Positions 1 to 64,000 of a DNA stretch of 64,000 nt are shown piece by piece. The DNA is taken from the NCBI RefSeq assembly GCF_001304615.2, contig NZ_CP032683.1, forward strand, positions 2,170,001-2,234,000, written 5' to 3'. This DNA comes from Methanosarcina flavescens. Its GTDB lineage: Archaea; Halobacteriota; Methanosarcinia; Methanosarcinales; Methanosarcinaceae. A model generated the notes under the pieces. That model did not search any database. It saw nothing but the letters and a program-made list of their open reading frames with translations, and had not been told where the DNA came from. Made by a program: the position numbers and the translations under genes. Each line of letters starts with the position of its first letter. Within the stretch, counting starts at the first letter, position 1.

Positions 1-263
1 ATTGCCACTTTGTACCCTTTATTTATTAGCCTCGGCAGATAAGTGTCAACTGCATGGTAGGGTATTCCTGCAAGCGGCATTCTCTTTCCGGACCTGTCTT
101 TTCCCCGGGCTGTAAGAGTGATTTCAAGTTCTTTTGCAATAGTTTTTGCATCTTCTCCGAATGATTCGTAAAAGTCTCCCATACGGAAGAAGATCAGGGT
201 GTCAGGATATGCTTGCTTGACTTCATAATACTGGCGCATTGCAGGGGTCAACGTTTCTTTCAT
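1..263 (-). CDS. mutS: DNA mismatch repair protein MutS, N-terminal part (cut by window edge)
   Basis: The reverse strand reads 87 codons from an ATG at 261-263 and runs off the left edge of the window. The translation begins MKETLTPAMRQYYEVKQAYP and continues through FFRMGDFYESFGEDA, the mismatch-contacting F-x-E region of MutS domain I; MPLAGIPYHA follows, as in bacterial-type MutS. By family knowledge the protein recognises mismatches and recruits MutL. Only the start of domain I is visible, so ATPase motifs cannot be checked. The gene is divergent from the zinc-ribbon gene at 495 and the two share the 264-494 spacer as promoter region. The family call is secure; completeness of the gene cannot be judged. 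Confidence 0.93.
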   Translation of the reverse strand, partial: MKETLTPAMRQYYEVKQAYPDTLIFFRMGDFYESFGEDAKTIAKELEITLTARGKDRSGKRMPLAGIPYHAVDTYLPRLINKGYKVA

Positions 264-439
264 TTTTTACTCACTGTAAGTCTTGAATGTTTCTGTGTAA
301 AGCTGTGAATTTTACAAAGAGTTCCGGGTATTTCAGGACTCCCTGAATACAGCCTTATCCTTATCAGGGTTCCCTGAAAAATAGTTAGTACCCTTTGGTA
401 CTTGATAGTTAGATGCTATATTTTTATTAAAATCATCCT

Positions 440-452
440 TCTTATATATATT
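440..452 (+). promoter_or_regulatory. TATA box for the zinc-ribbon gene
   Basis: The run cttatatatattta lies about 45 bases upstream of the proposed CTG start at 495. An archaeal start site 22-27 bases downstream would fall near 472-476, leaving a short leader that contains GGAGG at 483-487. This is inference from spacing only. Confidence 0.5.
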
Positions 453-494
453 TAACAATTCGGTATTGCAAGCCGTCTTGAAGGAGGATTTGCT

Positions 495-710
495 CTGGAA
501 AGGGAAAAACTCATTGAAGTTTGCCCTGTATGCGGAAACGCAGATTTATACTATGAAGTTGGCGGGTATGCAGGCACAGTTTACCACTGCAAGGAGTGCG
601 GGTATATAGGAGCTTTCGTTATTGAGGCTAATGAAGAGATGATCGAAAAAATTCGAGAGAAGTATAAACGTGAAAGAATAAGTGAAATGAGCAAAGATAA
701 ACAAGACTAA
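495..710 (+). CDS. small zinc-ribbon protein (71 aa), probable CTG start
   Basis: An open frame codes for a zinc-ribbon: CPVCG (Cys pair 1), then about 18 residues later CKECG (Cys pair 2) in YHCKECGYIGAF, followed by a charged, Lys/Arg-rich helix to the stop at 708-710. Two CxxC pairs imply one structural zinc. The frame has no ATG, GTG or TTG before the first zinc knuckle. A strong ribosome binding site GGAGG (483-487) is 7 bases ahead of an in-frame CTG at 495-497, which is the best candidate start; an in-frame ATT at 465 is the alternative. The frame is closed upstream by TAA at 453-455. Function is not recognised; such proteins resemble TFS-like or rubredoxin-like small zinc proteins of methanogens. 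Too small and too oddly started to be found by routine gene callers. Confidence 0.65.
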   Translation: MEREKLIEVCPVCGNADLYYEVGGYAGTVYHCKECGYIGAFVIEANEEMIEKIREKYKRERISEMSKDKQD

Positions 711-1028
711 TAATATTTATTGATATTTCATAGTAGTGAATATATTTTTCTAAATAACTTTACATCCTACTAAATTTTTATAATTCAATTGAGTGATCTT
801 TGGATTTCATATATTTTTTTAGAAAATGTAGATTGCTTTGTACCAGGAAGGATGCAATGTATGAAAAAAATTATTCAAAATTCTACATAAGGCTCCAAAA
901 TCATACTCGAGCGGTGATAAAACAATTAAATGTTTGAAATTTAACTGTGGGCTAAAAAGCCAATAATATCGAGAATAATGTAGGACAATGAGTAAAGAAG
1001 TGTTAAAAATAAGATCTAATAAAAATTT
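711..1028. other. AT-rich spacer without recognisable gene
   Basis: A spacer of about 320 bases between the zinc-ribbon gene and the 3' end of tRNA-Pro. No ORF with coding character, tRNA or clear repeat was seen. It receives transcripts from both sides (the zinc-ribbon gene and the minus-strand tRNA), so terminators may lie here, but none stands out beyond T-rich runs. Confidence 0.5.
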
Positions 1029-1106
1029 TGGTGGGGCCGCTGAGATTTGGACTCAGGTCGCAAGACCCCCAGTCTTGCAGGATGGACCAGGCTACCCTAC
1101 GGCCCC
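1029..1106 (-). tRNA. tRNA-Pro (anticodon GGG)
   Basis: Read on the minus strand, a full cloverleaf is visible: acceptor GGGGCCG pairs with CGGCCCC, anticodon stem CAAGA/TCTTG with 7-base loop CTGGGGG giving anticodon GGG, and a T arm containing GAGTCCAAATCTC. The discriminator is A at 1032, and CCA appears encoded at 1029-1031, so the gene body is 1032-1106. It decodes CCC/CCU proline codons. No intron. Confidence 0.93.
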
Positions 1107-1296
1107 ACAGGGTAGGTTATACTTCTCAATGGCAAATCTCTTTCTTTGTTTGCCTCGTCAACTATTGTAATCAAATATGTAGTATAAATGAGTATCGGTA
1201 GAAGAAAGTCAAGATATTCTCTTTAACCTTTCTTCAGTTATAATTCGGAATTTACAGATGTCACTATTTCTGGCTTTTCTAACATTACCTGCGCTG

Positions 1297-1881
1297 TCAA
1301 GGTTTTTGAAAATCAGCTTCTGAAGCCTTGCTCAGTATACTTTTTGCCCGCAGGACTCTCTGGATAATGGTAATGTGGGAAAATACGGCTATCAAAACTA
1401 GAGCCCAGCCAAGAAAACCTGAAAGCCCTCCCAGAGCCAGAATAATCATCCTTTCCGTGCGTTCGGCAACACCGACAGACAGTTTCCGGCAGCCTGCGGA
1501 TTCTGCGCGGGCACGGGTGTAGCTTACAAGGAAGGAGCCAATCAGGGCATAGCCTGCCCATAGCCAGACTTCTATTTGCAGGATTGGAGAGAGAACAAGC
1601 CTGCCGTTAACCGCACCTGCGATTATCCCCAGGAACACTATGCCATCAGAGTAACGATCGCAAACCGAATCAAGCACGCCCCCAAAAGGTGTGATCCGAT
1701 CTTTTGCCCTTGCGACTCCCCCGTCAAGAACATCGAAGATCCCGCTGAAAAGGATCAGAAGCCCTCCCGCAAAAGGTTTTCCCAGAGTGAATGCTGCTCC
1801 TGCAGCCACGCTAACGGCAAAACCCAGTAAAGTAAGGGTATTTGGAGACAAGGGAATCAGGCAGGCAAAGGGTATTATCAA
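1297..1881 (-). CDS. CDP-alcohol phosphatidyltransferase (archaetidylinositol-phosphate-synthase-like)
   Basis: A 194-residue membrane protein with the complete CDP-alcohol phosphotransferase signature: D-x2-DG-x2-AR-x8-G-x3-D-x3-D is seen as DVLDGGVARA then GGVLDSVCDRYSD. Several hydrophobic segments surround it (FGFAVSVAAGAAF-like at the N-terminus, ILLIFSGIFDV, WLWAGYALIGSFLV, IILALGGLSGFLGW). Family enzymes transfer a phospho-alcohol onto CDP-archaeol in the membrane during ether-lipid head-group synthesis; the short form fits archaetidylinositol phosphate synthase. The annotated start is TTG at 1879-1881, but the conserved reading continues upstream as FDELKNSARK back to an ATC at 1912-1914, closed by TAA just before it. 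Homologs begin at about that point, so the true N-terminus may lie 11 codons upstream at a non-canonical codon. Confidence 0.85.
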   Translation of the reverse strand: MIIPFACLIPLSPNTLTLLGFAVSVAAGAAFTLGKPFAGGLLILFSGIFDVLDGGVARAKDRITPFGGVLDSVCDRYSDGIVFLGIIAGAVNGRLVLSPILQIEVWLWAGYALIGSFLVSYTRARAESAGCRKLSVGVAERTERMIILALGGLSGFLGWALVLIAVFSHITIIQRVLRAKSILSKASEADFQKP

Positions 1882-1914
1882 TTTTCTTGCGCTGTTCTTG
1901 AGTTCGTCGAAGAT

Positions 1915-2321
1915 TTATATCCCATCCTTTTGCCGACTACATATATAGCTACTTATATAATGATGATATCGTTGAACATTAGCTTATCTTTTTTGGAAAA
2001 ATCTGTCAAGTTATTTTAATTTCCTTCTGAAGATTTCTCACAGTCCTAGAGACAATTCTCCGTACAGAATACATACTGGACAGTGAAAAAATCCCATCCA
2101 GACCGAGAGTTTTAGTAATTACCCTATATTACCCTACATGTTTCTGGTAGTTTTCCAACGATTTCTTATTAGAAAGAACCTTTAAGATTTCATATTAGAA
2201 GGAATGTTTAGTGATATTCTATCAAAAAGGTAGTTTCAATGACCATATTAAAGATATCTTTAAAAGATGCCTGTTAAGATAGAATAAGCTTCACTAGCTT
2301 AAAATGATATGGAGTTGAAAA
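1915..2321. other. divergent intergenic region, promoter area
   Basis: About 400 bases between divergent genes. It contains two imperfect direct repeats of the form cwTATTAGAArGAA (near 2166-2180 and 2190-2205) and several TATA-like stretches. No gene is apparent. It should hold promoters for both the phosphatidyltransferase and the Fe-S protein at 2322. Confidence 0.4.
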
Positions 2322-3470
2322 ATGGAAATAGTAGAAAAGCACAGGTCAAATTGTACGGAATGCGGACAATGTCTTGAAGTCTGTCCTCGCTACAATGACC
2401 TCTGCTTGCTTGGCCGGCTTTACAGTTACCTTGAGGGGAAAGCAGAGATTGATCCCAAGTCCCTGTTGCGTTGCCTGACCTGCGGGCTCTGTGTGGATGC
2501 CTGCCCCGAGACCCTGGGAATTAAAATGCTTATTTCTCCTGCCAGACAGAAATGGGCTAATGAAAACGGGCTTACCGACAGGCAGACGATGGTAGATCCC
2601 GAATCTAAAAACAACCTTTTCAGGAAAATTGCCGAGCTTGATGAAACCCCTATATATAAGAATAGCCCAGGCTCGGTAGTGTATTTTCCCGGTTGTGCAG
2701 GCACATATATCAACAAAATCATGGCGCAGTCTGCAGTTGCACTGCTGGAGAAAGCAGCAGTCGATTATACTGTCCTTAGCGGGGTTGAGTACTGTTGCGG
2801 AGCTGTGTCCGCAGGCGCAGGCGATCCTGGACCTATGCGCAGAAACGGACAGCGCAATATTGAGGAAATTAGAAAAAGAGGAGCGAAAATTCTTATTACT
2901 GCCTGTCCAGGCTGCTTTAAAGCGTTTAAAGATATCTATCCGAGAATGTTTGATAAACTTGATTTTCAGGTGCTGCACGTTTCCCAGTACCTTGAACTTC
3001 TGGTAAGAGAAGGAAAACTTATTCCTGAAACTGTCCTCAAGCATAGAGTCTTTTATCACGATCCCTGCCATCTGACCAGGGCAATGGGCGTATACCAGGA
3101 AGCGAGAGATGTGCTTGAGAGTATACAGGGTACCGAACTTGCCAACGAAACCACGGAAAATTCAGCCTGCTGCGGTTTCGGAGGTGGGGTAAGGGTCAAT
3201 TACCCATCCGAATCGCTAGATATAGCTTCCGATCGCTACAGGGCTGCTGAAAAATTGGGCTGCGATGTAATTATCACAAACTGTGGGGGCTGCATGCAGA
3301 ATCTTATTGAAGCCGGGAAGGGTGAAAAAATAAAAGTTTTCGACCTTGCAGAATATCTTTCCCTCGCCTGTGGAATAAAAATTGAGAGGGAAGATACAAG
3401 AATGCTTGAACTCATCAACAAAGCTTACAGACTCTGCATTTCAGGATACGGGAAATCTGACGATTTATAA
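2322..3470 (+). CDS. HdrD/GlpC-like iron-sulfur protein with two CCG domains
   Basis: A 382-residue soluble protein. Residues 9-30 and 50-61 hold two ferredoxin-type motifs (CTECGQCLEVCP and CLTCGLCVDACP), predicting two 4Fe-4S clusters. Two cysteine-rich CCG domains follow: PGCAG...EYCCGA near 125-165 and DPCHL...SACCGFGGG...NCGGCM near 245-325. In heterodisulfide reductase subunit D such CCG domains bind the noncubane clusters that cleave CoM-S-S-CoB. Length (382 against roughly 410 for HdrD) and the absence of an adjacent hdrE make this a paralog, better described as an electron-transfer or disulfide-reductase-like (Fe-S)-binding protein. It precedes the methylamine operon but is separated by about 840 bases with a separate promoter, so it is probably a single-gene unit. 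Start ATG 2322 follows GGAG. Confidence 0.8.
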   Translation: MEIVEKHRSNCTECGQCLEVCPRYNDLCLLGRLYSYLEGKAEIDPKSLLRCLTCGLCVDACPETLGIKMLISPARQKWANENGLTDRQTMVDPESKNNLFRKIAELDETPIYKNSPGSVVYFPGCAGTYINKIMAQSAVALLEKAAVDYTVLSGVEYCCGAVSAGAGDPGPMRRNGQRNIEEIRKRGAKILITACPGCFKAFKDIYPRMFDKLDFQVLHVSQYLELLVREGKLIPETVLKHRVFYHDPCHLTRAMGVYQEARDVLESIQGTELANETTENSACCGFGGGVRVNYPSESLDIASDRYRAAEKLGCDVIITNCGGCMQNLIEAGKGEKIKVFDLAEYLSLACGIKIEREDTRMLELINKAYRLCISGYGKSDDL

Positions 3471-3990
3471 CGGAAAGTTTATGATTTGTGCTTACATCTG
3501 TACCGCGTAATCTGTATTTTGCTGCCCGCACCCTGTTATCCATATTCTTTATTCTTTATAAGATATCGTGATCTGAGAAATGTATATATATTTTTTCATT
3601 TTTAGGAAATTTCAATTAGTAGCATAAAATAATTGAAAAATTAAATATGCCTTATCAAAAAAATGAACTTCAAGATTTCTCTTAAAATATATAAATAAAG
3701 ACAAAATCAAATTAGAATCAAAACTAGCAGTTATCGCCTTGTTTATCCTTCATAATGTTTGGAGATTAACAGGATGCCAATAATTTATTTACAATTAATT
3801 CTTGATTTATTGTGTATATTTTTTATAAAGTTCCTATTTTGGATTTACTTAAGGAGTTTTATAAAAATCCAGTTTGAATATCTAATATTTATATTTTTTG
3901 GTAATCTCATTTTGATTTCTTCCTCAATATACTTATAAAATGTGCAATACCGAAAAATATATATACATCCCCTAATTTTGATTCAATTTT

Positions 3991-4008
3991 TTTAAAAAAA
4001 TATATATA
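3991..4008 (+). promoter_or_regulatory. TATA box of the mtbC-mttB-mttC operon
   Basis: The sequence tttaaaaaaatatatata is the strongest BRE/TATA-like element in the spacer. Start of transcription would be expected near 4030, giving a leader of about 280 bases to the mtbC start at 4314. Confidence 0.5.
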
Positions 4009-4118
4009 GGGGAAAAGTTACCTGTTTATTGAGACATCTATAAGATGAGTGATCAGACGGGATTAAGGTGGCACAAAAACGCTACACTGTTAAAATGCTC
4101 ATTAATCCCTGTCAGCAT

Positions 4119-4139
4119 AATCATGAATTCTTCATGATT
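4119..4139 (+). promoter_or_regulatory. perfect inverted repeat in the mtbC leader
   Basis: AATCATGAA (4119-4127) and TTCATGATT (4131-4139) form a perfect 9-bp inverted repeat around TTC. It could be a binding site for a dimeric regulator or an RNA hairpin. The core ATCATG recurs in the next repeat (4158-4181) and again near 4252-4264. Confidence 0.6.
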
Positions 4140-4157
4140 TCATTGTCTCGCTTATGG

Positions 4158-4181
4158 TATCATGGTTTCCCACCCATGATA
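4158..4181 (+). promoter_or_regulatory. second inverted repeat with the same ATCATG core
   Basis: TATCATGG (4158-4165) and CCATGATA (4174-4181) form a perfect 8-bp stem around an 8-base loop. Together with the 4119-4139 repeat it makes a pair of related palindromes 19 bases apart, both inside the predicted transcript. Confidence 0.55.
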
Positions 4182-4313
4182 ATCGTGAGTATCTTCCTGT
4201 ATATTTCATTGTTTCATTCTGTGGCATAAGCTTACGGCTTAAATATCACATATGATCATGATATTCAGGAAGAAGTGTCTTTAAAATTTAAAAATTAAAA
4301 CGGAGGATGCAAT

Positions 4314-4955
4314 ATTAGCAAAGAAGAATTGCTTCAGGAACTTGCAGATGCTATAATTTCCTGCAAGAAAGATACAGTACTCGCTGCTGTTGAAAAAGCT
4401 AAAGGAGAACTGGAGCCTTCCGAAATAATTGAAAAAGGGCTCGCTGCAGGTATGAATGAGGTAGGTATCCTTTTTGAGAGAGGAAAACTTTTCCTTCCAC
4501 ATGTAATGATGGCCGCCGATGCAATGACTGCAGGAGTTGAAGTTCTTAAGGATCTTATGCCTGAAGGGGCTTCCGGCTCAAAGCTCGGTGTTATTGTGAA
4601 CGGTACCGTAGAGGGAGATGTGCACGACATTGGAAAATCAATCGTGTCCACAATGCTCCAGTCTGCTGGTTTTGAGGTGTATGATATCGGACGTGACGTT
4701 CCAACCAGGAATTTTATTGAGAAGGCAAAGGAAGTCAATGCTGATATGATTGGAATCTCCGCCCTTATGACCACAACTCTTCAGGGACAGAGGGACGTAA
4801 TCGAGCTCCTCAAGGAAGAAGGGCTCAGGGACAAAATAAAAGTCATGGTCGGTGGCGCACCTGCAACCCAGGCATGGGCCGACAAGATTGGTGCTGACTG
4901 CTATGCCGAAAACGCAAGTGAGGCAGTGGCAAAGGCAAAAGAGCTGCTGGCTTAA
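4314..4955 (+). CDS. mtbC: dimethylamine corrinoid protein MtbC, apparent ATT start
   Basis: A cobalamin-binding methyl-carrier protein. The N-terminal helical B12-binding-2 cap (about residues 1-85) is followed by a Rossmann corrinoid domain with the cobalt-ligand motif D-x-H-x-x-G in EGDVHDIGKSIV and the GG motif in MVGGAPATQAWAD. By homology it accepts a methyl group from dimethylamine methyltransferase MtbB and passes it to MtbA and CoM. It is first in the operon, 25 bases before mttB, matching the order mtbC-mttB-mttC known from M. barkeri. The reading frame has no ATG/GTG at the right place. GGAGG (4302-4306) sits 7 bases ahead of ATT (4314-4316), and starting there gives 213 residues beginning (M)SKEELLQEL, the usual length of this family. 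The TTG at 4329 would remove five conserved residues and lies too far from the ribosome site. Assignment as MtbC and not MttC rests on operon order and on remembered sequence. Confidence 0.88.
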   Translation: MSKEELLQELADAIISCKKDTVLAAVEKAKGELEPSEIIEKGLAAGMNEVGILFERGKLFLPHVMMAADAMTAGVEVLKDLMPEGASGSKLGVIVNGTVEGDVHDIGKSIVSTMLQSAGFEVYDIGRDVPTRNFIEKAKEVNADMIGISALMTTTLQGQRDVIELLKEEGLRDKIKVMVGGAPATQAWADKIGADCYAENASEAVAKAKELLA

Positions 4956-4980
4956 ATTATTCTTATTCGGAGGCTAAAAA

Positions 4981-6468
4981 GTGGCAAAAAATAATGCAGT
5001 TGCAGGATTTAATGCACTTAATGGTGTAGAATTAAACCTTTTTACTAATGACGAACTTAAGGCAATTCACTATGCAACCATGGAAGTTCTGATGAACCCA
5101 GGTGTTCAGGTTTCTGATCCCGAAGCAAGGCAGATCTTCAAAGAAAATGGCTGCGAAGTCGACGAGAAAACCAACGTTGTAAAAATCCCTGAATATCTTG
5201 TAAGAAAAGCTCTTCAGCTTGCGCCTTCCAGATTTGTCCTCTGGGGCCGCGATAAAAAGAACAATACTGTCCAGGAATGTGGTGGTAAAGTGCACTGGAC
5301 CTGTTTCGGTACCGGTGTCAAGGTCTGCAAATACCAGGACGGCAAGTATGTAACAGTTGACTCCGTTGAGCAGGACATTGCAGATATCGCAAAACTCTGC
5401 GACTGGGCAGAGAACATTGACTACTTCTCACTACCAGTTTCTGCAAGGGACGTTGCAGGCCAGGGTGCACAGGATGTCCACGAAACCCTCACACCACTTG
5501 CAAACACCTCTAAACACTATCATCACATCGACCCCGTCGGCGAAAACGTCGAATATTACTGGGACATTGTAAAAGCATACTATGGCGGTGACGAAGAAGA
5601 GGCAAGGAAAAAACCGATTTTCTCCATGCTGCTCTGTCCGACCAGCCCGCTCGAACTCAGTGTCAATGCCTGCCAGGTTATTATTAAAGGCGCCCGTCTC
5701 GGAATTCCGGTTAACGTTCTGAGTATGGCAATGTCAGGCGGATCTTCTCCTGTTTATCTTGCAGGCACTCTTGTAACCCACAATGCCGAAGTGCTTTCAG
5801 GAATTGTGCTTGCCCAGTTGACTGTTCCAGGAAGCAAAGTCTGGTATGGAAGTTCCACAACTACCTTTGACCTGAAAAAAGGAACTGCTCCTGTCGGATC
5901 TCCTGAACTCGGCTTGATAAGCGGCGCTGTCGCGAAACTTGCCCAGTTCTATGGCCTACCCTCCTTTGTGGCAGGTTCCTAGTCTGATGCGAAGATCCCG
6001 GACAACCAGGCAGGACACGAAAAAACCATAACCACCCTCCTTCCAGCCCTTGCAGGAGCAAACACTATCTACGGAGCCGGAATGCTTGAGCTTGGAATGA
6101 CCTTCTCAATGGAGCAGCTGGTAATTGACAATGATATTATCAGTATGGTCAAGAAGGCTATGCAAGGAATTCCTGTCTCAGAAGAAACGTTGTCAGTGGA
6201 ATCCATCCAGAAAGTAGGCATCGGAAACAATTTCCTTGCCCTCAAACAGACCAGGCAGCTTATAGACTATCCTTCCAGCCCAATGCTCATTGACAGACGC
6301 ATGTATGGAGATTGGGCAGCAGCAGGCTCAAAAGATCTTGCAGCAGTTGCGCATGAAAAAGTAGAGGACATTCTTAAGAACCACCAGGTAAAACCAATTG
6401 ATGCAGATATCCTCAAGGATATGCAGGCTGTCGTGGACAGGGCTGATAAAGCCTTCAGAGGTATGTAA
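4981..6468 (+). CDS. mttB: trimethylamine methyltransferase MttB, pyrrolysine-containing
   Basis: MttB transfers a methyl group from trimethylamine to the Co(I) corrinoid of MttC, the entry step of TMA methanogenesis. The frame opens with GTG at 4981 after GGAGG and is interrupted by a single TAG at codon 334 (5980-5982), then continues in frame with [14 protein letters not shown] to the TAA at 6466-6468. Read through, the product is 495 residues, the exact family length, and the amber codon falls at the position of the catalytic pyrrolysine of M. barkeri MttB. Sequence on both sides of the TAG is equally conserved in character, so this is recoding and not decay. It lies 25 bases after mtbC and 25 before mttC, so the three genes are one operon. 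A standard gene caller will split it into a 333-codon gene and a 128-codon fragment starting at 6082. Confidence 0.97.
5980..5982 (+). other. in-frame amber codon read as pyrrolysine (Pyl334 of MttB)
   Basis: TAG inside mttB with uninterrupted coding on both sides. In MttB, Pyl is thought to bind and orient the methylamine for attack by Co(I). No equally close alternative stop follows, so termination here would yield a protein lacking its last third. Confidence 0.96.
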
Positions 6469-6493
6469 AGACAGGATATCAGGAGATCTAAAA

Positions 6494-7147
6494 ATGGCAA
6501 GCAAAGAAGAAATCATTGCAAAAGCAAAAGAAGCGATTACCGAGTTCGACGAGGAAATGGCGGCTGAAGTCGCAGAAGAAGCCCTTGCTGCAGGGATTGA
6601 TCCTGTAGAGCTTATTGAAAAAGGATATACTGCAGGCATGGAAGAAGTAGGGGAACAGTTCGAACAGGGATCTCTTTTCCTGCCACATGTGATTGCAGCC
6701 GCAGAGGCGATGAAAGCAGGAATAAATATCATTACACCGGAAATGGAGAAGCGTAAGTCCGAGACAAAGAACCTTGGAACTGTTGTTATCGGAACCATAG
6801 AAGGTGACATTCACTCCATTGGAAAGGACATCGTAGCCTCCATGCTCAACATTGCAGGTTTCAAAGTTGTGGATCTTGGAAGGGATGTCCCGATTAAGAC
6901 CTTCGTCGAAAAAGCAAAGGAGCTCAAACCCCAGGTTGTCGCATCCTCCGCACTTATGACAACCACAATGGTCAACCAGATCCAGATTGAAGAACAGCTG
7001 AAAGAAGCAGGCATCCGCGATCAGGTTAAAACCATGGTAGGAGGTGCTCCAGTTACCCAGGACTGGGCAGACAAGATCGGTGCAGACATCTACGGTGAAA
7101 GCGCTAACGATGCAGTCGCTAAGGTAAAAGCAGCCCTGAAGGTCTAA
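6494..7147 (+). CDS. mttC: trimethylamine corrinoid protein MttC
   Basis: A 217-residue corrinoid protein, the methyl acceptor of MttB. The helical cap (residues about 1-88, with PVELIEKGYTAGMEEVGEQF) precedes the B12 domain carrying D-x-H-x-x-G in EGDIHSIGKDIV and GG in MVGGAPVTQDWAD; His of DIHSIG is the expected lower cobalt ligand. It is clearly paralogous to MtbC at 4314 (same cap, same motifs) but differs throughout, as expected for DMA versus TMA specificity. ATG at 6494 follows AGGAGAT at good spacing, 25 bases after the mttB stop. A hairpin (7157-7218) follows directly, and beyond it only a remnant of the permease gene remains. Confidence 0.94.
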   Translation: MASKEEIIAKAKEAITEFDEEMAAEVAEEALAAGIDPVELIEKGYTAGMEEVGEQFEQGSLFLPHVIAAAEAMKAGINIITPEMEKRKSETKNLGTVVIGTIEGDIHSIGKDIVASMLNIAGFKVVDLGRDVPIKTFVEKAKELKPQVVASSALMTTTMVNQIQIEEQLKEAGIRDQVKTMVGGAPVTQDWADKIGADIYGESANDAVAKVKAALKV

Positions 7148-7156
7148 TAATCAAAA

Positions 7157-7218
7157 GAGCAGGCAGTTCCGGGAATTTGTGGTAGGTTATATAGACCCGG
7201 TTCCCGGCACACCTGCTC
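7157..7218 (+). terminator. two-part hairpin downstream of mttC
   Basis: GAGCAGG (7157-7163) pairs with CCTGCTC (7212-7218), and inside it CCGGGAA (7169-7175) pairs with TTCCCGG (7201-7207), giving a long GC-rich stem in an AT-rich spacer. No T-run follows, so it is as likely a 3'-end protector or processing element that lowers expression of the following permease gene as a terminator. Confidence 0.6.
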
Positions 7219-7266
7219 AATAGCTCTGATAAAAGAAGGAGTGAGCACGGATCGGAAGACTTTGAA

Positions 7267-7371
7267 ATGCATGAAAGTAAAAGGAAAATCAGTAAAGGGT
7301 ATATGTGTATCCTCTTTTGTGCGATATTCTGGGCATCTGGTATTTGCCTGTCACTGTTGTCTGGGTACTGA
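7267..7371 (+). pseudogene. remnant of the methylamine permease gene mttP
   Basis: A 34-codon frame from ATG 7267 to TGA 7369-7371 reads MHESKRKISKGYMCILFCAI and continues with FWASGICLSLLSGY. This looks like the N-terminus and first membrane helix of an EamA-type permease, the family of MttP, in the position mttP occupies after mttC in other Methanosarcina. A full permease should have about 300-350 residues; nothing resembling the remaining helices follows before the MITE at 7526. The gene therefore appears truncated by deletion. Transport of trimethylamine would need another copy elsewhere in the genome. The identification rests on position and a short match in character, so confidence is moderate. 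Confidence 0.55.
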
Positions 7372-7525
7372 ACCCATTTGATCGAATTGATTTTGATAGA
7401 ATTTCTACAAGGTAGATATTTATTTTATTTAAATTAGAGAGTTACGGGGGAGGTTTAAAAAAATTCAAAAGATGTGTATAAAACGATTATAAAAAACATT
7501 ATATCATAAAAAAGATTTGATTTAA

Positions 7526-7645
7526 GGCTCTGTAGAAATCCTCTGAAATAACCAATCTTAACAAATTAAAACTGAATTGTCTGATTCAATTTTGCTGAGA
7601 AATTTAAGTCTATTAATGACGATTAAGTAGTTTTTCTACAGAACC
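7526..7645 (+). mobile_element. 120-bp MITE with ends of the IS at 22582 and 44481
   Basis: Begins GGCTCTGTAGAAATCCT and ends with TTTTTCTACAGAACC, imperfect inverted ends matching the IS termini. The interior does not code and is closely related over its whole length to the 120-bp element at 23598-23717. No 8-bp target duplication is visible (TGATTTAA left, AAATTAAC right), so this copy is old or the locus has been rearranged, perhaps together with the loss of mttP. Confidence 0.85.
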
Positions 7646-7701
7646 AAATTAACATCAGTACATTATTCTACTTTTTTAATTCTTGCTTCAGAATCCTGTT
7701 T

Positions 7702-8676
7702 TTAATTTTTCCTCCTACAGAGCCTCAGAGTATGGCAACGCAGGCTACCTCCTCCCGCAAGCATGGCATCCGGGTGGAAAGGAATAATTTCAACGCCTTC
7801 TTTTTCAAGGTTTTTGGTGGTTTCTCGGTCAAGTGCGGTATCATAATGAAAAATAGTTCCACTTTCAAGAGGGACGAAAGAACAGGCCAGGCGACTTTGC
7901 TCGGAATCCGAAACAGGAATAATTTCCATCCCTTTTTCCTCCTGTATGAAAGTTTTAAAATCGATTTTTTTTCTGGAATCTTCCGTAAAGAGGCAAGTTT
8001 CCTCAAACGCAGGTAGATAAGCAAGGGCAAGATCTTCCCGCACTCGATTGAATACAGTATCTGGGTGCATATATCGCCTGGCTTTCGGAACCCGGGTATA
8101 AATAACCTCATCAAACTCTTTCAGAATGTTTGAAATAAATTCCCGGATAAAAGGATAAGTATGTCTTTCCGTATCAGCTACAAATATTGTTTCTTTTGAG
8201 AGCAGAAGGCAGCCTTCGAAAAAACCCTCTCCTTCATTAAATTCACTGAGAATTGGGATCCCCAGATTATTCAGGGCTTCCTTTACAACAATATCTTCAT
8301 TTTGTCGTGCAGGTGGGCGCATTCTTGAGAGAATAGCCCCTTTGCCTGAGATAACCGCAATATCATGAAGAAAAGTTAGATTTGGCAGTTTCTTAATCTG
8401 ATCTTTATTCTCATCCACGTAATCTTCAAGCTCATAGACCTTGACACCGTTTGATTCAAGCAACTCCTGATAACTTTTGTGTTCTTTGATATATCCCGAG
8501 ATCTCAGGAACCTTATCGTAAAGCCAGTACTCATAATTCGATTCGTTGATCAGGGACAGTTCTTCTCCTGGTGTGTGTATTAATACACTTTTCAGCCTGC
8601 CAAGCTCATCGCACCCATAAGCTATATCTTGCTTTGTTTTCTCGTTTCTGCCCAGTTCCTCTATCTCGCAACCCAT
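7702..8676 (-). CDS. arginine-deiminase/amidinotransferase-fold protein
   Basis: A 324-residue protein of the guanidino-group modifying superfamily. Residues about 22-42 (DELGRLKSVLIHTPGEE) match the opening of arginine deiminase. The catalytic His is in MHPDTVFNRV and the nucleophilic Cys is in GGGSLRCHTLRL near the C-terminus. In deiminases an Asp in an EGGD-type motif clamps the guanidinium; the corresponding place here reads FFEGCLLLS, so one substrate-binding Asp appears to be missing and arginine may not be the substrate. It is last in a three-gene minus-strand operon, 45 bases after the EgtD-like methyltransferase, downstream of a radical SAM protein. There is no ornithine carbamoyltransferase or carbamate kinase nearby, which argues against an energy-yielding ADI pathway. 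A role in a biosynthetic pathway is inference. Confidence 0.75.
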   Translation of the reverse strand: MGCEIEELGRNEKTKQDIAYGCDELGRLKSVLIHTPGEELSLINESNYEYWLYDKVPEISGYIKEHKSYQELLESNGVKVYELEDYVDENKDQIKKLPNLTFLHDIAVISGKGAILSRMRPPARQNEDIVVKEALNNLGIPILSEFNEGEGFFEGCLLLSKETIFVADTERHTYPFIREFISNILKEFDEVIYTRVPKARRYMHPDTVFNRVREDLALAYLPAFEETCLFTEDSRKKIDFKTFIQEEKGMEIIPVSDSEQSRLACSFVPLESGTIFHYDTALDRETTKNLEKEGVEIIPFHPDAMLAGGGSLRCHTLRLCRRKN

Positions 8677-8721
8677 ACCCCAAACCTCCTTTTGATTAAT
8701 TTCTTTCTGGTTAGTGTCATT

Positions 8722-9675
8722 TCATGTACTTCTTTTTGCAAGGATTATAGTATTTGTCCGGTCTTCACTCAAGAAAGCCTTGAGGATATCGAATCCGCAA
8801 ATATCCAGAAAAGCCGTAATCTGGTCACAGGTATACTTGTAAGTAAAACCCATACGAATGACATCTCCTCTCCTGAAGCGTATGACCTCTGCTCCAATTG
8901 TAATTTCAGAATCTCTCAGGATATGCAGATTCTTCCTGGTTCTGCACACTGATCCTATCCTTGAATCTACATGTGCAAGCAGGAGTTCAAAATCGAGGTC
9001 TTCAGGGTTCATCCCATAATGAAGCAGAGGGTACATATTGAAGAGCGTATTCTCTCTTGAGGCATATGTGCCAAGTATGGATTTCCTTGCAGATTGTGCT
9101 TCCAGACCTTCAGCAGGGAGAAGGCTGGCATCAAAGAGAAATAGGTCTCCCGACTCAAGAGTTTTACGGACAAGCTGAAGAATGAATTCTGGCTCGTAAT
9201 TGCAAAAGGTGTTTCCCAGAATGCAGAAAAGAACCGGCAAGCGCCAGTTCTTTTTAAAGGTTGCTATATCCTCTATGAAGCCAACTACTCCTCTCTTTTC
9301 GACAGGCAGGTTCCTGACCCTCGCAAGGGCAAGATCCACAAATTCGCTGTTTATATCAACAGGATAATAGCATATCGGTACTTCTCCTGAACCTGGGGTT
9401 TCAGCCAGATTTTTCCTTATGAGTGCTTTGAGAAGAAGTTCCTCCTTTTCTCCACTTCCCACTCCAACACTTACGAGGCTCATGCCTGTCGGAATAAATC
9501 TCAATATTGATTCAAGATTTTTCTCCAGAAGGGTTTTGAGCTGCCTGGCTACAGGAAATGTCCTGGCCCTGTCAAGTTCCAGCCAGTTTTTTGTTCCGCC
9601 GGCTCCTGTATATAAGAGATAATCAGGAAGTTCGTGATTCTTCAGGTATTCAAAGAGTTTTTTCTCTATCCCCAT
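8722..9675 (-). CDS. EgtD-like amino-acid N-alpha-methyltransferase (Methyltransf_33 family)
   Basis: A 317-residue SAM-dependent methyltransferase. SVGVGSGEKEELLLKAL (about residues 67-83) is the SAM-binding glycine loop, and YYPVDINSEFVDLAL matches the acidic strand-2 region, both in the arrangement of EgtD/DUF2260 proteins. FCILGNTFCNYEP corresponds to the LGxxxGN region after strand 4. EgtD itself trimethylates the alpha-amino group of histidine in ergothioneine synthesis; no EgtB-like sulfoxide synthase is present here, so ergothioneine is not implied. It sits between a radical SAM/SPASM gene (165 bases upstream) and a deiminase-fold gene (45 bases downstream) on the same strand. The family call is fairly secure; the substrate is unknown. 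Confidence 0.78.
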   Translation of the reverse strand: MGIEKKLFEYLKNHELPDYLLYTGAGGTKNWLELDRARTFPVARQLKTLLEKNLESILRFIPTGMSLVSVGVGSGEKEELLLKALIRKNLAETPGSGEVPICYYPVDINSEFVDLALARVRNLPVEKRGVVGFIEDIATFKKNWRLPVLFCILGNTFCNYEPEFILQLVRKTLESGDLFLFDASLLPAEGLEAQSARKSILGTYASRENTLFNMYPLLHYGMNPEDLDFELLLAHVDSRIGSVCRTRKNLHILRDSEITIGAEVIRFRRGDVIRMGFTYKYTCDQITAFLDICGFDILKAFLSEDRTNTIILAKRST

Positions 9676-9840
9676 CTTGCTGGTAATTACTATCTTTTCC
9701 TTATTTTCCGAAACCTATCCAGACTCCGTTTTTCCTGTACTGCTCAATTCTCACCTTACCCCCAAACCATTCAACAGCACTTATGTTAGATCACTTCTTT
9801 CAACCTCTTGCCTGAACTCTGCTTTTTCCCATCCTGCAGT

Positions 9841-10983
9841 TTATTTGAAACACTGCTGGCACTCCATTCTCAGGGCTTCGAGAGGGTCGGCACCATTGTT
9901 TACTCCTATGCTGTAGGCATATCCCCGGCAGCCTATGCACTCTTCCATATGTTCACAGTTCCTGCATCTTCCCTCAAGCACTTTATCGATGTTTCGGACA
10001 TATGTGAAGAGATCAGAATAATAAATCTCCCGAAGGCTCATTTTGTTTATATTGTAGGGATATTCCCCGTCAACTCTGAGCGCAGGATGTACATCAAGCT
10101 TTGTAGGCGCACAGGGCCGGACATTCCCTTCTATGTTGATATACAGGCTGTAAAGATGCTGAAGGCAACCGCTCGCAGTAATCGGTGTGTAGGGCAGCCA
10201 GTCGTACCCGTAATACTTACGGTCAATTTCCAGCAGTTTTAACTTATATTCCTTTATCTCGTCAGCTGTCAGCAGCTTATCCTCGAGTTCATTATTTGCC
10301 CTGCCTGTCGGCGTTAGAATCTCCATATTGGGGAAGATATTGTTTTGCCTGCAGAAATGCCAGATCTCTTCTATCTCTCCCAGATTCATTTTATTACTGA
10401 CGAAAGAAACTCCCAGGCGGAGCTCCCCAGGCCCTGCCGGCTTTGAAAAGCCTGCTTTAAGAAGGTTTTCAAGCCCTTTTCTGATCTTTTCTGAGGCTCC
10501 TTCTTTCCCTGCCAGATAATCCTGAACTTCAGGCTTAAGGGAATCCAGCTTTCCCATTACTGAGACGTTGTGTTCGTGCAGGAATCCTGCAAGTTCCTCA
10601 GTTATTAAAACAGTATTCGAGAAAATTACAGAGATTAATCCCAGGGAATCAATATAAGCAACCAGATCTCTGAAATTCGGATGCAGTGTCGGTTCTCCCC
10701 CTCCTATCACGACCACGGACCTGATCCCCAGTTCTTTTGCTGCCGAAACTATCTGTTTGAGGGAACTGAAATCTGCTATTTTTGCCGAATCCTCTCCACT
10801 CTGTGCATAGCAGTAGCGGCAGCGAAGGTTACATGATTTGTTCGTTTCAAGGCGTATGGCTAAAAGTCTATTTGAGTTACGAGCCTCACGGGCCTCCTGC
10901 GCCCCATACATATAGCCCTTCAATATCGGAGGCGGTAAAAAAGGACTTAATGCGCCAGAGTTCTTCGATTCTTCCTTCCGCAT
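9841..10983 (-). CDS. radical SAM/SPASM protein, first gene of the EgtD-like operon
   Basis: A 380-residue radical SAM enzyme. The SAM-cluster motif C-x3-C-x2-C is seen in CNLRCRYCYAQSGEDS (about residues 53-62), the GGEP motif in VVIGGGEPTLHPNF (about residue 95). The C-terminal part carries a Cys-rich SPASM-type region: GCLQHLYSLYINIEGNVRPC, then GRCRNCEHMEECIGCRGYAYSIG and a final CQQC, enough for one or two auxiliary 4Fe-4S clusters. Such enzymes modify peptides or small molecules by radical chemistry. No small precursor peptide gene was seen beside it. ATG 10983 is the best start; the gene is divergent from the membrane protein at 11229. As first gene of the operon it probably initiates the pathway with the EgtD-like and deiminase-like enzymes. 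Confidence 0.85.
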   Translation of the reverse strand: MRKEESKNSGALSPFLPPPILKGYMYGAQEAREARNSNRLLAIRLETNKSCNLRCRYCYAQSGEDSAKIADFSSLKQIVSAAKELGIRSVVVIGGGEPTLHPNFRDLVAYIDSLGLISVIFSNTVLITEELAGFLHEHNVSVMGKLDSLKPEVQDYLAGKEGASEKIRKGLENLLKAGFSKPAGPGELRLGVSFVSNKMNLGEIEEIWHFCRQNNIFPNMEILTPTGRANNELEDKLLTADEIKEYKLKLLEIDRKYYGYDWLPYTPITASGCLQHLYSLYINIEGNVRPCAPTKLDVHPALRVDGEYPYNINKMSLREIYYSDLFTYVRNIDKVLEGRCRNCEHMEECIGCRGYAYSIGVNNGADPLEALRMECQQCFK

Positions 10984-11228
10984 ATTAAAACCTATATTTG
11001 GCGTCCCTTATCAAGTTGTAAGAAACTAAGTGCTTTTTAAGTATGATCTCCTACTGAAAAAAAGTAGTGTACTGCCAGTAAAAGATATGTTCCAGTTACT
11101 CTGGTTTCGTTTCGTAAAGCATTTAATGCAATCTACAAATTCATAAATATTCTTCTTGTTAAATTGAGTAAGGTTTAATTCTCTTTTTCACATATCTGTT
11201 TTCAATATTTCTGGGAGGGTAACTGACA

Positions 11229-12059
11229 ATGAACAGGAACATAACAATTCTTGGAGGATTTGCGTTCTTTATTCTCCTGTTGTTTTTATTGTGTTCAATA
11301 CATCTGGAAAATAGATACGAGGAAATGTACAATGACAGTCTCATGAGCAATTATGAATACGATATAACTATAGAAAGTAACAGAACGCTGAAAAATGTAA
11401 TATTATACTTACCTGTTCCGGTTTTTGAAAATGAATCCAAGATCGGACTGGAAATGGTAGAAGGAAACTATTACAATAAACCTTTCGAATGGAATCTCAG
11501 CCTTGAAGATACTGAGTATGGATTAATGTTCAAAATAGAAGCTGCCGAAATTCGACCGATTTATCATTCCCTTCCTGTAGCTGTACCCGAGCCTGAGCCT
11601 GGATCCGAGAATATTGAAGATGAGGATCTGGAAAAGAATCAGATAGTGGAGTCCACTGAATATTCGGAAGAGACCCCAGTTCTGATACCAATTGATTTTG
11701 GAACCTCTTTAAAGGTTGACCACCTGATTAATACCAGATTTCCTGTTGGCAATGAATCCCTGCTCCTGCCTAAATATAACCTGCGAGAATCCGAAGAAGA
11801 CCCAGTGCTTCCTCTACATGAGCATGTCAATCCCGAATATTTTGATTACGAAAGCCTGGTATATGCTCATTATGATACGTCTTCTGATGCCGATGTTCAG
11901 ATTTTTGTCCGGATGAACGGTCGAAATGAATGGTGGATTTACGGTTGGAAATATAATGACTACAGTGATGGAATTTCTGTTCGGCTTTCAGGCCCGCAGG
12001 AAGGCTGGATCCAGGCAGAAGGGAAACTTGTTACAGGAGATGGAGTTTACAGAGAATAA
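11229..12059 (+). CDS. membrane-anchored extracytoplasmic protein, unknown function
   Basis: A 276-residue protein with a single N-terminal hydrophobic helix (ITILGGFAFFILLLFLLCSI, residues about 5-24) and an acidic ectodomain rich in Glu/Pro (PEPEPGSENIEDEDLEKN around residue 122). Several N-x-S/T sequons occur (NDS, NRT, NES, NLS), compatible with surface glycosylation. The C-terminal part (VRMNGRNEWWIYGWKYNDYSDGISV) looks like a beta-strand domain. Not recognised as a named family; similar lineage-specific surface proteins are common in Methanosarcina. ATG 11229 follows GGGAGG. It is divergent from the radical SAM operon and separated by 90 bases from the SPL-like gene. Confidence 0.7.
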   Translation: MNRNITILGGFAFFILLLFLLCSIHLENRYEEMYNDSLMSNYEYDITIESNRTLKNVILYLPVPVFENESKIGLEMVEGNYYNKPFEWNLSLEDTEYGLMFKIEAAEIRPIYHSLPVAVPEPEPGSENIEDEDLEKNQIVESTEYSEETPVLIPIDFGTSLKVDHLINTRFPVGNESLLLPKYNLRESEEDPVLPLHEHVNPEYFDYESLVYAHYDTSSDADVQIFVRMNGRNEWWIYGWKYNDYSDGISVRLSGPQEGWIQAEGKLVTGDGVYRE

Positions 12060-12149
12060 TCCAATTATTTTTTCCAGGAAGCAGATTGTATAACTCATGG
12101 TTCTGATTCTCTTAAGTTTATTATGGTTTTATCTCTATCTTACTAAGAG

Positions 12150-13109
12150 ATGTTTGAGGAAATCGAGGTTAAAAAAGCTCTGAACCGGATAAAAGATACT
12201 GGCAGAATCACATTACCATTCCACTGGGATCTCAATATCTACAGGGGATGTGAACATGGTTGCAACTACTGCTACGAAATGTATTCTCACCGCTATCTGG
12301 AAAAAGAAGAAATGAACTCTTCTCCGGTTAAAGAACCTCCAGGGGCAAAAAACTGTGCTTTTTTTCAGAGAATCTGCGTAAAAACAAATATTGCAGAAGC
12401 CCTTGAGAAACAGCTTGGAGCAAAAAGCTAGAAAAAAGAAGTAATCAATATAGGGGGAGTATGCGATAGTTATCAGCCTGCAGAAGCGGAGTACGGATTA
12501 ATGCGCCAGGTTCTACTGCTGATGATAAAATATCGGAATCCGGTTATGATTTCTACAAAATCCGACCTTATTCTCAGGGACTTCGATCTTCTTAAAGAGC
12601 TTGCTGAACTTACATATGTAAATATTGCAGTCACGGTTACGACAATAAATGAGGATTTAAGTGCCCTGCTGGAACCCTTTGCCTCGTCTCCAATAAAGCG
12701 ATTTTCGATCCTCAGGGCATTTAAAAATACAGCTGCTGTTACCGGACTTCACATGATGCCGATTCTTCCTTTTCTTACAGACAACCCTCAGAATCTGGAG
12801 CAAATTCTTTCTCTTGCAGCCGAGTGTGAGGTGGATTATGCCCTGCCAGGCATTCTTTACTTGAGGGGCGATACCAGAAAGCATTTCTTCGACTTTCTTG
12901 AGCTCAAATTTCCCGAACTTGTGGATCCATACTGCAAGCTGTATGCAAAAGGAGGAGCTGATGGTGCGTATAAAGCTGAACTTTATGGAGTGCTCAATTC
13001 TCTTATGGAAAGATACGATCTGTCCGGAAATTACATGAAACCCATGCAGATGAAACTTTCCCGCCCGAAGCAACTTAAACTCACTGATTTTCACGAAAAT
13101 TCAATGTAG
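12150..13109 (+). CDS. SPL-like radical SAM protein interrupted by an in-frame TAG at codon 94
   Basis: Two collinear frames in the same phase are separated by one TAG (12429-12431). The first part (residues 1-93) carries the radical SAM motif [16 protein letters not shown]; the second continues [20 protein letters not shown], the next conserved block of spore-photolyase-like radical SAM proteins, and then [12 protein letters not shown]. Read through, the product has 319 residues, a plausible family length. In homologs the block reads as S-W-K-(K/R)-E-V, so TAG replaces a conserved Trp (TGG to TAG, one transition). In an organism with Pyl-tRNA this can be decoded as pyrrolysine; otherwise it is a nonsense-mutated gene. 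No other lesion was seen, which favours a working gene. The start ATG 12150 has no clear ribosome site and a TATA-like run is about 30 bases upstream, suggesting a leaderless message. Confidence 0.8.
12429..12431 (+). other. in-frame TAG (candidate pyrrolysine codon) in the SPL-like gene
   Basis: TAG follows GCAAAAAGC and is followed by AAAAAAGAAGTAATC, giving AKS-TAG-KKEVI. The frame stays open for the next 225 codons with family-consistent sequence. A Trp is expected at this position from remembered homologs. Confidence 0.75.
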
Positions 13110-14887
13110 TTCACATATACGCTATAAGTATGCCTGTTCTCTATCCAGAAAGTAACTGAATTATCCTGCTCTATATTGTAACTGATAAACTTCCCTGATG
13201 TATTATCGTAAACCAGTGTATTTTTTCCGGCCTTTATGTTTACATTTACAAGAGCAATGGCTCCGTTTGTGTGTGCATCAAAAGTGACAGAGTGTTCAGT
13301 ATATCGCAGTTTTTCAAAAGAGGCATCAAATGTGTTTCGGTTTATTTGACCATATTCATAAAAAGATACTATGGATATATTATTTGAATTGTAGTTATCT
13401 ACCCAACTTCTAAATTTTGAACTGCTGATTGAGTATTTTATAGCAGGATCCTTATCAAGTTCGTGGGTAAAAACAGGGTGTATCATACCTGCTTTGGATG
13501 CTTTTTCCCACCATTCCCAGGTAGTATCGTCCAGATTCCCAATATCTCTTTCCGCATGGATTCCCGAGTCTCCATTTCTCCAGAACATCCCTAAGTTTTC
13601 GTATGCATAGATAGCATGTGCAACAGTATCTTTATTTCTCATGGAGCACCAGCTTGTTGGCTTTCTCCCGATTTTCTCATAAACATAGGAATACCCCTTA
13701 TCTATTACTTTATATGCCTCTTCAAGTGGGAGGCTATTCAACTCTTCAGAGTAATGTACTCCTACATCCCACGAATCGTTAATGACCAGACTGCGGAGGT
13801 ATTCAAGATCGGTTTCACTGCATTGCTCAAGGAGCTCTATGTCAAACCATATAGTTCCTATATTATTTTTGCTATTGAGGTAACGTATACCCTGTTCTGT
13901 TGTACTTCTAACATGTGGCCCATCAAGTCCAAAAGCCAGTATCCTGTTGCTTCCAATCGCAGTTACGAGCTTACGGTCTGCTGTCTGACCAATGCTGTAT
14001 AAATCAACATCTAGGTACGTACCTTTTCCAGCTATAAAAGAGGTGAATTTGATGTATCCGTTTGAAAAATCAATATATGGTAATCTCTGCCTGTCGGTGC
14101 TATAAAATGGGGTTACGATAAAGCTGCCGTCATTTGCGCAGATAGTGTTAGTTTTATTGTACCCGTCAAACTTGATTTCGAAATCAAATTTCTCTGCCGC
14201 ATTCCCGACACATATGGTTTTAGACCTAATCTCCTCAGAAGAGTCTTTAAAATAGCTTCTTAGTACGATATTATCATTATCTATTTTTTGGATAATCAAC
14301 TTTGAACCCGGGCTATTGAGCTCAACAAAACTTTGAAGATCGTCCGTTTTTATATTCATCGAGATTTGATACGTACATTTAACCATTGGTATAAGCCCGC
14401 AAATGTAAAGTGATCCAGTTTGCCTCTGCTGTTCCCTGTAGTGAATTAAAGATATAAAAGCAGCTTCACAGAACCTGTAAGTCTCTAGAGATTTTGTTAA
14501 ATCTACTGTATATCCGTTTACTCCAGACTGTAAAATAGTATCTACAATGGGAAATAAACTGTAAGGAAATAAGCAGGAGTCTCTTGCGGTTTTATAATTT
14601 AGTGCTTTTGAAGTAATGAGAGAAATCTCTGATTTCAATGTCCCGTAAATTGCAGAATATAGTTTATCATATATCTTATTACCTTGAAGTTTTGCAATAA
14701 AAATATTATTCGGGACACTGTTAGTTTCAGTGTAATTTTGTGAAAATAAATTGAGAATGCCCTGATCAGGATTTTCACAGATTTTTAAAGTGTTTTTGTC
14801 CATTAAAGTTTTACTTCCTTCCACATATAAACTACTTGACATAGATAACGTGGGAAAAAATATTTCTAGATGGCTACTGCTCTTCAC
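13091..14887 (-). CDS. large protein with polysaccharide-deacetylase-like C-terminal half
   Basis: A 598-residue protein. The first 300 residues show no recognisable motif. In the second half, TIWFDIELL, then [20 protein letters not shown] and [15 protein letters not shown] resemble the core of NodB-type polysaccharide deacetylases (the W-[DE]-[IV]-G-x-H strand followed by a helix and G-x-K-P), although the metal-binding His pair is not obvious. The last 80 residues ([20 protein letters not shown]...) look like a beta-sandwich. No signal peptide is evident from the GTG start at 14887; an alternative ATG is at 14803. Its tail overlaps the convergent SPL-like gene by 19 bases. Next to a methyltransferase, a GT4 glycosyltransferase and a flippase-like protein, a role in surface polysaccharide is plausible but inferred. 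Confidence 0.5.
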
Positions 14888-14957
14888 TGGATCACCACAT
14901 CAATTATATCTCTCAATCCGACTCTATTCTTAATTCAATACTCATCAGAGTAGCCGT

Positions 14958-15662
14958 TTAAGCTCGAAACATTATTGCATGGTACTTGTACTCGTAATAC
15001 ATCGAGCATACATAAATCATTCTAAAGCCATGCTTATTCGCAATTTTTTCGATCTTATTAGGATTGTAGGCAAACCCGAGAATATCCTTTGGGCGATTTT
15101 TAATGCTTGCCAGTACGACAGTCTGGAGCTCAAAACCAGCTTTACGTAAAATTTTGAGACCATTCGCATCTTTTGAGAACAACCCTACCTTCCATAATGG
15201 ATATAAACGGGAATCCAACAGGTCAAACAATACTATTTTGCCCTCTCTGTTCAGATACTTTGATGCATCAAAAATGAATTTATCAATTTCTTGAAGTGTC
15301 AGGTACTGAATTACCCCGGCTGCAGTTATCCTATCAAAACTAAACTCCAATTTCTCCCAGAGGGTTTCATGATTAGCAAGAATCAGGTCGATGTTATCGC
15401 ATCCTTTTTTCCTGATCCTCTTACTTGCTTCGCCAAGCATGGATGGGGAAAAATCCACTCCTACAAGCTTTTCATACTCAGGAGCATAGTATGTCAGGAG
15501 TTCTGCGGACCCACATCCAAAGTCGAGAAGGGTTTTGCCTCCATCAAGGTGAAATAATTTTTCCCTTGCTTCCATAGCAAGAAATTCCTCAGATGAATAC
15601 CTGTGCCCTCCATGCTTCTTATCCTTAAAGAACTCTTCCCAGACATTTTTTGGTTTAGACAT
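14958..15662 (-). CDS. class I SAM-dependent methyltransferase
   Basis: A 234-residue methyltransferase with motif I in LLDFGCGSAELLTYY (about residues 43-57), an acidic residue after strand 2 in VGVDFSPSML, and strand 4 in FDRITAAGVIQYL. The C-terminal tail (MIYVCSMYYEYKYHAIMF) resembles small-molecule or glycan methyltransferases. ATG 15660-15662. It is followed by the deacetylase-like gene on the same strand with a 70-base gap, and preceded by a 485-base AT-rich spacer. The substrate cannot be inferred; the neighbourhood suggests a cell-surface glycan or lipid. Confidence 0.82.
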   Translation of the reverse strand: MSKPKNVWEEFFKDKKHGGHRYSSEEFLAMEAREKLFHLDGGKTLLDFGCGSAELLTYYAPEYEKLVGVDFSPSMLGEASKRIRKKGCDNIDLILANHETLWEKLEFSFDRITAAGVIQYLTLQEIDKFIFDASKYLNREGKIVLFDLLDSRLYPLWKVGLFSKDANGLKILRKAGFELQTVVLASIKNRPKDILGFAYNPNKIEKIANKHGFRMIYVCSMYYEYKYHAIMFRA

Positions 15663-16147
15663 GTTCCTCGGACTCCCAAACTTTGGTTTTTCCTAATATT
15701 TTCCCACACAATCTGTAATTTTAGGCTAGCAATTCTTCAATTGTTACTTGAGCTAGCTAGTAACCCCGTAAGGGATAAAATTCCGATTTCACACATATGT
15801 ACATAATTATTTATAATTTTCGAGCGTGAGTTGTGCGGTTAATATAATAAAAAGTTCGGAAATTTAAGCATTGCCTTATACAAAATCGAACGGACTTGAC
15901 TATTTTTAATAAATCTACCCGAAACTCAAAATTTTATTTGGAAACTAATATTTTTAACAGTAAAATTGGATATCTTATCATGTAATATAATTCTAAAAAT
16001 ATAATGATTTAGGATAATGCAGGTTTTGGGATACTCAATAAGTGTAATTCTTAATATTATTCTAAACTCAAAATCTATTATTTGATATGGCAGCCACTTT
16101 TACACCTTTATAATAATGTAAGCATGTCTTTGACAATCTTCTTCCAA
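15663..16147. other. AT-rich spacer
   Basis: A spacer of 485 bases, very AT-rich, between two minus-strand genes. TATA-like runs (for instance ataattatttataat near 15800) may be the promoter of the methyltransferase gene. No ORF with coding character or RNA gene was seen. Confidence 0.5.
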
Positions 16148-17281
16148 TTAATTGTTATTATTTTGACATTTTTTATAAATAACATTTGTATATACCCTGA
16201 TGGTCTGCTCACATATCCGATTCCAGTCATATTTTGAAAGTCCCCGAGCCGCCTCCATAGCAAATGAGATACGCAAACTCGGTTTTTCTATTAAATCTTG
16301 GAGGAGAGAAGAGAACTCAGTAAGGTTGTCTGCTAGGTATCCGTTCACACCATTCCTGATTATGTCCGAGACCCCACTGTTATTCATTGCTACAACAGGA
16401 ACTTTTTTTGAGATTGCTTCCAGAATCGAAACTCCAAAAGCCTCATGAATTGAAGGAAGCGCAAAGATGTCAGCCTGTTCCAGGTATCCCAGTACTTTTT
16501 CCCTGGGAACTTCCCCCGTAAAGTAGAAGTTTCTGGATAAACCTGATTCCTCTACTTCTTTCTCCAATCTCTTCTTTAGAGGACCATCTCCTATCATTAC
16601 GAATAATAGATCTTCATGTTTTCCCAGGAGTAAAGGGGCGAGGTGTACAATATTCTGGACTCCTTTCTTTTTAATCATGCGTGCAACCGTAATGATTATG
16701 GTTTTTCCTTCAGTATCAACAGGAAAAGGAACTTTGATGGTTTTACCTTCAGAATCAATACCATTGGAAATGCGATAAATAGGTTTTTCAGTCATTATTT
16801 TTGAGTCTTTTTCAACTGCCGAGCTGACCGCAATTACGGCATCAGCATTCCTGATAAGTAACTTCCCAGCCTGATACAGAAAGGGACTGAGTGGTGTGTC
16901 TCCTACAAGGGAGTGATTGGTAACTACGGAAGGAAATCCAAGTTTTCTAGAAACGATAAGAGCAGCCATACTGAGCGGTGAGTCAAGTCCGTGAGAATTG
17001 ATAATATCGTATTTTTCAGATTTCAAAAAATTGTAGAGTTCTTTATAAGCTGTCGGCATTATGAAACGCTGTTGTCCGGGAATTGGGCTTCCTTTTATTC
17101 TTATTATTTTTACTTTGTCCCTTATGCTGTATTGAGGGATGTCGGGATAGCTCCTGGTAATAATATGGACTTCATGCCCCTTCTGAATTAGCTTTTTTGC
17201 AAGAGAATGCATGGAATACTCTATCCCTCCCACTTTTGGAAAATACCAGTCACTAATCAATGCGATTTTGTGTTTTTCCAT
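16148..17281 (-). CDS. GT4-family glycosyltransferase
   Basis: A 377-residue GT-B glycosyltransferase. The N-terminal domain opens with ISDWYFPKVGGIEYSMHSLA, the usual glycine-rich acceptor-side start, and HEVHIITRSYPD. The C-terminal domain has ITVARMIKKKGVQ (GRL-like strand) and the nucleotide-sugar motif E-x7-E in HEAFGVSILEAISKK. It retains the alpha-mannosyl/phosphatidylinositol transferase look of GT4 enzymes. The start ATG overlaps the end of the upstream membrane-protein gene by 25 bases, so the two are translationally coupled. Likely builds a lipid-linked or surface glycan in the cytoplasm; the sugar is unknown. Confidence 0.9.
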   Translation of the reverse strand: MEKHKIALISDWYFPKVGGIEYSMHSLAKKLIQKGHEVHIITRSYPDIPQYSIRDKVKIIRIKGSPIPGQQRFIMPTAYKELYNFLKSEKYDIINSHGLDSPLSMAALIVSRKLGFPSVVTNHSLVGDTPLSPFLYQAGKLLIRNADAVIAVSSAVEKDSKIMTEKPIYRISNGIDSEGKTIKVPFPVDTEGKTIIITVARMIKKKGVQNIVHLAPLLLGKHEDLLFVMIGDGPLKKRLEKEVEESGLSRNFYFTGEVPREKVLGYLEQADIFALPSIHEAFGVSILEAISKKVPVVAMNNSGVSDIIRNGVNGYLADNLTEFSSLLQDLIEKPSLRISFAMEAARGLSKYDWNRICEQTIRVYTNVIYKKCQNNNN

Positions 17282-18276
17282 ATCTCAAATCCCCCATAAT
17301 AAAAAAGGCACAGACCACCTATCAGACTGCTGAGTCCATAGGAGACAAACCTCTCGAGAAGCACAAAGCTACCTGCTGAAGCAAGTGATAACCCAAAATA
17401 CAGAAGCAAGGAAACCAGGCCTCCTTCTACCACCCCAAGTCCCCCTGGGGCAATTGGCAGGCATCCTAATAATAGGTACAGGACTGAAAGTATTATGATG
17501 GAGTCCATAGGCAGGGAAAGCCCAAGGGCTGAAGCTATGAGTTTGAGGCGCAGCACATCAAGGGCCCAGACACCGCAGGATAGCAGGAGAACAGGAATAA
17601 AGGACTTATTAATCTGTTTTCTATTCTGCTGCACGTCCCTGAGGAGAAAAGCAAATTTTTCTCGGAAAATCCATGTTGCCACTCCTGCTGTGAGGACGGC
17701 TACAAGTACCAGATAGATTGAGTTTAGCGTTAAAGCGCTTTTCTGAAGCAGGAGTTCAATCTCAAGTGAGGGGAATGAGTACAGAACATAAATTGATAAC
17801 ATGGCCACAGGAATTGCCTCTACCAATCTTTCGAAGACGATCGCTATGAAAGCATGTGTATAACTGACTCCAAAGCTTTTATTTGCCCACACCATCCGGA
17901 GAGATTCTCCTCCTGTCCTGCTTGCCGGGGTGATATTGTTTACGAATGCTGCCCCCAAAAAAATAGGAAGAAGACTTGTGGCTTTGAGTTTATACCCAAT
18001 AGAAGAAAGCACCTGTTGCCAGCGGACTGCAAAAAAGTAAATACTCAGCAGGTAGGCTGAGGAAGCCAGAATAACATAACTGATCCGGGTTTTGCTAAGT
18101 ATTCTCCAGCTTTCCCCCATTATATAAAGAATTTCTGTCCAGTAGGTGCGTATTAAAACTACTGCTGCTATGAGTAGTAAAAGAGCGAGAACGACTCTCC
18201 TAAGGCTTCCAAGATTCAACAAAGCACCTTCGTAACCAGGTTCAGAACAGGTCATTTTAAATATTTTCTCCGTCAA
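17257..18276 (-). CDS. lysylphosphatidylglycerol synthase TM-region-like (AglD/UPF0104) membrane protein
   Basis: A 339-residue polytopic protein with about eight hydrophobic segments, among them VVLALLLLIAAVVLI, YVILASSAYLLSIYFF and IIILSVLYLLLGCLPIAPGG. The LPIAPGGLGVVEGGLVSLL stretch and the NNITPASRTGGESLRM stretch are the hallmark loops of the UPF0104/YbhN/AglD family. Members are thought to act as lipid or lipid-linked-sugar flippases, or to accompany glycosyltransferases. The 25-base overlap with the GT4 gene downstream supports a joint role in a glycolipid pathway. The start ATG at 18274-18276 is preceded by hydrophobic-free leader MTEKIFKMTCSEPGYEGALL. Confidence 0.85.
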   Translation of the reverse strand: MTEKIFKMTCSEPGYEGALLNLGSLRRVVLALLLLIAAVVLIRTYWTEILYIMGESWRILSKTRISYVILASSAYLLSIYFFAVRWQQVLSSIGYKLKATSLLPIFLGAAFVNNITPASRTGGESLRMVWANKSFGVSYTHAFIAIVFERLVEAIPVAMLSIYVLYSFPSLEIELLLQKSALTLNSIYLVLVAVLTAGVATWIFREKFAFLLRDVQQNRKQINKSFIPVLLLSCGVWALDVLRLKLIASALGLSLPMDSIIILSVLYLLLGCLPIAPGGLGVVEGGLVSLLLYFGLSLASAGSFVLLERFVSYGLSSLIGGLCLFYYGGFEIWKNTKSH

Positions 18277-18693
18277 CTAAGACTAGCCTCAGTTCAGGAT
18301 TCTTCCGTTAACTGATGAGATATTTTTATAGCTGATCTTATTGCAGACCAGAAAAGGATAATCTAAAGTGTTCCTCTACATGCTCAACTAGAATTACATT
18401 AAAAGCGCCTTTCTGCCCCCACAGAATTCCTACACTAAATTTAAGCTCCTTTTATATTATATATATCATCATAGTTTTTTCCAGACTCTTATCTCTTAAA
18501 AAATGCGGTTTCATGTTGAGATAACTAACTTCATGCATCTTTCCTGTCACGTACTTTTTTCGTGGCTGAGCCGTTTCCTGCTTGTATTTCGACTGTTCGT
18601 AATCTCACAAAGTATTATCATATATCATGACAAAAAGGTAGTAGGAATTTAATTTGGGGTGGATTCTTCTTTTGCATTGAGGGGTTAAAGTAT
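18277..18693. other. divergent intergenic region
   Basis: A spacer of 417 bases between the divergent membrane-protein and aldo/keto reductase genes. It contains TATA-like runs (atattatatatatcat near 18452-18467). No gene seen. Confidence 0.45.
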
Positions 18694-19821
18694 ATGTTAT
18701 ATAGAGAGCTTGGTCAAACAGGTAAAAGTGTCTCAATACTAGGGCTCGGTACAATGCGGCTTCCTGTTCTTGGAGGTGATGACTCAAAAGTTGACGAGGA
18801 AAAAGCTGTACAAATGATCCGTTACGCTATAGATAACAGCATCAATTATATTGATACTGCCTATTCCTATCATGGGGGCATGAGCGAATTCGTTATTGGG
18901 AAAGCCCTTCAGGATGATTACAGGGAAAAGGTCTGTCTTGCGACAAAACTTCCAAGCTGGCTTGTTACTAGCAGAGAGGATATGGACCACTACTTAAACG
19001 AGCAGCTTGAACGGCTCAGGACCGATTACATAGATTTCTATCTTCTTCACGCGCTAAACAGGGATTATTGGTCTCTTGTAAAAAAGCATGGAGTTTTTGA
19101 TTTCCTTAATTCCGCCCTTAAAGATGGAAGAATAAAATACACAGGTTTCTCTTTCCATGATAATATTGATCTGTTTAAAGAGATCGTTGATTCCTATCCA
19201 TGGAATATGTGTCAAATCCAGTATAATTTCATGGATGAAAATTTCCAGGCAGGAAAAGAGGGGCTGATGTATGCAGCCTCAAAGGAACTTGGAGTTGCTA
19301 TTATGGAACCTCTGCGCGGAGGATACCTTGCCTCAAAAGTCCCCCAGGAAGTTCAGGAAATCTGGGATAGTGCCGAAACCACACGAAGCCCTGTTGAATG
19401 GGGACTGCGCTATCTCTGGGACTATCCTGAGATAAGCGTTGTCCTGAGCGGTATGTCTGATCTGGCGCAGATAGAGAATAACGTAAAATTTGCAGCAGAT
19501 GGCTTCCCGAATTCTTTGACAGAGGAAGAGAGAAAGCTGATTTCTAGAGTAAAAGAAATCTACAGGTCAAAGACAAGAGTTAACTGTACTGGCTGTCAGT
19601 ACTGCATGCCCTGTCCCTCCGGAGTAAATATTCCAGAGAATTTTAAGTGCCTTAATAATGCTGAGATGTTTGATAAGATAGAAGAGGAGAAGCTTTTATA
19701 TAGCAGCCTTGAAGGCAAGGCTTCAAATTGTACGGAATGTGGGCAATGTGAGAAAAAATGTCCGCAAAAAACCCCTATAAGGGAGATATTAAAAGAGGTT
19801 TCAAAATTATTCGAGAAGTAA
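18694..19821 (+). CDS. aldo/keto reductase fused to a C-terminal 2x[4Fe-4S] ferredoxin-like domain
   Basis: A 375-residue protein. Residues 1-280 form an aldo/keto reductase barrel with tetrad residues in YIDTAYSYHGG (Asp, Tyr), ATKLPSW (Lys) and LLHALN (His). The C-terminal 90 residues hold NCTGCQYCMPCPSGVNIP and NCTECGQCEKKCPQKTP, two CxxCxxC-x3-CP motifs. This architecture is the COG1453 type, found in anaerobes, which probably links a nicotinamide-dependent carbonyl reduction to an Fe-S electron carrier. The start codon is taken as TTG/ATG at 18694 (MLYRELGQTGKSVSILGLGT), the canonical AKR opening. It appears monocistronic; the substrate is unknown. Confidence 0.9.
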   Translation: MLYRELGQTGKSVSILGLGTMRLPVLGGDDSKVDEEKAVQMIRYAIDNSINYIDTAYSYHGGMSEFVIGKALQDDYREKVCLATKLPSWLVTSREDMDHYLNEQLERLRTDYIDFYLLHALNRDYWSLVKKHGVFDFLNSALKDGRIKYTGFSFHDNIDLFKEIVDSYPWNMCQIQYNFMDENFQAGKEGLMYAASKELGVAIMEPLRGGYLASKVPQEVQEIWDSAETTRSPVEWGLRYLWDYPEISVVLSGMSDLAQIENNVKFAADGFPNSLTEEERKLISRVKEIYRSKTRVNCTGCQYCMPCPSGVNIPENFKCLNNAEMFDKIEEEKLLYSSLEGKASNCTECGQCEKKCPQKTPIREILKEVSKLFEK

Positions 19822-20272
19822 TCTTTTTTCATTTTCCCTGAAACCTGGGCTATTCCAATCCTCTTAGTTCAGGATGATTATGGTTTTTCCTTCAGTATTT
19901 TACTTTCTCACTCTTTCTGTTTTAATAAATTAATTTCTTTATAAAAAGACTCATATAATAATAAGCCAATTTAGAAATGGGGAAGTCGGAATGGGGAAGT
20001 TGAGCATGCATATGTACTCAATTGTGAGCTGTAAATCGAGCTAATCCTGAATGTATAGATCTAGTCCTGGCCTATTTAGAGTTAAAGTCATTCCCTGGTC
20101 CCCAGTCAGGATCTATCATGGACTTGATTATGGATTGGACTTGAGGATTCCTCATTTCAGGCATGGTCATCACTTACTTGAGATATGCCTCTGCTCGCCT
20201 TTGCTTCCTTAAAAGCCCATGAAAATTTAAATTTCAGTTTTTGAGATCTGGAAACCAGAACAAATAGGTAAG
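19822..20272. other. intergenic region upstream of the catalase
   Basis: A spacer of 451 bases. It contains a 25-base stretch (19873-19897) identical to part of the GT4 gene (16692-16716), and a short direct repeat (gaaatggggaagt / ggaatggggaagt near 19975-20000). No ORF of coding character. The catalase promoter must lie here. Confidence 0.45.
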
Positions 20273-22426
20273 GTGCTAATAGTGGAGAAAAAGAGAATGG
20301 TCGATGAAAAGAGCAAAGATGAGCAGTTAGAGATGTTCCGTGAAGACCCTGAGCGTGAGTTCCTGACAACAAATCAGGGTGTCAGGGTCATTAATACAGA
20401 TATTTCGCTCAAGGCAGGGGAAAGGGGTCCAACCCTGCTTGAAGATTTCCATTTCAGGGAGAAATTAACTCATTTTGACCATGAGCGAATCCCGGAAAGG
20501 GTTGTTCATGCCCGTGGTTCCGGAGCACACGGGTATTTCCAGGTCTATGAGCCTATGACGGAATATACGAGTGCAAAATTCCTGCAGGATCCCAATAAGA
20601 AAACGCCTGTCTTTGTACGGTTTTCGACGGTTGTGGGTTTTAGAGGTTCGGCTGATACCGTGAGAGATGTTCGGGGTTTTGCGACAAAGTTCTACACTGA
20701 GGATGGGAACTATGATCTTGTCGGCAATAACATTCCTATCTTTTTCATCCAAGACGCAATCAAATTTCCTGACCTTGTCCACGCAATTAAACCCGAGCAG
20801 GATAACCAGATACCTCAGGCTTCGGCAGCTCATGATACATTCTGGGATTTTGTCGCCTGCCACCCAGAAAATGCACACATGATCATGTGGGTTCTTTCCG
20901 ATCGTGCGCTCCCCAGGAGTTACCGCATGATGCAGGGCTTTGGGGTTAACACCTTCCGCTTCGTTAATTCGGAGGGTAAGGGAAGATTTGTAAAGTTTCA
21001 CTGGAGACCTCTGCTTGGCATTCACTCGCTTGTCTGGGACGAAGCTCAGAAGATAGCAGGAAAAGATCCTGATTTTAACCGACGTGACCTGTGGGAAGCA
21101 ATTGAGATGGGAGACTTTCCAGAATATGAGTTTGGAGTGCAGATCCTGGAGGAAGAGGATGAGTTTAAATTTGACTTCGATATCCTCGATCCCACCAAGA
21201 TCTGGCCGGAAGAAGACGTGCCCATTAAATGGATAGGGAAAATGACCCTTAACCGCAACCCTGACAACTTCTTTGCTGAAACCGAACAGGTTGCGTTCTG
21301 CCCGGCAAATGTGGTTCCTGGGATCGACTTCTCTAACGATCCGCTTCTTCAGGGACGCCTTTTCTCATATCTCGATACTCAGCTAATCCGCCTAGCCGGT
21401 CCGAATTTCCATGAAATTCCGATTAACCGACCGCTGGCGCCTATAGCCAATAATCAGAGGGAAGGTTATCACCGTACAAAGATAAACAAAGGCAAGGCAA
21501 GTTATTTCCCTAACACGGTAGGAGAAAACCTCCCGCGTCCTGCCTCTGCAGAAGAAGGTGGATACGCCCACTATATGGAGAAAGTAGAAGGAAAAATAAT
21601 CCGCGCCCGCAGTGAAAAATTCAAGGACTTTTACAGCCAGGCAAAATTGTTCTGGAACAGTATGTCGGAGCCGGAAAAGAAGCACATCATAGAGGCATTC
21701 CATTTTGAAGTTGGAAAAGTCAATGATAAAAATATACGGAAGGCAGTTGTTGATATGTTCAACAATGTAGACGGAGATCTTGCAATCGAAATTGCAAAGG
21801 GAGTAGGAGTTCCGGCTCCTGAGAAGAAAGGTGGATCTCCTGTCACGAAAGAGTCTCCGAATGTCAGCCAGGAGCGTTCGGAGCATACGGTGAAGAATAC
21901 CATTAAAACCAGAAGAATTGCCATCATTGCTGCGAATGGGTATAACCATAATGATGTCAGCCAGGTAATGCAGGCTTTAGAGGCTGGTGGAGCAAAAGCC
22001 CATATTATCTCTAAACACCAGGGGATGTTAAAGAGTTCAAGCGGAGAAAGTATCGAGGTTGATAAGAGCTATGTCACCACAGCCTCAGTATTGTACGATG
22101 CTGTATACATCCCGGGAGGAAAAGAGAATGTAGAGACCCTGAAAATGCAGGGAGACGCAATCCATTTCGTCAATGAGGCGTTCAGGCACTGCAAACCTCT
22201 TGGAGCAACCGGTGAAGGCGTCGAATTACTTAAAGCCGCAAACCTCCCTGATATACAATTTGCAGGGAAGGAATCAGCTGATAAGGAGATTCCTTTGATT
22301 TCCGATAAAGGTGTCGTGACGGCTGTTAGTGCGGAAGACAGGAGTGCTTTTAATGAGTCCTTCACTACTGCAATTGCAAAGCACCGTCACTGGGATAGGG
22401 AAAAGAAAGAACAGGTTCCAGCTTGA
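20273..22426 (+). CDS. katE: large-subunit (clade 2, HPII-type) heme catalase
   Basis: A 717-residue catalase that dismutates hydrogen peroxide. The catalytic His lies in [13 protein letters not shown] (about residue 82), Asn in GNNIPIFF, and the proximal heme Tyr in [11 protein letters not shown] (R-x3-Y). After residue 560 there is a linker and a DJ-1/PfpI-like flavodoxin-fold domain ([16 protein letters not shown] to [10 protein letters not shown]), which only large-subunit clade 2 catalases have. In a strict anaerobe this is an oxygen-defence enzyme, most likely acquired from bacteria, because large-subunit catalases are mainly bacterial and fungal. GTG 20273 is a possible start; ATG at 20297 ([10 protein letters not shown]) is the alternative. 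It is followed by a clear terminator and a mobile-element cluster. Confidence 0.95.
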
Positions 22427-22443
22427 AGTTAACTTAACTCCGG

Positions 22444-22515
22444 ATTATTTGAGCTAAATTCATTTGAGCCGAGGTTATTTGATTTGAACTAAATTCATTT
22501 GAACCGAAGTTATTT
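22444..22515 (+). repeat. imperfect 35-bp tandem repeat after the catalase gene
   Basis: The sequence ttatttga-(n)-ctaaattcatttga(g/a)ccgа(g)g occurs twice in tandem: attatttgagctaaattc..., then ttatttgatttgaactaaattc..., and a third partial ttatttgag that runs into the terminator stem. It is non-coding. Confidence 0.6.
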
Positions 22516-22537
22516 GAGAGGAGAAATTACTCCTCTC
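22516..22537 (+). terminator. terminator hairpin of katE
   Basis: GAGAGGAG (22516-22523), loop AAATTA, CTCCTCTC (22530-22537), followed by TTCGCTTTT. A perfect 8-bp stem about 90 bases after the catalase stop codon. Confidence 0.75.
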
Positions 22538-22581
22538 TTCGCTTTTAAACTCTATTCGCTTTTAAAAATTGAACTATATTT

Positions 22582-23589
22582 GGCTCTGTAGAAATCCTCT
22601 AAATTCTGTTTTTACCCAAAAATTATAAAAATAAAATTGTAAAAATGCTCCTTAATTTTTTTGTCCCCACAAAAAACAAAGGAGCAATTGCTATTGTCAT
22701 CAAATAAGTATATTAAATTTATTGATCTCAGTCTTAAAACGGTTCAGTCTTCCAGACTGAACCTTTACTCCTGCAAATATTCCAAACGTGTTTATACTCA
22801 ACATCAGCTTCTTGTTCTTGTTTTATTGAAGGAGTATATAAGTACAGACTACCGTGACTTTGTAGAACTTGTTGACCTCATGAACAATATAAAGGAAAAA
22901 CTTGACCTTGATAAGGTTCCTCATTACACTACTCTTCAAAAGTTTGTGTCCAGAATTCCCTCTTCATTGTTTAACCTAATTTTGTCAAAAACTCTAAAAC
23001 TATTTTACTCACATGGAGAAAAAGTTCTCATTACGGCAATTGATGCAACAGGATTTACGAGTTCTTATGCAAGTCATTATTATTCTAAGAGAACAGGGAA
23101 GCTCCGAAGGAGCTTCCTTAAAACTTCAATATCAGTAGACACTATTAAAAAAGTAATATTAGGATGGAAAATTAGCCAAAAAACAGATCATGATGTCAAG
23201 CATGCAAAGACTCTGATAAGACAATCAAACAAGTCAAGAAAGTCTCAATGTTATGTGATGGATAAAGGATATGATTCCGAAGAAATTCATACTCTAATAA
23301 GAGAAGAGATAAAAGCAGATTCAATAGTACCTTTGAGAGAAAGAAAAAGAAAGAGAATAAACGGAAAATATAGAAAACAATTAAACAAAGACTTTGATAA
23401 GATCAAATACAATAGAAGGAATATAGTAGAGACAATAATATCTGTTGTAAAAAGAAAATTTGGAGAAACATTAAGAGCAAGAAAGGTTAGAAATCAAGTA
23501 AAAGAAGTAAAAGTTAAACTAATAGTCTATAATATAAACAAAAAAGTAATACAATTATTATGGATTAAATTAAGGATTTCTACAGAGCC
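22582..23589 (+). mobile_element. IS element copy 1 (1008 bp, IS5-like, 8-bp target duplication)
   Basis: Ends are GGCTCTGTAGAAATCCT and AGGATTTCTACAGAGCC, a perfect 17-bp inverted pair. The flanking octamer CTATATTT is at 22574-22581 and 23590-23597. A second, almost identical copy is at 44481-45486 with its own duplication AGTTTTTT. The near identity of the two copies shows recent activity. An 8-bp duplication and the transposase type fit the ISH1-like branch of the IS5 family, by general knowledge. Confidence 0.92.
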
Positions 23590-23623
23590 CTATATTTGGC
23601 TCCGTAGAAATCCTCTTAAATAG
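22661..23623 (+). CDS. DDE transposase of IS copy 1, N-terminus frameshifted
   Basis: A DDE transposase of about 320 residues: AIDATGF (first Asp), [10 protein letters not shown] (second Asp, D-x-G-Y-D), and [18 protein letters not shown] (the Y/R-x3-E region). The natural start, seen in copy 2, is the ATG at 22645 ([10 protein letters not shown]). Here a T-run between 22656 and 22662 has one extra base, so that ATG is out of phase; the frame from TTG 22661 ([11 protein letters not shown]) is what remains. The gene has no stop inside the IS: translation leaves through the right end, the duplicated octamer and into the neighbouring MITE, adding [11 protein letters not shown] before a TAG. Activity of this copy is uncertain because of the start. 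Confidence 0.9.
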
Positions 23624-23717
23624 CCAATCTTAACAAATTAAAACTAAATTGCCTGATTCATTTTGCTGAAGAACTTTAAGTCTATTGATGACGATTAAGT
23701 AGGTTTTCTACAGAGCC
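23598..23717 (+). mobile_element. 120-bp MITE directly abutting IS copy 1
   Basis: Starts GGCTCCGTAGAAATCCTC and ends TTTTCTACAGAGCC, the same ends as the IS, with a non-coding interior closely matching the MITE at 7526-7645. Flanked by CTATATTT on both sides (23590-23597 and 23718-23725), the left octamer being shared with the IS right flank. It can be moved only by transposase supplied in trans. Confidence 0.9.
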
Positions 23718-23742
23718 CTATATTTTAAAGTTAAATTGTGTT

Positions 23743-24561
23743 TTACCTGAGAGTTAGTCCCTCAAGAGCCAGTGTATACTCTTTATTCGTTTCACTGTAG
23801 CTCAAGGAGTAACTTGTGGGATAATAGGAACTTGTCGGATAACATTTCGGAAGCTTGAGTTCTTTTGTTACCTCTGGTTTTGTCTCAAGGAAAGCTATTG
23901 TAACCATAGGTTCGACAAAAACCATTTCCCCGTTATAAAACCCATAAATAAAAGTCTCATTAAAAGGCTGTCCGTTAAACTCAGGAGCTTTCGGGTCTAT
24001 CCAGTGTGCTCCCATTCTGGGCACTCCTCCTGGCGTGGGAACATATCCCTCCGGAATATATTCTGATGCCGGCATTTTTGATAAGTTCTTACAATCTTCC
24101 CCGGTCGCTGTGATCTTATCTCTTTCCTCAGGGGTTATCATGTAAAAATGAACATCAAAGTGCGGCTTATCATAAATTCCCTGAGGTTCATGTCCATGAG
24201 GATTCCAGTCAATCCCAATGTGGTTATAAGCTGTGGAAGCAGCTTCTTCCGGCAGAGAAAGTGTGTACTCCACAGTTCTTCCTTCAGGATGTCCTTCCAG
24301 AGCTGATTCTGTAAAGTTTACTCCTATTGACGAGGGATTTCCTTCATTGTCAAGCTTAACCCAGGAATAAGCAACTCCGCTGCCCAGGGTTTTACTTTCC
24401 CCCTCAAACATTCCCATTTGAGGTGGCTTAACAAAGCATTTTTCTTTTTGTTGTTGGGTCTCCGCCATTGCACAGCCGGAAAAGAGAACAGCAACTACCG
24501 TGAGTATACAGAAATAACATGTCAATTTTCTTCCCTTCGTATTACTCCCCCCACATAGCAT
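23743..24561 (-). CDS. secreted lipoprotein, probably DUF5602-type
   Basis: A protein of up to 272 residues with an N-terminal signal ending in a lipobox (VVAVLFSGCAMA, Cys about residue 30), so it is exported and probably lipid-anchored. The mature part includes DWNPHGHEP and KPHFDVHFYMITPEERD, a His-rich metal-binding-looking region seen in DUF5602/TTHB210-like proteins. No enzymatic function is known. Its 3' end lies 25 bases from the MITE. The precise start is unsure: ATG 24559-24561 opens the frame, but a strong GGGGGGAG lies just inside it. It is on the same strand as, and 36 bases after, the iscU-like gene, so it may be the last gene of that operon. Confidence 0.65.
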   Translation of the reverse strand: MLCGGSNTKGRKLTCYFCILTVVAVLFSGCAMAETQQQKEKCFVKPPQMGMFEGESKTLGSGVAYSWVKLDNEGNPSSIGVNFTESALEGHPEGRTVEYTLSLPEEAASTAYNHIGIDWNPHGHEPQGIYDKPHFDVHFYMITPEERDKITATGEDCKNLSKMPASEYIPEGYVPTPGGVPRMGAHWIDPKAPEFNGQPFNETFIYGFYNGEMVFVEPMVTIAFLETKPEVTKELKLPKCYPTSSYYPTSYSLSYSETNKEYTLALEGLTLR

Positions 24562-24597
24562 TTTTCATTTTCTCAAATAACACGAATTCTATTCACG

Positions 24598-25239
24598 TCA
24601 CGCTGTAAACACCACATCAACCTTTTCTACATCCCACAGAGACCCAAGTTTTTCTACAATATCCTCTTTTATCGCCGGAGCAAACTGGTGGTTTGCAGGC
24701 AGGTCTACTACCACTCTTACCGCTCCATCTTCAACGCTAATTTTAAGGATCAGGTTTGTGCGGATGACGTCAAGCCCTGTTAGAGGGTTCATTACGTGTT
24801 TGAGCCTCTTTTTTACAACTTCTTCAGTTGTAGGCTCTTTCTCGGTTATAAGTCCGTGTTTTTCCTCATAATCTTTGATTGCAGCGCGCAGGCCCTCAAC
24901 TGCGAGCACTGAACAGTGGGCTTTGACCGGAGGCAATCCTCCAAGTTCCTCCGCAGCCTGCTTCCATGTTATCTTTTTTGCTTCATCAAGGGTTTTTCCG
25001 CGTGCAAGGTCTGTTATGATCGAGGCTGTGGCAATATTTGAGGCACAGCCGTAAGATTCGAATTTTATATCTTCAATAACCTTGGTATCTGGATTGACCT
25101 TGATATAAACGGCAACCATGTCTCCGCAAGCCGGGCTTCCTTCAAGACCTTTTCCGTCAGGATTCTCCATCTTTCCTACATTATGCGGATTCTTGAAATG
25201 CTCCAGCACTTTTTGACTGTAAGGAAACTTCATTGTCAC
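24598..25239 (-). CDS. IscU/NifU N-domain scaffold fused to a MIP18 (DUF59) domain
   Basis: A 213-residue protein. Residues 1-130 are an IscU scaffold with all ligands: PACGD (Cys38, Asp40), SYGCA (Cys65) and AHCSVLA (Cys109). Residues about 142-213 (KRLKHVMNPLTGLDVIRTNL to WDVEKVDVVFTA) match the MIP18/DUF59 fold found in SufT and in ApbC-linked Fe-S carriers. Plain IscU is about 130 residues, so the fusion joins cluster assembly with a transfer module in one chain. It lies 69 bases after the IscS-like gene on the same strand. Assembly of 2Fe-2S or 4Fe-4S clusters in the cytoplasm is the expected role; the sulfur donor is the open question (see next gene). Confidence 0.88.
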   Translation of the reverse strand: MTMKFPYSQKVLEHFKNPHNVGKMENPDGKGLEGSPACGDMVAVYIKVNPDTKVIEDIKFESYGCASNIATASIITDLARGKTLDEAKKITWKQAAEELGGLPPVKAHCSVLAVEGLRAAIKDYEEKHGLITEKEPTTEEVVKKRLKHVMNPLTGLDVIRTNLILKISVEDGAVRVVVDLPANHQFAPAIKEDIVEKLGSLWDVEKVDVVFTA

Positions 25240-25307
25240 ACCTTTCTATAATCTTTCTCTGAGCTTCTATAATCTGCTTTCCCTTGTATTGCCTTTCAAT
25301 CTTGTTT

Positions 25308-26462
25308 TCATTTCCTCGCAAGTGGGCTTATCTCCCTGAGCCTTGCTACTATCTCACTCATTGCTTCAATTGCTGCATCAACGTCTTCCATGCGGTTGTA
25401 GCGCCCGAGGGTAAAACGTACCGAACCATGTGCTCTCTCATGGTCTCCTCCGATACCCCTGATTACATGGCTGGCTTCAAGGGAGCGGCTGAAACATGCA
25501 GAACCCGTGCTTACTGCAAACCCTCTCATGTCCATATGCAGAGTTACGGATTCGCCCTCAACATAATGAAAAGTCAGGTTTGCGTTCTGAGGCAGGCGCT
25601 CTTCCCGGCTTCCGTTCAGGGTAACATCAGGAATATCCGAGAGAGCTTTGTCAATAACCCGATCTCTCATGGCTTTGAGCCTTATGTTTTCCTCTTCGGT
25701 TACGAGCTCGACAGCTTTTGCAAAACCGACCGCAGACGGAATATCTTCCACCCCTGCCCTCAGGTTAAATTCCTGGAAACCCCCGTCCATGAACTTGGTT
25801 ATTGGGGTATCTTTCCGAATGTAAAGAGCGCCCACCCCCCTTGGGCCGTGAATAGTATGGGCAGACATGGTGATCAGGTCTACAGGTAGTTCCTTTACAC
25901 TCAGGGGAAGCCTGGTAAAGCTATGAGTGGCGTCTGTGTGCAGGAGCACATCTTTCTCTTCGCAAATCTCGGAGATAGCTTTCAAATCCTGCACTGTCCC
26001 TATTTCCTGGTTACCGTGCTGGATTGAAACAAGAACTGTCTCCTTTGTGATTGCGTTTCTCAGCCCCTCTAGATTCACAAATCCTTCCGCATTCACATCA
26101 AGGAAAGTTACGCTAAAACCCTGCCTCTCAAGAGCTTTTGCAGTATTCAGCACAGGAAAATCTTCTATTGTCGAGACAATAATATGCTTTCCTTTCTTTT
26201 CTTTAAGAGCCCAGGCAACTCCTTTAAGCGCGGTATTGCTTGACTCGGTGGATCCTGAAGTGAAAATAACCTCCTCCCAATTTGCAGCAATCTTTGAAGC
26301 AATGCTTCCCCGGGACTTTTCTAGTGCTTCTTTTGCATCAATACCCATAGAATAGCCAAATTCTGATGTAGCTACTGCATAAGTATCAAAAAAATAGGGT
26401 TTCATCGCTTCAAGTACCTGCTCATCCATCCTCGTGGATGTAGAGTTATCAAGGTAAATCAT
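25308..26462 (-). CDS. cysteine desulfurase (IscS/NifS) homolog lacking the PLP lysine
   Basis: A 384-residue fold-type I protein clearly of the IscS/NifS family: MIYLDNSTST opening, FTSGSTESSN, NQEIG, and the mobile loop with the persulfide Cys in STGSACFSRSLEASHV (Cys323). But the PLP Schiff-base lysine, always in S-A-H-K, is Thr: SAHTIHGPRGVGALY (Thr203). The His that stacks on PLP (E-H) is Asp in STIEDFPVL (Asp101), and the Gln of DATQS is His in DATHS (His180). The cofactor site is thus dismantled while the persulfide Cys and overall fold are kept. It cannot be an ordinary desulfurase; a sulfur-carrier or adaptor role between TusA/DsrE and IscU is my inference. ATG 26462 matches the family start; the longer frame from TTG 26489 is less likely. 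Confidence 0.9.
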   Translation of the reverse strand: MIYLDNSTSTRMDEQVLEAMKPYFFDTYAVATSEFGYSMGIDAKEALEKSRGSIASKIAANWEEVIFTSGSTESSNTALKGVAWALKEKKGKHIIVSTIEDFPVLNTAKALERQGFSVTFLDVNAEGFVNLEGLRNAITKETVLVSIQHGNQEIGTVQDLKAISEICEEKDVLLHTDATHSFTRLPLSVKELPVDLITMSAHTIHGPRGVGALYIRKDTPITKFMDGGFQEFNLRAGVEDIPSAVGFAKAVELVTEEENIRLKAMRDRVIDKALSDIPDVTLNGSREERLPQNANLTFHYVEGESVTLHMDMRGFAVSTGSACFSRSLEASHVIRGIGGDHERAHGSVRFTLGRYNRMEDVDAAIEAMSEIVARLREISPLARK

Positions 26463-26668
26463 ATTCTCAAATATTTTTCTCCCTCCCAAATTAGACTATA
26501 TAATTTTGATTTTATAGTTGAATCTCAGCTTTTTCAGTGAAACACAATATTCTCAATCCGAAAAATCCCGAAATAGTAGTTTAGTTGAACGCAAAGGTAT
26601 AAATCAGACCTAACATTGAGTGCATTCTTATTATCGCAGCAGTGACAATTTTGAAGCTTTTCTGAGCC

Positions 26669-27088
26669 TTATATAAAGAGAGTTACACTAGCGCTTTTTG
26701 CCTCCTGAATATACGAACCAACAGCCCCCCATTCATCTATCCATTCCGTCTGAAGTTCATCTTTACTTAAACCCATGATTTCCATGGTCATCTCGCACGC
26801 GATTATTTTTCCCCCAAGTTCCTTGAAATCGCTCATCAATCTCTCAAGTGAAGCTACATTGGCTTTGTCCATTCTTTGCTTGATCATCTGCCTGCCAAGC
26901 CCCATCATATTCATCTTGGAAAGCGGCCCCTTGTCAAGCTCTCCTTTCTTCAAGCGCATTAATCCCCAGAAAGTAAAGTATATAGAGGCCTCCATACCCA
27001 TTGCCAGGGCTCCGTTCGCAATTATAAGCGCACTGTATACTTTATCCATATCGCCACTGTGCAGAATAATGACCGCTTTTTCCCCCAT
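26669..27088 (-). CDS. DsrE2-like (DsrE/DsrF family) sulfur-carrier protein
   Basis: A 139-residue protein. VIILHSGDMDKVYSALIIANGA is the nucleotide-like opening strand-loop of the DsrE fold, and IIACEMTMEIMGLSKDEL carries the conserved Cys98 in the ACxxSMxxMG-type motif of DsrE2/peroxiredoxin-family (COG2210) proteins. Such proteins accept and pass on persulfide sulfur, typically from TusA. It is 18 bases after the tusA-like gene and about 200 bases before the iscS-like gene on the same strand, so it belongs to the sulfur-relay operon. A long hydrophobic patch (FWGLMRL) suggests it may oligomerise or contact membrane. Confidence 0.88.
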   Translation of the reverse strand: MGEKAVIILHSGDMDKVYSALIIANGALAMGMEASIYFTFWGLMRLKKGELDKGPLSKMNMMGLGRQMIKQRMDKANVASLERLMSDFKELGGKIIACEMTMEIMGLSKDELQTEWIDEWGAVGSYIQEAKSASVTLFI

Positions 27089-27106
27089 TTAGACTCCTCT
27101 TCCGGC

Positions 27107-27334
27107 TTATCTCCGGATCTTTATCTCCCACTCTTTCCCTCCTTCTTTATCTTCAATATCCAGCACTTCTAGCCCCATTGCCTCGCAGGCCATAGGAATT
27201 TCTTTTCTTGATGCTGGATGTGTCCCTTTTATAATAACAAGATCCCCTGGAGAAGCTTTCTTTAAGGCCTTCCTGCATTCTACCAGCGGAACCGGGCAGG
27301 TCTGCCCTCGAACATCGATTTCAACTTCTGTCAT
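27107..27334 (-). CDS. tusA: TusA-like sulfurtransferase
   Basis: A 75-residue TusA/SirA/YedF-fold protein. The signature CPVP is at Cys13 (VRGQTCPVPLVECRKAL), the persulfide-carrying cysteine. Length and beta-alpha-beta-alpha pattern are those of single-domain TusA. It is the first gene of the minus-strand operon tusA-dsrE-iscS-like-iscU-MIP18. In bacteria TusA takes sulfur from IscS; here the IscS partner lacks PLP, so sulfur may come from sulfide or another source, which is inference. ATG at 27332-27334 follows GGGGGGTAAG. Confidence 0.92.
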   Translation of the reverse strand: MTEVEIDVRGQTCPVPLVECRKALKKASPGDLVIIKGTHPASRKEIPMACEAMGLEVLDIEDKEGGKEWEIKIRR

Positions 27335-27488
27335 TATTCTTACCCCCCAAAGTAAGAGTAACGGTAGGATTCTGACAGCAATTCTGTCTGCTATCTTTCC
27401 TTAAAATTCACTATATTCCAAAAATTATATTATCGTTTCGCATTGAAAGTTCTATCTGGGAATTACCCCTATAATCCTGAACCATATT

Positions 27489-27908
27489 TTAGAGTGCTTC
27501 CCTGATCTTTTTTGCAATTTCTTTTAGGTTTGTGGTATCAGGCTCGGTCCATACTATTGACTTTATTCCTCTCCCGCCATCTCCTTTTCTTCTGGGAATA
27601 ACGTGTACGTGTACATGAGGAATTTCCTGACCGGCAACTTTCCCATCATTGATTCCGACGTTTGACCCCTCTGCCGAAAATGCTTTCTCGATTGCAGCCG
27701 TGATCTTTCTTGCAGCCTCAAAAAGCGAAGCAACACTTTCCGCATCCATATCCGTAAACCTGTTGAAATGCTTCTTAGGGGCCACCAGAGTATGCCCTTG
27801 ACTCGCTGGAAAAACATCAAGAAATGCAAAAACGGCATCGTCTTCATATACTTTCTCTGAAGGAATTTTCCCCGCTACAATTTTGCAAAAAAGGCAATCT
27901 TCCATCAT
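27489..27908 (-). CDS. HIT-family nucleotide hydrolase
   Basis: A 139-residue histidine-triad protein. The triad is seen in IPHVHVHVIPRRKGD, and the opening EDCLFCKIVAGKIPSEKVYEDD is the family's usual zinc-binding N-terminus. HIT proteins hydrolyse nucleoside phosphoramidates or dinucleotides. The frame is open to 28016, but the extra 36 residues (MALCQTLVLIF...) have no counterpart in the family; the start is taken at ATG 27908, with GGGG about 8 bases upstream. Monocistronic and divergent from the DUF5518 gene. Confidence 0.92.
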   Translation of the reverse strand: MMEDCLFCKIVAGKIPSEKVYEDDAVFAFLDVFPASQGHTLVAPKKHFNRFTDMDAESVASLFEAARKITAAIEKAFSAEGSNVGINDGKVAGQEIPHVHVHVIPRRKGDGGRGIKSIVWTEPDTTNLKEIAKKIREAL

Positions 27909-28085
27909 AACCATATCCCCTAGAGTTTTAGGAGATACACTTATATCAGGGTTCTGTTTCTTTCGCAACTTGTAACCGGATTTAAAAATTAAAACAAGTG
28001 TTTGGCAGAGAGCCATGAAGTAGAAAGTCTGGGAAATCCTGGGATGAACAAATTCCTTCTCGGAGATAAAGATTAATAAACGTTT

Positions 28086-28098
28086 AACTATATATTAA
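28086..28098 (+). promoter_or_regulatory. TATA box of the DUF5518-like gene
   Basis: actatatattaaa lies about 55 bases before the 28143 start region, within the HIT/DUF5518 divergent spacer; a start site near 28115 would be expected. Confidence 0.5.
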
Positions 28099-28142
28099 AT
28101 AATAATTATAATAAGAGATCAAATTATTATAATAACCTTGAA

Positions 28143-28532
28143 TTGTGTTTATTTCATTGCTGTGGGGTGGGGATAATAGCTAGAGTTCTGGGTGGTGCAC
28201 TCATAGGTATGGTCTGTACTTTTATTTTTTATTTTATTCCATTAGTAAACTCCATAGCCCCTTTACTGGGCGGTCTTCTAGGGGGCTATTATGCAGACGG
28301 AGGTTCCGGGGGAGGGCTTAAAACCGGAGTTCTTATGACCATTTTCATGATTATTCCGGGTTTTCTTCTGGGAGGAATTCTCGGATCAATACTCAGAGAT
28401 GCGCCTGTCCTTGGAGGATTCGTAGTTGCCTCTACATTTGTAATTACGCTAGTTATCGTAGCTCATACAGCTTTGATAGGTATAATTGGGTCGGTAATCG
28501 GGGCTGTTCTGGCTGAAAGGAGTACAATCTGA
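28143..28532 (+). CDS. DUF5518-like glycine-rich membrane protein
   Basis: A hydrophobic protein of about 120-129 residues with four predicted membrane helices: VLGGALIGMVCTFIFYFI, SIAPLLGGLLGGYYADG, LMTIFMIIPGFLLGGILGS and VVASTFVITLVIVAHTALIG. Gly-rich pairs (GGLLGGYYADGGSGGG) form the DUF5518 signature common in methanogens and haloarchaea. No function is known. The start is unclear: TTG 28143 opens the frame, GTG 28167 is internal, and a GGGGTGGGG run stands 5' of ATA ATA GCT, so a non-canonical start is possible. Confidence 0.7.
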   Translation: MCLFHCCGVGIIARVLGGALIGMVCTFIFYFIPLVNSIAPLLGGLLGGYYADGGSGGGLKTGVLMTIFMIIPGFLLGGILGSILRDAPVLGGFVVASTFVITLVIVAHTALIGIIGSVIGAVLAERSTI

Positions 28533-28599
28533 CGGTTTGATAACCTTTATTTAACAGTTGCTGGGAAATCTTGGACGATTAAGTGTATAGAATCCCAAT

Positions 28600-29217
28600 T
28601 TACAATCCTTTCTCAATTGTGGAGGTCAAATTGAGTTTTAAGACACGCTCTAAACTATTATCCAACAATGCTATAGCCAAGAAAAACATTAAAACTGCAA
28701 TTTCCTCTGTAGTAAAAATCTTTGCCAATTCCCTATCGAATAGTATAGTCACTTCAGGTGGAAGCTCTTTATCTGCAAACCAAAAAATAAACTTGACACG
28801 AACATCTGGAAAGGTAACCAGCTCTACCGAGACATCACCACCTTCAACAAGTTTGCCTCCAAAGCGATCCGTCAAATTCTTGATCAAACTATCTGGATCT
28901 TCTCTAAGGCTTTTCAATATCGGTTTGATTGTATTTTTTTGATACGCTGGATAATAGCTTGGTCCACCCTTAAGTTCTTTGAATGAGATCCATTCTCCTT
29001 TCTGTATATATCCATGCTTTAGGATGCCTATGAGATAACGAAGAATAAGTACGGATATTTCCTCGCTTGCGGGAGCATCAGATGGCTTCATCAGCACGAT
29101 CCTATCGATTATTTTTACTTCATAAACATCAGTTAAAAATTTGACCGTGTATTTTTGAGAAGGAGCTAGCGCTGCAATCTCATCCCACGCCTTGTTGAGT
29201 GCGATCTCGTATGTCAC
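28600..29217 (-). CDS. DUF3786 protein
   Basis: A 205-residue soluble protein. The central KGEWISFKELKGGPSYYPAY and GGDVSVELVTFPDVRVKFIFWFADKELPPEVTILFD blocks are those of DUF3786, a family frequent in methanogens and acetogens, often beside corrinoid or Fe-S enzymes. No catalytic residues are known. It is 308 bases downstream of the PDF-like gene on the same strand; a near-perfect 28-bp palindrome lies in the gap (29434-29461). Confidence 0.8.
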   Translation of the reverse strand: MTYEIALNKAWDEIAALAPSQKYTVKFLTDVYEVKIIDRIVLMKPSDAPASEEISVLILRYLIGILKHGYIQKGEWISFKELKGGPSYYPAYQKNTIKPILKSLREDPDSLIKNLTDRFGGKLVEGGDVSVELVTFPDVRVKFIFWFADKELPPEVTILFDRELAKIFTTEEIAVLMFFLAIALLDNSLERVLKLNLTSTIEKGL

Positions 29218-29525
29218 GGTTTCTTAACTCCTTATTGTCTGCTAATATATGATTAGGGTTTATATCCCACTGCTGGAAGATAAAAATCTCTAGTTTTTAT
29301 CACTGTAAGTGTTACTTCCATCTTGACCTTATTTCAATACTTCTAATTGTGGCGCTGTAAAAATTCTTAATTTGATGCAAAGGTAGATGGAAGGGATTTG
29401 ATAATTCTTATAAAATCAATTTATGTAATATTTTATAGGATATCATATATGGTATCCTATATGATATCTTATGTGATTTTATTCAATCACTTCTTGCGGC
29501 AGTTTTATACAGTAACTTTTTACTT
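29218..29525. other. spacer between PDF-like and DUF3786 genes
   Basis: A spacer of about 308 bases. Apart from the palindrome at 29434-29461 it contains no gene or RNA that could be recognised; the DUF3786 promoter is expected here. Confidence 0.45.
29434..29461. promoter_or_regulatory. 28-bp near-perfect palindrome
   Basis: TATAGGATATC (from 29434) and the mirrored GGTATCCTATA (to 29461) surround ATATAT; all positions pair except one G/T. The related GATATC recurs at 29463-29468. It is in the spacer between the PDF-like gene and DUF3786, about 220 bases before the latter's start. It could be an operator or a strong hairpin. Confidence 0.6.
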
Positions 29526-30089
29526 TTAATCAGCACTTTTCGGGTGATTTTTTGTAGGCTCAGTAACGTACTCAAAGTTCCATATCGGAATTCCTTTTAC
29601 TTCTCCCTTCTCAAGATGCTCAAGTTCATGATCTGCGCTGTACGCAGATGTACCTTTCAGGCGTATGTGCCTTTTTTTCATCTCCTTTATCCTTATCGTT
29701 CTGAGACTCGGGTTAACTTCTGCAAATATCACTTTTTTCGCTCTCAGGCTTATACAGTAAGGTCTTTCAACCAGCTCTCTTTCTTCCCTGGATCCACATT
29801 TTTCGAGTCTGTAGATCACTCCTTCTTTCTCTACAATCTCAGGTTCGATAAAGAGGTATATCTTTTCCAGAGTATAGCCGGTTTTACTCTCATCATTATA
29901 ATAAGTAATTACATCCTTTACGGCAATACTTTTCATTTCCTCAGAGGCGTAACTCCATGAACCTCCTGATTTTAGCGAAAGCAGAAAAGGAAGAAATAAC
30001 TCTGCCTGAATCTCGAAACTGGAAATTATATCCCTCTCCCAAGCTGAAAACTTGAAGATTGCTTGAATTTCCTCAACATCCATATTCAT
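29526..30089 (-). CDS. peptide-deformylase-like metalloprotein
   Basis: A 187-residue protein. DHELEHLEKGEV carries the HExxH zinc/iron motif of peptide deformylase (motif 3), and PYCISLRAKK provides a Cys in a C-x-S context like motif 2 (EGCLS). The distance from that Cys to the first His is 42 positions, the same as Cys90-His132 of E. coli PDF. The glycine-rich motif 1 (GxGLAAPQ) is not obvious, so the substrate pocket differs. Archaea start translation with unformylated Met, so the role must be different or acquired: possibly deformylation of another formyl compound or repair of formyl-lysine. It is upstream of DUF3786 on the same strand, each perhaps with its own promoter. Confidence 0.62.
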   Translation of the reverse strand: MNMDVEEIQAIFKFSAWERDIISSFEIQAELFLPFLLSLKSGGSWSYASEEMKSIAVKDVITYYNDESKTGYTLEKIYLFIEPEIVEKEGVIYRLEKCGSREERELVERPYCISLRAKKVIFAEVNPSLRTIRIKEMKKRHIRLKGTSAYSADHELEHLEKGEVKGIPIWNFEYVTEPTKNHPKSAD

Positions 30090-30169
30090 CTCCCCTTTTC
30101 AGGATCTGAATGTCAAGTTTATTTAATCCTTTTCCTTTGTGCACAATAAATCAATTTACGAGAAACCAT

Positions 30170-30379
30170 ATTCAGAAAACTATAGAATATTGAAGGTAAG
30201 ATAAAAATCTAGAGTAATGATATATTAAAATAAAGTGAAATAAAGCAAAATGTAATAAAGCAAAGTATAATGAAATAATGTAATATAAATTTGAAAAATA
30301 AAAAATAAAATAAAAAATAGAAAATAAAAATGAATTAAAACATAAAAACAAACTATAAGTAAAAAAATATAATAAAGAT
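30170..30379. repeat. low-complexity A-rich tract
   Basis: From about 30225 to 30375 the plus strand is built of degenerate AATAAA/AATGAA-like hexamers (aataaagtgaaataaagcaaaatgtaataaagc...). It separates the PDF-like gene from the gene at 30380 and has almost no C. It looks like slippage-generated DNA and is not coding. Confidence 0.65.
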
Positions 30380-31555
30380 TCAGGCAATCAGGTATTTTCT
30401 GTCCTTTATCTGAGTTCTACTATCAACACCAAGTATTCCAGCAATTTCTATACCTTCACTTCCGACTTCGGCAAGCTGGGTATAAATCTCAGACTTTGTT
30501 ATATACTTTTCAGTACGTGTGCCGTCAGCTTCTTCTATTTTGATAGTTATCTCTTCTTTATTATGTACTTTTGCCAGGCACTCCTGAACGATTACCCCAT
30601 ACGGTTCAGCAATCACTTTCAGGCAGTCAAAGATCTGGTTGGTAGAGATAGCATCCTCTTCGTCGAGGAGGACTTTTGAAAGGGTATAAGTGCGTATATT
30701 TTCTCTGAGATAAGCCTGAACTTTCTCAGGAATCCTTGCTAGTCTTTCCATATCAATAAAAGCCCCAAGCTCTTTATCAGAAGTAATCTCCTTACCGTCT
30801 TCATATACAAAGTACCTGTGGTCCCCGCCTTCTATCCTGAATTTCCGGTTTGCTTTCTTGTTTTCGAGACTTATGCGTACGTTTTTTTGCGTGTCATATT
30901 CCAGAAAAGTTACAAGGAATTCGGAAAGGTCCTGCATTTTTATTTTTTCTTCTTTTCGCAGGATACCGGTTCGCGTCCATCCCGGCAGGCTTAAGTTTCC
31001 AAGCAGTTTTTCTACGGTCAGGCTCTCTTCCATAAAGCCGAGCCTGTAGTGGTACTGCACGCCTGAGACCCAACCTACCATTTCTCCTGAAATGCCGCCG
31101 CCTGTACTGCTGGAGAGCTCAAATCGCTTTTCAGCTCCGTAAACGCCTGAGATTAAAAACTTGCTAAGGACTTCAAGTATTTTTTCTTCGATTTTTTTAT
31201 ACTCATAAGGAGCTCTATTTTCGATTTTCGCGCATTCGGCTTCGAGGACTTCTTTTCTTTTCCCGAGATTTTCGTTACAGGTTTGCAGGATTGCATTAGC
31301 GCAGGGTATAACGTCCTCGATATCAGCTCCATTAATTAATTTATTAAGTACGGTCTTGAGCCTCTCCTCAAAATTATTCATTCCTTCTATTCTATTCTTC
31401 AATTCATGGAGTGCTTCTTTATGCCTGCATTTTATCTCTATTATGGAATTTTCCAGATGAATTACCTGGGAAGTTATATCTAAAAAAGTTTTCAGATCCT
31501 CAATGAAATCCCTCTGTACAGGCAGTTCCTTAGAGTCCTGGTATATATATTTCAT
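30380..31555 (-). CDS. coiled-coil protein of unknown function
   Basis: A 391-residue soluble protein. Residues 20-140 are predicted helical with heptad-like charge patterns (IIEIKCRHKEALHELKNRIE, KRKEVLEAECAKIENR). The rest is mixed, with SSSTGGGISGEMVGWVSGV and a beta-rich stretch RKFRIEGGDHRYFVYEDGKE, and ends with a region (EIYTQLAEVGSEGIEIAGIL) that looks like a winged-helix or turn-rich tail. No family is recognised. ATG 31553-31555; single gene with TATA-like upstream elements. The A-rich tract follows its stop. Confidence 0.7.
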   Translation of the reverse strand: MKYIYQDSKELPVQRDFIEDLKTFLDITSQVIHLENSIIEIKCRHKEALHELKNRIEGMNNFEERLKTVLNKLINGADIEDVIPCANAILQTCNENLGKRKEVLEAECAKIENRAPYEYKKIEEKILEVLSKFLISGVYGAEKRFELSSSTGGGISGEMVGWVSGVQYHYRLGFMEESLTVEKLLGNLSLPGWTRTGILRKEEKIKMQDLSEFLVTFLEYDTQKNVRISLENKKANRKFRIEGGDHRYFVYEDGKEITSDKELGAFIDMERLARIPEKVQAYLRENIRTYTLSKVLLDEEDAISTNQIFDCLKVIAEPYGVIVQECLAKVHNKEEITIKIEEADGTRTEKYITKSEIYTQLAEVGSEGIEIAGILGVDSRTQIKDRKYLIA

Positions 31556-31764
31556 AAAAGCACCCTGGATAAGCTAAACAACCCTTCAAATATTCTATTA
31601 CCTATAGCTATATAACGTTTTATCCAGAAGCTTCCTTTATTTATAGAAGAAGTATTTTATCTTAAACAATAAATATTACATAAATATATGTCCTATATTC
31701 TGGACATCGTCTCATGCTATACTTTCTCTGAAAAAGCCGGGGGGAGCCCGGCCATTTTCCTTAT

Positions 31765-32718
31765 TCAGAGTAGAACTTTCCGGACAGGATCCAGTATGTC
31801 ATTTATATACTTTGCGGCAGCGTTTTTCAGATCCATTGGATGGATACTCTCTGCCACAAAAGCCTTTTCCATTTCTTCGTAACTGTTATATGTTATATTT
31901 CCACCGAATTTTTCAGGTCTCTCTATGACAACAGTTTCGTATCTGGGGAATATATGGTAGCGGAAAAGCGCCAGAATCGGGTTTTCTTCGGTATCTCCTA
32001 TCTTGCAGTAGGCTTTCTTAAACTTCCTGTAAATTTCTTCTTCTGTATCATCCACTGATATAAAATTCTCCTTTGAAGAAGCCATCTTTGTTCCGTCTAA
32101 CCCGATGAGAATTGGAGTGTGAATGCAGATAGGTGTTTCGAATCCCAGATTCTTTAAATTCTCACGGGCAAGCATATGGATTTTTCTCTGGTCGATGCCT
32201 CCAACTGCGATATCAACTCCCAGCATGGCAATGTCAACAGCCTGCATCAGTGGATATACCATCTGCGAAACAGTTGGGTCGTCCATAGCACGCCCGACTT
32301 CGTCCATGCTTCTGCGTGCCCTGTTCAAAGTTACTGCCCTTGAAAGTTTGAGAACATTCAACATGTACTCTGCCCCAAGCTGATAGTCAGACCCATATAC
32401 GAAATTAGTTTTTTCCTCATCGAGCCCGAGAGCGATAAAGCAGCGCCTATTATAATCTGCGATCTTTCGGACTTCCTCAAGCGTGCCTTTCTTATTGAGA
32501 TAAGCATGTACGTCTGCAAGCAGGACAGTGATTTCAAATCCGGCTTTCTGCAGATCAATGAGTTTATTTACTGTAAGAACGTGACCCATATGGATTTTCC
32601 CGCTTGGCTCATATCCTACATAGGCGCGGGGAGTTCCTTTTTTAGTAAGAAGTTCTTCAAGTTCTTCCTCAGTCACGATTTCCTGAACATTTCTTTTTAT
32701 AAGTTCGAGTCTGTCCAT
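31765..32718 (-). CDS. tyrS: tyrosyl-tRNA synthetase (archaeal type)
   Basis: A 317-residue class I aminoacyl-tRNA synthetase. The HIGH-equivalent is in GYEPSGKIHMGHVLTVNKLI and the KMSKS-equivalent in GLDGTKMASSKENFISV. YGSDYQLGAEYM and QAVDIAMLGVDIAVGGIDQRKIHMLARE complete the Tyr-binding core; archaeal TyrRS is this length because it lacks the bacterial S4 domain. Start ATG 32716-32718. It charges tRNA-Tyr. It follows thg1 on the same strand with a 38-base gap, so the two tRNA genes probably share a transcript. Confidence 0.96.
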   Translation of the reverse strand: MDRLELIKRNVQEIVTEEELEELLTKKGTPRAYVGYEPSGKIHMGHVLTVNKLIDLQKAGFEITVLLADVHAYLNKKGTLEEVRKIADYNRRCFIALGLDEEKTNFVYGSDYQLGAEYMLNVLKLSRAVTLNRARRSMDEVGRAMDDPTVSQMVYPLMQAVDIAMLGVDIAVGGIDQRKIHMLARENLKNLGFETPICIHTPILIGLDGTKMASSKENFISVDDTEEEIYRKFKKAYCKIGDTEENPILALFRYHIFPRYETVVIERPEKFGGNITYNSYEEMEKAFVAESIHPMDLKNAAAKYINDILDPVRKVLL

Positions 32719-32756
32719 AGCCTCTACATTCCTTTTGTTTTCTTATTCTCAAAAAC

Positions 32757-33488
32757 TCAATTTCTATTAATAAGTTTCTGTAAAAACGCCATACCTTCTT
32801 CGGATTTGAAATTCGGGATTTCCCAGTTCTGAATGACCCTTCTGCGCAGAGATTTTACCTCTTCACCAAGTACGGGATTAAAGCCAGAGATTTGGTATTC
32901 CTCTTTAGAGATAACGATTCCTCTCCTCTGCCAGGCAGGAAGCGTTGCAAGATTTATCCCCCTCTCAAAAAGCATTTCGTGGATCTCCCACTCTTTCTTT
33001 CCTTTGAGGTATTTTGAAGCCTCAGTCTTATCTATTCCTTCGTTCCTCAGAGTATAATATCCCCAGGCTGCCACAAAATTGCGCCAGGCTTCAAGCTGCC
33101 TCCAGTGGAAATATGCAGAAATCTCTTCTTTTTGAAGAATTACTATTCTGGAATCAAAAGCAACAGGTTTTTCAAGCTGCAGGTTTATCGTAAGTGCGCT
33201 TCCCAGAAAGCTTGCCACAACAGAGTCAATCTTTTCCACTCTTCCCTCAAAGGGAAGTCTCATGAAGAGAAAACTGATCTCATCCGAAAAAGTATAGGCA
33301 AAGAGAGGGCTTAAACCACTTTCTTTAATGAAGAGTTCAACAGTATCAGCCATTGCCCTGGCGAAGGTTAGATCATAGGGTTTTTTAAAGCCCAAGCCCG
33401 AAAGCGTGTTTTTAAAATTCCTGCCGTCAGCGCGCACAACCACTGGAGGGATACAGCGCATTTCAGCATAGATTTCCCGATCTTTCAT
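32757..33488 (-). CDS. thg1: tRNA-His guanylyltransferase Thg1 with Trp142 (no amber codon)
   Basis: A 243-residue Thg1 family 3'-5' polymerase. The metal-binding DGR is in VVVRADGRNFKN (Asp21) and the second acidic site in YTFSDEISFLF (Asp69, Glu70). It adds G-1 to tRNA-His or repairs tRNA 5' ends. The M. acetivorans gene contains an in-frame TAG read as pyrrolysine; I recall it as residue 142. Here residue 142 is Trp (FVAAWGYYTLRNEG), so this genome has the uninterrupted state. It is followed by tyrS after 38 bases and preceded by the PRC-barrel gene after 18 bases, forming a small operon. Confidence 0.92.
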   Translation of the reverse strand: MKDREIYAEMRCIPPVVVRADGRNFKNTLSGLGFKKPYDLTFARAMADTVELFIKESGLSPLFAYTFSDEISFLFMRLPFEGRVEKIDSVVASFLGSALTINLQLEKPVAFDSRIVILQKEEISAYFHWRQLEAWRNFVAAWGYYTLRNEGIDKTEASKYLKGKKEWEIHEMLFERGINLATLPAWQRRGIVISKEEYQISGFNPVLGEEVKSLRRRVIQNWEIPNFKSEEGMAFLQKLINRN

Positions 33489-33506
33489 AAACTTTTCAAG
33501 ATTTAC

Positions 33507-33767
33507 TTAGTCTTCTTTTCGCTTTTTGTATCTCTGGATGACGTCTCTAACTATAATGATATCTGCTGCCGTTATAACCCACCTATAAGGAATAATTACG
33601 CCTCTGCTTGTCAGGTCAAAAAGCTCCCTATTAATATCCGAAATAGCAAGCCCGGTAATCTTCTGTTCCTCTATATCAATTACGAGGTCCTGCAACTTCC
33701 CTACATAAACACCGGTGTTTGTGTATATGTTTAAACCAAAAAGTGATGTAAGTTCTGCGCGCATCAT
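33507..33767 (-). CDS. PRC-barrel domain protein
   Basis: An 86-residue protein that is a single PRC-barrel: LFGLNIYTNTGVYVGKLQDLVIDIEEQKITGLAI with the beta-strand pattern and the G-x-V-x-D-x-x-x-x-x-x-I-x-x-L features. Small PRC-barrel proteins of this length are common in methanogens and are thought to be RNA or protein adaptors, including links to cell division in some archaea. It precedes thg1 by 18 bases on the same strand. ATG 33765-33767. Confidence 0.9.
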   Translation of the reverse strand: MMRAELTSLFGLNIYTNTGVYVGKLQDLVIDIEEQKITGLAISDINRELFDLTSRGVIIPYRWVITAADIIIVRDVIQRYKKRKED

Positions 33768-34225
33768 ATCCCTGCTTTGTAAATTAATTTAAATATTTCT
33801 CCTAACCTTATATGAAAAACATACTTATATATCTTACAGTTTTACCGACATTATATAATTACTGTCTTATTCTGCATATCCATACAGAACTTGAATCTCA
33901 GTCACTATTAAATAAATATTCTTATTTAAGTTAGCGAGAGGTAAAAGCGGTTTGGCATTGTTAAATCCACTGCCTGTCTTTGAATAAAGAAGAGGGAGCC
34001 TTAACGGCTTTAAGCATTTTTACTATTAGTCGCTCAAAAATTAAGCTTATTCACTATTTTTCTGTAACTCTCTACAATAAAAGCTATATCTCTTTGAGAT
34101 TTTTTCCGGTTACAGGTATCTAAGCCATTAACCTGTAAACCAGATTCTTTATGTTTTTATATAAACTTTCTTTTTATTCTAATTTGTTTATTTTTAAACT
34201 TCAGTTTATCTATCCGTTTATTCTC
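33768..34225. other. spacer between PRC-barrel and mdh, with a hairpin
   Basis: A spacer of 458 bases, AT-rich. The hairpin at 34108-34141 is the only structured element; a promoter for the PRC-barrel operon must lie in the left part. Confidence 0.45.
34108..34141 (-). terminator. hairpin downstream of mdh
   Basis: GGTTACAGGT (34108-34117) and ACCTGTAAACC (34131-34141) pair with one bulged A around a 13-base loop, about 85 bases past the mdh stop on the minus strand. T-rich sequence follows in the minus direction (aaaaaatctcaaag as read on plus), consistent with a terminator. Confidence 0.5.
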
Positions 34226-35149
34226 TCATATCTCCAGTTGTGAAATCACATTTCGAATTGTTTCTGAGGATTTTCTTAGGGTTTCATACTGGCTTTCATC
34301 AAGCTCAAGTTCAAGGATTTCTTCGACTCCTGATGCTCCAAGTTTCACGGGTACACCGAAGTAGATGCCTTCCTGTCCATACTGTCCTTCCAGGTAAGCT
34401 GAAGCAGGCAATATTCTTTTAGAGTCTTTAATCACAGCTTCCGCCATCGAGACTACAGCTGCCGAGGGAGCATAAAAGGCACTGCCCTGTTTGAGGAGTT
34501 CTACAATCTCGGCCCCTCCGTTTACTGTCCTTTCTACCAGCCTGGCAATTTTATCATGTGGAAGTAGATCCGTGAGTGGAATTCCAGATACTGTCGTATA
34601 CTGGGGAAGAGGTACCATGAGGTCGCCATGCCCTCCTATTACCATTGCCTGTACATCTTTTTTCGAGCACTTCAGTTCTTCTGCAATAAAGCTTGCAAAA
34701 CGCCCTGAATCCAGAACTCCGCTCATTCCAAACACTTTCTTCGTCTCAAAACCTGTTGATTTCATAGCTACGTAAGTTATAATATCAAGTGGATTTGTTA
34801 CATTGATTACTATGGATTCTGGAGCATATTTTGCAATATTTTTGGAAACTTCCGTTATTATTTTTGAGTTTGTCCGGATCAGATCTTCCCGGGTCATTCC
34901 TGGTTTTCTTGCAATCCCTGCTGTAATGATTACAAGATCAGAGTCTGCAATATCTGCATAATCATTGGTCCCAATTATAGAAGTATCGTAGCCTTTTATT
35001 GCACCTGCCTGCATTAGATCAAGGGCTTTGCCCTGAGGTAATCCTTCCACAATATCTGTCATGACAATCTCGCCAAGCTCAAGTTCAGCTAGTCGCTGGA
35101 CTGTAGTCGCCCCTACGTTTCCTGCACCTACCACGGAAATTTTAGCCAT
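34226..35149 (-). CDS. mdh: malate dehydrogenase
   Basis: A 307-residue NAD(P)-dependent 2-hydroxyacid dehydrogenase of the LDH/MDH family. The Rossmann loop GAGNVGATT is at the N-terminus with MTDIVEGLPQGKALDL; the substrate Arg is in GIARKPGMTREDL (MDH-type loop), NVTNPLDI follows and catalytic His is in VIGGHGDLMVP. The loop Arg context and absence of the LDH Gln loop support malate. It interconverts malate and oxaloacetate in the incomplete, biosynthetic TCA pathway. ATG 35149 (MAKISVVGAG) is the better start; a longer frame begins at 35173. Confidence 0.92.
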   Translation of the reverse strand: MAKISVVGAGNVGATTVQRLAELELGEIVMTDIVEGLPQGKALDLMQAGAIKGYDTSIIGTNDYADIADSDLVIITAGIARKPGMTREDLIRTNSKIITEVSKNIAKYAPESIVINVTNPLDIITYVAMKSTGFETKKVFGMSGVLDSGRFASFIAEELKCSKKDVQAMVIGGHGDLMVPLPQYTTVSGIPLTDLLPHDKIARLVERTVNGGAEIVELLKQGSAFYAPSAAVVSMAEAVIKDSKRILPASAYLEGQYGQEGIYFGVPVKLGASGVEEILELELDESQYETLRKSSETIRNVISQLEI

Positions 35150-35393
35150 TAACTGTACACCTGTGTTAAACAATTTATTTTAAGGTAAATTTTGAATTTC
35201 CAACATTAAAAATTTATCCTGTAACATGAGTCTCTATTACCTATCAACTACATTTTTTATATTTATCTGTGCTAATATCTCTTTAATATTTTTTGTCGTT
35301 AAATTCTTGAATTTACTGGTTTTTCTTTCGAACACTTTCAGATTTCATGCAGCATTTTTATTAAATATTACTCTCAAATGGTTCAGGGGAAAC

Positions 35394-36143
35394 ATGCTGA
35401 ATAACACATACATTCATATTCCAGGTGTAGGGAAGGGCTTAGAGCAAAAAATCTGGGCTCAGGGAATACACACATGGGAAGAGTTCCTTAAGATGAAGGA
35501 CAGAATACCCATACCTTCGTCACGAAAGGCCAGAATTTGTGAAGAGATTAGGAAGTCTTCCGAACGCCTGGCAGCAAAAGATCACTGCTTTTTTTCCCAA
35601 TGCCTTCCTTCTGCAGAACACTGGAGAGCATATTCCCTATTTTCTGATTCTGCCGCATTCGTAGATATTGAAACTACGGGTCTTTCTAGGTCCCGGGATA
35701 AAATAACCATTGTGGGAATCTACGACGGAAAGGAGTCAAAGATCTATATAAAAGATATTAATCTGGATAATATCGTAGAAGAGTTCTCAAAATATAAACT
35801 GCTTGTAACCTTTAACGGTGCTCGTTTTGATCTGCCTTTTATAAAATCCGAGTTTCCCGAAATAGAATTCAAGCAGCTCCATATAGACCTCATGTATCCT
35901 TTAAGGCGAATAGGGTACAAAGGAGGTCTGAAAAACATTGAAAAGTTACTTGGAATATCTCGAGGTGATGACACCGAGGATCTAACTGGATTTGATGCCG
36001 TAAGGCTCTGGAGACAATATGAAAGAGGAGATCAGGAAGCTCTGGACAAACTTATTAAATATAACCAGGAGGATATAGTTAACCTGAAGACTATTATAGA
36101 GCTAACCTACCCTAGAATGGTTGAAAATGCTCTGAAGACCTGA
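35394..36143 (+). CDS. YprB-like ribonuclease H-fold 3'-5' exonuclease
   Basis: A 249-residue protein when started at ATG 35394 (MLNNTYIHIPGVGKG); the frame is open back to 35226, but that part is a hydrophobic AT-rich translation unlike a real N-terminus. IHIPGVGKGLEQKIWAQGIHTWEEFL is a helix-hairpin-helix-like element, and the RNase H-like DEDD core shows AFVDIETTGLSRSRDKIT (DxE), VTFNGARFDLPFIKSEF (second Asp), DLMYPLRR and YNQEDIVNL (D near the end). Archaeal members of this family are likely nucleases in DNA repair. Monocistronic, divergent from mdh. Confidence 0.85.
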   Translation: MLNNTYIHIPGVGKGLEQKIWAQGIHTWEEFLKMKDRIPIPSSRKARICEEIRKSSERLAAKDHCFFSQCLPSAEHWRAYSLFSDSAAFVDIETTGLSRSRDKITIVGIYDGKESKIYIKDINLDNIVEEFSKYKLLVTFNGARFDLPFIKSEFPEIEFKQLHIDLMYPLRRIGYKGGLKNIEKLLGISRGDDTEDLTGFDAVRLWRQYERGDQEALDKLIKYNQEDIVNLKTIIELTYPRMVENALKT

Positions 36144-36341
36144 GAAGCAAAGTATTTCAGGTTCGGAACTGATAAGAGATAAAATGTCAGGCAGCAAATC
36201 ATATTTGCCATCAATTATTTATATACTTATCTTGCTGTTTCTGATAACCTACCCGGATAATGTATTGACAGACTTATAACAAATTCTTATTTAAAACTTG
36301 AATATTATCATCTATATGCTCTGGCAGGAAAGGGGAATTCA

Positions 36342-37082
36342 ATGGAAGTAACACTGAAGTTCGGGGATAAAGTCACTGTGGCCGATGTAAGAAAGCTCCA
36401 TGATATGGAAGATGTAGTTTTTGATCAGGAGTGGTTTGAAGAAACAGAGGACAGAAATCGGGATGTGTATTACATGTTCCGTGACCTTGCGAAAAGCAAT
36501 TCTGACCTTGAGAAAATCAAAGCTAATCATTTGAGATATGATATTACTATAATTCCTCCTGCAATGCTTGGGTCGGAATATATAAAGACTGTAGGTCACT
36601 ACCACCCGCGCGTTCCGGGAACAAATCTCTCTTATCCTGAGATTTATCAGGTACTTGAAGGTTCTGCTACCTATCTACTTCAAAAGGTAAAAGACGGAGA
36701 GGAAGATCTTGTTCTGGATGTTGTAGTAATCAAAGCGGAAAAAGGTGATCTGGTGCTTGTTCCCCCTGGATACGGGCATGTAACTATAAATGCCTCAGAA
36801 GAGACACTTAAAATGGCAAACTGGGTCTGCCGTGACTTTTCATCGGTTTACGAACCTATAAAAAGACTCTCTGGAGCCTCATATTTCCTTCTTAAGGATG
36901 GCTTTGTAAAAAATCCGCTTTATAAAAATATTCCGCCGATCCGTAACCTTAAACCCCTTACATATGACGAACTCGAGTTAAACTCCACAGAAGATATGTA
37001 TGAGCTTATACATAAAATTGAAAAGCTCAGGTTTTTGACAGCACCACAGGATTTTGCAGGATTCTTGACAGGAGTGCTCTGA
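36342..37082 (+). CDS. pgiA: cupin-type glucose-6-phosphate isomerase
   Basis: A 246-residue archaeal cupin PGI (unrelated to the bacterial enzyme). The metal-binding His-x-His is in GHYHPRVPGTNLSYPEIYQVLEG, with Glu in YPEIYQ and the last His in VPPGYGHVTINAS. It interconverts glucose-6-phosphate and fructose-6-phosphate in gluconeogenesis and glycogen turnover. ATG 36342 follows AAAGGGG. Single gene; the NrpR-like regulator gene follows after 226 bases. Confidence 0.95.
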   Translation: MEVTLKFGDKVTVADVRKLHDMEDVVFDQEWFEETEDRNRDVYYMFRDLAKSNSDLEKIKANHLRYDITIIPPAMLGSEYIKTVGHYHPRVPGTNLSYPEIYQVLEGSATYLLQKVKDGEEDLVLDVVVIKAEKGDLVLVPPGYGHVTINASEETLKMANWVCRDFSSVYEPIKRLSGASYFLLKDGFVKNPLYKNIPPIRNLKPLTYDELELNSTEDMYELIHKIEKLRFLTAPQDFAGFLTGVL

Positions 37083-37308
37083 GAAGCAGGCTATTTTCTA
37101 ACTTAAGCGAGCATGCTTTTACTTTTCCTTTCCATGTGGTTTTCTCAGAAACCCCTTACTTTTTTATCTTTCCATATCCTGAAATAAAACCGACACCGGT
37201 AGTACGAGAGGCCCAGGAGAATGAGCAATAAAAACCAAAGAATATCCTGTAACAATGAATACATAACTTATATTAGGTATAAATATTTTCAATTACTGGA
37301 GGTTTGAA

Positions 37309-38067
37309 ATGAAAGAAAATGAATACCGTATCCAATTTACATCATCCAGAATAAGGGACCTCATGTACAGGACTACATTTGATCCTAAGAAAATGGATGG
37401 AGACGTTATACTTAATCTCTCATTTATTGATAAGAAAGATCTGGATGATGTGCTTGGGATTTTTAAGATGGTAATCTCAAGCGGGCTTTCGGTAACTCCC
37501 TATGTTAAGATAGTTTCCGAAGGCGAATCTCTCGGAGACCTGACTATTGAAAAGGGGAAGGTAGGTATCGGAACAGTATGTAGCATTACTATTGACGGAG
37601 TATTGCTAAAAGCAGGAATTCCTGTAAACCCCAAACTCGGAGGGGTTGTTCAGATCCGAAGCGGAATTCCGGTTCGCTTTACTGATGTACTGACTTACGC
37701 AAGTACAACTGTAGATCCGCTTGAAATTCTGATGTCACAGGGAATTACTTCTGTATCGGAAATGCTCAGGACAGGCTCAGGCAAGATTCTCGCAAATCTC
37801 AGAGAAGCTCCTATGGTTGCAAGAGATGAAATTGAAAGTTGCCTTTCTGACCTTCTGGATGCAGGCTTCAGTGGAATCCTTGAAGTTGGGGAACCAAATA
37901 CACGGGTTCTAGATGTTCCCATAGAGAGAGACCATCTTGGAATAGTCGTCATAGGAGGGACAAATCCTATGGCTGTTGTACAGGAATATGGGATCAGCAT
38001 AGACACCAATGCAATGTCAAAGCTAATTTCATTCAAAGAGATGAGCAGGATTGAAGATCTGGTTTAA
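37309..38067 (+). CDS. NrpR-domain protein without DNA-binding domain (NrpRII-like)
   Basis: A 252-residue protein consisting of one NrpR/DUF128 domain: [55 protein letters not shown] and [24 protein letters not shown]. NrpR senses 2-oxoglutarate and represses nitrogen-fixation and glutamine-synthetase genes. In Methanosarcina the function is split: NrpRI carries the helix-turn-helix, NrpRII lacks it and binds NrpRI and transcription factors. This protein has no helix-turn-helix, so it fits NrpRII. ATG 37309 follows GGAGG. It is not next to nif or gln genes here. Confidence 0.82.
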
Positions 38068-38159
38068 GGCTCAATGGTAAATCTGACTCTAAAGCAGATC
38101 CTGGCTTTAATGTAAATCTGACTCCGAAAATCTCTTTAATTTATTGAGCCTTTACTTAT

Positions 38160-39602
38160 TCAATTCAGCTTTTCGGAGCATACTTCGGAAGGCTGGTCTC
38201 TTTGCTTTGAATGTGTCTTTCTTCGCAGCTGTTCTCCTATAAACAGATCCAGCTTTCTTGCGAATTCTTCCTTTTTACCGTCAGGAATTGTTGCTCCTGC
38301 TGCAATATCGTGCCCACCGCCTACACCTCCAACTTCAGCCGAAACAATCGACATGGCTTCCGAAAGGTTGACTCCTCTGCGGATAAGGTCCTGGGTTCCC
38401 CTTGCTGAAACCTTTGTCCCTCCTTCGGCTTTTGCAAAAGCAATAATGGGAAGATTTCTGTTTTCAACTAATGTAGAACTCATGCCCGCAATAATACCCA
38501 CAATAGTTTCTTTTATTTCCGAGCCTGCGTCGAAGTACTGGATATTTTCAAGCTGGATAACTCCCTTTTCTTTAACATATATGAGTCCGTTGACAAGATT
38601 CTGTCTATGCTCGGCAAGCAATTTACGGGCACCTTCATAAGCTTCCTCTCTGTTTCCCATGCAGACTGCCAGTCCAATCTCTGCATGATCGTAGCGCGCG
38701 GTGGCATTAAGAAGGGTGGAAAATTCCGACGCATCTCTCATCTCCGTTCCTTCTTTTTCTCCAAGGAGGATGTAAACCTCACCTATCAGACGCTCTATCT
38801 TATATGAGGGCATACCTGATTTCAGGCAGTACTGGATAAGTCCTGAAACAATTTTCTGTTTTTCTGAGATTTCAAGGTCAATCCAGCGTCTCCAGTGTTC
38901 ATCCTGACTCAAACTAATATTAAGGGAGTGAAGAAACTCAATGCATGCTTCTTCGCTCCCCGTAAGCCCTGGGAGGTAAGGATCTGAAGAATATTGCATT
39001 AATTTATAAATCGGGCGGGTTTGTTTTCCAAATAGAGTCAGGTCTTTTTTGAACTGTAGAATGTTTCCCCTAACCCCATCTTCCAGAATTTCCCTGTTGA
39101 CTCCGACAAGCTGCCCCATTTTCAGATGTTGCATATCCCCAACAGCCCCCACTATTGCCAGTGAGGAAAGGTCCTGATTTTTTCCAAGAGCTGAAGCCAG
39201 TAAGTAGGTAGTCCCAGATCCGCTTAACTCATACGAACCATTTGCTCCGAAAAGGTGAGGGTTAAGGTGAAATTGATGGCTTCCCTGGGGTTGGTGATGG
39301 TCTGAGATCACTGCATGGATCCCGCGAGATTTTATTTGCTCGCACATCCCGCTTCCAAGGTCAGTAAAAATGACAATGCTATGGTTCTCATCAGCAATAG
39401 CATCAAGAGCCTTTTCATCAAGCTGCTTGACAAAACGAGTCGTATATTCAAAACCGCCCCTTTGAAGGGCAGTACAGATAATTCCTGCAGAAGTCAGCCC
39501 GTCAGCGTCAATATGAGATACAACGTGGATTGATCTGTACTTTTTAATTTCGTCGGCACATTTCGCCGCTTCTTTATGAAGTGCTTTTATTGTTTCAGAC
39601 AT
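38160..39602 (-). CDS. archaeal DHH-family RecJ-like exonuclease (GAN-type)
   Basis: A 480-residue DHH/DHHA1 phosphoesterase. Motif I is SHIDADGLTSAG, motif II TDLGSG, motif III the name-giving SDHHQPQ, and motif IV GAVGDMQH; the C-terminal DHHA1 domain carries GGVGGGHDIAAGA. These bind two metals and degrade single strands, as in RecJ and the archaeal GINS-associated nuclease GAN. ATG 39602 (MSETIKAL) is the probable start; the open frame runs to 39614. It is transcribed with the Hjc-like nuclease gene upstream (42-base gap). Confidence 0.9.
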   Translation of the reverse strand: MSETIKALHKEAAKCADEIKKYRSIHVVSHIDADGLTSAGIICTALQRGGFEYTTRFVKQLDEKALDAIADENHSIVIFTDLGSGMCEQIKSRGIHAVISDHHQPQGSHQFHLNPHLFGANGSYELSGSGTTYLLASALGKNQDLSSLAIVGAVGDMQHLKMGQLVGVNREILEDGVRGNILQFKKDLTLFGKQTRPIYKLMQYSSDPYLPGLTGSEEACIEFLHSLNISLSQDEHWRRWIDLEISEKQKIVSGLIQYCLKSGMPSYKIERLIGEVYILLGEKEGTEMRDASEFSTLLNATARYDHAEIGLAVCMGNREEAYEGARKLLAEHRQNLVNGLIYVKEKGVIQLENIQYFDAGSEIKETIVGIIAGMSSTLVENRNLPIIAFAKAEGGTKVSARGTQDLIRRGVNLSEAMSIVSAEVGGVGGGHDIAAGATIPDGKKEEFARKLDLFIGEQLRRKTHSKQRDQPSEVCSEKLN

Positions 39603-39655
39603 TACTCTCTCCACTGTTTTTCTGCTTGTCTCAATTAATAATCACTTTTTTAATC

Positions 39656-40138
39656 TTACTTTCCTTCCCATTCCCTTGGATCGACCTTATAATCTTTTCC
39701 TTCTCTTCTTATTTCAGGAAAACTTCGGATCTCCTGTAACGTAAGTTTGAGATTTTGATTGAGATATTCTTTTTCCAGTTCCTTCCAGGGAATTATGTAT
39801 GCTTCCCTTCCGTGGCCGGGTCCCAGGCGAAGTTCTACTGCAAGAAATCCACGTCTTCCTGATCTGTTCAGGTAATCCGAAATTCTTTCTATCTGGTGGA
39901 TTCCGTTTTTATCAACGGTAAAATGCTGAGAAAAGTAAAGTGCATTTGCTCCTTTGTCCACTGAAATGCTTTTGCACTCGATTCCCAGGTATAGATCCGG
40001 GTTAAGAGAATCCACAAGCACATCTAGAAACTGTGGAGTGAATCTGTGCTGCTTAAGCCTGTAGGAGATAGCTTTTATTCCATTCTCTTCAATGTATGCA
40101 TTAAGTGAGTTTACAAGCATGCGTTCAAACTCGGTCAT
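39656..40138 (-). CDS. Hjc-like PD-(D/E)xK nuclease
   Basis: A 160-residue protein. The nuclease core is seen as FTPQFLDVLVDSL followed by YLGIECKSISVDKGANAL, giving D...(E)CK, and QIERISDYLNRSGRRGFLAVELRLGPG as the following helix-strand. It matches the Holliday-junction-resolvase-related archaeal nucleases, somewhat longer than Hjc (about 130-145 residues). It precedes the RecJ-like gene in the same operon, which suggests a DNA repair or replication-restart role. ATG 40136-40138. Confidence 0.8.
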   Translation of the reverse strand: MTEFERMLVNSLNAYIEENGIKAISYRLKQHRFTPQFLDVLVDSLNPDLYLGIECKSISVDKGANALYFSQHFTVDKNGIHQIERISDYLNRSGRRGFLAVELRLGPGHGREAYIIPWKELEKEYLNQNLKLTLQEIRSFPEIRREGKDYKVDPREWEGK

Positions 40139-40228
40139 GAAATCCTGTTAAATGTTTTCTCTATTTTACTTAAACCTTCTACTCAGAATGCAACCTTTTC
40201 ACCCTGATTACATAGGAGAGATATGTCA

Positions 40229-40303
40229 GCTTAAACAGGTTACATTACTGGGGGCTTAAACAGGTTACATTATAAGGGGCTTAAACAGGTTACATTACTA
40301 GGG
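40229..40303 (+). repeat. three tandem copies of a 25-bp repeat
   Basis: Unit GCTTAAACAGGTTACATTAC plus about five bases (tgggg, aaggg, taggg) starts at 40229, 40254 and 40279. The third copy ends near 40303. It lies in the spacer between the Hjc-like gene and DUF1699. The units are nearly identical, so the array is young. It has no dyad and no spacer structure like a CRISPR. Confidence 0.85.
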
Positions 40304-40489
40304 AGTTGATACACATCATCTGGATATGTTATCTATCGCCTGAAACTAACTAACATTCAATTTTATGAAACAAACTTCCGCAAATTGATAGAAGAGTAAT
40401 GATTGTACATAAGAGTAATTTATGTGAAAATCAAAAAGAGCTTGAGCCGCATAATAAATTTGAGTAATATCTTGTAAGAAAAATAAATG

Positions 40490-40511
40490 CCGGTCAGGTT
40501 CTTGACCGGCT
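40490..40511 (-). terminator. terminator hairpin of the DUF1699 gene
   Basis: GCCGGTCA and TGACCGGC form a perfect 8-bp stem around GGTTCT, 10 bases after the DUF1699 stop codon on the minus strand, followed (minus direction) by TTTATTTTTCT. A good intrinsic-like terminator. Confidence 0.8.
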
Positions 40512-40520
40512 GCACAATTT

Positions 40521-40916
40521 TTAATTTGATATAATGAAACTTACAAAGTCCGGGCTGAGCCTCGTTTCTTTTACAAGCCTTTCAATAGTTTCCTCATCGG
40601 AAAGCCCTTCTTCCCTGAGTTCTTGTATGCGGTCAAAAACGTGCTGTGACACTTCGGAGTATTCGTTAATGTCTTTCCTGTGACCCCATACATCGCCCTC
40701 AAGTAAAGCGATATTCTGCATTGAAAGATACATCTGTGCAGAACTGGAAATCGTTTTTTTGTATGAGCTTGGGATGTGGATCGCTTTTATTTCCGGACAC
40801 TTCATAATGAGTTTAAAAATGTCCTTGTTAGATGGTCTGAATGCAAGATGGACAATTTCCTCATTAAGTTTTAAAGTGTCTATTTCTTCTTTTGAACTTA
40901 CAACTCTAATTTTCAT
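40521..40916 (-). CDS. DUF1699 protein
   Basis: A 131-residue soluble protein, starting at ATG 40916 (MKIRVVSSKEEIDTL) with GGTGA upstream; the frame is open three codons more. IVHLAFRPSNKDIFKLIMKCPEIKAIHIPSSYKKTIS is typical for DUF1699, a family found almost only in Methanosarcinales. The C-terminal half (VFDRIQELREEGLSDEETIERLVKETRLSPDFVSFI) looks like a helix-turn-helix-like bundle. Members have been linked to regulation of methanogenesis genes; here this is only a possibility. It is preceded by a very long AT-rich spacer, suggesting a regulated promoter. Confidence 0.85.
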   Translation of the reverse strand: MKIRVVSSKEEIDTLKLNEEIVHLAFRPSNKDIFKLIMKCPEIKAIHIPSSYKKTISSSAQMYLSMQNIALLEGDVWGHRKDINEYSEVSQHVFDRIQELREEGLSDEETIERLVKETRLSPDFVSFIISN

Positions 40917-40925
40917 TTTTATCAC

Positions 40926-41932
40926 CGTTCGTTTCCAGGTATTTTAAGGTGTTTTAGAACATTTTAGGGATTTTTTAGGGTTTCTTAAGGTTTCATTTAA
41001 AATTCTTCGGAGTCTCTTTAGAGCTATTTGATTTAATCAGAGCCTCTTCAGGTTTTTCGAGGTTTAGGTTTTTAGGGAGTTCCTTCCGGATTTTAGAGTT
41101 TCCGGATTTTTTATGTTTTTACTAACTTTTGAAACTTCCACTAAGTTTTTAATTTTCACATCATGGGTTTACTTAATTATTTATTTTTAAACCTTTTGAA
41201 TTCGTTAACCCTAAAATTCAATTATTGTTTTAGAATTTATTTTGAATTTTAGAATTGTAAACTGTTTTTCAAAACCTTAATTTATATTTGAGGTTTTTTG
41301 TTATGTTAGGGACATATACTATTTAATTTTTTATGAACTTTCCTCTTATTTTCAACTTTTTCTATTATATTATATAAGTTGGGTCAAGGAAAGGGATAAT
41401 CTCCATTTTCCCATTTTCTTAATTTTTTAAGTACAATCTGTCAAACTCTAGGGTTTCTTTTAAATAGCTCTAAAGAAATTCTGAAAATCAGTTTATGAGA
41501 TAAAGCTAGCAATTCTACTGATGACATTTATTTATATTACACTATTTTATATATTTGAGGTGAACTGTATACGATATTGTACTATACTACTTAATATTTT
41601 CTGTAAAGCTCTTTTTCTTGTAAAATTCTTTTGAATAAACTGGTTTGACAAAAGAGATTTTTTCATTAAAGAATCTCACTAAAGATACTTATCATATAAG
41701 GGAAAGGACTAGATTACTAAATGCTCATTGTATAAAGGAGAGGGGCAAGGTTACTAAATGCTACAAATTTTTATCCTCGGCACTTTGATAATTACAAATC
41801 TGTAAATTAGTGGCACTGAAAATCTTCTAAGACATATGCAGTATTTTAGAAGACATATGTGCCGTACTTTTTCTTTTTTTCAAAAGTCTCTAAATTAAAA
41901 ATAGTGACCTGCGCGAAAGTAGCAGGTCTGTC
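40926..41932. other. 1-kb AT-rich spacer upstream of DUF1699 and downstream of elp3
   Basis: About 1 kb without coding character. The left part (40940-41110) has degenerate repeats of ttttaggg/tttctta type. At 41728-41762 the phrase aggttactaaatgct follows a related gattactaaatgct, a short direct repeat. At 41812-41865, GGCAC and GTGCC enclose two copies of agacatatg and a TTCTAA/TTAGAA stem, which would form a hairpin after the elp3 stop on the minus strand. TATA-like runs near 41340-41385 may drive DUF1699 or a small RNA; no RNA could be identified. Confidence 0.45.
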
Positions 41933-43606
41933 TTAACCTCTCAAAATCTTCGACATATATACGTTATCAAGAGTGTAGCCGAATTTTCGATAATATTCTC
42001 TGGCTCCTATTCCGCTAATAATAGCAAGTTTCTCGTAACCGTTTTCACGCGTTATATTCTCTGCTTGTTCCAGAAGCTCCTTTCCATATCCTCTATGTTG
42101 CCATTCCATTTGCTTTGCTCCTTTTCCTACAGGTACCATTGAACCATAAACATGCAGTTCTCTTATCAGGGCAGCTTCCTGCAGTTCAGGGCGATAAGGA
42201 GCAAAAGGAAAACGCAGGCGGGCAAATCCAATAAGAACATCTGCAGCAAGGTCTTCAAACGCAATGAAATGTTCTATGCCCCCGCAAGCTTCGTAGGTCT
42301 CTACAGTAAGCTCGATGTCTTCTTCATTTACCTTTCTCCCTCTCAGGCCAGTATGTCCGACTTCTCTGCAGCGGATACAGCGGCACTTTCCTCCCTTTTC
42401 TCTCAACCTTTCTTCTGCAAGCTGTCTTAGATTACTCTTTCGGACTCCTGCAAATATCTGGTGAGCTGGAATATCGCGCTGAATGCGCTGGAGTCTTACC
42501 CATTTAGGAAGAATTTCCTTTACGTCTGCAATAAGTTCGGCGGCTTCTTCGTCAGAAAGGGCTTCATAATCTCCTGCCTCCCAGAGTTTGTATAGAGGAG
42601 TGCCTTCAGTTACAAGTGTAGGATAAATCTTGAGATAATCGGGTCTGAAGCGTGAATCTTCAAACAATTTTTTGAAGCCTCTGAGATCCAGCTTTGAATC
42701 CGAGCCAGGCAAATGAGGCATCATATGAAATCCAACCTTAAATGCACTGTCTCTTAATATCTGATTAGCCCTGACAACTTCTGCAACGCCATGACCTCTC
42801 TGCATGCGGGTAAGCACAAAATCATAAACACTCTGGACCCCAAGTTCTACCTTAGTACCTCCCAGCTTGAGGAGCTCGTCCACATGTTCTTCCGCTGCCC
42901 AATCAGGACGTGTTTCAAATGTTATTCCTACATTGCGGATATCAGCTTTTTCATTGGCTTTCTGAACTTCTTCAAGAGGAATATAAGGTATAGATTTCCC
43001 GATTTTCCAGGCGGTCTTCCTCCACTCCTTTCCTGTTGTGAAATCATTCATTGCTTCAAGGCAGCGTCTAATAAACCATTCCTGGTAATCCAGATTGCGT
43101 GCAGAAAACGTGCCTCCCATAACTATAAGTTCCACTTTCTCTACGTCGTGACCGATCTCTTTAAGCTGGGAGAGCCTGGATTTAACCTGGGCGTAGGGGT
43201 CAAAATCATGCTGAATTGCCCTCATAGCTGCAGGCTCTCTTCCCATGTAACTCTGGGGTGACTTAAAAGTGGAGTTTGGGCCCCCCGGACACGGCAGACA
43301 TACTCCGTGGGGGCATGGAGCTGGAGAGGTCATTACAGCAATTACTGCAACTCCGGAAATTGTTCTTACAGGCTTCCGTTTCAAGAATTCTTTGATTATT
43401 GCCTGTTCTTCAGCTGTCCCCTTGGTTATGATGTCTCCATTTCTGGGGAGGCTGGCTAGATGGTAATGCTTACTGACATCTTTTTTTACTTTATTTAACT
43501 GACTTTCATTTTCTATTTCGCCTGCAAGTACTCTTTCAAGGATTTCCCTGCACGCCTTATTATAATCGTTTTCTTTCATCTCAAGTTCCGTCTTTCCGGT
43601 TTCCAA
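41933..43606 (-). CDS. elp3: Elp3 tRNA U34 carboxymethyl synthase (radical SAM + GNAT)
   Basis: A 557-residue Elp3. The radical SAM core has the Cys motif within CPHGVCLPCPGGPNS (about residues 98-112), QSYMGREPAAMRA and VIMGGTFSARNLDYQ. The C-terminal GNAT domain has the acetyl-CoA loop QHRGYGKELLEQAENI. It makes 5-carboxymethyluridine at the wobble position of tRNAs using acetyl-CoA. Archaeal Elp3 works without other Elongator subunits. ATG at 43604-43606. It is monocistronic, with a likely hairpin terminator around 41812-41865. Confidence 0.95.
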   Translation of the reverse strand: METGKTELEMKENDYNKACREILERVLAGEIENESQLNKVKKDVSKHYHLASLPRNGDIITKGTAEEQAIIKEFLKRKPVRTISGVAVIAVMTSPAPCPHGVCLPCPGGPNSTFKSPQSYMGREPAAMRAIQHDFDPYAQVKSRLSQLKEIGHDVEKVELIVMGGTFSARNLDYQEWFIRRCLEAMNDFTTGKEWRKTAWKIGKSIPYIPLEEVQKANEKADIRNVGITFETRPDWAAEEHVDELLKLGGTKVELGVQSVYDFVLTRMQRGHGVAEVVRANQILRDSAFKVGFHMMPHLPGSDSKLDLRGFKKLFEDSRFRPDYLKIYPTLVTEGTPLYKLWEAGDYEALSDEEAAELIADVKEILPKWVRLQRIQRDIPAHQIFAGVRKSNLRQLAEERLREKGGKCRCIRCREVGHTGLRGRKVNEEDIELTVETYEACGGIEHFIAFEDLAADVLIGFARLRFPFAPYRPELQEAALIRELHVYGSMVPVGKGAKQMEWQHRGYGKELLEQAENITRENGYEKLAIISGIGAREYYRKFGYTLDNVYMSKILRG

Positions 43607-43793
43607 ACTCCGGTTTTTTTCTAGAGAGCGTTAAAAACTTATTTGTAAGATGTTAAAAAAGATTTTTTAGCTTTTAAAAAGCTGTTTAATCTAACTTTTT
43701 GATAATTTGCAATAATGTAGCTATAATGATAGCTTAACGCATATAAATAGAGCAAGCTTCGTCTTTATCAATGAGGTTTCATAGATCTATTAC

Positions 43794-44369
43794 TTAGCAG
43801 AGATCGAACCCAATAATAAAAGTTCCGAGTCCGACTGCGGGCTTGAGGCCCATTAAAGATCTTATATACTCATCTGATGGGGTGGATGGAGACGCAATTA
43901 CAACATTGGTCACCCCTTCCACGCACTCTACATCCTGACATTTCTGTGGGGGTAGGACGACAGTTATAGGTTCTTTCTTTCCACCTCCTGGTTTAGGCAT
44001 TGTGTTTTTGTAGATTACAAAGTTCCCCATAACCAGCATATCATCGCACTTTTTACACTCTTCAAGCTTCTCGGAGTCGTAAATGTCCTCACCAATTTTT
44101 TCTCCGTACTGCATAAGCACTACGTTAGGCCCCTCGGGCCAGACATAGTCCATATTAGTTGTAAAGGCTATGATTATCTGACGTTTGAAGACTTCCTTAA
44201 TCCCCTGGTTGTCTCCCACACCCAATCCCATAAGGACGGCACCTTCAGCCTTTTTCTCAAGCTCTAAAATTTTTTCTTTGTCTTCCTCACTCAAAACGTA
44301 TGTATCTTCAACGCCCTTCATAGCTTTTATTCTGCATATGACATCCTGAATAACATTTTTACATTCCAA
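43794..44369 (-). CDS. conserved methanogen protein of unknown function
   Basis: A 191-residue soluble protein without a family I can name. It has a CKKC pair (LEECKKCDDMLVMG, about residue 107) and further cysteines (QKCQDVEC), suggesting a metal site or disulfide, and a flavin- or nucleotide-like tail GLKPAVGLGTFIIGFDLC. The pattern AEGAVLMGLGVGDNQGIKEVFKR is Gly-rich. It is compact and well-formed, so it is real. ATG 44367-44369. IS copy 2 lies just upstream (its left end is about 110 bases from the start), which may have replaced part of the promoter region. Confidence 0.7.
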   Translation of the reverse strand: MECKNVIQDVICRIKAMKGVEDTYVLSEEDKEKILELEKKAEGAVLMGLGVGDNQGIKEVFKRQIIIAFTTNMDYVWPEGPNVVLMQYGEKIGEDIYDSEKLEECKKCDDMLVMGNFVIYKNTMPKPGGGKKEPITVVLPPQKCQDVECVEGVTNVVIASPSTPSDEYIRSLMGLKPAVGLGTFIIGFDLC

Positions 44370-44443
44370 AGCGAATTCCCCTTCGTGTTTTAGACCTACG
44401 TTATATTTAGTTCAATAAATCTTACCTTGTTTCACGTTCTTAT

Positions 44444-45424
44444 TTAATTTATTCTTTTATTCATATAGTAGCAGTTTTTTGGCTCTGTAGAAATCCTTAA
44501 TTTAATCCATAATAATTGTATTACTTTTTTGTTTATATTATAGACTATTAGTTTAACTTTTACTTCTTTTACTTGATTTCTAACCTTTCTTGCTCTTAAT
44601 GTTTCTCCAAATTTTCTTTTTACAACAGATATTATTGTCTCTACTATATTCCTTCTATTGTATTTGATCTTATCAAAGTCTTTGTTTAATTGTTTTCTAT
44701 ATTTTCCGTTTATTCTCTTTCTTTTTCTTTCTCTCAAAGGTACTATTGAATCTGCTTTTATCTCTTCTCTTATTAGAGTATGAATTTCTTCGGAATCATA
44801 TCCTTTATCCATCACATAACATTGAGACTTTCTTGACTTGTTTGATTGTCTTATCAGAGTCTTTGCATGCTTGACATCATGATCTGTTTTTTGGCTAATT
44901 TTCCATCCTAATATTACTTTTTTAATAGTGTCTACTGATATTGAAGTTTTAAGGAAGCTCCTTCGGAGCTTCCCTGTTCTCTTAGAATAATAATGACTTG
45001 CATAAGAACTCGTAAATCCTGTTGCATCAATTGCCGTAATGAGAACTTTTTCTCCATGTGAGTAAAATAGTTTTAGAGTTTTTGACAAAATTAGGTTAAA
45101 CAATGAAGAGGGAATTCTGGACACAAACTTTTGAAGAGTAGTGTAATGAGGAACCTTATCAAGGTCAAGTTTTTTCTTTATATTGTTCATGAGGTCAACA
45201 AGTTCTACAAAGTCACGGTAGTCTGTACTTATATACTCCTTCAATAAAACAAGAACAAGAAGCTGATGTTGAGTATAAACACGTTTGGAATATTTGCAGG
45301 AGTAAAGGTTCAGTCTGGAAGACTGAACCGTTTTAAGACTGAGATCAATAAATTTAATATACTTATTTGATGACAATAGCAATTGCTCCTTTGTTTTTTG
45401 TGAGGGCAAAAAATTAAGGAGCAT
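44444..45424 (-). CDS. DDE transposase of IS copy 2, intact N-terminus
   Basis: A 326-residue DDE transposase, same motifs as copy 1 ([35 protein letters not shown]), here starting at ATG 45424 with [14 protein letters not shown], so this copy has the intact start that copy 1 lost by one extra T. It differs from copy 1 at NNIKKKLD versus NNIKEKLD. Again there is no stop codon inside the element: the frame leaves the right end and adds [11 protein letters not shown] from host DNA. Confidence 0.95.
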
Positions 45425-45486
45425 TTTTACAATTTTATTTTTATAATTTTTGGGTAAAACAGAATTTAGAGGATTTCTACAGAGCC
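44481..45486 (-). mobile_element. IS element copy 2 (1006 bp)
   Basis: Same ends as copy 1: GGCTCTGTAGAAATCCT at 44481 and AGGATTTCTACAGAGCC ending at 45486. The 8-bp duplication is AGTTTTTT (44473-44480 and 45487-45494). Orientation is opposite to copy 1. The two copies differ by only a few bases, so they form a 1-kb inverted repeat about 22 kb apart that could invert the DNA between. Confidence 0.95.
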
Positions 45487-45494
45487 AGTTTTTT

Positions 45495-46379
45495 GCTTTC
45501 TTTTAAATCCAATGGTATCATATAATGCTCTTTTTATATTTCTCTTTTTATGTCGTCAACTTCTAATATAACACCTTTTTCTCCTGCAGATAATGTAAAG
45601 AGTTTTGAATAATATTATAAAAATAAAGGAAGTACTTTTAAAAATCTTTAAACTATTTAACCGCATCACAATTTTCCCGAGCCATTAACCCGACTTTTAT
45701 AACCCCCTCAAACTTGATATTACTTATTGAGTATAATATCACTTGTATTGAGTATGTGCTCTGTCAGGACACCGTCTCTAAAGACAGATCTATCTAAATG
45801 AACTGAACTCTTCAAATTCGGATTTATATCTCAATTAATTTTGGGCGACTTGCAGATTCATAAGAACGTATTAGCCTGGATCTGATCCCATAACGTGTCG
45901 AAAGTTTATCAAACTCAAAAGATTTTAAGATGTGATGCAGAAAAAGCTTGCCAACAGGAGAAGCTTACCAGCTGGATTGTAGAATTAGTATTGATTTGAA
46001 ATTGTTTAATGTAAAAGCTCTATAATTATACTATCTTTTTTCTATAGTCTCTTATAAATATTTCGAATTTATCTTTTAAGTTTATTTTTGACGAATATTC
46101 TGCCTGAGTTCTTTCGACATTTACCGTCATTTACATCGTTGTTTTGCGCTTTTCCTGTTCGATTTCCCTGAAATAGACCACAAAAGATTTAATAAGGCAA
46201 TTATTTTATAGAACACTTGTAATCCAATTTAGAGGGATAAGGAGGGAATGAAATCCTCTTCGGCAATAGACGATATATATAAGTCTGATTTGGTGAAGAA
46301 TGGTGAAACCCTTAAAGTGTTGATCCCGACACTTCTTCTTACATACGACATATCTTAACAAACATGGAGGAACAATAAA
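45495..46379. other. promoter region and leader of the S-layer gene
   Basis: A spacer of 885 bases. AT-rich with several TATA-like runs; caattattttatag (46198-46211) lies about 170 bases upstream of the S-layer ATG and fits a leader of about 150 bases, as expected for a very highly expressed gene. No gene seen; a minus-strand frame around 46206-46664 is a shadow of the S-layer gene. Confidence 0.5.
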
Positions 46380-48371
46380 ATGAAGAGATTTGCAGCAGTG
46401 ACACTGGCTACTCTCATGCTTCTTACTGTATTTGCATCCGCCGCAAGTGCACAAGATGCAGTTGAGATCCGCGGTCCTGTGTTCAACGGCTCTAACATCC
46501 AGGAAATCGTCGGTACCGACGGCATTACAATCGATGCTACACAATTTGCAGCATTCTTCTATGACATTAACGACAACGTTACAACTGAAACTCTTTCCAT
46601 TAGAAATGTTCCAGGAAACAACGGCAACGTAATTGGAGAGGGTGGGCTCGTCTATGAGACCCAAATTCAGCAGGTTGAATATGAATTTACCGGCGCCGCA
46701 GGCTGGGACAATTACAGTGTAATTGGCTTCTTTGCAGAGAAGTACATCCCACTGAAACCCAACAGCGCTGACAAACTTGCCAAGCTCGTCCTTGATAGCG
46801 ATGACAGGTACACCATTAGAACCGGCGAAACCCTTGACCTCGGTGAAGGCTATGCTCTCGAAGCCAAGCAGGTCGATGTTGAAGGTGAGAAAGTCTGGCT
46901 CGAATTCACCAAAGACGGAGAATTCGTAGATGACGAAATCATCTCAGTCGTTAACGAAAACATGAGCACCTGGGAAGTCGAACTTGATGACATCCAGGAC
47001 GAAGACGATGTTGTTGTCTTCAGAGTACATATCAACCAGGTCTTCCAGGGCGCAGTCGACAGCATTGCCCAGATCGAAGGTCTCTGGCTCATTGACTACG
47101 CAAATGCAATGACCATTGAGTCTGACGACGAATTCGGTGAACTTAACGACGTTTCCATCCAGGGAGACAGCCTTGTGATCCGCAATGACGATTCCTTCAC
47201 TCTGACCAGAGACTCTGAAGAAGAAATCGCTGAAGGCATGTTCTTCAAGATCGCTGACACACCAACCAATGTACTCAGGTTCTATGTCATGAAGGAACTT
47301 ACAGACCCAGGAACCTATGAAGTCAGAGGACAGGTTGCCACCGGTGACTTCACCTGGGATGCAACTAACTTTGCAGGTTTCTTCTACGACATCAATGATG
47401 ATGTTACCACAGAGACCCTTTCTGTCTCCGGACTTGAAGGAAATGTAATTCCTGAGGGCGGTCTTGTTTATAACACTACCATTCAGAATGTTGACTTTGA
47501 ATATGACGAGTGGGGCCAGTATCCAGTTATCGGCTTCTTTGCAGAGAAGTATATCCCACTGAAAGCCAACAGCGCTGACAAACTTGCCAAGCTCATCCTT
47601 GACAGCGACGACAGGTACACTGTCAGAACCGGCGAAACCCTTGACCTCGGTGAAGGCTATGCTCTCGAAGCCAAGCAGGTCGATGTTGAAGGTGAGAAAG
47701 TCTGGCTCGAATTCACCAAAGACGGAGAATTCGTAGACGATGAGATCATTTCAGTTGTTGGCACTGGCGCAAACACCTGGGAAGTCGAACTTGATGACAT
47801 TGAGGATGAAGACGATGTTGTTGTCTTCAGAGTACATGTCAACCAGGTCTTCCAGGGCGCAGTCGACAGCATTGCCCAGATCGAAGGTCTCTGGCTCATT
47901 GACTACGCAAATGCAATGACCATTGAGTCTGACGACGAATTCGGTGAACTTAACGACGTTTCCATCCAGGGAGACAGCCTTGTGATCCGCAATGACGATT
48001 CCTTCACTCTGACCAGAGACTCTGAAGAAGAAATCGCTGAAGGCATGTTCTTCAAGATCGCTGACACCCCATCCAACGAGCTCAGGTACTACCCATTCGT
48101 TGAGAGAACTGTCGGCGAAGGCGAAGAACCCGATCTAGAGGATGACGAACCTACAGTGGGTGAGAACGTAACCGCTCCTGAAGACGATGAGAACGTAACC
48201 GCTCCTGAAGACGATGAGAACGTAACCGAACCTGGAGAGACCCCTGCAGAAGAGGAACCAACCGTAGGCGAAACTCCTGAAGAAGAACCAGCAGACACTC
48301 CTGGCTTCGGAGTTGTCCTTGGACTTGTTGGACTCCTTGCAGTTGTCTACCTCGTCAGGAGGAACAACTAA
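46380..48371 (+). CDS. S-layer protein with two duplicated domains and PGF-CTERM anchor
   Basis: A 663-residue surface-layer protein. Signal peptide MKRFAAVTLATLMLLTVFAS with cleavage after AAS-AQ; two copies of the S-layer family duplication domain (about residues 25-305 and 310-585) each with YDINDNVTTETLS and FFAEKYIPLK; an acidic linker with the 9-residue unit ENVTAPEDD repeated; and a C-terminal TPGFGVVLGLVGLLAVVYLV-RRNN, the PGF-CTERM signal processed by archaeosortase. N-x-S/T sequons in the linker suggest N-glycosylation. It forms the paracrystalline cell envelope. ATG 46380 follows GGAGGAACAATAAA. A terminator follows at 48384. Confidence 0.95.
   Translation: MKRFAAVTLATLMLLTVFASAASAQDAVEIRGPVFNGSNIQEIVGTDGITIDATQFAAFFYDINDNVTTETLSIRNVPGNNGNVIGEGGLVYETQIQQVEYEFTGAAGWDNYSVIGFFAEKYIPLKPNSADKLAKLVLDSDDRYTIRTGETLDLGEGYALEAKQVDVEGEKVWLEFTKDGEFVDDEIISVVNENMSTWEVELDDIQDEDDVVVFRVHINQVFQGAVDSIAQIEGLWLIDYANAMTIESDDEFGELNDVSIQGDSLVIRNDDSFTLTRDSEEEIAEGMFFKIADTPTNVLRFYVMKELTDPGTYEVRGQVATGDFTWDATNFAGFFYDINDDVTTETLSVSGLEGNVIPEGGLVYNTTIQNVDFEYDEWGQYPVIGFFAEKYIPLKANSADKLAKLILDSDDRYTVRTGETLDLGEGYALEAKQVDVEGEKVWLEFTKDGEFVDDEIISVVGTGANTWEVELDDIEDEDDVVVFRVHVNQVFQGAVDSIAQIEGLWLIDYANAMTIESDDEFGELNDVSIQGDSLVIRNDDSFTLTRDSEEEIAEGMFFKIADTPSNELRYYPFVERTVGEGEEPDLEDDEPTVGENVTAPEDDENVTAPEDDENVTEPGETPAEEEPTVGETPEEEPADTPGFGVVLGLVGLLAVVYLVRRNN
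48162..48236 (+). repeat. 27-bp tandem repeat in the S-layer linker
   Basis: The codons for ENVTAPEDD are repeated from 48162, 48189 and (partially, ENVTEPGE) 48216, nearly base-identical between the first two. A variable-length, sequon-bearing linker before the membrane anchor. Confidence 0.8.
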
Positions 48372-48383
48372 ATTTTCTGATTG

Positions 48384-48402
48384 AAGGGTTTTCCTAACCC
48401 TT
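48384..48402 (+). terminator. terminator of the S-layer gene
   Basis: AAGGGTT (48384-48390), loop TTCCT, AACCCTT (48396-48402), followed by CTTTCTTTCAATTCTTTTTT. A compact hairpin with pyrimidine-rich tail 12 bases after the stop. Confidence 0.85.
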
Positions 48403-48548
48403 CTTTCTTTCAATTCTTTTTTGGTTTCTTTTTGCAGATACCTTTTTATCTCCTGATTTCTTAGTTCTGACAATTCTTTTAAATCTGAAATCCTGATTCT
48501 ATAAGCCGTCTGGTTTTTCAGGGTTTTTGAAAATCAAGGTGAAGATTT

Positions 48549-49127
48549 ATGAAAAAAAGTATAGCTTTAATATCTGTATTTGCGGTTTTAATGATCGCGT
48601 TTTCAGGCTGCGTCGGTGACAATAATTCTGCAGATGATAATGGAACAGAGCAAGATAACTCGGGAACAAGTATAACTGATGGAACTGCGGCTGATATTAG
48701 CGAAATTGAAAACCTTCCTGCAGGTTTTGAATACGTTGGGTCCCTTCCTCTTAATGAAACTGATATCAAAAATGACTATAACGCAGAGAATGTTTCCGGA
48801 ATCGTAGGTGGGTCCGAAGGGATGTACAGATACAACGGGTCGGACTTCTATCTGGATGTAATCGAGCTTGAGGATGCCGAGGCTGCAAATAACCTTATTG
48901 GTGCATACAAATCTTCTTTCCCGCCGTTACAGAATGGTTCCCGCTTTGTGGAAGAATCCTTTAACGGACATTCTGCTGTCCGAATAACTGATTATATAAC
49001 ATCTAGTGGAAAATCTGTTCCCAGGTACTCCTATATCTGGAGCAACGAAAACTATGTGCTGGTAGTTTTTGGAAATACTGCTGACAGTACTCAGGTGAGA
49101 CAGTTAGCTGAAGCAACAGGATATTAA
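48549..49127 (+). CDS. small acidic lipoprotein
   Basis: A 192-residue lipoprotein: signal MKKSIALISVFAVLMIAFSGC with lipobox Cys21, an Asp/Asn/Thr-rich linker (VGDNNSADDNGTEQDNS...) and a globular domain (LPAGFEYVGSLPL to TQVRQLAEATGY). No enzyme motif is seen. Such proteins are common surface components of Methanosarcina. ATG 48549 follows AAGGTGAAG. It has its own promoter region after the S-layer terminator. Confidence 0.85.
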   Translation: MKKSIALISVFAVLMIAFSGCVGDNNSADDNGTEQDNSGTSITDGTAADISEIENLPAGFEYVGSLPLNETDIKNDYNAENVSGIVGGSEGMYRYNGSDFYLDVIELEDAEAANNLIGAYKSSFPPLQNGSRFVEESFNGHSAVRITDYITSSGKSVPRYSYIWSNENYVLVVFGNTADSTQVRQLAEATGY

Positions 49128-49571
49128 TATGTTTACGCGAGGGGTATGTCTTTTACCCTTTTATATCCTTTAATTTTTTACAGTTCATTTTTCGCTTTCC
49201 TTACCAAGCCTTCTTATCCGATTTCAGATCTTCTTCATTGTGTGGATATAAAGAACCACGGCTCATGGAATCTGATATGAATTCGTTAAAATGATTGGCA
49301 CATTACTGCAAATCTTCTTAAAAAAATCATCCCAAAAGAAGTATATAAACTCAATATTTTAAGAAAACAAAAAAGCCAAATTTGATCCCGATTTAAAACA
49401 GACAATTCCAGTAATTCTACTTTTAAGATCCAATATGGGTGGATAAGAAACGGATAAGATAAAGAGTCTTCTGGGAATTAAACCCGTTTATGATCTTATC
49501 CGCCGACTTAATTCTTTTTGAGAGTTTTATTAATTCTCAATTTTATTAATTTTCAGTTAGAGATGCCGCTT
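49128..49571. other. spacer between lipoprotein and fwdC
   Basis: A convergent spacer of 444 bases. A T-rich run after the lipoprotein gene (ggggtatgtcttttaccctttt near 49141-49160, stem GGGTA/TACCC) is a probable terminator. No gene seen. Confidence 0.5.
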
Positions 49572-50330
49572 TTACTTTATCAGCAATACACCTTTTCCGC
49601 CGACGTTGACATCGCCAGTGAATTTCCGGTAGGTAACCCCTTCAAACTCCTCTGTTCCTTCTTCTTTAAAGGATGGCAAGAGATCGAACGTTTCACCTTT
49701 AATGATAACTGTACCGCTCTTCATTTCACTTGCAGGCATTGTAGCATTGCCTTCAATTATTATCTTCCCGCCGTTGTTTGAGATTGCAGGAAGGAGACCT
49801 ACACTGCCTTTTACGAGGATTTCTCCTCCGCACATGTGTTCTCCAAGGTAGTCTTTGGCATTGCCGTTGATAGTAATTTTTCCTCCACGCATGCCGCAGG
49901 ATTCTCCCCTGTAACCTGACCCTACATAGTAAGAGGCATTTCCGTTGAGTATAATTTCTCCACCTGTCATCTCACAGCCAAGCCAGCTGTCAGCATCGCC
50001 ATTAATTACGATCTTCCCGCCTCTCATACCAAAGCCGCAGTGCATATCCACATTGCCGTTGATCTCTATCTCTCCGGCACTCATGTTCTGCCCAATGCGC
50101 TTTACTCTTGAGACATCGCCTTCGAAAATAATCTTTGTATTCTCAACGGAGTCGCTTCCTTCTACCTTTACATTGAAGAAATCGCCAAGAGGGTACTGGC
50201 CGTTTCCATACCAGACCTTAATCGCCTTTATCTCCTCTTCAGTCTTGCCTGCAAAATTGTCAGGGTTTACGTCATCGGCTTCGATTGGGATTTTATTGGC
50301 TTCTTTGAGGGAGAGTTTTACAACCTGCAT
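49572..50330 (-). CDS. fwdC: formylmethanofuran dehydrogenase subunit C
   Basis: A 252-residue subunit of the formylmethanofuran dehydrogenase, which catalyses CO2 reduction with methanofuran, the first step of hydrogenotrophic methanogenesis (and its reverse in methyl oxidation). The protein is built of repeating G-x-x-G-x-x-x-G right-handed beta-helix turns: GGKIVINGDADSWLGCEMT, GGEIILNGNASYYVGSGYR, GGKITINGNAKDYLGEHMC, as in glutamate synthase and GXGXG proteins. Last of the minus-strand operon fwdDBAC, abutting fwdA directly. ATG at 50328-50330. Confidence 0.92.
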   Translation of the reverse strand: MQVVKLSLKEANKIPIEADDVNPDNFAGKTEEEIKAIKVWYGNGQYPLGDFFNVKVEGSDSVENTKIIFEGDVSRVKRIGQNMSAGEIEINGNVDMHCGFGMRGGKIVINGDADSWLGCEMTGGEIILNGNASYYVGSGYRGESCGMRGGKITINGNAKDYLGEHMCGGEILVKGSVGLLPAISNNGGKIIIEGNATMPASEMKSGTVIIKGETFDLLPSFKEEGTEEFEGVTYRKFTGDVNVGGKGVLLIK

Positions 50331-52049
50331 TTAGAACACCCCTTCCGTGGCGATTTCAACAGGTTTCTGCAGGTACGCATCTTCAACCATATAGTTGGCT
50401 TTGCTCACAGTGTAGTACTTCCTGAATTTAACATCTATATCTTTCTGCATTGCACTATCGATGGTTGAAGGAACCTTTGCATTTACCCAGTAGATCTTGC
50501 CTTTCGGAGTAGCTTCTATCTCTCCGTCTTTTACGACAATCTCCCCGTCTTTCAGCGTGTACGCTGCACCTGAGAAAGCTTTCTTAACCTTCTCATACTC
50601 TATCGAGGGGTCAATTTGTCCAGGCAGGATATCATATATTGCGATATCGGCATCTGAACCTGGTTTAAGATTTCCTTTTTCAGGCCTGCTATACATCTTT
50701 GACTGGGTGCTCCTGGTCATAACTGCAAGCTCATAGAAATCCAGTTCCCTCTCAATTCCGGGCAATACCATCCTATCAAGCGCCATCTTGGAAAAGCCGG
50801 AAATGACTTCCTCCCTTCTTTTTGCACTCATGAGGTAGGTAAAAGCTTCAGGATAGTTCACGAAAGAACCACCGTTCGGACTGTCAGTTGTAAACATAAC
50901 CTTCCAGGGATCCTTCACGAGCAGGGCAAGTTCAAGACCAATTGCCCACTGCACGGCATTTACAAAGCTCTTTGGAGAGTAGAATAGAGGTACGACACCG
51001 GATGCATCTTCCAGTTCAATATCCTGGTTGCTCCATTTCTCGTGCAGCATTCTTGCATTTGCATATTCCACAGGTCCGTCTGCAGTCATGGTTACTGCAG
51101 GACCGAAGATTACCTGTCCAAGGTCGAAAGTCAAGTGGTCTGCTCCGTTCACATAATCTGCAACCATGGGAGCTCCTGTCTCAAAGTCCCTCCACGAGGT
51201 ACCTGCATAGGCATTAAACTGCACGTGAGTTACGTGGAGGGCTTGCCTGTCCCGGCTAGGTTTAACTTTCTCGAAGAGCTTCATGGTTTCTATGGTAGTT
51301 TCATAATTCCCTGGTTTTCCTAGGTTGTTGCAGTGCACATGTACGGAATGGGGAAGGTTCAGACGTTCGTTAACTTCAGCAAGTCCCAGCAGAATTTCGG
51401 CAGGATTTACATCAAAGTTCGGGACAGGGTCATAGAGTCCGCTCACGTTCTTCCCCCATCCCCAGGCTTCTCCTCCTCCAGGATTTACGATTTTTATTCC
51501 GTAGCCTCTTGAGGCTCTGAGACCCCAGGCAATGTATGCTGCCAGCTTTTCGGGTTCCTTGTCACGTATATACTCCATGACCTGCCAGTTGCTTCCGAAA
51601 AGGGAGAGCCCCATTTTGTCCAGAATCGGGATTTCTTTGAACTCTTCATGAGTGTGCCTTGCAGCAAGCAGGGGAATTGCGGCTTCACAGATAGTCGTGT
51701 ACCCGAGTTTTGCGTACCTGTACCCGATTGCATAGGTGTTGGGAGTGTTGTATCCTACCTGTGCTCTTGTCTTTTCGGTACGTGCAACCTGCCCCGAGAG
51801 TCCGGGTACGAGATTCTTCCTTGCATCGTTAGGATTAATGAAACGTCCTACGTTAATTTTGCCGGCGCTGTGGGTATGCCCGTCAAAGCCTCCTGCCATT
51901 GTGAGCCTTCCTTCGGCATCAATAACCTTTGCATTTGCGGAGACGCTTTCTACAATCTTTCCGTCCTTTATGGAGATGTCCATTGTCTCGCAGTTAATTC
52001 CCTGTGCAGGGTCGCAGACGTTTGCGTTTTTAATCAGGATTTCCGACAT
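50331..52049 (-). CDS. fwdA: formylmethanofuran dehydrogenase subunit A
   Basis: A 572-residue amidohydrolase-like subunit that hydrolyses/forms formyl-methanofuran. The binuclear-metal HxH is in GGFDGHTHSAGKIN and the carboxylated-Lys candidate in GYGIKIVNPGG; HVHCNNLGKPGNYE and HVTHVQFNAY add further His ligands. It is the site where formate from subunit B is condensed with methanofuran. Codon 1 overlaps the fwdB stop region: ATG 52055 also fits, but ATG 52049 (MSEILIKNANVCDPAQG) has GAGAGG at proper distance and matches the family. Confidence 0.95.
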   Translation of the reverse strand: MSEILIKNANVCDPAQGINCETMDISIKDGKIVESVSANAKVIDAEGRLTMAGGFDGHTHSAGKINVGRFINPNDARKNLVPGLSGQVARTEKTRAQVGYNTPNTYAIGYRYAKLGYTTICEAAIPLLAARHTHEEFKEIPILDKMGLSLFGSNWQVMEYIRDKEPEKLAAYIAWGLRASRGYGIKIVNPGGGEAWGWGKNVSGLYDPVPNFDVNPAEILLGLAEVNERLNLPHSVHVHCNNLGKPGNYETTIETMKLFEKVKPSRDRQALHVTHVQFNAYAGTSWRDFETGAPMVADYVNGADHLTFDLGQVIFGPAVTMTADGPVEYANARMLHEKWSNQDIELEDASGVVPLFYSPKSFVNAVQWAIGLELALLVKDPWKVMFTTDSPNGGSFVNYPEAFTYLMSAKRREEVISGFSKMALDRMVLPGIERELDFYELAVMTRSTQSKMYSRPEKGNLKPGSDADIAIYDILPGQIDPSIEYEKVKKAFSGAAYTLKDGEIVVKDGEIEATPKGKIYWVNAKVPSTIDSAMQKDIDVKFRKYYTVSKANYMVEDAYLQKPVEIATEGVF

Positions 52050-52051
52050 CT

Positions 52052-53356
52052 TCATGCACCTCTCTTCAATTCCCTGACTTTTGCGCTCAGGTCTTTTACT
52101 ATTTCTTCGTCGGTCTTGAACTTCGATTCAATTAATTTCTTCATGCGGAGAGAAATTGCATCCATACGGTAAGCCGTTCCCTCGGCTTCTATTCCCACAA
52201 CAGCTGCCGGGAAGACTACATCTGCAATTTCAGTTGTTGGATTAGGATATGGGTCAATTTGAATTACAGGGATTTTTGCAAGATGCCTGACTGCTTTCTG
52301 AGGGAAATGAGCCCCTGCATCAGCTGCAGCAATTATTGCAGCGTCCGGCTCTTCACGCACAAGAAGATCATTTGCCCCGGTCTCTCCAGGGTTATAATAA
52401 GGATATCCTCTAGCAAAGTCGATTGCCATCGGGAAACCGGTCTCCCAGGTTGCAACCTGCCCAAAACCAGTGACATTATAGTGCCCGCGCATTCCTATCA
52501 TTACAGCTTTTGTGTGCTGGTTAAGATCTGAAATTAAAGAGGACATAGCATCGCCATTTTTGTACTTGGAACGGGACTGTGTTACTCCCATCCCGAAGAA
52601 AATACAGACGAATTTTGCGTTTTTCAGAGTCTCTGCAAGTTCAACAACTTTAGCCTTAGGAACGCCTGCAACGGTTTCCGGGATGACATCTTCGTGCCCG
52701 TTTACAATTGAACGAAGGGCAGTAACCAGGAGCAGGTCCGAGCCCTGTTCTATCTCTACATAATTGTCAGCCAGTTTTGCAGTGTCAGTTTTCCTGACAT
52801 CGACAACTATCATTTTCCTGCCTTTCCGCCCTTTCTCGGTAAAGAGCCCTTTTGAGAAGCTTGAGTAACGGACCATATGTCTCGGGTGAGCATGCACCGG
52901 GTTGCAGCCCCAGAATATAATTACGTCTGCCCTATTCTTTATTTCCCCAAGAGAGGCTGAGGGAGACCCTTTCTCCTGGGCAGCAAGCGCTGTTGGTCCG
53001 TGGCATACGTTTGCTGTAGAGTCAATGACTGAGCCTGTTTCTTCGGCTAGCTGGATAGCCCCGCTGACCGCCTCGCAGGAAGTAGAACACCAGCCGTAAG
53101 AAAGCATTCTCTTAGAATTCACCAGAATTTTTGCGGCAGCTTCAATCGCCTCTTCATAAGAGACCGGGACAAGCTCCCCATCTTTCCTGATCATAGGAGT
53201 TTCTATCCTGTCATGTTCGAGCATACCTACAAACTTGCTGTGCCCAAGAATACAGGCGTTTTCGATTTTTGTGATTTTGTTATCTTCAACTGTGACTGTG
53301 ATATCATCGCAGAGCGACCCGCAAAGGGAGCAGACTGCGTCTTTAATTACTGGCAT
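52052..53356 (-). CDS. fwdB: formylmethanofuran dehydrogenase subunit B (Mo/W subunit)
   Basis: A 434-residue molybdopterin-oxidoreductase subunit that reduces CO2 to formate. The N-terminal 4Fe-4S motif is CSLCGSLCDD plus Cys35; the metal-ligand Cys is in SYGWCSTSCEAVSG (Cys90 or Cys94). Later GCNPVHAHPRHM and ANVCHGPTALA match pterin-binding loops. The gene order D-B-A-C, without E and F, is that of the tungsten-type fwd operon of Methanosarcina, not the fmdEFACDB molybdenum operon. The product is Cys-, not Sec-type. It precedes fwdA with a short overlap. Confidence 0.93.
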   Translation of the reverse strand: MPVIKDAVCSLCGSLCDDITVTVEDNKITKIENACILGHSKFVGMLEHDRIETPMIRKDGELVPVSYEEAIEAAAKILVNSKRMLSYGWCSTSCEAVSGAIQLAEETGSVIDSTANVCHGPTALAAQEKGSPSASLGEIKNRADVIIFWGCNPVHAHPRHMVRYSSFSKGLFTEKGRKGRKMIVVDVRKTDTAKLADNYVEIEQGSDLLLVTALRSIVNGHEDVIPETVAGVPKAKVVELAETLKNAKFVCIFFGMGVTQSRSKYKNGDAMSSLISDLNQHTKAVMIGMRGHYNVTGFGQVATWETGFPMAIDFARGYPYYNPGETGANDLLVREEPDAAIIAAADAGAHFPQKAVRHLAKIPVIQIDPYPNPTTEIADVVFPAAVVGIEAEGTAYRMDAISLRMKKLIESKFKTDEEIVKDLSAKVRELKRGA

Positions 53357-53424
53357 ATTTTTCCTCCGATTTTTTCAGATTTCCCGGATTTAATTGGAAA
53401 TGTAAATTTTTGCCCCATCGGACT

Positions 53425-53808
53425 TCAGGCTTCCCTGTACTTTTTCATCAGGGACTTCATGTCCAGTGGCTTTTCATCCGTAACTTCAATTTCCGCAGGG
53501 ACGCCTTTGAATCCGGGCATTCCGCAGCCGTGTGTATCAGGGCTCAACACTGCATTTGCCCAGGGACCCATAGGGATAAAGGCAAGACCATCAGGGTTTC
53601 CTTCATTTGCCTTTGCAAAAACCACCACGTCCCCAAATTCGGTGGTAACTTTCAGGCTGCTTCCCTCAGAGGCGCCAAGCCTCTCAAGGTCAGCGGGACT
53701 AAGTTCGCAGTAAGCACACGCATCAAAATAGCCTTTGTGCGTCTTTGCTTCCAGATGTGCGCCCTGGTCGGCGGTTCTTCCGGATATGAGATTTACTTTT
53801 ATTTTCAT
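53425..53808 (-). CDS. fwdD: formylmethanofuran dehydrogenase subunit D
   Basis: A 127-residue subunit containing the molybdopterin dinucleotide-binding fold: NLISGRTADQGAHLEAKTH (loop), CELSPADLERLGASEGSSLKVTTEFGDVVVFA and PMGPWANAVLSPDTHGCGMPGFKGV. It closes the pterin site of subunit B. First gene of the operon, 68 bases before fwdB; ATG 53806-53808 after GAGGAAAT. Confidence 0.92.
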   Translation of the reverse strand: MKIKVNLISGRTADQGAHLEAKTHKGYFDACAYCELSPADLERLGASEGSSLKVTTEFGDVVVFAKANEGNPDGLAFIPMGPWANAVLSPDTHGCGMPGFKGVPAEIEVTDEKPLDMKSLMKKYREA

Positions 53809-54595
53809 TGGATTTCCTCATCTGGGTTCTGATCCAGGTATTTAAGTAAGCTAAATCTTTATTGTGAAACGTCAGTATCAGATTTCTTCTTTCTAACAGC
53901 CTTCAATCCGTAAAATAATGCCCTTTCTTAGGAAGCTATTTATTTCGGATTGGCTGGCTGCTTAATAAGTCTGGCTTGAAAACTTGGGAATTAACACTTA
54001 GGAGTTAATAATTAAATCTGAACGGAATATGGGAGTTAACTCGCGAAGGCTTTGCTTTATTTGCCTTGATGCGGCAGAAAGCATTCTAGCAGTAAAGTTT
54101 GACTTTTAAGCCTTTGAGTTTTAAGGGGTTATTTTGTGTGTAAACACCCAGGTAAGTTCTTTTAACTGGATCTCTATTCGATCATCCACTATAATTCATA
54201 TTTATATATTTATTTGGAATTATATTTATCTTAGATCTCAGGCCTTCGAGTTGACATAAATATAATATTCTGGGGATTGAAGCTTCTCCAGAATATGGTT
54301 TTTGCTTTCCCTGTTTTTGAGAATCAGTTTGAAAGCATATTTTTATTTCTTCTTTATTATATATATTTCTGCTATATAGCTATATCTCAATAATTTCTTT
54401 TAATATATATTACCCCATTATGTCAACTCTAACATAACGTGCTCACTGATTCCTTTAATATGCTCTGACCACATGGAGTGTCCATCTCCCATATTCTCAG
54501 ACCCCCTTCTTATAAAAAATAGTTGTGCAGTGACCCATTTTTTCATCTTTCGATCGTTAGCTTTTAATAGATCTTTGTGCATTTGAGTGTTGCAA
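53809..54595. other. promoter region of fwdDBAC
   Basis: A spacer of 787 bases, AT-rich with TATA-like runs (tttatatatttatttgg near 54200; attatatatatttctgctatatagctatatctc near 54356-54388). A long leader is possible. No gene seen. Confidence 0.5.
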
Positions 54596-54706
54596 GCCCG
54601 GATAGCCTAGATGGTTGGGGCGCCAGACTCATAGGGACAATTAAATTAGGCGTCTTTAATCTCCTGAGATATCTGGAGGTCGCGTGTTCGAGTCACGCTC
54701 CGGGCA
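54596..54706 (+). tRNA. elongator tRNA-Met (CAT) with a 37-base intron
   Basis: Acceptor GCCCGGA pairs with TCCGGGC, D arm TAGCCTAGATGGTTGGGGC, anticodon stem CCAGA/TCTGG with CAT at 54630-54632, T arm GTCGCGTGTTCGAGTCACGC, discriminator A at 54706. An insertion between the base after the anticodon (54633) and 54671 is the intron (54634-54670). The spliced gene is 74 bases and lacks the archaeal initiator's A1-U72-like features; Ile2 is less likely given the arms. Introns at 37/38 with a bulge-helix-bulge are normal for archaeal tRNA-Met. CCA is not encoded. Confidence 0.88.
54634..54670 (+). other. tRNA-Met intron (37 bases)
   Basis: Spliced out between positions 37 and 38. The exon/intron borders can fold into a bulge-helix-bulge for the archaeal splicing endonuclease: AGGCGTCTTTAATCTCCT and ATTAAATTAGG give internal pairing. 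Inference from pairing. Confidence 0.75.
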
Positions 54707-55230
54707 TCTAATTTTTATTATAAATGATTTTAACGCATACTGATTTGTTTTTTGTTTCGTAAAGTTTGCTATTTTAATACTGTAAAGTCTGCATTTATCA
54801 TTTTGTTTAGACGTTGCATTAGTAAATTAATATTTCAAAACTGGTTCTTTGAATTTTCAAATATGCTTCACTATCTATTGCTTGAATTATTAATTTAATC
54901 TCTTTTTAAAGATTTTATTTAGAAATATGATAAAGATAGTAAGAGTTAATAAGAATCGCGGATAGATACTTGACAACAAGTCTTTAAAAATAAACATTTA
55001 AGGTAATCAAAATTGTAACCTGATAATAGGCTAAGAAAATATACCATAAAAATATGCATTGTTGAAAATTAATCAAAAAGTTTAAATCTGGCTACAATCG
55101 GTGAGTGAATACGAGGCTGGGCAAAGATAAAATCACGATAGATTCAGGTAAACAGAAGAATTTTCTGCTGTTTTACAGCCTTTTACATTAACTTCAGCCA
55201 CCTCAGCTACCTGATTTAGAGGAATAAAAA
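54707..55230. other. AT-rich spacer before the restriction operon
   Basis: A spacer of 524 bases without recognisable gene. The right end (55080-55230) has lower AT content and must hold the hsdM promoter. tRNA 3' flanks are common integration sites; no att-like repeat of the tRNA end was found downstream, so integration at this site is unproven. Confidence 0.45.
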
Positions 55231-56769
55231 ATGATCAGTGGTGAATTAAAAAACCAAATCGACCGAATATGGGATGCTTTCTGGTCCGGAGGAATCTCCA
55301 ACCCCCTCGAGGTTATCGAACAAATTACCTACCTGCTGTTTTTAAGGCGGCTGGACGACCTGCATACACTGGAAGAAAATAAATCAGTCCGGCTCAAACG
55401 CCCGATGGAGCGCCGCATTTTCCCTGAGGGTAAGGACGAAGAGGGCTGTCCCTATGAAAGCATGAGATGGTCCCGCTTCAAGAACCTTCAGCCGGCTAAG
55501 ATGTTCACAGTGGTCGATAGACATGTTTTCCCCTTCCTGCGCACCCTTGGAGGCGATAATTCCACATACGCCCACCATATGAAAGATGCCCGTTTCACCA
55601 TTCCCACGCCTGCTCTTCTCGCCAAAGTAGTTGACCTTCTGGACGATATTCCGATGGAAAACCGCGATACTAAAGGCGACCTCTATGAATACATGCTCAG
55701 CAAGATCGCTACCGCCGGGCAGAACGGCCAGTTCCGAACCCCGCGCCATATCATCCGCCTGATGGTGGAACTGACCTCACCCCAGCCGAAAGACATTATA
55801 TGCGATCCCGCATGCGGTACAGCCGGATTTCTCGTATGTGCAGGCGAATACCTTCGCGAACACTATCCTAATATCCTGCACGATGAGAAACTGAAACAAC
55901 ACTTTCATCACGGCATGTTCCACGGCTTTGATTTCGATAACGTCATGCTCCGCATAGGCAGCATGAACATGCTCCTTCACGGCGTGGAAAACCCCGATAT
56001 CCGCTATAGAGACTCCCTTTCCCAGGAAAACGCCAGCGACGAAGAGGCTTACACGCTTGTTCTCGCAAATCCTCCATTTGCCGGCTCGCTGGACTACGAA
56101 AACACTGCAAAAGACCTTCTCCAGATCGTCAAGACCAAAAAGACCGAACTGCTTTTCGTGGCTCTTTTCCTGCGCCTGTTGAAGCCGGGCGGCCGGGCGG
56201 CTGTTATCGTTCCTGACGGCGTGCTTTTCGGCTCAACCAGAGCGCACAAGAAACTCCGCCGCATACTTGTAGAGGAGCAGAAACTCGATGCCATCGTTTC
56301 ACTCCCCGGCGGCGTTTTCAAACCCTATGCCGGTGTTTCAACCGCAATCCTCCTTTTCACCAAAACAAATTCAGGAGGCACAGACCATGTCTGGTTCTAC
56401 GATGTTCAGGCTGACGGCTGGAGCCTTGACGATAAGCGCACCCCTCTCCTGAGCGAAGATAAACTGGGTGTTACTCCCTCAACCAAGCTTAACGAAGACG
56501 AGCACGCGAAAAATAACCTTCCTGATATCCTTGCCCGCTGGAAGGAGCGTAATAACAGTGAACTCAAACGTTCCCGAACCGAACAGAGCTTTTGCGTGCC
56601 AAAAGCCGATATCGCAGCCCAGGGCTACGACCTTTCCCTAAACCGCTATAAAGAAGTTGTGTACGAAGAAGTGGAATACAGATCCCCGAAAGAGATACTC
56701 AAAAGCCTCGCAAAGCTGGAAGCTGAGATTCAGCAGGGGATGGAGGAACTGGAGGGGATGCTAGGTTGA
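55231..56769 (+). CDS. hsdM: type I restriction-modification methyltransferase HsdM
   Basis: A 512-residue N6-adenine methyltransferase subunit. N-terminal helical HsdM_N domain (residues 1-150), SAM motif in DPACGTAGFLVCAGEYL (about residues 195-210) and catalytic motif IV NPPFAGS (about residue 280). AVIVPDGVLFGSTRAHKKLRRIL and LPGGVFKPYAGVSTAILLFTK are further hallmark blocks. With two HsdM, HsdS and HsdR it forms the R2M2S complex. Base composition is clearly higher in GC than surrounding spacers and than the second half of hsdS, suggesting acquisition. ATG 55231 follows GAGGAATAAAA; the stop overlaps the hsdS start. Confidence 0.96.
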   Translation: MISGELKNQIDRIWDAFWSGGISNPLEVIEQITYLLFLRRLDDLHTLEENKSVRLKRPMERRIFPEGKDEEGCPYESMRWSRFKNLQPAKMFTVVDRHVFPFLRTLGGDNSTYAHHMKDARFTIPTPALLAKVVDLLDDIPMENRDTKGDLYEYMLSKIATAGQNGQFRTPRHIIRLMVELTSPQPKDIICDPACGTAGFLVCAGEYLREHYPNILHDEKLKQHFHHGMFHGFDFDNVMLRIGSMNMLLHGVENPDIRYRDSLSQENASDEEAYTLVLANPPFAGSLDYENTAKDLLQIVKTKKTELLFVALFLRLLKPGGRAAVIVPDGVLFGSTRAHKKLRRILVEEQKLDAIVSLPGGVFKPYAGVSTAILLFTKTNSGGTDHVWFYDVQADGWSLDDKRTPLLSEDKLGVTPSTKLNEDEHAKNNLPDILARWKERNNSELKRSRTEQSFCVPKADIAAQGYDLSLNRYKEVVYEEVEYRSPKEILKSLAKLEAEIQQGMEELEGMLG

Positions 56770-58010
56770 GTCCTTGGCCAGCAATAGAACTTGGTAAAGT
56801 TGCAGAAATTGCTGCAGGAGGAAGTGCACCGCAAGACCCTGATGACTTTAGTAAAGTTGGCATCCCATTTGTGCGTGCTGGAAGCCTGAAACCATTGATA
56901 GAAGGAGCAATAGTAGAATCATCATTGGAGCTTTTGAGCGAAGATGTAGCTAAAAAGCATCGATTACGCTTATTTCCTGCAGGAAGTGTTTTATTCGCAA
57001 AGAGCGGGATGTCAGCTACAAAAGGCCTTGTATATCGGCTTACCTCGCCTGCCTATGTTGTGAATCATCTTGCAGCCGTAATAGCCGGACCAAATCTAGA
57101 TTCAGGTTATTTACGCCATTGCCTGCAAGTCTTTTCACCAACTTGTCTCATTCAAGATGAGGCCTATCCTTCGATTAGGCTAAGTGACATCACATTGATG
57201 AAAATCCCTCTTCCTCCCTTAGATGAACAGAAGAAAATCGCAGATATTCTAGACCGTGCGGAGGCTCTGCGAGCCAAGCGCAGAGCTGCGCTCGCTCAGC
57301 TCGATGAGTTAGTTCAATCCATTTTTATAGAAATGTTTGGGGATCCAATGAAAAATCCAAGAGGTTTTAATGTTGTGAAATTAAGCGAGGTTAGTGAAGT
57401 AAGTAGTGGATTGACTTTAAACAGCCAAAGAAGAAGTAAAAAAGAAAATCTATTCCCATATCTACGTGTAGCTAATGTTTTTCGTAACAAATTGGATTTG
57501 AGTGAGATAAAGTATATCCACATCTCTGATTCTGAAACTAATAAATATATGCTGAAAAAAGACGATGTTCTCATTGTCGAAGGACATGGAAATATTGAAG
57601 AGATAGGTAGAACTGCTGTATGGAAAGGAGAAATTGCTAATTGTGCTCATCAAAATCATATAATTAAAGTTCGGCTTGATGAAAACTATATGAGACCATA
57701 TTTTGCATCTTATTTTTTGAATTTGTATGGTAATAAAGGATATTTTTACTATAAAAGTAGAACAACTAGTGGCCTCAATACAATAAGTACGAACAAAGTC
57801 AGAGATGTAGAAATTTTTCTACCACCTATTGATACACAATTGATGTTTGAAAAAATTGTATTAGAAATAGAAAGAAGGCAACAATCTCAACAGCAGTCCC
57901 TCTTAGAAATCAATAATCTCTTTGATGCACTATTGCATGAAGCCTTTACTGGAAAACTGTTTTCAAATCAATTTTTTGACCGGAAAATAGAGAAAGGAGT
58001 AAAGATATGA
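56766..58010 (+). CDS. hsdS: type I specificity subunit HsdS
   Basis: A 414-residue specificity subunit with two target-recognition domains separated by the conserved helical linker IPLPPLDEQKKIADILDRAEALRAKRRAA (about residues 140-170); a second linker-like end (LPPIDTQLMFEKIVLEIERR to LLHEAFTGKL) follows TRD2. The first half (56766-57300) has a composition like hsdM, but the second TRD (about 57340-57960) is markedly AT-rich, so TRD2 was probably replaced by recombination. TTG 56766 overlaps the hsdM stop (4 bases). It decides the bipartite DNA sequence methylated and cut; that sequence cannot be read from the protein here. Confidence 0.94.
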   Translation: MSPWPAIELGKVAEIAAGGSAPQDPDDFSKVGIPFVRAGSLKPLIEGAIVESSLELLSEDVAKKHRLRLFPAGSVLFAKSGMSATKGLVYRLTSPAYVVNHLAAVIAGPNLDSGYLRHCLQVFSPTCLIQDEAYPSIRLSDITLMKIPLPPLDEQKKIADILDRAEALRAKRRAALAQLDELVQSIFIEMFGDPMKNPRGFNVVKLSEVSEVSSGLTLNSQRRSKKENLFPYLRVANVFRNKLDLSEIKYIHISDSETNKYMLKKDDVLIVEGHGNIEEIGRTAVWKGEIANCAHQNHIIKVRLDENYMRPYFASYFLNLYGNKGYFYYKSRTTSGLNTISTNKVRDVEIFLPPIDTQLMFEKIVLEIERRQQSQQQSLLEINNLFDALLHEAFTGKLFSNQFFDRKIEKGVKI

Positions 58011-61000
58011 CCAATTTTGCCTTTCTCGAAGCCGAATGGCCTTTTTTGTATGAGGCAGCCGAAAAAGCTGAAAATGCGGTTTATCCTGACCCGCGCGCTG
58101 CCTGTTTTTATGCTCGCAGGGCGCTGGAGCTGGCTGTGCAGTGGGTGTATAAGTATGATTATACTCTGCTTCTGCCGTATCAGGAGAATTTGAGTGCTCT
58201 TATTCATGAGCCTACGTTCAAGAAGGCTGCGGGAGAGGCGGTTTTTAACAAGGCACGGGTGATTATCCAGCTTGGGAATCAGGCTGTGCATAGTAACAGT
58301 CCTATCAAGGAATATGATTCAGTAACAGCCGTGAGTGAGCTTTTCCATATAACCTACTGGCTGGCACGCACTTATGGCAGGCAGGGGAATCCTGAAGATG
58401 GACTGAGCTTTAACCCCGAGGAATTGCCCAAAACAACTATCCCGAAGCAGACAATAGAGCAGTTGCAGAAACTTGAAGAGAGCCTGCGCGAAAAGGATGA
58501 AAAACTTTCTGAGCTTCTGGCTGACAAATCCGCAATGGACGAAGAACTCAAACGTCTGCGGGTTGAGGTTGCAAAGGCAAAGGAAGCTTCAACTTTACTG
58601 CCGGACACGCACGATTATTCCGAAGCTGAGACCCGAAACTACTTCATTGATCTCCTGCTTAAAGAAGCCGGCTGGTCTCTGGATAAGGATAAGGATGAGG
58701 AATTTGAAGTCTCAGGCATGCCGAACGAAAGCGGAATCGGTTATGTAGATTATGTGCTCTGGGGGGATGACGGGAAGCCCCTTGCTCTGGTGGAAGCAAA
58801 ACGCACCACAAAAGACCCGCGGGTAGGTCAACAACAGGCAAAGCTTTATGCCGACTGCCTGGAAAACCAATTCGGGCAGAGACCAGTGATCTTCTATTCA
58901 AACGGGTACGATCACTGGATCTGGGATGATTCCATGTATCCACCTAGGCAGGTTCAGGGATTCTACAAAAAAGCTGAACTGGAACTGTTAATCCAGCGTC
59001 GTAGGAGCCGCAAATCTCTCTCAGAAGTCGATGTTAACTCAAAAATTGCCGATCGCTACTATCAAATCCGTGCTATCCGTCGGATTGGAGAATCCTTTGA
59101 AAAGGACAATGACCGGAAAGCTCTGGTAGTAATGGCAACAGGTGCAGGAAAGACCCGAACCGTAATTGCACTCTGTGACCTTCTTATGCGCTGCAACTGG
59201 GTAAAACGTGTGCTTTTCCTTGCTGACAGGGTAGCTCTTGTCAATCAGGCGGTAAACGCCTTCAAGCGGCACCTTCCCGACTCATCACCTGTGAACCTTG
59301 TAACTGAAAAAGATATAGAAGGGAGAGTTTTTGTTTCGACCTATCCTACAATGATGAAACAGATAGAAGAGATGAACAATGGACAGCGCCGGTTCGGAGT
59401 AGGACACTTTGACCTCGTGATTATCGATGAGGCGCATCGTTCGGTCTTTAAAAAATACAGGGCTATTTTCGACTACTTTGATTCTCTCCTTGTGGGTCTT
59501 ACAGCAACCCCCAAAAATGAAATTGAACGCAATACTTTCAGCCTCTTTGACCTTGAACCCGGAGTCCCTACCGATGCCTACCAGCTCGAAGAAGCTGTAG
59601 AAGACGGTTTCCTGGTTCCCCCAAAAGCAGTTTCAGTACCCCTTAAATTCCAGCGCCAGGGGATCAATTACGATGACCTTTCCGATGAAGATAAAGAGCA
59701 GTGGGAATCTCTGGATTGGGGGGATGAGGACGGCGAAATTCCTGACCGTGTAGAAGCCGAAGCCATCAACAAATGGCTGTTCAATAAAGATACCGTAGAC
59801 AAAGTGCTGGAGCACCTGATGGAGCGGGGGTTAAAAGTCGCTGGCGGTGACCGTCTGGGCAAAACTATTATTTTTGCCAAAAACCAGGCTCATGCTGAAT
59901 ATATTGCCGAACGGTTCAATGCAAATTATCCGCATTTCAAGGGCGAGTTTGCCCGAGTTATCACTTTTAAGACTGAATATGCCCAGAGCCTTATAAACAA
60001 CTTCTCTATCAAGGAAAAATCTCCCCACATTGCTATCTCTGTGGACATGCTTGATACCGGAATCGATGTACCGGAGATAGTGAATCTAGTTTTCTTCAAA
60101 CTGGTGCGTTCCAGGACAAAGTTCTGGCAGATGATAGGGCGCGGTACAAGGCTATGTCCTGACCTTTTTGGGCCGGGAAAAGATAAAAAATTCTTTTATC
60201 TTTTCGATTATTGCCAGAACCTTGAGTTCTTCAACCAGAATACTGAGACCACTGAAGGTTCACTAGGAGATTCCCTCAGTACGCGCCTGTTCAAATCGCG
60301 GCTTGAGTTACTTTCCGAGCTGGACAAGAGACTAGAAGCTGAAATTAAAGGCGGTGCTGAGACCCCGGAGAGATATGGTGAACCGAAAACAGAAGCTGAA
60401 GTCCGCTTCCTGATTGCTGAAACTCTGCATAATGAGATTACCTCGATGAATCTGGATAACTTTATAGTGCGTCCCAAGCGGCAGCTTGTCGAGAAATACT
60501 CAAAGCCAGAAGCCTGGATAAAGCTATCCAGCGAAGACCTCTCCGAGCTTTCCCATGAAGTTGCGAGTCTGCCTTCGGAATTACAACCTGAAGCAGAAGA
60601 GGCAAAGCGTTTTGATCTTCTTATCCTGAACCTGCAGCTTGCTTTGCTGCGTGCCGAACCTGGTTTTGAGCGCCTGCGTGATAAGGTGAGAAATATTGCC
60701 GGTCTTCTGGAAGAAAAGTCCACTATCCCGATGGTACGTGACCAGATGGCTTTAATTCTAGACGTGCAGACCGACGAATGGTGGGAGAATGTAACAACTC
60801 CCATGCTGGAAACTCTTAGGCGGCGTCTCCGTGACCTGGTAAAACTGATAGACAAACACCAGAGAACGCCGATTTTTACCGATTTTGAAGATGAAATGGG
60901 TAGCGAAATTAATGTGGAATTACCTGGCTTTTCTTCTGCCGGAGATTTCGAGAAGTTTCGTGCCAAAACTCGTGCTTTTCTACTGGAGCACCAGGATAAT

Positions 61001-61441
61001 ACCGTCATTTATAAGCTTCGGATGAATATAGCATTGACATCATCTGACCTTGACGAATTGGAGAGAATACTTTCTGAAAGCGGGGTGGGCAGGAAGGAAG
61101 ATATCGCTCGTGCTAAAGAAGTATCTCACGGTCTGGGGTTGTTCGTTCGCTCACTTGTAGGATTGGACCGAGAGGCTGCGAAACAATCTCTAGCTACTTT
61201 TCTATCGGGCAAAACCCTAAATGCAAATCAGATAGAGTTCATAAACCTGATAATTAACCACCTTACCGAACATGGAATAATAGATATTGCATTGCTTTAC
61301 GAATCACCCTTTACTGATATCACTCCACACGGTCCTGACGGGCTTTTTACCTCGGCTCAGGTGGATGAACTAATAGGAGTTCTGGAACAGATCACAGCAA
61401 CAGCACTGGTGTCCTCCGGTCAGCAACAGATTACTGCTTAA
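58007..61441 (+). CDS. hsdR: type I restriction endonuclease subunit HsdR
   Basis: A 1144-residue translocating endonuclease. Residues 1-140 are a DUF4145-like helical domain; 205-320 the HSDR_N nuclease with GYVDYVLWGDDGKPLALVEAK (D...ExK); 370-860 a superfamily 2 motor with Walker A in VMATGAGKTRT, DEAH in IIDEAHRS, TATP in LTATPKN and QMIGRGTRLCP motif VI; the last 250 residues are the EcoEI-type C-terminal domain (MNLDNFIVRPKRQLVEKYS). It cuts unmethylated DNA after ATP-driven translocation. ATG 58007 overlaps the hsdS stop by 4 bases. All catalytic motifs are present, so the system looks functional. Confidence 0.96.
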   Translation: MTNFAFLEAEWPFLYEAAEKAENAVYPDPRAACFYARRALELAVQWVYKYDYTLLLPYQENLSALIHEPTFKKAAGEAVFNKARVIIQLGNQAVHSNSPIKEYDSVTAVSELFHITYWLARTYGRQGNPEDGLSFNPEELPKTTIPKQTIEQLQKLEESLREKDEKLSELLADKSAMDEELKRLRVEVAKAKEASTLLPDTHDYSEAETRNYFIDLLLKEAGWSLDKDKDEEFEVSGMPNESGIGYVDYVLWGDDGKPLALVEAKRTTKDPRVGQQQAKLYADCLENQFGQRPVIFYSNGYDHWIWDDSMYPPRQVQGFYKKAELELLIQRRRSRKSLSEVDVNSKIADRYYQIRAIRRIGESFEKDNDRKALVVMATGAGKTRTVIALCDLLMRCNWVKRVLFLADRVALVNQAVNAFKRHLPDSSPVNLVTEKDIEGRVFVSTYPTMMKQIEEMNNGQRRFGVGHFDLVIIDEAHRSVFKKYRAIFDYFDSLLVGLTATPKNEIERNTFSLFDLEPGVPTDAYQLEEAVEDGFLVPPKAVSVPLKFQRQGINYDDLSDEDKEQWESLDWGDEDGEIPDRVEAEAINKWLFNKDTVDKVLEHLMERGLKVAGGDRLGKTIIFAKNQAHAEYIAERFNANYPHFKGEFARVITFKTEYAQSLINNFSIKEKSPHIAISVDMLDTGIDVPEIVNLVFFKLVRSRTKFWQMIGRGTRLCPDLFGPGKDKKFFYLFDYCQNLEFFNQNTETTEGSLGDSLSTRLFKSRLELLSELDKRLEAEIKGGAETPERYGEPKTEAEVRFLIAETLHNEITSMNLDNFIVRPKRQLVEKYSKPEAWIKLSSEDLSELSHEVASLPSELQPEAEEAKRFDLLILNLQLALLRAEPGFERLRDKVRNIAGLLEEKSTIPMVRDQMALILDVQTDEWWENVTTPMLETLRRRLRDLVKLIDKHQRTPIFTDFEDEMGSEINVELPGFSSAGDFEKFRAKTRAFLLEHQDNTVIYKLRMNIALTSSDLDELERILSESGVGRKEDIARAKEVSHGLGLFVRSLVGLDREAAKQSLATFLSGKTLNANQIEFINLIINHLTEHGIIDIALLYESPFTDITPHGPDGLFTSAQVDELIGVLEQITATALVSSGQQQITA

Positions 61442-61917
61442 GTGATCTTTAACCCGCTTTTCCCATACAATCCTTCACCATAGATTACAGGATAAAATGC
61501 TGTTCCGCTGGTTATTATTTTATTCTCCTTCAATGAGAATTCGTACATTCAGATATCATAACTATAATATCATAAGGGTTGCCCATCCACACTATCCTGT
61601 CACCGTAAATGGCAGGAGATGTTGCAAACCTGCCGGCAGTGATTTTAGTCTCTTTGTCGATGAGATTGGAACCGAAGTTCCGGGTTTTCAAAACAGGATG
61701 AGTATAAATAAATAATAAAATTGAGGGTAAATATCCTCTGGTTGTGGAACTCAAAATAGCTTAGAAACATCCTTTTTTCTACTTTTTTTTGGTTTAGGTG
61801 GATTTAGTAATACTTTTATACATCTATGTAATACCACTATGTATTATTAGCAATTAATTTACTTTGTTCATGTTTCCGGAAATTAACAGGGTAGTTCCTG
61901 AAAGTCAGGTGTTGGTA
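61442..61917. other. spacer after hsdR
   Basis: A spacer of 476 bases containing only the beta-propeller fragment. The promoter of the substrate-binding-protein gene (for instance tttatacatctatg near 61816) lies at its right end. Confidence 0.5.
61551..61679 (-). pseudogene. fragment of a surface beta-propeller (TolB-like) repeat gene
   Basis: On the minus strand a stretch of about 43 codons reads TKITAGRFATSPAIYGDRIV followed by WMGNPYDIIVMI. This is the phrase repeated in Methanosarcina surface antigens built of beta-propeller repeats (S-PAIYGD-x-IVW-D...). No signal peptide or second repeat is found, so it is a broken remnant between hsdR and the next gene. Confidence 0.55.
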
Positions 61918-63573
61918 ATGGATAGAAAAAGGTTACTGGTGTTATTTTCTGTTCTCCTGATAGGCTTGAGCTTAATGACTGCGGGCTGTACTGATCAGGA
62001 CAGTGCTCAGGCAGGAGAACTGGCTGAGATTGAGAATACTGCTGAAGGGTCACAGGCTGTGGATGTTGTTAATCTGAGCGGCGGGGATTGTGGGTATCCT
62101 CAGCCGTTTACGATATATCCGAGGGGACCGGGGTCGTCAAAGGTCAGGATGATCTTTGACAGTCTCCTTGAGAGGGATGAAAGCGGTATGATTCCCTGGC
62201 TGGCTGAAAGCTGGGATGTCAGCCCGGATGGGACCGAATATACATTCCATCTCCGTGAAGGGGTTGTGTGGAGTGACGGAGAGCCTTTTACGGCAGATGA
62301 TGTTAAGTTTACTTTTGATTATGAGCAGGAGCATGTGCCTATCTCGGGCGGAATTGAGCCGGGTATTGTAGATAGTGTCCAGGTCTTGGACCCCAACACT
62401 GTCAAATTCGTACTGAGCCAGCCTACTTCTACATTCCTTTACAAGCTCACGAGCTTTAAAATAATACCTGAGCATATCTACAAAAATATCTCAGATCCGG
62501 TTAGTTTCCTTGACTCAAAGGCGGTCACGGGGACTGGTCCGTTTCTTCTTGACGAGTACAACAAAGAACATGGGACGTATCGCTTTGTGGCAAACGAGAA
62601 ATTCTGGGGGCCTGAAGTTGCCGTTAAGTCCGTCGAGTTTATTCCGGTCAGCGACTCGTTAATAGCTTTTGAGCAGGGCAAAATCGATTTTGCAAGCATA
62701 TCCCCTGACACTCTTGATAGGTTCAAATCCGATCCTGATATAAGAATAGTCCAGCAGCCGGCCTTCTGGGGTTACCAGTTCTATTTCAACATGAAAAAAT
62801 GCCCGGAACTCAATGACCGCAGAATAAGGCAAGCTTTTGCTTATGCCATTGACCGTGACGAACTGGTGGAAAAGATTGCAAGAGGTGCAGGAAAAGCCGG
62901 CAAGATGGGCATACTCCCTGAAGACCATATCTGGTATAACCCTGACCAGCCTGAGTATGGCTACAATCCGGATAAAGCCAGTGCACTGCTTGAAGAAGCC
63001 GGATGGAGTGATACGGATGGGGATGGAATACGTGATAAGGACGGGGAAAAACTGTCATACATATTATCTCTCAGCAGTGGCGAAATCCGTATTGGTGGAC
63101 TTATAAAAGAGAGGCTGAGTGAGGTGGGAATCGACGTCCAGGTGAAATCCCTTGAGAGCAAGTCCAGAGATGCCAATCTAAAGAACGGAGACTTTGAGCT
63201 TCTTATCAGCGGTTTTGGGGGCTGGGGACAGGATGCAGATTATCTTCGCACAAGGTATTGTGACACAGATTCACAGTCATCAAATAGTGTGTCATCCGGT
63301 GCAGCAGTATATGGTTACCACAATGATACCCTGAACTCGCTTGGTGCCCTGGAGCTGCAAGAATCTGACAATAATAAGCGGAAAGAAATAATATGCGAGA
63401 TGCAAGCCCTGCTTGCTAATGATGTGCCTGCAATACCGCTCTATTATACAACGTCATACGATGCCTGGAGAATCTCAAAATATGACGGCTGGATGAATAT
63501 GTACGACCATCATGCAAGAACACACAGCATTCTTTCGTATCTTGAGAGGGATGGGATTGCAGAAAAAAGATGA
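61918..63573 (+). CDS. peptide/nickel-type ABC transporter substrate-binding lipoprotein
   Basis: A 551-residue family 5 solute-binding protein. Signal [20 protein letters not shown] followed by TAGC lipobox, an acidic linker, then the SBP_bac_5 core: [66 protein letters not shown] and [15 protein letters not shown]. Such proteins bind oligopeptides, nickel or heme for an ABC importer; the ligand cannot be deduced, although the [13 protein letters not shown] motif is calcium-binding-like. ATG 61918 (MDRKRLL) is preferred over the open frame from 61864. It overlaps a SAM methyltransferase start by 23 bases; the permease genes probably follow beyond the window. Confidence 0.92.
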
Positions 63574-64000
63574 TATTAATAACCTGCTTGAATGCTGGAA
63601 AAAAGCCACGGATAATGTGTTGATCCAGGATGAGGGCAGGATGGCGGAGTTCTGGAACAAACGTTCTGTGAATTATGCCAATAACATTGAAAAAGACAAT
63701 AGAAAAAAGAGAACTGATGAGATCCTCGAATTTCTTAAAGAATCCGGTTTTAATCCTGAAGGATCCAGAGTTCTTGATATCGGATGCGGGCCAGGAACAC
63801 TTTCTCTTCCTCTCTCAAAGCTTGGAGCAGAAGTTACTGCACTTGACATATCTTCCGGAATGCTTAACAGACTAAAAGATGCTGTAAAAGAAGAATCTCT
63901 TCCGATAGATATCATTGAATGCTCCTGGTGGACAGCAGACATAGATCTCCTTGGATTCAGGAACGAATATGACCTTGTAATTGCCTCCATGACTCCCGCG
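63551..64000 (+). CDS. SAM-dependent methyltransferase, cut by window edge
   Basis: At least 150 codons from ATG 63551 ([20 protein letters not shown]), overlapping the end of the substrate-binding-protein gene; TTG 63557, with GAGAGGG about 7 bases ahead, is an equal candidate start. Motif I is [19 protein letters not shown] with ALDISSGML after strand 2. The methyltransferase overlaps the binding-protein gene, so it is cotranslated in the transporter operon. In other Methanosarcina similar methyltransferases accompany nickel/peptide-type ABC operons; the purpose is unknown. The rest lies beyond 64000. Confidence 0.85.

Follow-up and report, generated by a model that had tools for sequence, protein, structure and literature searches.

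A private in-frame amber codon in a radical SAM gene of Methanosarcina flavescens: a candidate for leaky pyrrolysine decoding of the Thg1 kind

The methyltransferase genes MtmB, MtbB and MttB carry in-frame TAG codons that are read as pyrrolysine in the species studied (PMC2933860, in the part of the text available). As far as the accessible parts of the two sources go, the position of the codon is conserved across species and the pyrrolysine lies in the active site (PMC2933860, PMC8211752). Thg1 of M. acetivorans, a pyrrolysine-decoding Methanosarcina, is described in excerpts of the first of these papers as having an in-frame amber codon in one species and a sense codon in its orthologs; there, pyrrolysine has been physically observed in the protein and is not essential for its activity (PMC2933860). 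The same excerpts report that a UAG introduced into a reporter gene of M. acetivorans gives 20-30% full-length product (PMC2933860).

Here we describe an amber codon in the genome of Methanosarcina flavescens (G000; 3.28 Mb, one contig) that resembles the one in Thg1. The gene that carries it lies in the window we analyzed, by which we mean the whole 64,000-nucleotide stretch G000:C1:2170001-2234000. As in Thg1, an in-frame TAG is private to one lineage of a pyrrolysine-decoding Methanosarcina, and the orthologs have a sense codon; in Thg1 the pyrrolysine has been observed, whereas here it is a prediction. It differs from MtmB, MtbB and MttB, whose genes also have in-frame TAG codons in M. flavescens, in that the TAG is private rather than conserved in position across species and lies in a predicted loop. 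An earlier note on this DNA had proposed that the Thg1 pattern occurs here in a different gene. The private TAG, the TGG of the orthologs and the complete pyl set agree with that proposal, and they make the gene a candidate addition to the Thg1 kind. Our literature search turned up no paper that reports a TAG in this gene.

The gene occupies positions 12150-13109 of the plus strand and has 319 codons when its TAG is read through. Translation confirmed what the earlier note had reported, namely a single inner stop, the TAG at codon 94 (12429-12431, plus strand), with 225 sense codons beyond it. The frame ends in a terminal TAG (13107-13109, plus strand) that is common to the closest relative, G028, and an in-frame TAA downstream, at 13125-13127, forms a backup stop. 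The description of the product as an SPL-like radical SAM protein is borne out by profile matches and by the best fold match of a structural model. The read-through frame matches PF04055 in Pfam (E 8.4e-10); either half of the frame searched alone has zero Pfam matches at E 0.001. The protein contains a CxxxCxxC motif (Cys34-Cys38-Cys41; 12249-12272, plus strand) that is invariant in a 32-sequence alignment; in the radical SAM superfamily this motif binds the 4Fe-4S cluster. Motif and profile match together place the protein in that superfamily. Its nearest NCBIfam families are rSAM_Rv2578c (E 2.9e-62; 210.5 of 430 bits) and rSAM_PA0069 (E 5.7e-53; 180.1 of 360 bits), but both scores fall under the curated cut-offs, and by this measure the protein would belong to neither family.

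An AlphaFold2 model built from 32 sequences (mean pLDDT 87, pTM 0.85) has spore photoproduct lyase structures, at 11-12% identity, as its top fold matches in the PDB, the best being 4fhg (TM 0.56 to the query). A PDB sequence search with the protein returned zero matches at E 0.1. The cysteine motif, the fold match and the NCBIfam matches are what the protein has in common with spore photoproduct lyase, Rv2578c and PA0069; however, for lack of a sequence relationship, the likeness to spore photoproduct lyase appears to be one of fold only, and the protein would not count as a spore photoproduct lyase proper. The term SPL-like holds as a statement about the predicted fold and says nothing on substrate or reaction. 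We also considered an open reading frame after the TAG (202 amino acids from an ATG; 12501-13109, plus strand). A restart at ATG 12501 was rejected as the source of a radical SAM enzyme, as its product would be without the cluster motif.

By its relatives the genome belongs to Methanosarcina. In a codon alignment, each of the 20 other near-full-length orthologs from Methanosarcina has TGG at codon 94; 19 of these came from a search of 30 Methanosarcina genomes, 24 of which (M. flavescens included) have a match to the gene, and one is a locus from a separate search. Broken or divergent copies in G002, G014, G021 and G022 likewise have Trp at position 94. In G028 the gene is 93% identical, with TGG at codon 94, and both halves around the TAG align continuously with it, so the TAG lies within one real gene and is not a chance occurrence. 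Because all 20 orthologs, the nearest relative among them, have TGG, a single lineage-specific TGG to TAG transition explains the codon. This is the change that the earlier note had supposed; the comparison for TGG, which it recommended for close strains, gave TGG in these orthologs from other genomes.

The note's further claim, that homologs have Trp at this position, holds within Methanosarcina and for six bacterial homologs among the 20 loci compared outside the genus, but it fails for the other loci, which have F, R, M, K, D or A; F and R are found in a sister genus of the same family. Position 94 is thus, as judged from these alignments, not intrinsically Trp. Since basic residues occur there in homologs, a lysine derivative is plausible, and pyrrolysine at residue 94 could be tolerated by the protein. 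In the AlphaFold2 model, residue 94 lies in the loop that leads from helix 81-89 into the next strand.

M. flavescens has the complete machinery for pyrrolysine biosynthesis and decoding: PylS, PylB, PylC and PylD all score above the NCBIfam cut-offs, and a tRNA-Pyl with anticodon CUA adjoins the pyl genes. In addition, its MtmB gene, two Dimeth_Pyl genes and two MTTB genes have one inner TAG apiece, and the view of this organism as a pyrrolysine-decoding archaeon is therefore well founded. Given the pyl cassette and the methyltransferases with inner TAG, leaky decoding of the codon as pyrrolysine is expected on mechanistic grounds. UAG also ends genes here: of 571 ORFs sampled in M. flavescens, 30 have TAG as their stop. 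The coexistence of inner-TAG pyrrolysine genes and TAG-ended ORFs implies that UAG decoding is probably ambiguous in M. flavescens; other archaea, in a paper from 2025, are said to read all TAG as pyrrolysine. One of the two MTTB matches is within the window, a trimethylamine methyltransferase gene (mttB) of the known pyrrolysine kind at 4981-6468 on the plus strand, with its inner TAG at 5980-5982; it lies apart from the pyl cassette and about 6 kb from the SPL-like gene. In pylB (L051 8224-9339, minus strand) the model match extends to residue 348 and a TAG stands at codon 351. UAG probably serves as the stop of this gene, as it does in M. mazei and M. acetivorans according to the accessible part of PMC2933860.

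An Rfam search of the pyl stretch gave zero matches. When the 100 nt of mRNA 3' of the TAG in the SPL-like gene were folded, the z score was -0.50 and 60 of 200 shuffles were as good; a PYLIS-like structure after the TAG was rejected, since the sequence folds no better than its shuffles.

The explanation we favor, with a probability of roughly 0.58, is that the SPL-like gene carries a neutral, leaky amber allele, like Thg1 in M. acetivorans. A recent lineage-specific TGG to TAG transition would have occurred in a dispensable gene of a pyrrolysine-decoding Methanosarcina. Some ribosomes at the UAG of codon 94 would then terminate and release a fragment of 93 residues, which should have no activity; others would use tRNA-Pyl to insert pyrrolysine and go on to the full-length protein, the minority product. 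Because residue 94 is in a helix-to-strand loop and has other residues in relatives, the pyrrolysine form probably folds, and the mutation would be near neutral. We infer that the allele is transcribed and read in part as pyrrolysine, and that it is probably close to neutral and may be functional. If the full-length pyrrolysine protein is made, this would be one more natural example of what is seen in Thg1, and it would show ambiguous UAG decoding letting nonsense mutations drift outside methylamine metabolism. Annotation pipelines may label such amber genes pseudogenes.

Could pyrrolysine at residue 94 instead have a selected function, either catalytic or as a switch restricting production of the enzyme to times when methylamines induce the pyl genes? 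The closeness of the TAG-bearing mttB gene would fit such a function, as would the condition-dependent use of pyrrolysine in Acetohalobium (cited in PMC8211752, in the part available). Nevertheless, we consider it extremely unlikely: TAG stands at codon 94 in no other aligned ortholog, and the residue is predicted to sit in a barrel loop that joins helix to strand, which by topology would be on the opposite face from the cluster. Helix-to-strand loops of this barrel fold generally point away from the cluster. That the amber codon acts as a conditional switch, giving full enzyme only when pyrrolysine is abundant, i.e. during growth on methylamines, is likewise very unlikely; if true, a chance mutation would have made a tailoring enzyme dependent on the pyrrolysine supply.

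The serious rival to a neutral, leaky allele is incipient loss of the gene. According to this explanation the gene no longer matters in the lineage, the TAG is the first inactivating change and A43E perhaps the second, and any read-through by pyrrolysine is incidental; the TAG would then be an ordinary nonsense mutation. We regard this as possible, with a smaller though substantial chance of being right. Across Methanosarcina the gene is dispensable: it is decayed in G014 (several TAA/TGA stops) and in G022 (a frame change plus a TAA) and has no match in six of 30 genomes, three of which (G007, G016 and G023) are at least 90% complete. In this respect it differs from the Thg1 comparison case. 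The identity of the stop is weak evidence, since of the 13 single transitions that would create a stop here, eight create TAG, which makes it the likeliest outcome; this too would suit a gene on its way to loss. Codon 43 (GAA, Glu; 12276-12278, plus strand) adjoins the cluster motif. All 20 other Methanosarcina orthologs have Ala there, so that A43E is private to the M. flavescens sequence and may be a second inactivating hit. Against incipient loss, the private changes of the M. flavescens sequence at sites invariant in the others number two, within the range of 0 to 7 per sequence in the set, and its 319 codons contain zero frameshifts, zero inner TAA or TGA and no second inner stop.

A frameshift in the G002 copy was rejected as a sign of decay, four neighboring gene families in the same contig (L037) being split as well. 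That multiple adjoining genes are split in L037 suggests indel errors in that metagenome assembly.

Patterns of substitution also bear on incipient loss. Between M. flavescens and G028, dN/dS is 0.12 before codon 94 and 0.36 after it. The latter value does not exceed what intact close pairs show, two others of which in Methanosarcina give 0.26 and 0.38 for the same part of the gene, and this argues against loss. For the whole gene, dN/dS is 0.26; of 119 orthologous pairs compared, 110 had a defined value, and 24 of these are higher. Changes past codon 94 were assigned to a side by the majority of the other sequences: the M. flavescens side has 6 nonsynonymous and 6 synonymous changes, the G028 side has 9 nonsynonymous and 8 synonymous ones, and 6 changes were assigned to neither. 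Neither the dN/dS of this pair nor the branch counts give any sign of relaxed selection after codon 94. A test of the M. flavescens side against neutrality gave P between 0.04 and 0.14, depending on the transition bias, which is hardly a departure from neutral expectation; the test has low power and cannot date the TAG. Selection after codon 94 appears normal for this pair of species, although the TAG may postdate most of the changes, so this is not proof of continued function; the test is weak because the TAG may be very recent.

The SPL-like gene belongs to a neighborhood (7702-14887, with the last gene reaching 15662) that is kept in several Methanosarcina and is possibly a tailoring pathway. 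The gene order is arginine-deiminase-like, Methyltransf_33, radical SAM/SPASM, 276-aa protein, SPL-like gene, 598-aa and 234-aa. The G028 stretch lacks the arginine-deiminase-like and 276-aa genes and has a split methyltransferase gene, but its SPL-like gene is intact; in M. flavescens those three genes are intact and the SPL-like gene bears the TAG. Different genes have been hit in the two genomes, and thus the gene set erodes at different places in each species.

That the species has TGG, and that the TAG reflects a sequencing error or a mutation in the cultured strain, is quite unlikely. The TAG is indeed known from one genome, but that genome is a single contig, and assembly errors are unlikely to take the form of one substitution in a gene that is clean elsewhere. 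We also tested 349 orthologous ORFs in each direction between 800 kb stretches of M. flavescens and G028. In M. flavescens, 334 of the 349 had no inner stop, which indicates that the assembly is not error-ridden.

Among the 349 ORFs tested in each genome, those with a single inner stop divided into five TAG, one TAA and one TGA in M. flavescens, and two of each in G028. The excess of TAG over mutational expectation gave P values of 0.045-0.22 for M. flavescens and 0.10-0.50 for both genomes. By-eye reading covered part of the M. flavescens TAG cases, one of them (G028 1320177) without a proper alignment; apart from the SPL-like gene, the cases inspected look like spurious ORFs, which may be antisense, and like a ThiI-like gene extended at its 5' end. 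The excess was dropped as evidence of tolerance on account of this appearance.

A TTHB210-like gene in the window (23743-24561, minus strand) is intact in M. flavescens, with CAA at codon 36. In its G028 ortholog (near G028:C1:1593772; 95.6% identity), codon 36 is TAG, in frame and just past an apparent signal peptide, and dN/dS after the G028 stop is 0.13. The G028 gene is a candidate for a reciprocal amber gene.

Follow-up and report, generated by a model that had tools for sequence, protein, structure and literature searches.

Results

The locus

The window (the whole 64,000-nt stretch of Methanosarcina flavescens contig NZ_CP032683.1 that was analysed) carries, at 25308..26462 on the minus strand, a gene for a 384-aa homolog of IscS/NifS that lacks the lysine of cysteine desulfurases, here called iscS*. 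It begins with ATG at 26462, with GGGAGG before the start, and homology to the fold-type I family Aminotran_5 (4e-68) spans its full length. Upstream on the same strand lie genes for two sulfur carrier-like proteins, a tusA-like gene (27107..27334; 75 aa, with Cys13 in a CPxP motif; Pfam TusA, 1.9e-20) and, 18 nt further on, a dsrE2-like gene (26669..27088; 139 aa, with Cys98; Pfam DrsE_2, 4.4e-36). Downstream is an iscU-MIP18 fusion (24598..25239, minus strand; NifU_N, 1.7e-43, and FeS_assembly_P, 8e-14), 213 aa long if read from GTG at 25239. Since relatives of this protein start at MKFPY, the true start is probably the ATG at 25233. The IscU part has the Cys-Asp-Cys-His-Cys cluster site and the LPPxK motif of IscU scaffolds (here LPPVK).

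The order tusA, dsrE2, iscS*, iscU-MIP18 had been taken, from the letters alone, for a complete operon. All three neighbours do adjoin iscS*, but the 206 nt between dsrE2 and iscS* might hold a second promoter, so a single operon is something we infer. Downstream of iscU-MIP18 is a TTHB210-like, lipoprotein-like gene (23743-24561, minus strand), and catalase-like and transposase-like ORFs, recognised by eye, lie next to the region at 20273-22426 and 22661-23623.

A rewritten PLP site in an intact fold

Alignment with E. coli IscS places Thr203 (ACT, 25854..25856) at the Schiff-base lysine K206, Asp101 (GAT, 26160..26162) at the PLP-stacking H104, His180 (CAT, 25923..25925) at Q183 and Gln152 (26007..26009) at N155, all read from the minus strand. 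The iscS* protein has neither the Schiff-base lysine of a group I cysteine desulfurase nor its PLP-contacting His104, Gln183 and Asn155, and the GNPA of the E. coli protein is AVAT. The persulfide cysteine of the mobile loop is present (Cys323, TGT, 25494..25496; C328 in E. coli), and Asp177 and Arg349 (25416..25418) are likewise unchanged. The latter corresponds to E. coli R354, the substrate-carboxylate arginine. The phosphate-cup residues T76, S203 and H205 are mostly retained in the clade to which the window protein belongs.

Curated family models place iscS* below their cut-offs, both for NifS (TIGR03402, 432.5 vs 530.75) and for IscS (TIGR02006, 381.1 vs 643.2). Its AlphaFold model, computed with 47 relatives as input, has a mean pLDDT of 92.9 and matches the structures of IscS, Nfs1 and Archaeoglobus fulgidus IscS with TM scores of 0.93-0.96; low confidence is limited to the Cys loop (322-327), as expected of a mobile loop. 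The sequence-only reading had named Thr for Lys, Asp for His and His for Gln in a protein that keeps the IscS fold and the persulfide cysteine, and the codons, the family match and the model agree with it on every one of these points.

The same reading had taken the replacements for selected change, and here too the evidence is on its side. The gene is under purifying selection, with dN/dS of 0.04-0.14 against Methanosarcina relatives and similar values for the neighbouring genes. A single base error does not explain Thr203, because ACT is two base changes from any lysine codon, and the absence of lysine is common to 91 distinct relatives. The chance that iscS* reflects a sequencing error or a decaying pseudogene is negligible, and we regard that explanation as refuted by the codon, conservation and dN/dS data; nothing in the window gene speaks for it, and among the relatives one MAG copy is frame-split. 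This copy, in a Methanosarcina MAG (L091, near 5001-6150), has iscS* in two frames, through either an assembly error or fresh decay.

Two lysine-less clades

Relatives with 63-96% identity group in a single clade, here termed Thr-type (support 100/100; stem 0.77), which counts 91 distinct members once duplicates are removed. Position 206 (E. coli numbering throughout this section) is T in 86, L in 3, S in 1 and M in 1, and never K (0/91), whereas A36, D104, Q155, H183, C328 and R354 are each found in 91/91. The partner proteins are similarly constrained, with Cys13 of TusA conserved at 100%, Cys98 of DsrE2 at 99%, and the IscU ligands C38, D40, C65, H108 and C109 all at 100% in the clade. Its members come from Methanosarcinaceae and Methanofastidiosum among archaea, and from Chloroflexota, Myxococcota, Nitrospirota, WOR-3, Spirochaetota and Bacillota MAGs among bacteria. 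The sequence-only reading had fitted the variant to methanogens that take sulfur as sulfide, but this distribution rules out a methanogen-only trait. A plasmid search for spread of the module returned no match.

A second lysine-less clade, the Asp-type, includes A. fulgidus IscS and is archaeal (loci L136-L164, L169, L171-L172, L174, L177 and L205), with 34 distinct members. These have Asp206, Ala183 and Asn205, keep H104, and have L, V, E or I at the R354 position. The best tree separates the two clades, each with 100/100 support, though a common origin is compatible with the AU test (p = 0.28). Three further observations concern lysine-less proteins and their neighbours. One IscS (L187, near 2951) carries Glu where the lysine would be, falls inside the Asp-type clade and adjoins TusA and DsrE; in the A. 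fulgidus genome, a second DsrE2-like gene (L171:1590-2036) lies downstream of a second IscS copy; and an IscS of Candidatus Endomicrobium (L107, near 4926) has Val206, Ser183 and Ser205 and adjoins IscU without TusA/DsrE, a separate loss and perhaps decay.

Lysine loss goes with sulfur carriers

The sequence-only reading had proposed asking whether loss of the lysine tracks with the tusA-dsrE neighbours and the IscU-MIP18 fusion. For the neighbours it does, with no exception among lysine-bearing IscS. Within 3 kb of the IscS gene, TusA or DsrE2 is encoded at 78/91 Thr-type loci (both at 72/91), and a TusA and/or DsrE-family gene lies beside 33/34 Asp-type members, compared with 0/46 lysine-bearing group I IscS genes sampled from the same and other genomes, counted after duplicates and L003, a group II protein, had been taken out. 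Fisher's test gives about 1e-31 for a table that was not deduplicated and that ignores the relatedness of the sequences. In the best tree the linked lysine-less state arises twice, and even a single origin is compatible with the AU test, so the tight linkage reflects two long-maintained clades and not many independent events. The fusion behaves differently: it occurs within 3 kb of 88/91 Thr-type genes, while plain IscU adjoins 34/34 Asp-type genes, so that it marks the Thr-type clade only.

Nine of the 13 Thr-type loci without TusA/DsrE2 neighbours appear to be of the Methanococcoides type, and a tusA-dsrE2 pair occurs elsewhere in the genome in 9/9 Methanococcoides genomes searched. DsrE2 was found in 0/5 Methanosarcinaceae genomes in which the search gave no Thr-type gene.

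Other desulfurases and possible reductants

No other group I/II desulfurase was found in two Methanofastidiosum genomes, a Methanothrix MAG and a WOR-3 MAG, within the limits of MAG completeness; cysteine desulfuration by that family therefore cannot feed the module in those genomes. Most Methanosarcinaceae also carry ordinary IscS and/or SufS-type desulfurases, and these could load TusA from cysteine. Methanococcoides and relatives are without a second group I IscS, and we considered iscS* as their sole desulfurase; this was ruled out by proteins that score like the SufS-type protein of M. flavescens. M. flavescens itself has an ordinary IscS that is truncated to an N-terminal part and adjoins a quinolinate-synthase-like gene (L005, C1:146922-147209), possibly its decayed IscS2.

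At one WOR-3 locus the additional genes encode an Nfu protein of the NifU type, a regulator of the Rrf2/IscR family, a glutaredoxin, and a protein that resembles ferredoxin-thioredoxin reductase and has a rubredoxin-like domain. The last two also occur in five Chloroflexota loci (with the WOR-3 locus: L073, L076, L077, L079, L080 and L088) and in none of the lysine-bearing loci. These neighbours place the module in Fe-S assembly, and suggest the glutaredoxin and the reductase-like protein as candidate reductants for persulfide sulfur.

Discussion

So, is iscS* still a cysteine desulfurase? Full-length homology (39-48% identity), the fold, the Cys loop and an IscU neighbour are common to iscS* and group I IscS/NifS, but its four replaced key PLP residues, its TusA/DsrE2 linkage and its scores below the curated cut-offs set it apart. 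The features of the A. fulgidus type (lysine replaced, cysteine kept, IscU partner and TusA/DsrE neighbours) are all found at the window locus. A. fulgidus IscS (PDB 4EB5, 4EB7 and 4HVK; D199K mutant 4R5F) has the same fold and, like iscS*, IscU next door; it differs in having Asp for Lys, His104 kept, Ala183, Asn205 and Arg354 lost, with about 45% identity, and its IscU is plain where that of the window is fused to MIP18. The apparent ortholog in M. acetivorans is IscS1/IscU1 (MA0808/MA0807), with STGSACFS at 318-325 and an IscU1 of 24.2 kDa. According to a 2020 study, IscS1 is without the lysine and may work in the manner of A. fulgidus IscS, which is inactive owing to its lysine substitution and whose cysteine ligates the IscU cluster (PMC7585200).

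In its TusA and DsrE-superfamily carriers that partner an IscS, the module also resembles the IscS-TusA-TusBCD relay of E. coli, where IscS makes persulfide from cysteine and donates sulfur to TusA. That flow is the reverse of the one proposed here, and iscS* is without the residues to make persulfide. MIS and SMS, minimal two-component archaeal Fe-S systems, are akin to the module in minimality. However, MIS (MisS-MisU) is described with a cysteine desulfurase plus scaffold, whereas iscS* has no Schiff-base lysine, and SMS, which resembles SufBC, is not a relative of IscS.

We think it probable, though well short of certain, that the module is a minimal Fe-S assembly system in which iscS* works independently of PLP, as an acceptor of persulfide or a ligand of the cluster, and passes sulfur from TusA/DsrE2 to IscU. 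A PLP-free persulfide carrier or scaffold partner was also what the sequence-only reading had proposed, and with the residues replaced, Cys323 kept and TusA/DsrE2 linked, it is the best reading. Its observed basis consists of the residue replacement, the strict conservation, the gene linkage, the co-occurrence and the two lysine-less clades. Under this model iscS* would no longer perform PLP-dependent cysteine desulfuration. It retains the IscS fold, the mobile loop with Cys323 and, as partner, a conserved IscU. TusA Cys13 and DsrE2 Cys98 would carry sulfur as persulfides, and from them sulfur would flow to Cys323, whose thiolate may also, or instead, be a temporary cluster ligand as in A. fulgidus IscS. 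A cluster would then be built on IscU, and the fused MIP18 domain may help to pass it on. The first sulfur source is the least certain step, and we infer sulfide as the ultimate one; where a genome has no other desulfurase, the source is probably sulfide or polysulfide. Sulfide loading is chemically plausible, given that DsrE of Allochromatium can be persulfidated by sulfide alone (PMC3397948).

Several observations run counter to the carrier model: the PLP in 4EB5, together with the window clade's retention of Arg354 and, for the most part, of some phosphate-cup residues; the ordinary desulfurases of most Methanosarcinaceae; the reversed flow in E. coli; and the M. acetivorans proteome, in which only IscS2 and IscU2 were consistently detected (PMC7585200). 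PLP is modelled in 4EB5, a structure of the Asp-type protein, so lysine loss need not abolish PLP binding, and with most phosphate-cup residues and R354 kept, iscS* might be a slow cysteine desulfurase that uses non-covalent PLP or PMP to feed TusA, DsrE2 and IscU. We consider this highly improbable, since Lys, His104, Gln183 and Asn155 are all replaced and lysine substitution is reported to inactivate the A. fulgidus protein (PMC7585200).

The A. fulgidus (IscS-IscU)2 structure, with the IscS cysteine as ligand, and the same proposal for M. acetivorans IscS1 would also fit a purely structural partner, in which Cys323 ligates the IscU cluster and never carries sulfur, free sulfide entering directly, an idea already put forward for A. 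fulgidus IscS. This would leave unexplained why TusA/DsrE genes, with their invariant cysteines, are linked to both lysine-less clades and absent from the lysine-bearing loci sampled, and we judge it unlikely. The invariance of D101, Q152, H180 and R349 (91/91) at a site where the lysine position tolerates T, L, S and M indicates a pocket conserved in a new form and not merely relaxed. Such a pocket might bind another ligand or support other chemistry, making iscS* a new enzyme and not a carrier. But the Asp-type pocket is rewritten differently (H104 kept; A183, N205 and D206; R354 lost), which implies no shared new chemistry, and no ligand is known; a new enzyme seems to us distinctly unlikely.

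How much of this is new? The sequence-only reading's "undescribed" variant was partly in print, as lysine loss had been reported for M. acetivorans IscS1 (MA0808) and A. fulgidus IscS. Four genes next to M. acetivorans iscS1/iscU1 were termed "of unknown function", recombinant IscS1 was insoluble, and the factors that direct sulfide to Fe-S assembly were unknown (PMC7585200). In M. acetivorans SufBC was found to be dispensable, and no phenotype specific to sulfide was seen (PMC10500019); the minimal system SMS takes sulfide (PMC12192291). Among the open papers searched, we found none that links DsrE/TusA to IscU or to a lysine-less IscS. As far as these papers show, the clade-wide pattern appears to be new. 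It consists of the extension into bacteria, a pocket that is rewritten yet invariant, the fusion of IscU to MIP18 and, most of all, the linkage to TusA/DsrE that the two lysine-less clades have in common.

We describe the module as a variant of the ISC system; the interpretation drawn from the sequence alone is partly supported here and was partly anticipated in print. Automatic annotation is likely to label lysine-less IscS proteins as cysteine desulfurases, and so to mislead. The A. fulgidus structure serves as a model of IscS-IscU assembly though its IscS is reported inactive, and its family also has sulfur carriers. More tentatively, and at somewhat less than even chances, the two clades may represent an ISC mode that is widespread and, at least in part, independent of cysteine. 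IscS would have changed from producing sulfur to accepting it, and TusA and DsrE-family proteins would bring inorganic sulfur, derived from sulfide or polysulfide, to the IscS cysteine and from there to IscU. Were this true, Methanofastidiosum would have no ISC-type machinery besides it. TusA, DsrE2, IscS* and IscU are now named, genetically testable candidates for the sulfide feeding of Fe-S assembly in anaerobes.
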